Shown piece after piece: positions 1 to 12,892 of a stretch of 12,892 bases of DNA. The position numbers were made by a program, and so were the translations under genes. Position 1 is the first letter of the stretch. The number at the start of each line of letters is the position of its first letter. The notes beneath the pieces were generated by a model that was not told the origin of the DNA, ran no database searches, and was given only the letters and a program-made list of their open reading frames with translations. The DNA is from Demequinaceae bacterium UBA4004 (GTDB taxonomy: Bacteria; Actinomycetota; Actinomycetes; Actinomycetales; Demequinaceae), in contig DGBM01000146.1 in the NCBI GenBank assembly GCA_002384765.1, positions 1 through 12,892 of the forward strand, in the 5' to 3' direction.

Positions 1-827
1 CCCTCCGGCAAGAACCCGCGGTCACGGTGATGGAACAGGTTGGATTCCGGGTCCCGCTTGGACAGCTTCTTGGTGCCCTCACCCAACACCATGGGCATGT
101 GCGCGTAGGCGGGCACCGCGTCGGCAATGCCGAGTTCAACCATCGCGCGCCACAACACGATCTGTCGTGGCGTGGAACTCAGCAGGTCCTCGCCGCGGAG
201 CACGTGAGTGATCCTCATGAGGGCGTCGTCCACGGGGTTCACCAGCGTGTACAGCGGGATGCCGTTTCCTCGCACGATGACGTAGTCGGGCACCGTTCCC
301 GCGGGGAACGTGACGTCCCCTCGAATCATGTCGGTCACCGTGATGTCCTCGTCCGGCATGCGCATACGGATCACCGGCTCGCGGCCCTCGGCGCGGAAGG
401 CGGCCTTGGCCTCGTCAGTGAGATCGCGGTCGAATCCGTCGTAACCGAGCTTGGGGTCCCGGCCCGCGGCACGGTGCCTCGCCTCCACCTCGTCGGGCGT
501 CGAGAACGACTCGTAGGCGTATCCGCCCTCGATCAGCTCGCGCACCACCTCGGCGTGCAGGTCGTGGCGCTCAGACTGACGGTACGGGCCGAAGGGACCG
601 CCGATGTCGGGGCCCTCGTCGTACGTGATGCCGAGCCACTCCATCGCGTCGAGCAGCTGCTCGTAGCTGTCTTGGGAATCGCGTTCCGCGTCGGTGTCCT
701 CGATCCGGAACACGAGTTCGCCGCCGGTGTGACGCGCATATGCCCAGTTGAACAGCGCCGTGCGCACCATGCCCACGTGGGGCATCCCGGTGGGCGACGG
801 ACAGAATCGGACGCGGACCTTGCTCAT
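1..827 (-). CDS. gltX: Glutamyl-tRNA synthetase, N-terminal 275 residues (3' end beyond window)
   Basis: Class I aminoacyl-tRNA synthetase that charges tRNA with glutamate in the cytoplasm. Translating the minus strand from the ATG at 827 gives an uninterrupted frame to the left edge. It begins [20 protein letters not shown], the GluRS N-terminus with the HIGH-type signature as HVGM (residues 17-20). FRIEDTD follows at 40-46, a GPYRQSER block at about 80-87, [13 protein letters not shown] near 220-232, and the KMSKS-type loop KLSKR at 254-258. The missing part would hold the anticodon-binding domain, so discriminating versus non-discriminating behaviour cannot be judged. Upstream of the ATG lies AGGAAAGAG at 6 nt spacing, a good Shine-Dalgarno site. 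The FAH-family gene ends 25 nt upstream on the same strand, so the two are probably cotranscribed. The family assignment is near certain; the gene is cut only by the window edge. Confidence 0.97.
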
Positions 828-852
828 GGTGTCTCTTTCCTGGGCCGGGCGT

Positions 853-1641
853 TCAGCCGCGCCGGAGCACGGGGTTGCGCAGCGTGCCGATGCCTTCGAT
901 GTCGATCTCCACGACGTCGCCGTGGTGCAACGCGGTCACCCCCGAAGGGGTCCCGGTGAGGATCACGTCGCCGGGCAGCAGCGTCACGATCTCCGACACC
1001 ATCGACACCGCGTTCATGACGTCAACAAGCATGTCCGAGGTGTTGCCCGTCTGAACCGTCTTGCCGTTGATGCGCGACGAGATCACCACGTCATCGTGCG
1101 CCAGCTCGGTCTCGATCCACGGCCCCAACGGAAGGGAGGTGTCGAAGGCCTTGGCGCGGAACCACTGGTCCTCGCGCCTTTGCAGGTCACGGGCAGTCAC
1201 ATCGTTGGCGCAGGTAAAGCCGTAGATGTAATCCTCGGCGCGCTCCGGACTCACGTCCCTGCACAGCTTGCCCATCACCACGGCCAACTCCGCCTCGAGC
1301 TGGACGTCTTGGGAGTACGACGGCAACACGATGGGGTCGTCGGGCCCGATCACGGCCGTGTTGGGCTTCAGGAAGATGATGGGCACATCGGATGCGGGGC
1401 CGAGGTGCGGGATCTCCTTGGCGTGCGCCTCGTAGTTCTTGCCAAGGCACACCGCCTTGGACCGGGGGATGACCGGCGACAGCAGGCGCACATCGTCAGT
1501 CAACGGCAGCCGCTCACCCGTGGGCTTGCCGGCGATGTACATCGGATCGCCGCTGAGGACGATCAACTCCTGCTCGCCCGGCTCTCCTTCAACGACGGCA
1601 TACCGGGGATCGCCACCGGTGGTGAATCGGGCAATGCGCAT
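853..1641 (-). CDS. Fumarylacetoacetate hydrolase (FAH) family protein
   Basis: A 262-residue cytoplasmic enzyme of the FAH superfamily. Members act on beta-diketo or 2-oxo acid substrates (acylpyruvate hydrolase, oxaloacetate decarboxylase/tautomerase, 2-hydroxyhepta-dienedioate isomerase types); the substrate here cannot be told from sequence. Visible signatures are [13 protein letters not shown] (64-76), [16 protein letters not shown] (87-102), the metal-ligand pair ExE in [11 protein letters not shown] (E116, E118), [14 protein letters not shown] (141-154, Asp147 as a further ligand), [12 protein letters not shown] (164-175) and [12 protein letters not shown] (234-245). The frame is open 189 nt further upstream, but the family homology begins at MRIARF. 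That ATG has TAGGCT ending 7 nt before it, so the transcript may be leaderless. It lies directly upstream of gltX, a neighbourhood common in actinobacteria, and diverges from the ClbS/DfsB-like gene. Family certain, substrate unknown. Confidence 0.93.
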
Positions 1642-1648
1642 GACGCCT

Positions 1649-1654
1649 AGCCTA
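1649..1654 (-). promoter_or_regulatory. Putative leaderless -10 element of the FAH-family gene
   Basis: On the minus strand TAGGCT (TAnnnT type) is followed by 7 nt and then the ATG at 1641. No Shine-Dalgarno sequence sits at a usable distance. If the transcript starts at the A of the ATG, this is the expected position of an actinobacterial -10 hexamer. This is inferred from spacing only; no clear -35 is seen. Confidence 0.45.
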
Positions 1655-1680
1655 GCCGCCACGGCCGATGGACCGAGTGC

Positions 1681-1731
1681 GCCCGCTCGCGAGCGCCCCT
1701 GTCCCCCGCCCGCCGTGCGGCGCGAGCGGGC
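1681..1731. repeat. 11-bp inverted repeat with an embedded 12-bp palindrome between divergent genes
   Basis: GCCCGCTCGCG at 1681-1691 is matched by its exact reverse complement CGCGAGCGGGC at 1721-1731. Positions 1684-1695 (CGCTCGCGAGCG) also form a perfect palindrome. The structure sits in the 108-base gap between the -10-like elements of the divergent FAH and ClbS/DfsB-like genes. It could be an operator for a dimeric regulator or only G/C-rich chance. The rest of the gap shows no other gene or signal. Confidence 0.4.
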
Positions 1732-1737
1732 CGCGCC

Positions 1738-1743
1738 TAGCAT
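1738..1743 (+). promoter_or_regulatory. Putative -10 element of the ClbS/DfsB-like gene
   Basis: TAGCAT lies 6 nt before the first ATG (1750), the leaderless arrangement. GGAG at 1744-1747 is only 2 nt from this ATG but 5 nt from the next one (1753), so a leadered start at 1753 is possible. The two readings differ by a single methionine. Confidence 0.4.
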
Positions 1744-1749
1744 GGAGTC

Positions 1750-2244
1750 ATGATGCCCCGTGGACACGTGCAGATCATCGACGAGGCAGACGCTGGCCTG
1801 GCCAGACTGCTCGCCGTGGCCGACGCGCACCCAGCGGCCTTCCTGGGTGACGCCTACTTGGGCCGCACCGCCACCGACGTGCTATCGCACCTGAGCGCAT
1901 GGCACGAATTGTTCGAGGGCTGGATTGATGCCGACCGGGCCGGAGAGACCGTGGCCTACCCCGCCGAGGGCTACACGTGGCGCGACCTGGACGCCCTCAA
2001 CGAGACGCTCTACCAGGCTCATGCGGGCCGCGACTACGACTCCGCGCGAGCCGCGCTCGTCGCGTCTCACGACCGAGTGTGCGCGATCGTGGCGGCAATA
2101 CCCGAGGCAGAACTCACCACCAGCGAGTCGATGGAATGGCTGGGCGATGAGACGCTTGGCGACGTCGCGCATGAATGCCTTGGCGCCCACTACGAGTGGG
2201 CCCTCGGAGTGCTGGAAGCCGCCGGTATTGGGGACGATTCGTGA
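1750..2244 (+). CDS. ClbS/DfsB family four-helix bundle protein (DinB-like superfamily)
   Basis: A 164-residue soluble, mainly helical protein. It matches the ClbS/DfsB (DUF1706) pattern: an N-terminal helix, TATDVLSHLSAWHELFEGW (40-58), then the family hallmark PAEGYTWRDLDALNE (71-85), a helix with ARAALVASHDRV (99-110), and a C-terminal LGDVAHECLGAHYEWA (136-151). ClbS itself protects colibactin producers as a cyclopropane hydrolase, and DfsB is linked to difficidin, but most members have no known role; that function is not shown here. His47, His52 and His147 are candidate site residues, by analogy with DinB-type folds. The stop codon overlaps the GTG of the next gene by 4 bases (GTGA), so the two are translationally coupled. 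Start is ATG 1750 or 1753. Confidence 0.85.
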   Translation: MMPRGHVQIIDEADAGLARLLAVADAHPAAFLGDAYLGRTATDVLSHLSAWHELFEGWIDADRAGETVAYPAEGYTWRDLDALNETLYQAHAGRDYDSARAALVASHDRVCAIVAAIPEAELTTSESMEWLGDETLGDVAHECLGAHYEWALGVLEAAGIGDDS

Positions 2245-3338
2245 CCGCAGGCGCGGCCGCCGAACCGGCGACGGCACCGTCACACATGACTCGCGTGAGC
2301 GCCTGGCCCGGGCGCATCGTCGGGCTGGACCTCGCCAGAGCGGCGGCGATCATCGGCATGCTCGCGGCGCACGTGGGCGATTCGGGGCTCCGCGGCGACG
2401 ATGCTGCGGGCTGGGGCTGGTTGTGGGTCGCGGACGGCCGGCCGTCCGCCGTCTTCGCCGTGCTTGCGGGGACCACCATCTCGATCATGAGTGCGTCCGA
2501 CCGCGTCGGCTCCGGGCACACGGCGGTACGGGTGGCGACGAGGGCGGTCATCCTCGTGGCGGTGGGCTTGGTGCTCAACGCACTCGGCACGCCCGTAGCG
2601 GTCATCCTGGGCAACCTTGGCGTGATGTTCCTGCTGGTCATTCCGGCGATCCGGTGGACACCGCGCGCACTGGCGGTCGCTGGCTCAGGAGTGCTCGTGG
2701 GCGGAGCGGTGGCCTTCCGCTTTGTCGAGGGAGCCTGGGACGGAATCCCCGTCGCGGAGGCGGTGACGCACTACTACTATCCGGCGATGGCGTGGACCGG
2801 TTATGTGCTGGTCGGAATGGCCGTGGGGAAACTGCGCCTGCGCGAGCCCGCCGTGGCATCGGCGCTGGTGTGGACCGGAGCCCTCGGCACGGCCGTGACC
2901 TATGGCGTGGCCATTCTTGTGGGTGCAGCGGCCCCGTGGCAGACCGCGACCGGCCCGTGGTGGGCGTCCCTGACGGCGCACTCGACGTCGCCGTTCGAGA
3001 TGGTCGGCAACACGTTCGTGGCTCTGCTCGTGATCGGAGTGTGCCTGTGGATCGCGCGGCCCACGCCGGTGTTCCTGCCTGCGCTTGCCTTTGGCTCGAT
3101 GTCGCTCAGCGTGTATTCGGCGCAGATTGTGGTGATCGCCATCGCGGGCGACCAGATCGTGTGGCACCCGTCGAACGTCGCCTTTGCCGTCCTGACCCTG
3201 GCTCTCATGGCCGCGGCGACCGTGTGGCGGGTGTTCTTGGGGGCCGGCCCGCTCGAGCGGGCCCTCACCCTTGCCTCCACCAAGGCGGCCGACGCCGTGG
3301 CCGCGCCGCGGGGGTCAGGTTCCGGCCCACGGCCGTAG
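2241..3338 (+). CDS. Polytopic membrane protein, DUF1624/DUF418/HGSNAT-like acyltransferase family
   Basis: A 365-residue integral membrane protein with about 9-10 hydrophobic segments (roughly 33-45, 67-84, 99-117, 120-137, 143-160, 180-197, 206-230, 258-282, 288-332). The N-terminus RIVGLDLARAAAIIGMLAAH (25-44) and DGRPSAVFAVLAGTTISI (65-82) match the heparan-alpha-glucosaminide N-acetyltransferase/DUF1624 and DUF418 families. So do YYYPAMAWTGYVLVGMAVGK (168-187) and the late FGSMSLSVYSAQ. These are thought to move acyl groups across or at the membrane; acceptor and donor are unknown here. The GTG at 2241 is chosen because it overlaps the upstream TGA (GTGA), indicating coupling. The in-frame ATG at 2286, just before the conserved start of the domain, is an alternative. 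A low-complexity Ala/Gly/Pro tail ends the protein. Confidence 0.82.
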   Translation: MTAGAAAEPATAPSHMTRVSAWPGRIVGLDLARAAAIIGMLAAHVGDSGLRGDDAAGWGWLWVADGRPSAVFAVLAGTTISIMSASDRVGSGHTAVRVATRAVILVAVGLVLNALGTPVAVILGNLGVMFLLVIPAIRWTPRALAVAGSGVLVGGAVAFRFVEGAWDGIPVAEAVTHYYYPAMAWTGYVLVGMAVGKLRLREPAVASALVWTGALGTAVTYGVAILVGAAAPWQTATGPWWASLTAHSTSPFEMVGNTFVALLVIGVCLWIARPTPVFLPALAFGSMSLSVYSAQIVVIAIAGDQIVWHPSNVAFAVLTLALMAAATVWRVFLGAGPLERALTLASTKAADAVAAPRGSGSGPRP

Positions 3339-3373
3339 GCCCTATGTCCACTTCACGGACCCTCACGGCGGGT

Positions 3374-3379
3374 TACGCT
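3374..3379 (+). promoter_or_regulatory. Putative -10 element of the small CxxC membrane protein gene
   Basis: TACGCT is followed by 8 nt and the ATG at 3388, close to leaderless spacing. It lies in the 49-nt gap after the membrane acyltransferase-like gene, so readthrough from that operon is equally possible. Confidence 0.3.
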
Positions 3380-3387
3380 TGCGCCCT

Positions 3388-3834
3388 ATGAAGGGGACGT
3401 ACGCACCAATGCGACGCCCGCGCCGATTCGCGCGGGCGCACGTCGTCGTGCTCGTCGGCGTCCTGATGACCGCGACTATCGCCGCGCTCACGTTGGTTCA
3501 CGTTCCGCAACCCTCGTCCCTGACGGCGACGTATGCCTCGACCGACCTCGTGGCCACCGCGACGCAGCCCATCGTCGCCGGTCACGTCGGGCACCCCTCG
3601 CCGGGAAGCGACCCGTCGGACGCCACTTGCACCACGTGCGGCGCAGATCAGGACGGCGCCGCCTTTGCCTGTGCGCTGGTCCTGTTCGTGATCGCCGTGA
3701 TGCGGCTCACGGCGCGGCCACAGCAACCCTCCTTCGCACTGACGAGCCGACGGTGGGTGGTTCGCGACCGCCTCGCGGCACTGTCAGCGCCTCAGACGCC
3801 CAATCTTTATGCCTTGTGCGTCAGTCGGACGTGA
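3388..3834 (+). CDS. Small two-helix membrane protein with a CxxC motif (hypothetical; DUF6153-like)
   Basis: Not confidently recognised. The 148-residue protein has an Arg-rich start (RRPRRFAR, 9-16) and a hydrophobic helix (about 18-38). A polar, presumably external loop follows with His66, His69 and CTTCG (Cys81, Cys84), then a second helix (about 90-106) and a tail ending LYALCVSRT. Helix, His-containing loop, second helix and a terminal LC-x-x-RT recall small actinobacterial proteins such as DUF6153, from memory only. The loop His and Cys residues could bind metal, and the next gene is a CueP-type copper lipoprotein, so a copper-related role is a reasonable inference. The start at 3388 is preferred over ATG 3409, whose nearest purine-rich stretch is too far away (13 nt). 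Confidence 0.65.
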   Translation: MKGTYAPMRRPRRFARAHVVVLVGVLMTATIAALTLVHVPQPSSLTATYASTDLVATATQPIVAGHVGHPSPGSDPSDATCTTCGADQDGAAFACALVLFVIAVMRLTARPQQPSFALTSRRWVVRDRLAALSAPQTPNLYALCVSRT

Positions 3835-4018
3835 GCAGTCACGAGCCCCGCGGCATTCCACACGCGCGCCTGTGACGCACGCTCGTGGGTTCCGCACGCC
3901 TCTCACCGGTCTCATTGACCGCCGCCGGCCACACGTACCGCCGTGCCTTTCCGTTCTCGCCGTCGCCGCCCTTGCGTGACGACGCCACGGGAGCCACCGT
4001 TCAACAGAAGGACCACTC

Positions 4019-4651
4019 ATGTCACAGCACTCCACCCACCACACCTCGGGGCGCGGCGTCGCCGGGCTCGCGCTCGCCATCGTTGCCGCTCTTGTCCTGT
4101 CGGCCTGCGCACCGGGAGACCGGACCACGCCGGACGCCTCAGCGGACGGCGGGAGCCCTCAGGCTCGCGACCAGATGATGGCCGACTACGGCTTGGCTGG
4201 ACTCGACACCCGACAGGTCATCGACACGCTCGACGCGCTCGCCGTAGTCGACCGGCCGGGCACGCTCATGGCCTCCGTCCGGCCCCACGAACTGCTCCTC
4301 ACGGACGACCAGCAACGCGAAATTGCCCTCGCGATTCCCGAAGACACGTTCTACGTGTCCATCGCCCCCTACATCGACCAGACACACGACTGCTACTTCC
4401 ACAGCCTCACCACCTGCAAGGGCGAGATCCAGAACAGCGACGTCCACGTGCTCGTGACGGACGCGGCCTCCGGTGAGATCCTGATCGACGAGACACGGAC
4501 GACGTACGACAACGGGTTCGTCGGGCTGTGGTTGCCGCGTGGTCCTGACGTCACGGTGACGATCGAGTACGACGGCCGCTCTGCGACCAGTGACCTCTCC
4601 ACCAAGGGCGACGACGACGCCACCTGCGTGACCACCATGCAGCTCAGCTAG
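4019..4651 (+). CDS. CueP-family metal-binding lipoprotein
   Basis: A 210-residue exported lipoprotein: a hydrophobic signal (about 13-29) ends in the lipobox LSAC with Cys30 as the lipidated residue, followed by a flexible Asp/Ser/Gly-rich linker. The mature part is CueP-like: YGLAGLDTRQVIDTLDAL (57-74), HDCYFHSLTTCKGEI (123-137), DNGFVGLWLPRG (164-175) and the terminal ATCVTTMQLS. Cys125, Cys133 and Cys203 correspond to the three conserved cysteines of CueP, which in Salmonella is a periplasmic copper-binding protein. A role in surface copper handling follows from the family and has not been shown here. AAGGA 7 nt before the ATG is a good Shine-Dalgarno site. The 184-base gap upstream holds a TTGACC at about 3916 but no convincing -10 and no visible CsoR- or CueR-type operator. 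The CxxC membrane protein precedes it. Confidence 0.92.
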   Translation: MSQHSTHHTSGRGVAGLALAIVAALVLSACAPGDRTTPDASADGGSPQARDQMMADYGLAGLDTRQVIDTLDALAVVDRPGTLMASVRPHELLLTDDQQREIALAIPEDTFYVSIAPYIDQTHDCYFHSLTTCKGEIQNSDVHVLVTDAASGEILIDETRTTYDNGFVGLWLPRGPDVTVTIEYDGRSATSDLSTKGDDDATCVTTMQLS

Positions 4652-4666
4652 TCACCTTCTTGGTCA

Positions 4667-4700
4667 CTGCCTCCCGGATCGCCTCGGCACCGGGAGGCAG
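4667..4700 (+). terminator. 11-bp perfect hairpin after the CueP-family gene
   Basis: CTGCCTCCCGG (4667-4677) and CCGGGAGGCAG (4690-4700) form an exact stem with a 12-nt loop, starting 15 nt after the stop codon. There is no T-tract, so it may be a U-less actinobacterial terminator or a transcript-stabilising hairpin. It also separates this gene from the next plus-strand gene. Confidence 0.6.
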
Positions 4701-4745
4701 CGGGCGCGGCGGCTCACCCGTGCGGTCTCTCCGAACAAGCGCTGA

Positions 4746-4751
4746 GACAAT
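4746..4751 (+). promoter_or_regulatory. Putative -10 element of the 300-aa protein gene
   Basis: GACAAT, then GGGTGG, then the GTG at 4758. The 6-nt spacing equals that of several other genes in the window and helps choose this GTG start. An out-of-frame ATG at 4750 overlaps the element. Confidence 0.4.
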
Positions 4752-4757
4752 GGGTGG

Positions 4758-5660
4758 GTGATTCACGCGAGCGCCACCGTGCTCCCCCGCTCCGAGTGGG
4801 AACCGCTCGCATCGGCGCACGCAGACCGCGCCGACGCACTGACCGCCGGACACCGCCACCGCGCCGGCCGAGGCGAGAAGCACGCCATCGAAGACTTTCT
4901 CTACGAGTACTACCCCACCAGGCCATCGCGCCTGCGGCGCTGGCACCCGGGTGCCGGAACCGTCCTCGAAGACGCCCCCGAACACGCCGGCTGGAAGTTC
5001 TACCGCACTGAGGCGCGCGGCACATCGGTTGATCTCGACGCCTTCCTGGAGGCACGCGGCGAGGGTGTCGCCCACATCACGAGACTGTTGGCTGCCACCG
5101 CGTCTCGGCCGGCACGGCTTGGCTGCTTCGGTCTTCACGAGTGGGCGATGGTGTACCGCGCAGGCGAGGACCGCCGCCACCCACTCCCCCTGCGTCTGGG
5201 CCGGGCCGGGACCGACGCCGTTGTCGAGGCTAACCCGATCTCCTGCTCACACTTCGACGCGTTCCGCTTCTTCACACCCGAAGCTGCGCCGCTGAACGCG
5301 CTGCAGCCCACGCGCGCCACCCAGCTCGATCTTGAGCAACCTGGATGCCTGCACGCCAACATGGACCTGTATCGGTGGGCGATGAAGTTGGCGCCGGCGA
5401 TCCCCTCTGAACTTGAACTCGAAGCCTTCGGCATGGCCCTTGAAATTCGCAGGGTGGACTTGCGGGCCTCGCCCTACGACGTCTCGGGGTACGGCCTGGA
5501 GCCGATCGCCGTCGAGACGCTCGAAGGCAAGCGCGAGTACGCGGAACTTCAGGCAAACTTTGCCAGGCGCGGTGCGGACCTTCGGTCCCGCATCGTCGCC
5601 TCCGTGGACCACATGCGAGCGTCAGTCGGCTCACCCGCTGGCGAGGCGGCCCGCTCTTAG
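4758..5660 (+). CDS. Conserved actinobacterial protein, often labelled '3-methyladenine DNA glycosylase'
   Basis: The 300-residue product resembles a conserved actinobacterial family that databases tend to call 3-methyladenine DNA glycosylase. I recognise the family from memory, but I see no HhH-GPD, AAG (MPG) or Tag motif that would justify the name. Conserved-looking blocks are GEKHAIEDFLYEYYPTR (39-55) with LRRWHPGAG (59-67), LGCFGLHEWAMVYR (121-134), CSHFDAFRFFT (163-173), QPTRATQ (183-189), EQPGCLHANMDLYRWA (193-208) and DLRASPYD (244-251). Cys163-x-His165 and Cys197-x-His199 are two CxH pairs and, with Cys123 and His127, are plausible metal or active-site residues. No signal peptide or membrane segment is seen. 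The GTG start is the only suitable in-frame start before the first conserved block. It converges with the malic enzyme gene, with 38 nt between stops. Function unproven. Confidence 0.8.
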   Translation: MIHASATVLPRSEWEPLASAHADRADALTAGHRHRAGRGEKHAIEDFLYEYYPTRPSRLRRWHPGAGTVLEDAPEHAGWKFYRTEARGTSVDLDAFLEARGEGVAHITRLLAATASRPARLGCFGLHEWAMVYRAGEDRRHPLPLRLGRAGTDAVVEANPISCSHFDAFRFFTPEAAPLNALQPTRATQLDLEQPGCLHANMDLYRWAMKLAPAIPSELELEAFGMALEIRRVDLRASPYDVSGYGLEPIAVETLEGKREYAELQANFARRGADLRSRIVASVDHMRASVGSPAGEAARS

Positions 5661-5698
5661 AGTGCGCACACGTGATGGCGCGCTGTGCACGGCCCGCG

Positions 5699-7120
5699 TC
5701 ACGCGGTCGAAGCTACCATCCCCGCTCTTGCCGCTGCCTCGACCGCAGCGGCCACCACCTTGACAACGTCCGGGTGGAAGACGCTGGGCACGATGTAGGC
5801 CGCGTTGAGTTCGTCCTCGCCGATGATGTTCGCAAGGGCGTTGGCGGCCGCAAACAGGATGTCGTCGGTCACCTCGTGACTCTGGGCGTCGAGCAGTCCC
5901 CTGAACACGCCGGGGAAGGCCAGCACGTTGTTGATCTGGTTGGCGGTGTCGCTGCGTCCTGAAGCGACCACGGCCGCGTGCTTCGAGGCTTCAGCGATAT
6001 TCACCTCGGGATCGGGATTGGCCAAGGCGAACACGATCGCGTCATGGTTCATGGTGGCGATGTCGTCGCCGGTGAGCAGGTTGGGCGCCGAGACGCCGAT
6101 GAAGACGTCGGCCCCGGCGATGACTTCCTTGAGCGTGCCTTGGACCCCTGCTTTGTTGGTGTTCTCGGCGAGCCAGATCAGATTCTCGTGCCCATTGCGG
6201 GCGATATCCTCGCGCGCACTGTGGATTGCGCCGCGGCGGTCGGCAACCACGATGTCGGTGGCGCCCGCCTTCATCAGCAGCTTCAGGACCGCGGTACCGG
6301 CGGCGCCGGCTCCGCTCTGCACGATCCTCACCGTGCTCAGGTCCTTGCCAACCACCCGCAGGGCGTTGCGCAGCGCGGCCAGCACCACGATCGCGGTGCC
6401 GTGCTGGTCGTCGTGGAAGACCGGGAGGTCGAGTTCGGCACGTAGCCGCGCCTCGACCTCAAAGCACCGCGGGGCAGAAATGTCCTCGAGGTTGATGCCC
6501 GCGAAGACGGGTGCGATGGCCTTGACCGCCGCCACGATCTCATCGACATCCTGAGTGTCGAGGCAAATGGGGAAGGCGTCGATGCCGCCGAACCGCTTGA
6601 ACAGGGCCGCCTTGCCCTCCATGACGGGCATGGCGGCCAGCGGGCCGATATTGCCCAGACCCAGCACCGCGCTCCCATCGGTCACCACCGCGATCGTGTT
6701 GCGCTTGATGGTCAGCCTGCGGGCATCGTCGGGGTTCTTGGCAATCGCCATACACACCCGCGCCACCCCCGGCGTGTACACCATGGACATGTCGTCGCGG
6801 TTGCGGATCGGCACCTTGGATTCGATGCGGAGCTTGCCGCCCAGGTGCATCAGGAACGTGCGGTCGCTCACCTTGCCGATCTCCACACCGTGGACGGCGC
6901 GCATCGCTACCACGATCGCATCGGCATGATCGGCGTCCCGTGCCGCCGCCGTCACATCCACCTGCAGTCGCTCATGACCGGAGGCCGTGACGTCCAGCCC
7001 GGTGACCAGTCCCCCGATGCTCTCAATGACGGTGGTGAGTTCGCTCACGGCCGTGGGCCGAGCCGGAAGCTCGAGCCGAACGGTGATCGAGTTAGACACT
7101 GTGGGGAGGGGATTGCTCAT
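5699..7120 (-). CDS. NAD-type malic enzyme with N-terminal ACT domain
   Basis: A 473-residue cytoplasmic enzyme for oxidative decarboxylation of malate to pyruvate. An ACT-like regulatory domain occupies about 11-85 ([12 protein letters not shown] onward, with GLVTGLDV). The malic enzyme core follows: [10 protein letters not shown] (113-122), [14 protein letters not shown] (147-160) and [13 protein letters not shown] (167-179) with the catalytic Lys region. Then come [12 protein letters not shown] (200-211) and [10 protein letters not shown] (224-233), metal and substrate ligands, and a Rossmann motif GAGAAG (260-265). The acidic Asp284 in ADRRG near the second beta-strand end favours NAD over [13 protein letters not shown] (354-362) and [11 protein letters not shown] complete the set. 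The frame is open 90 nt upstream, but MSNPLP fits the family. GATTAT lies 6 nt before the ATG, and AGGAG is too close to act as a Shine-Dalgarno site. An amino-acid effector for the ACT domain is inference. Confidence 0.94.
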
Positions 7121-7126
7121 ACTCCT

Positions 7127-7132
7127 ATAATC
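7127..7132 (-). promoter_or_regulatory. Putative leaderless -10 element of the malic enzyme gene
   Basis: Minus strand GATTAT, then AGGAGT, then ATG. The AGGAG ends 1 nt from the ATG, too close for ribosome binding, so a transcript starting at or near the ATG is the simpler reading. Confidence 0.4.
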
Positions 7133-7222
7133 CCGATTCCTCGCAAGTACTTCCATCTTTCCTCGTGTACATGCGTGGCGGACCACCGATCCGCTCGTGC
7201 CTGGCTTCATCGAGCAAGTGGT

Positions 7223-7239
7223 GCCGGCCGCTGACCGGC
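7223..7239 (-). terminator. Weak hairpin downstream of rnhA
   Basis: GCCGG (7223-7227) and CCGGC (7235-7239) flank a 7-nt loop, 13 nt beyond the rnhA stop codon. The stem is short and has no T-tract. It is the only terminator-like structure seen in the 131-base gap between rnhA and the malic enzyme gene. Confidence 0.25.
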
Positions 7240-7251
7240 TAGCGCCCGCGA

Positions 7252-7710
7252 CTAGGCCCGCGCACGCACCTCGTCGACGCCCCTGTTGGCGAGTTCATCG
7301 GCACGTTCATTGCCTGGGTCCCCGGCGTGGCCCTTCACCCAGACCCAAGAGACCTGGTGACGGGCGACTTGCGCGTCGAGCTCCTGCCACAGTTCCTGGT
7401 TCTTGACCGGCTTTTTGGCTGCGGTCTTCCAGCCGTTGCGCTTCCAACCCGCGATCCAGGTATTGATGCCGTTCATGACGTACGTCGAGTCCACGTGCAA
7501 CGTGACGGAGCACGGCTCGTTGAGCGCCTTGAGCCCCTCGATCACCGCCGTCAGCTCCATGACGTTGTTGGTGGTGTGGGCCGCGCCCCCTGACAGCTCC
7601 TTTTCATGGTCGCCGAAGCGCATCCACGCTCCCCAGCCACCAATGCCGGGATTGCCCTTGCAGGCGCCGTCGGTCCACATGTCGACCGCTGGCAGGCTGT
7701 CCGTGTTCAC
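7252..7710 (-). CDS. rnhA: Ribonuclease HI
   Basis: A 152-residue endonuclease that cuts the RNA strand of RNA-DNA hybrids, aiding removal of R-loops and primers. All active-site residues are visible: Asp14 in [12 protein letters not shown], Glu52 in [13 protein letters not shown], Asp74 in [12 protein letters not shown], and Asp138 in NERADELAN. The loop histidine is His128 in [10 protein letters not shown]. The basic protrusion region [20 protein letters not shown] (85-104) is present, as in E. coli-type enzymes. Length is normal for the single-domain form, with no hybrid-binding domain. GTG 7710 is the start: it has TAGTGT 6 nt upstream and no Shine-Dalgarno site, so it looks leaderless. 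It diverges from the ybaK-like gene across a repeat-rich gap. Confidence 0.95.
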
Positions 7711-7716
7711 GCCGAC

Positions 7717-7722
7717 ACACTA
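7717..7722 (-). promoter_or_regulatory. Putative leaderless -10 element of rnhA
   Basis: Minus strand TAGTGT, then GTCGGC, then the GTG start. A TTGACG lies only 11 nt further upstream inside the tandem repeat, too close for a standard -35, so the -35 assignment is open. Confidence 0.4.
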
Positions 7723-7729
7723 CCGGCCA

Positions 7730-7775
7730 GCCGCGTCAACTCGAGCGTGCCGCGTCAACTCGAGCGTGCCGCGTC
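7730..7775. repeat. 19-bp tandem repeat, two exact copies plus 8 bp of a third
   Basis: The unit GCCGCGTCAACTCGAGCGT occurs exactly at 7730-7748 and 7749-7767, then GCCGCGTC at 7768-7775 before the sequence diverges. It lies just upstream of the rnhA start and runs into the left arm of the large inverted repeat, suggesting slippage at one edge of that element. Confidence 0.9.
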
Positions 7776-7859
7776 GCGTGAGCACCGCGAAACGACAATC
7801 GCTTCCGTGCCCCCGCACGCCAGCCGAGACGACAGTCGATTTGCGGTGCTGACGCGACG
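7772..7859. repeat. Long imperfect inverted repeat (25-bp arms) between rnhA and the ybaK-like gene
   Basis: The arms 7772-7796 and 7835-7859 are reverse complements at 22 of 25 positions by hand alignment. They share CGTCGCGT and AGCACCGC blocks and end in CGAC; a further TCG match extends inward. The intervening 38 bases contain no gene. The structure could be a REP- or MITE-like dispersed element, a bidirectional hairpin, or a regulatory cruciform. No transposase or target duplication is visible. It fills most of the 189-base divergent gap. Confidence 0.8.
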
Positions 7860-7887
7860 GCTCGATCACAGGAGTGGTCGGCGGCGG

Positions 7888-7893
7888 CACAAT
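7888..7893 (+). promoter_or_regulatory. Putative -10 element of the ybaK-like gene
   Basis: CACAAT, then GGAGCC, then the ATG at 7900. GGAG is only 2 nt from the start codon. The spacing matches the other leaderless candidates here. Confidence 0.35.
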
Positions 7894-7899
7894 GGAGCC

Positions 7900-8406
7900 A
7901 TGTCGAAGCATGCGGACAAGCACGCGCACGCAGCCACGCCCGCCGTGGCGGCGCTGGTTGCCACGCACACCGCGCACACCCTGCACGCCTACGAGCATGA
8001 CCCCGCAAGCGACCTGGGCTATGGCCTCGAGGCCGCCGCCGCACTGGGCGTGGATCCGGGCCAGGTCTTCAAGACCCTGTGCGCCTACGTGGACGACCGG
8101 CTGTGCGTGGGCATCGTTCCCGTGAGCGGACAGCTGGACCTCAAGGCTCTTGCACACGCGCTGGGCGGCAAGAAGGCGCGGATGGCACCACCGGCGGACG
8201 CGGAACGTTCGTCTGGCTACGTGGTGGGCGGCATCTCCCCCATCGGGCAACGCAAACCGCTGCCCACGGCGCTCGACGAGACCGCCGACCTGTACGACAC
8301 GGTCTACGTGTCCGGCGGCCGGCGCGGCCTCGACATCGGCTTATCCCCCCGCGACCTGGTACGCATCACGCGCGCCGTGGTGGGACCGATCGCGAAGGAC
8401 TCCTAA
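7900..8406 (+). CDS. ybaK: YbaK/EbsC-type aminoacyl-tRNA deacylase (probable Cys-tRNA(Pro) deacylase)
   Basis: A 168-residue cytoplasmic editing enzyme of the YbaK/ProX superfamily, which removes wrongly attached Cys (or related amino acids) from tRNA(Pro). After a His/Ala-rich start come HTLHAYEHDP (26-35), YGLEAAAALGVDPGQVFKTL (41-60) with the expected catalytic Lys58, and VGIVPVSGQLDLKALAHALG (70-89). The hallmark GYVVGGISPIGQRKPLPT follows (106-123), then SGGRRGLDIGLSPRDLVRIT (138-157). Length is typical. The frame is open far upstream, but that part reads through repeats and has no homology, so ATG 7900 is chosen. The stop codon directly abuts the GTG of the YggS-family gene, so the pair forms an operon. 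Exact substrate specificity is inferred from the family. Confidence 0.92.
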   Translation: MSKHADKHAHAATPAVAALVATHTAHTLHAYEHDPASDLGYGLEAAAALGVDPGQVFKTLCAYVDDRLCVGIVPVSGQLDLKALAHALGGKKARMAPPADAERSSGYVVGGISPIGQRKPLPTALDETADLYDTVYVSGGRRGLDIGLSPRDLVRITRAVVGPIAKDS

Positions 8407-9132
8407 GTGGTCGACGACCCCACCACACCCGAGCTTGCGGCGCGCATCGCCGGCGTCAAGGCGCGCATCCACGCCGCCGAGTCGATGAGCGGTCGCTTGG
8501 GCTCCGGTGTCCGGCTGTTGGTGGCCACCAAGACGGCCGACGCCGACGCGGCTGTCGCGGTGGTACGTGCGGGCGCGAGAATCGTGGGCGAGTCGCGGAT
8601 GCAGGAACTCGATGCCAAGGGTGCGGCCCTGAGGAGCGCGGGCGCGAAGATTCACGTGATCGGTCAACTGCAACGCAACAAGGCCGCCATTGCGGTGCAA
8701 TGGGCGGACTGCGTACAGACCGTCGACTCGCTCCGGCTGGCCGAGCGACTGTCACGGCTGTGCGTCGAGGCCGAGCGACAACTGGATGTGATGATCCAGG
8801 TCAACGTCTCCGGCGAATCCACCAAGGCCGGGGTGTCTCCGGAGGAGGCGCTCGCCCTGGGGGCGAAGGTGCAGGGTTTGCCCGCGCTCACGGTGATCGG
8901 TTTCATGACGATCGGCCTCAACTCGCCCGACGAGTCGGCGGTGCGCGCAGGGTACGCGCGGCTGAGCGCCCTTCGCGACGAGGCGCTGGTCAAGTCCGAG
9001 CGCGGCGAACTACCGTTGAAGGACGCCTGGGAACTGTCGATGGGCATGTCCGCTGATCTCGAGTGGGCGATAGCGGAGGGTGCGACGATCGTGCGCGTGG
9101 GCACCGCCGTGATGGGTCAACGCCGCGCCTAA
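8407..9132 (+). CDS. YggS/PROSC-family PLP-binding homeostasis protein
   Basis: A 241-residue TIM-barrel protein of the alanine-racemase-like PLP-binding family, which buffers free pyridoxal phosphate rather than racemising amino acids. LLVATKTADADA (37-48) carries the expected PLP Lys42. Other signatures are VGESRMQELDAKGA (60-73), IHVIGQLQRNK (82-92), VDSLRLAERLS (106-116), MIQVNVSGESTKAG (129-142), FMTIG (166-170), and ELSMGMSADLEWAIAEG (209-225) followed by VRVGTAVMGQR. Some blocks differ from canonical YggS (GESRMQE for GENRVQE, IHVIGQLQ for WHFIGHLQ), so this may be a divergent copy. The GTG starts in the base after the upstream TAA, giving tight translational coupling with the ybaK-like gene. 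The usual actinobacterial yggS lies beside ftsZ and sepF, which are absent here. Confidence 0.92.
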   Translation: MVDDPTTPELAARIAGVKARIHAAESMSGRLGSGVRLLVATKTADADAAVAVVRAGARIVGESRMQELDAKGAALRSAGAKIHVIGQLQRNKAAIAVQWADCVQTVDSLRLAERLSRLCVEAERQLDVMIQVNVSGESTKAGVSPEEALALGAKVQGLPALTVIGFMTIGLNSPDESAVRAGYARLSALRDEALVKSERGELPLKDAWELSMGMSADLEWAIAEGATIVRVGTAVMGQRRA

Positions 9133-9133
9133 T

Positions 9134-9175
9134 CCACAAGGCGCGCGGCACCCCAACGAAGGGCACCCTTTGTGG
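9134..9175 (+). terminator. Possible hairpin after the YggS-family gene
   Basis: CCACAAGG (9134-9141) can pair with CCTTTGTGG (9167-9175) with one bulged T. It starts 1 nt after the stop codon and has no T-tract. Two GGCACCC direct repeats sit inside it. It may terminate the ybaK-yggS transcript before the VIT-family promoter. Confidence 0.3.
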
Positions 9176-9195
9176 TTGCCGGGCCCGCGCGACGG

Positions 9196-9201
9196 TAATC
9201 T
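9196..9201 (+). promoter_or_regulatory. Leaderless -10 element of the VIT-family gene
   Basis: TAATCT, close to the -10 consensus, is followed by TCTGCTC (7 nt) and the ATG at 9209. There is no Shine-Dalgarno sequence in between. TGGTTG at 9173-9178 is a weak -35 candidate at 17-nt spacing. This is the clearest leaderless promoter in the window. Confidence 0.55.
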
Positions 9202-9208
9202 TCTGCTC

Positions 9209-9934
9209 ATGGCAAAATCCACGCACAAGGCGGATCTGTTCCGCGGTCCCGACGAGGCAGATATCTCCTCGCGACTGAACTGGTTGCGCGCCGGAGTGCT
9301 GGGAGCGAACGACGGCATTGTGTCGATTGCCGCCCTGCTGGTGGGTGTCGCCGCCGCGACGACGGACGCGAACGTGATCTTCACGGCCGCCATGGCGGGC
9401 ATCGCGGCGGGTGCGCTGTCGATGGGCGTGGGCGAGTACGTGTCGGTGTCCAGCCAGCGTGACGCCGAGGACGCCCAACTGGCGAGGGAACGCATCTGGC
9501 AGCACGCCCGCCCCGAGTGGGAACTCGAGCAGTTGGTGCGGCTCAACATGGAAACCGGAATGTCGGAGACCACCGCCCGGCAGGCCGCCAGGGAACAACA
9601 CAACCACGATCCGCTGACGATTCACGCCAAAATGCACCTCGGGATAGACCCGGACGAGTTGACGAATCCGCTCGCTGCCGGCATTGCGTCCCTGATCGCG
9701 TTCACTCTCGGTGGCATCGCGCCGTTGCTCACCATCCTGCTGCTCCCCGACCACCTGCGCATCCCGGTCACCTTTGTCGCCGTGTTGGCGGCGCTGGCGG
9801 GCACCGGATACGCGTCCGCTCGGGTGGGATACGCACCAGTTCCCCGGGCGGTCATCCGCAACATGATCGGCGGCACGACCGCCATGGCCATCACCTACGG
9901 CATCGGCCTCGTGGTAGGTAACGCCGTCGTCTAG
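9209..9934 (+). CDS. VIT1/CCC1 family iron/manganese transporter
   Basis: A 241-residue membrane protein of the vacuolar iron transporter family, which moves Fe2+ or Mn2+ out of the cytosol. Hallmarks are LNWLRAGVLGANDGIVSIAAL (from 23) opening helix 1, GALSMGVGEYVSVSSQRDAE (68-87), and a cytoplasmic helical segment with Glu/His residues (about 86-143) that binds metal in this family. Three C-terminal hydrophobic segments follow (about 153-178, 183-204, 217-241), the last with MIGGTTAMAITYGIGLVVG. Length is typical, with no extra ferritin-like domain. ATG 9209 is used because the family homology starts just after it and a good leaderless -10 precedes it. It ends 11 nt before the convergent lipoate-ligase gene. 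Metal specificity is inferred from family; no Fur/DtxR-type box was recognised upstream. Confidence 0.94.
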   Translation: MAKSTHKADLFRGPDEADISSRLNWLRAGVLGANDGIVSIAALLVGVAAATTDANVIFTAAMAGIAAGALSMGVGEYVSVSSQRDAEDAQLARERIWQHARPEWELEQLVRLNMETGMSETTARQAAREQHNHDPLTIHAKMHLGIDPDELTNPLAAGIASLIAFTLGGIAPLLTILLLPDHLRIPVTFVAVLAALAGTGYASARVGYAPVPRAVIRNMIGGTTAMAITYGIGLVVGNAVV

Positions 9935-9945
9935 GGGGCTGTCGT

Positions 9946-11016
9946 CTAAGGGACCACGTTGATCCACTCCGGCGTGGAGAACCTCTGCCCGACGAGGACG
10001 TGAGCCTTCTCGACCTCCGCGTCGGTCACGGCGCCCGCAACCGTCGTGTAGTGCGACGCGAAGTGACCCAGGAACGACTCGATGATCGCCTCGCGCGTCA
10101 TGCCGGTCTGGCTGCGCAACGGGTCCACGCGCTTGTTGGCGCTCTTGGTGCCCTTGTCCGACAGCTTCTCCCGGCCGATGCGCAACACCTGCAGCATCGC
10201 GTCGGCGTCGATGTCGTAGGCCATGGTGACGTGGTGAAGGACTGCGCCCGAGGTGTACCGCTTCTGCGCGGCGCCCGCGATCTTGCCCGCGGGCGAAGCG
10301 ATGTCGTTGAGCGGCACGTAGGTGGCCCGAATCCCGAGCTGGCGCAACGCCCCGAGCACCCAGTCGTCCAGAAACGCGTACGACTGCTCAAAACTCAGCC
10401 CCTCCACCAGGGAGGTGGGTACGTAGAGGGAGTAGGTGATGGTGTTGCCCGGCTGGATGAACATCGCGCCGCCGCCCGAGACGCGACGCGTCACGGTGAT
10501 GTGGTGCGCGGCCGCACCCTCGGGGTCGATCTCGTTGCGCACGGACTGGAAGGAGCCGATCACGACGGTGTTGCGCTCCCACTCCCAGATCCGCAGGGCC
10601 GGGCCGCGCCTGCCCGCGCCAACCTCCTTGGCGAGCACGTCGTCGAGCGCCATCTGTAGGTGCGGCTCGCGCGGCACGTCGTGGATCACGTCAAACGTGT
10701 GGTCGTGCCAACTGGTGGCGTGGCCCAGGGCACGCCGCACCGCGATCGCGACCGCCTCGGGACTGAAGCCGATGAGCTGGGCGCCGGGCCCCGCCGCGCG
10801 CGTCAGCGCGGCCGTCATGTCCGCTACCGATGCGGTGGCGGGCAGGCCGACGAGCGACGCGTTCATGGCTGGTAGCGCCTCCGGAGGTTCCAAGAAGAAG
10901 TCCCCCGAAATCACCGCGCCACTCACCGCGGCATCGGCGCCGTCGCCGTGCGTCTCGATGTCGGCGACCACGAGCTTGCCACCAGGAATCTTGTATTCAC
11001 CATGCACGGTGTCCAT
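9946..11016 (-). CDS. Lipoate-protein ligase A family protein with N-terminal accessory domain
   Basis: A 356-residue (353 from the GTG) cytoplasmic enzyme of the biotin/lipoate ligase fold, likely attaching lipoate or a related acyl group to lipoyl domains. The N-terminal part (about 5-98) reads HGEYKIPGGKLVVADI ... SGDFFLEPPEAL ... LIGFSPEAVAIAVRRAL. This resembles the accessory domain that is C-terminal in E. coli LplA. The catalytic domain (about 105-340) has TRRVSGGGAMFIQPGN (176-191), the lysine loop PAGKIAGAAQKR (242-253, Lys245) and LHHVTMAYDID (260-270). The ATG at 11016 has GAGGG about 5 nt upstream. The GTG at 11007 has GACAAT 7 nt upstream and starts exactly at HGEYK; both starts are possible. 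It follows cimA by 48 nt. Octanoyl versus lipoyl substrate is undetermined. Confidence 0.87.
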   Translation of the reverse strand: MDTVHGEYKIPGGKLVVADIETHGDGADAAVSGAVISGDFFLEPPEALPAMNASLVGLPATASVADMTAALTRAAGPGAQLIGFSPEAVAIAVRRALGHATSWHDHTFDVIHDVPREPHLQMALDDVLAKEVGAGRRGPALRIWEWERNTVVIGSFQSVRNEIDPEGAAAHHITVTRRVSGGGAMFIQPGNTITYSLYVPTSLVEGLSFEQSYAFLDDWVLGALRQLGIRATYVPLNDIASPAGKIAGAAQKRYTSGAVLHHVTMAYDIDADAMLQVLRIGREKLSDKGTKSANKRVDPLRSQTGMTREAIIESFLGHFASHYTTVAGAVTDAEVEKAHVLVGQRFSTPEWINVVP

Positions 11017-11020
11017 TGTC
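11015..11020 (-). promoter_or_regulatory. Putative -10 element for a leaderless GTG start of the lipoate-ligase gene
   Basis: Minus strand GACAAT, then GGACACC, then GTG at 11007. It overlaps the competing ATG start at 11016. If used, the gene has its own promoter inside the cimA-lplA gap. That gap also holds a 6-bp GCCGCC/GGCGGC hairpin (11035-11054) without a T-tract. Confidence 0.35.
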
Positions 11021-11064
11021 CCCTCTCGCCAGGAGCCGCCCGCCCGCCGGCGGCCGATGACGCA

Positions 11065-12663
11065 CTAGTGGGGCGCGACGTTTGCCTTGAGGAGCCCGTA
11101 GAGCAGCGCATCGGTGAGCGCCTCCCATGAAGCCTCAATAATGTTGGGCCCCACGCCCACGGTGCGCCACGAGATGCCCGTCTCGGTATCCACCGTGGTG
11201 ATGAGCACGCGCGTCACGGCGTCCGTGCCGTGCGACGCGTCCATGATGCGCACCTTGAAGTCGGTCAGCTCGAACCGTTCGATCTCGGGGTACACCGATG
11301 TGAGCGCCCCGCGCAGAGCGTGGTCCAGCGCGTTGACGGGTCCGTTGCCCTCGCCGACGGTGGTGACCCGGCGGTCGCCTCCCATGCGCAGTTTGACAAC
11401 GGCTTCCGCGTCCGCGTCGGTCGGGTCGGAGGGGGCGGACGCGACGTTCACCTTCCATGACTCGACGGTCCAATAGGAGGGCATGCCGCCGATCTCGGAG
11501 CGGAGCAGCAGATCGAACGAGGCGTCGGCCGCGTCGAAGGTGTAGCCGGCGGCCTCCGCGTTCTTGACGCGGTCGGTGACGCGGCCCAGCAGCTCGGACT
11601 GGCCGGCGAGGTCGAAACCCAGCTCCTTGCCCTTGAGCTCGACGGAGGCGCGGCCGGCCATTTCCGACACCAGCATGCGCATGTCGTTGCCCACGCGAGA
11701 CGGATCCGTGTGCTGGTAGAGGTCCGGGTCCACCTTGATCGCGGAGGCGTGCAGTCCGGCCTTGTGCGCGAACGCCGACGCGCCCACGTACGGCTGGCGA
11801 GGGAACGGCGCGATGTTGGTGATCTCGGAGATCGCGTGGGCGATGCGGGTGGACTCCCTGAGTCCGTCGCCCTTGAGCGCGATCATGCCGCGCTTGATCT
11901 CGAGGTTCGCGGCCACTGCTATGAGGTCGGCGTTGCCGGTGCGCTCGCCGTAGCCGTTGACGCAGCCCTGCACGTGGGTGACGCCGGTCGCGACCGCCGC
12001 CATGGTGTTCGCCACCGCGCAGCCCGAATCGTTGTGCGCGTGCATGCCGAGGGCGCAGTCGGTGCGGGAAGCCACATCGGTGACGATGCGGGTGACGTCG
12101 TCGGGGAGCATGCCGCCGTTCGTGTCGCATAGCACCAGCGCCGACGCTCCCCCCGCCTGAGCGGCCAGCAACGCCTTCACCGCGTAGTCCCCGTCAAAGC
12201 GGTAACCGTCAAAGAAGTGCTCGGCGTCCAGGATGACCCGGCGTCCCTCATCAACCAGGAACGCGACCGTCTCCTCGATCATCCTCAGGTTTTCATCGCC
12301 GCTGACACGCAGCGCGCGCTCCGCGTGGCGAATGTCGGACTTGGCGACCAGCGTCACGATGGGCGCCTCGGAGTCGAGCAGTGCCCTCACCTGCGGGTCG
12401 TTGGCCGCGGTGGTGCCGCCGCGCCGCGTCATGCCGAACGCCGCGAACTGGGCGTGGGCAAAGGTGAGTTCCTTGTTGACGAGAGCGAAGAACTCGGTGT
12501 CCTTGGGGACGGCTCCTGGCCAGCCGCCCTCGATCACGCCCACGCCGAGTTCGTCCAACAGTGCCGCTATCGCCATCTTGTCGGCCACCGAGAGGTTCAT
12601 GCCCTCTTGCTGGGCGCCGTCACGCAGGGTGGTGTCGTAGATCTCGACGGTGAGATCCGCCAT
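11065..12663 (-). CDS. cimA: (R)-citramalate synthase
   Basis: A 532-residue cytoplasmic enzyme condensing pyruvate with acetyl-CoA to citramalate, the first step of the threonine-independent route to 2-oxobutyrate and isoleucine. The DRE-TIM catalytic barrel shows DTTLRDGAQQEGMNLS (10-25), EGGWPGAVPKD (45-55), VLCDTNGGMLP (177-187), the metal ligands in GMHAHND (206-212) and GYGERTGNADL (227-237). HKAGLHASAIK (300-310) leads into the linker. A C-terminal LeuA-type regulatory domain spans about 400-530 (DHALRGAL, FKVRI, GVGPNIIEASWEAL), usually the site of isoleucine feedback. EGGWPG and the overall length point to CimA rather than LeuA or homocitrate synthase. ATG 12663 has GAGGAG 6 nt upstream. 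A longer frame to 12840 crosses the terminator and is rejected. Control is by the leader attenuator described separately. Confidence 0.95.
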   Translation of the reverse strand: MADLTVEIYDTTLRDGAQQEGMNLSVADKMAIAALLDELGVGVIEGGWPGAVPKDTEFFALVNKELTFAHAQFAAFGMTRRGGTTAANDPQVRALLDSEAPIVTLVAKSDIRHAERALRVSGDENLRMIEETVAFLVDEGRRVILDAEHFFDGYRFDGDYAVKALLAAQAGGASALVLCDTNGGMLPDDVTRIVTDVASRTDCALGMHAHNDSGCAVANTMAAVATGVTHVQGCVNGYGERTGNADLIAVAANLEIKRGMIALKGDGLRESTRIAHAISEITNIAPFPRQPYVGASAFAHKAGLHASAIKVDPDLYQHTDPSRVGNDMRMLVSEMAGRASVELKGKELGFDLAGQSELLGRVTDRVKNAEAAGYTFDAADASFDLLLRSEIGGMPSYWTVESWKVNVASAPSDPTDADAEAVVKLRMGGDRRVTTVGEGNGPVNALDHALRGALTSVYPEIERFELTDFKVRIMDASHGTDAVTRVLITTVDTETGISWRTVGVGPNIIEASWEALTDALLYGLLKANVAPH

Positions 12664-12710
12664 GGTCGTCTCCTCGTTCCAAAGGTGCTCCGCGCTGCCA
12701 TCATCCCAAC

Positions 12711-12739
12711 AAAAAAGCCCCCCAAGACGTCGGGAGGCT
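12711..12739 (-). terminator. Intrinsic terminator in the cimA leader
   Basis: Minus strand AGCCTCCC (12732-12739) pairs with GGGGGGCT (12716-12723) as an 8-bp stem with one G-U pair and an 8-nt loop. A run of six Ts (12711-12716) overlaps the end of the stem. This textbook rho-independent terminator lies 47 nt before the cimA ATG, inside the leader. Confidence 0.88.
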
Positions 12740-12762
12740 GCGCGTCGGGGTTCCCGACGCGC
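12740..12762 (-). promoter_or_regulatory. Leader hairpin 1:2 (anti-antiterminator)
   Basis: A perfect 10-bp stem with a 3-nt AAC loop begins at the last base of the leader-peptide stop codon. It is the most stable structure in the leader and would keep arm 2 away from the terminator. Arm 1 could also pair 7 bp with the CCCGACG at 12728-12734, an alternative fold. Confidence 0.75.
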
Positions 12763-12797
12763 TACGGAATGATGATTGCGGTGTACATCGCCTTCAT
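12762..12797 (-). CDS. cimA leader peptide MKAMYTAIIIP
   Basis: An 11-codon ORF ends with three consecutive Ile codons (ATC ATC ATT), Pro and TAG immediately before the first leader hairpin. Ile is the end product of the pathway that cimA starts, which is the logic of an attenuator leader. No strong Shine-Dalgarno site is seen. An in-frame ATG at 12836 would give a 24-residue version (MVRTRLIAEWCAT plus the same 11 residues), so the true start is uncertain. The Ile run and stop position are unaffected by that choice. Confidence 0.75.
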   Translation of the reverse strand: MKAMYTAIIIP

Positions 12798-12876
12798 TGT
12801 GGCACACCACTCGGCGATGAGCCGCGTTCGCACCATTCATTTCCGCTGAACCCTGAGCAGATCATCCCCGCTGGTC

Positions 12877-12892
12877 TGTGCTTGATCTCACA
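12877..12892. promoter_or_regulatory. CRP/GlxR-like site at the window edge
   Basis: TGTGC-N6-TCACA matches the CRP-family consensus TGTGA-N6-TCACA at 9 of 10 positions. It lies about 80 nt upstream of the cimA leader peptide, where a regulator of the cimA promoter could bind. It is cut by nothing visible but sits at the edge, so its context to the right is unknown. A chance match is possible. Confidence 0.3.

Follow-up and report, generated by a model that had tools for sequence, protein, structure and literature searches.

A predicted isoleucine-codon attenuator upstream of the citramalate synthase gene cimA in actinobacteria

The enterobacterial trp, his and ilv attenuators combine a leader peptide rich in cognate codons, an intrinsic terminator and an antiterminator formed between arms 2 and 3. 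For actinobacteria, Seliverstov et al. (2005) described leaders for trp, cys, ilvB, leuA, leuS and trpS and T-boxes at ileS, with conserved structures not seen upstream of other amino acid pathway genes; cimA goes unmentioned in the sections of that paper drawn on here (PMC1262725). The leuS attenuators of Streptomyces carry a leader ORF with a Leu run, hairpins and a terminator, and the LEU element of leuA is described as a pseudoknot in which leucine codons pair with the Shine-Dalgarno box (PMC1262725). At ilvB, a short ORF with branched-chain codons lies at a hairpin and is followed by an intrinsic terminator (PMC1262725; PMC8079986). Leaderless translation has been reported for leaders of Streptomyces lividans, including IlvL (PMC8079986), and of Corynebacterium glutamicum (PMC11857589). 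The S. lividans study names eight leader peptides, none of them for cimA, and neither 'citramalate' nor 'cimA' occurs in its main text (PMC8079986). The Corynebacterium ilvB-II and ilvBNC leaders have two stems, the second an intrinsic terminator, and a translated uORF (PMC10272879; PMC11857589). Our search of openly licensed literature for a cimA or citramalate attenuator or leader peptide found nothing relevant.

CimA is the entry to the threonine-independent isoleucine route. Upstream of a cimA gene of Demequinaceae bacterium UBA4004 we find a leader of similar design, which is very probably a ribosome-mediated transcription attenuator coupling cimA to charged tRNA-Ile. That isoleucine is the regulator, that the terminator acts in vivo and which way the response runs are all three inferred from sequence.

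The leader in the window

The window is the whole 12,892-nt stretch analysed, and the leader and cimA lie on its minus strand. The original prediction, an Ile-codon attenuator in front of citramalate synthase, placed the leader correctly before that gene (TIGR00977, 581.9 bits against a cut-off of 450). It was also right in describing a short ORF with three adjacent Ile codons (ATC ATC ATT, 12776-12768), a 10-bp hairpin that begins at the stop codon (12762-12740), and an intrinsic terminator with six Ts (12739-12711). The features are as follows:

12796..12806, minus strand: -10-like promoter motif TGTGCCACAAT, with the hexamer CACAAT at 12801-12796; a match to the family motif TGTGGCANNNT
12762..12788, minus strand: leader peptide ORF MYTAIIIP*, probably leaderless; from sequence, with the start from comparison with relatives
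12768..12776, minus strand: three Ile codons, the last ending 5 nt before hairpin 1; from sequence
12764-12762, minus strand: stop codon TAG of the leader ORF; from sequence
12740..12762, minus strand: hairpin 1, 12762-12753 with 12749-12740 (10 bp, 3-nt loop); from fold and covariation
12716..12739, minus strand: intrinsic terminator hairpin, 12739-12730 with 12725-12716 (10 bp), directly abutting hairpin 1; from fold and covariation
12711..12716, minus strand: terminator U-tract, six T, the first paired in the stem; from sequence
11065..12663, minus strand: cimA, citramalate synthase, 532 aa; TIGR00977 equivalog

The leader ORF reads ATG TAC ACC GCA ATC ATC ATT CCG TAG (12788-12762, minus strand), the last base of its stop codon is the first G of hairpin 1, and 47 nt separate the end of the T-run from the start of cimA (12663). 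The 103-nt leader folds at -50 kcal/mol, compared with -32.05 +/- 3.36 in dinucleotide shuffles (z -5.34; none of 200 folds as well). In the whole-leader fold, GGGATGAT (12700-12707), just past the terminator, pairs with the Ile-codon region; by eye, the same letters are also present in relative L001 and absent from L002. The gene adjoining cimA (9946-11016, minus strand) encodes a fused lipoate-protein ligase, LplAB (NF053751, 562.9 bits, cut-off 550).

The start of the ORF was corrected by comparison with relatives. The family -10-like motif matches at 7 or more of its 8 positions in 116 of 156 cimA leaders, compared with 2 of 77 control stretches further upstream. At a motif score of at least 6, it is present in 144 of the 156 leaders examined; 138 of these 144 have an in-frame ATG or GTG within 15 nt, and in 118 the in-frame start lies 6-8 nt past the motif. 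The original prediction began the ORF at 12797 (MKAMYTAIIIP*); that ATG overlaps the -10-like motif and was rejected, and the spacing in relatives points to the second ATG, at 12788, which lies 7 nt after the motif and is most likely the true start (MYTAIIIP*). Because this motif is conserved in the family at such a distance, the transcript is probably leaderless, as S. lividans IlvL is reported to be (PMC8079986).

Conservation, codon runs and spread

Using a CimA protein scan, we kept the best 80 loci and scanned the upstream 420 nt of each for a hairpin followed by a terminator, ignoring codons. A tandem-hairpin leader is present at 33 of these 80 loci, with no qualifying structure at the other 47. 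At least two consecutive Ile codons, read by eye, lie a few nucleotides before hairpin 1 in 32 of the 33; the exception is Isoptericola (L004), with one Ile codon. By title, 32 of the 33 loci are actinobacterial and the other, L026, is from an uncultured bacterium; the genera represented include Demequina (which has the closest CimA proteins among the best 80 loci, at 88 and 80% identity), Cellulomonas, Isoptericola, Cellulosimicrobium, Pedococcus, Kribbella and Nocardioides. Acrocarpospora, Planotetraspora, Nonomuraea, Motilibacter, Amycolatopsis, Kutzneria, Lentzea and Pseudonocardia are also found among the 33, as are actinobacterial bins. At 11 of the loci lacking the element (L009, L016, L022, L024 and L027-L033), cimA by eye lies close behind the end of an apparent ilvE-type gene, and so probably has no promoter of its own.

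We aligned 32 cimA leaders (31 distinct), chosen beforehand for Ile-Ile, in which 96.6% of cells across the hairpins are paired. Two-sided changes number 52, compared with 14.0 +/- 2.9 in shuffles (0 of 500 as many) and at most 7 in slid controls. The lower five pairs of hairpin 1 are invariant in these leaders and the upper five covary. A covariance model built from these 32 cimA leaders only (R1) was used to collect further elements, and among 151 distinct cimA matches (from sets A2 and A3 below) the GCGCG and CGCGC strands at the base of hairpin 1 are present in 145 and 143, respectively, the loop of hairpin 1 ranges from 2 to 59 nt, and one unpaired base separates the hairpins in all 151 in the model alignment. 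Unconstrained minimum-energy folds, in which both hairpins coexist, likewise give a spacing of 0-2 nt in 151 of 157 distinct cimA elements, 34 of 35 ilvB, 2 of 2 leuA and 11 of 17 leuS elements; those that could not be parsed lack a TTTT (5 cimA, 6 leuS) or have a misplaced arm (1 cimA, 1 ilvB).

The leader family is widespread. In a sample of 394 genomes from the class of genome G002, R1 matches 254. CimA is encoded (E 1e-100) in 310 of the 394, of which 242 have an R1 match anywhere and 68 do not; a further 12 R1-positive genomes lack CimA at this threshold. We assigned downstream genes by the best tblastn hit among four references (CimA, IlvB, LeuS and LeuA, with representatives identified with NCBIfam), and the 223 matches classified (220 distinct; 200 distinct among the first 203) comprise 166 before cimA, 36 before ilvB, 17 before leuS, 2 before leuA and 2 assigned to none of the four. 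The matches came from four sets: set A2, with 26 sources preselected for CimA, gave 81 cimA, 1 ilvB and 1 unassigned among 83; set A3, from the top of the R1 match list over the 394 genomes, gave 80 cimA of 80; set A4, mostly second or third matches per genome, gave 27 ilvB, 6 leuS, 5 cimA and 2 leuA among 40; and an additional 20 gave 8 ilvB, 11 leuS and 1 assigned to none of the references. A4 and these additional 20 are the only samples of weaker matches. None of the 223 is assigned to ilvA, a gene absent from the four references.

Beyond these sets, among 30 genomes with element-free cimA loci R1 matches three, with four weak matches in all. Two of the weak matches (L262, L265) are in one Acidimicrobiaceae genome (G397), outside the main class, and precede a leuB-like gene, whose leader ends in AVVVAIG*, and a leuA-like one, both named from reading of the proteins; the tandem-hairpin leader design may be older than the class. 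Two Ile-run leaders with the same tandem hairpins, ending ..RIII* (L138:1501-1587, minus strand) and ..LVIIM* (L268, G185:C37:283430-283517), are found in two genomes of ~6.5 Mb before genes not matched to cimA, ilvB, leuS or leuA. The 103-aa ORF behind L138 resembles a small ACT-type subunit, with no Pfam match.

At a per-genome E <= 1e-3 the cimA-only model recovers elements of ilvB, leuS and leuA, and the codon run tracks the gene: Ile-Ile(-Ile) at cimA; Leu-Val-Val, Ile-Leu-Val-Leu and similar at ilvB; and Leu-Leu(-Leu) at leuS and leuA. The ilvB leader L181 encodes MRTRILVLGKRVG*, identical to the published S. lividans IlvL peptide (PMC8079986). At least two consecutive Ile codons occur in 139 of the 151 distinct R1-selected cimA elements, and one in the other 12; these counts are biased because the source leaders of R1 were picked for Ile-Ile, and the structure-only scan (32 of 33) is the fairer test. 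In A4, three of the five cimA matches carry two or more Ile codons in a row; L152 carries a single one, and L147 lacks a run. Three cimA leaders (L131, L139 and L222) have a lone Ile codon followed by Thr (MTSCITT, MTQHCITP and MASTCITT), which may reflect either drift or another kind of sensor.

The position of the run is also nearly fixed: in 102 of the 151 elements its last Ile codon ends 5 nt ahead of hairpin 1. The stop codon takes one of two positions, starting 2-4 nt before arm 1 in 91 elements and 7-23 nt after the start of arm 1 in the other 60. The residue preceding the run is Ala in the window and Leu or Val in 82 of the 151, so relatives may sense more than isoleucine. ATT accounts for 187 of 343 Ile codons in the leaders, compared with 157 of 835 in the cimA genes of 49 loci, where it is the minor Ile codon.

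These observations bear on two explanations that dispense with sensing through a translated peptide. If the short ORF were incidental and no amino acid were sensed, the leader could be a constitutive partial terminator or a structure at the transcript end, and the terminator alone would lower cimA transcription; but this reading is at odds with a codon run at a near-fixed offset that switches with the gene (Ile, Val/Leu, Leu), with the conserved promoter-ORF spacing, and with two stop-codon positions at both of which a ribosome would cover arm 1; we regard it as highly improbable. Even more improbable, in our judgement, is that a riboswitch, T-box or bound protein regulates cimA with no leader peptide being translated. 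A recognition element could lie in the near-invariant GCGCG/CGCGC base of hairpin 1, but this base is paired and closes a loop of very variable length, and which codons are repeated depends on the gene. Rfam searched at gathering score gives no match in the window, and in three whole relative loci searched up to E 1 the sole match overlapping a leader is a sub-threshold ar14 on L046 (25.7 bits, gathering score 58.8; E 0.28).

Alternative pairings and ribosome geometry

The original prediction also gave most weight to a stall at the third Ile codon, with arm 2 thereby freed to pair with the 3' arm of the terminator. In a classical attenuator of this type, a ribosome at the third Ile codon would cover arm 1, the freed arm 2 and loop would pair with the terminator 3' arm, and hairpin 1 would serve as anti-antiterminator. 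The letters for this competing pairing, CCCCGACG with CGTCTTGGGG (12743-12750 with 12720-12729), are indeed complementary in the window, where the 2:4 region scores -14.2 kcal/mol compared with -15.5 for the terminator arms (RNAduplex scale). Across 151 elements (a redundant set), 2:4 and loop:4 slightly exceed dinucleotide shuffles (-11.00 vs -10.27, z -4.1, and -8.21 vs -7.83, z -5.1, respectively), and a similar pairing, of the P1 loop with the P2 right shoulder, has been proposed for Corynebacterium ilvB-II (PMC10272879).

In non-redundant members such a pairing has no sequence-specific support. We compared each element's own arms with arms exchanged between elements in 44 members with similarity below 0.80, a test that is insensitive to pairing between invariant bases. 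The two hairpins stand out (1:2, z -13.8; 3:4, z -8.4), whereas nine other arm and loop pairings do not (z +0.7 to +2.7), including that of the loop and arm 2 with the terminator loop and 3' arm (2:4, z +0.8) and loop:4 (z +1.0); in two loop-length subgroups of the 44, the lowest z for an alternative pairing is -0.9. Permutation in the 151 redundant members does single out loop:4 (z -2.6) and leader:2 (z -3.1). The loop:4 candidate lost its permutation signal after redundancy removal, although it still beats shuffles at 151. Leader pairings were run on the 151 members, where leader:2 reaches only z -1.4 against shuffles and pairing of the leader with arm 1 is not above shuffles.

The cimA family thus differs from the ilvB-II model in having no supported alternative pairing (PMC10272879). 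It shares cognate codons and a terminator with the enterobacterial trp, his and ilv attenuators, but the 2:3 complementarity that forms their antiterminator is not above random in the 44 non-redundant members. Folding with half of arm 1 blocked gave no conserved alternative hairpin, and when we looked by eye for hairpin 1 reaching into the terminator base, no such extension looked conserved. Alignment of leaders from relatives had been proposed as a check on three stems: the Ile run and both hairpins are conserved and the hairpins covary as anticipated, but the competing third stem lacks covariation support, and an antiterminator with such support, as expected for a trp-type attenuator, was not found.

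A ribosome footprint extends 13 nt counting from the first A-site base (12 nt beyond it) in E. coli toeprints. Applied to the 139 members with at least two Ile codons, this geometry gives a hairpin 1 of -21.8 kcal/mol without a ribosome. With stalls at the first, penultimate and last Ile codons, 0.9, 1.7 and 4.6 nt of arm 1 are covered on average, and hairpin 1 falls to -19.8, -18.2 and -9.8 kcal/mol, respectively. Once the stop codon is reached, arm 1 lies fully under the ribosome in 137 of 139 members and hairpin 1 is reduced to -0.5 kcal/mol. Hairpin 1 is thus predicted to form under a waiting ribosome and to open once the peptide is finished, at either stop position. Partial coverage at the last Ile codon is in keeping with the classical scheme, but full coverage at the stop codon implies that arm 2 is freer in fed cells than during an Ile stall, and both fed and starved states would free it; on the E. 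coli footprint, the idea that a third-Ile stall acts by freeing arm 2 is weak. Being closer to arm 4, arm 3 should also have the kinetic advantage. We therefore consider the classical scheme doubtful.

The proposed switch and its setting

Whatever the switch, attenuation governed by Ile codons is supported by the recurrence of the Ile run, hairpins, terminator and promoter-ORF spacing across actinobacterial families, and by the codons for their own pathways in sister elements on ilvB, leuS and leuA. In the course we propose, RNA polymerase would start at or beside the leader ATG, so that translation of the 8-codon peptide would use no Shine-Dalgarno site. Under a shortage of Ile-tRNA, the ribosome would stall on the Ile run and transcription would read through into cimA; when isoleucine is plentiful, the ribosome would reach the stop codon and the terminator would end transcription. 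A report that changed regulatory codons had no effect on regulation of Streptomyces coelicolor ilvB (cited in PMC1262725) would count against reading the Ile codons in this way.

The geometry favours hairpin 1 itself, over a separate pairing of arms 2 and 4, as what would turn the terminator off. Since hairpin 1 is predicted to be open when the peptide is finished and abuts the terminator, it may act as an antiterminator by exclusion. We put forward tentatively, as a possibility for the whole cimA, ilvB, leuS and leuA class, a switch without alternative base pairing, in which a formed hairpin 1, 0-2 nt from the terminator base, could not be accommodated while that base closes inside RNA polymerase. 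With a ribosome paused at an early Ile codon, hairpin 1 would form (ON); with one at the stop codon, in either position, arm 1 would be covered and the terminator could close (OFF).

The exclusion switch resembles the 2025 model of C. glutamicum ilvBNC, where an antiterminator hairpin lies directly beside the terminator; that model differs in invoking a three-nucleotide overlap and an upstream anti-antiterminator (PMC11857589), whereas the hairpins of the cimA family coexist in folds. Mutation of the start codon in C. glutamicum lost 80% of ilvBNC expression (cited in PMC11857589), and exclusion by hairpin 1 would conflict with this result unless an upstream anti-antiterminator exists.

The cimA leaders have a codon run for the product amino acid, a terminator 0-2 nt past hairpin 1 and a model in common with ilvB and leuS. 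Because the cimA-only model finds ilvB, leuS and leuA leaders with gene-matched codons, the cimA leader appears to be an Ile member of the actinobacterial leaderless class. It differs from the ilvB attenuators in carrying Ile codons and targeting the citramalate route, and from the Streptomyces leuS attenuators in that those carry Leu codons and target a tRNA synthetase (PMC1262725). The leuS leaders that R1 finds show a Leu run and the tandem hairpins of the cimA leaders. The class of leaderless branched-chain amino acid and leuS attenuators in actinobacteria is known; what is new is the conserved, predicted Ile leader on cimA.

A threonine deaminase model (TIGR01127) exceeds its cut-off in 9 of 10 CimA-bearing genomes sampled, where both isoleucine routes thus probably coexist. 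With R1 matches in 254 of 394 genomes, and 166 of 223 classified matches before cimA, many actinobacteria seem to equip the citramalate branch with an Ile-reading leader of its own. The cimA, ilvB, leuS and leuA leaders would be joined in one family with interchangeable codon runs and an antiterminator that is not visible, and this view makes the switching of actinobacterial attenuators testable by simple mutants.
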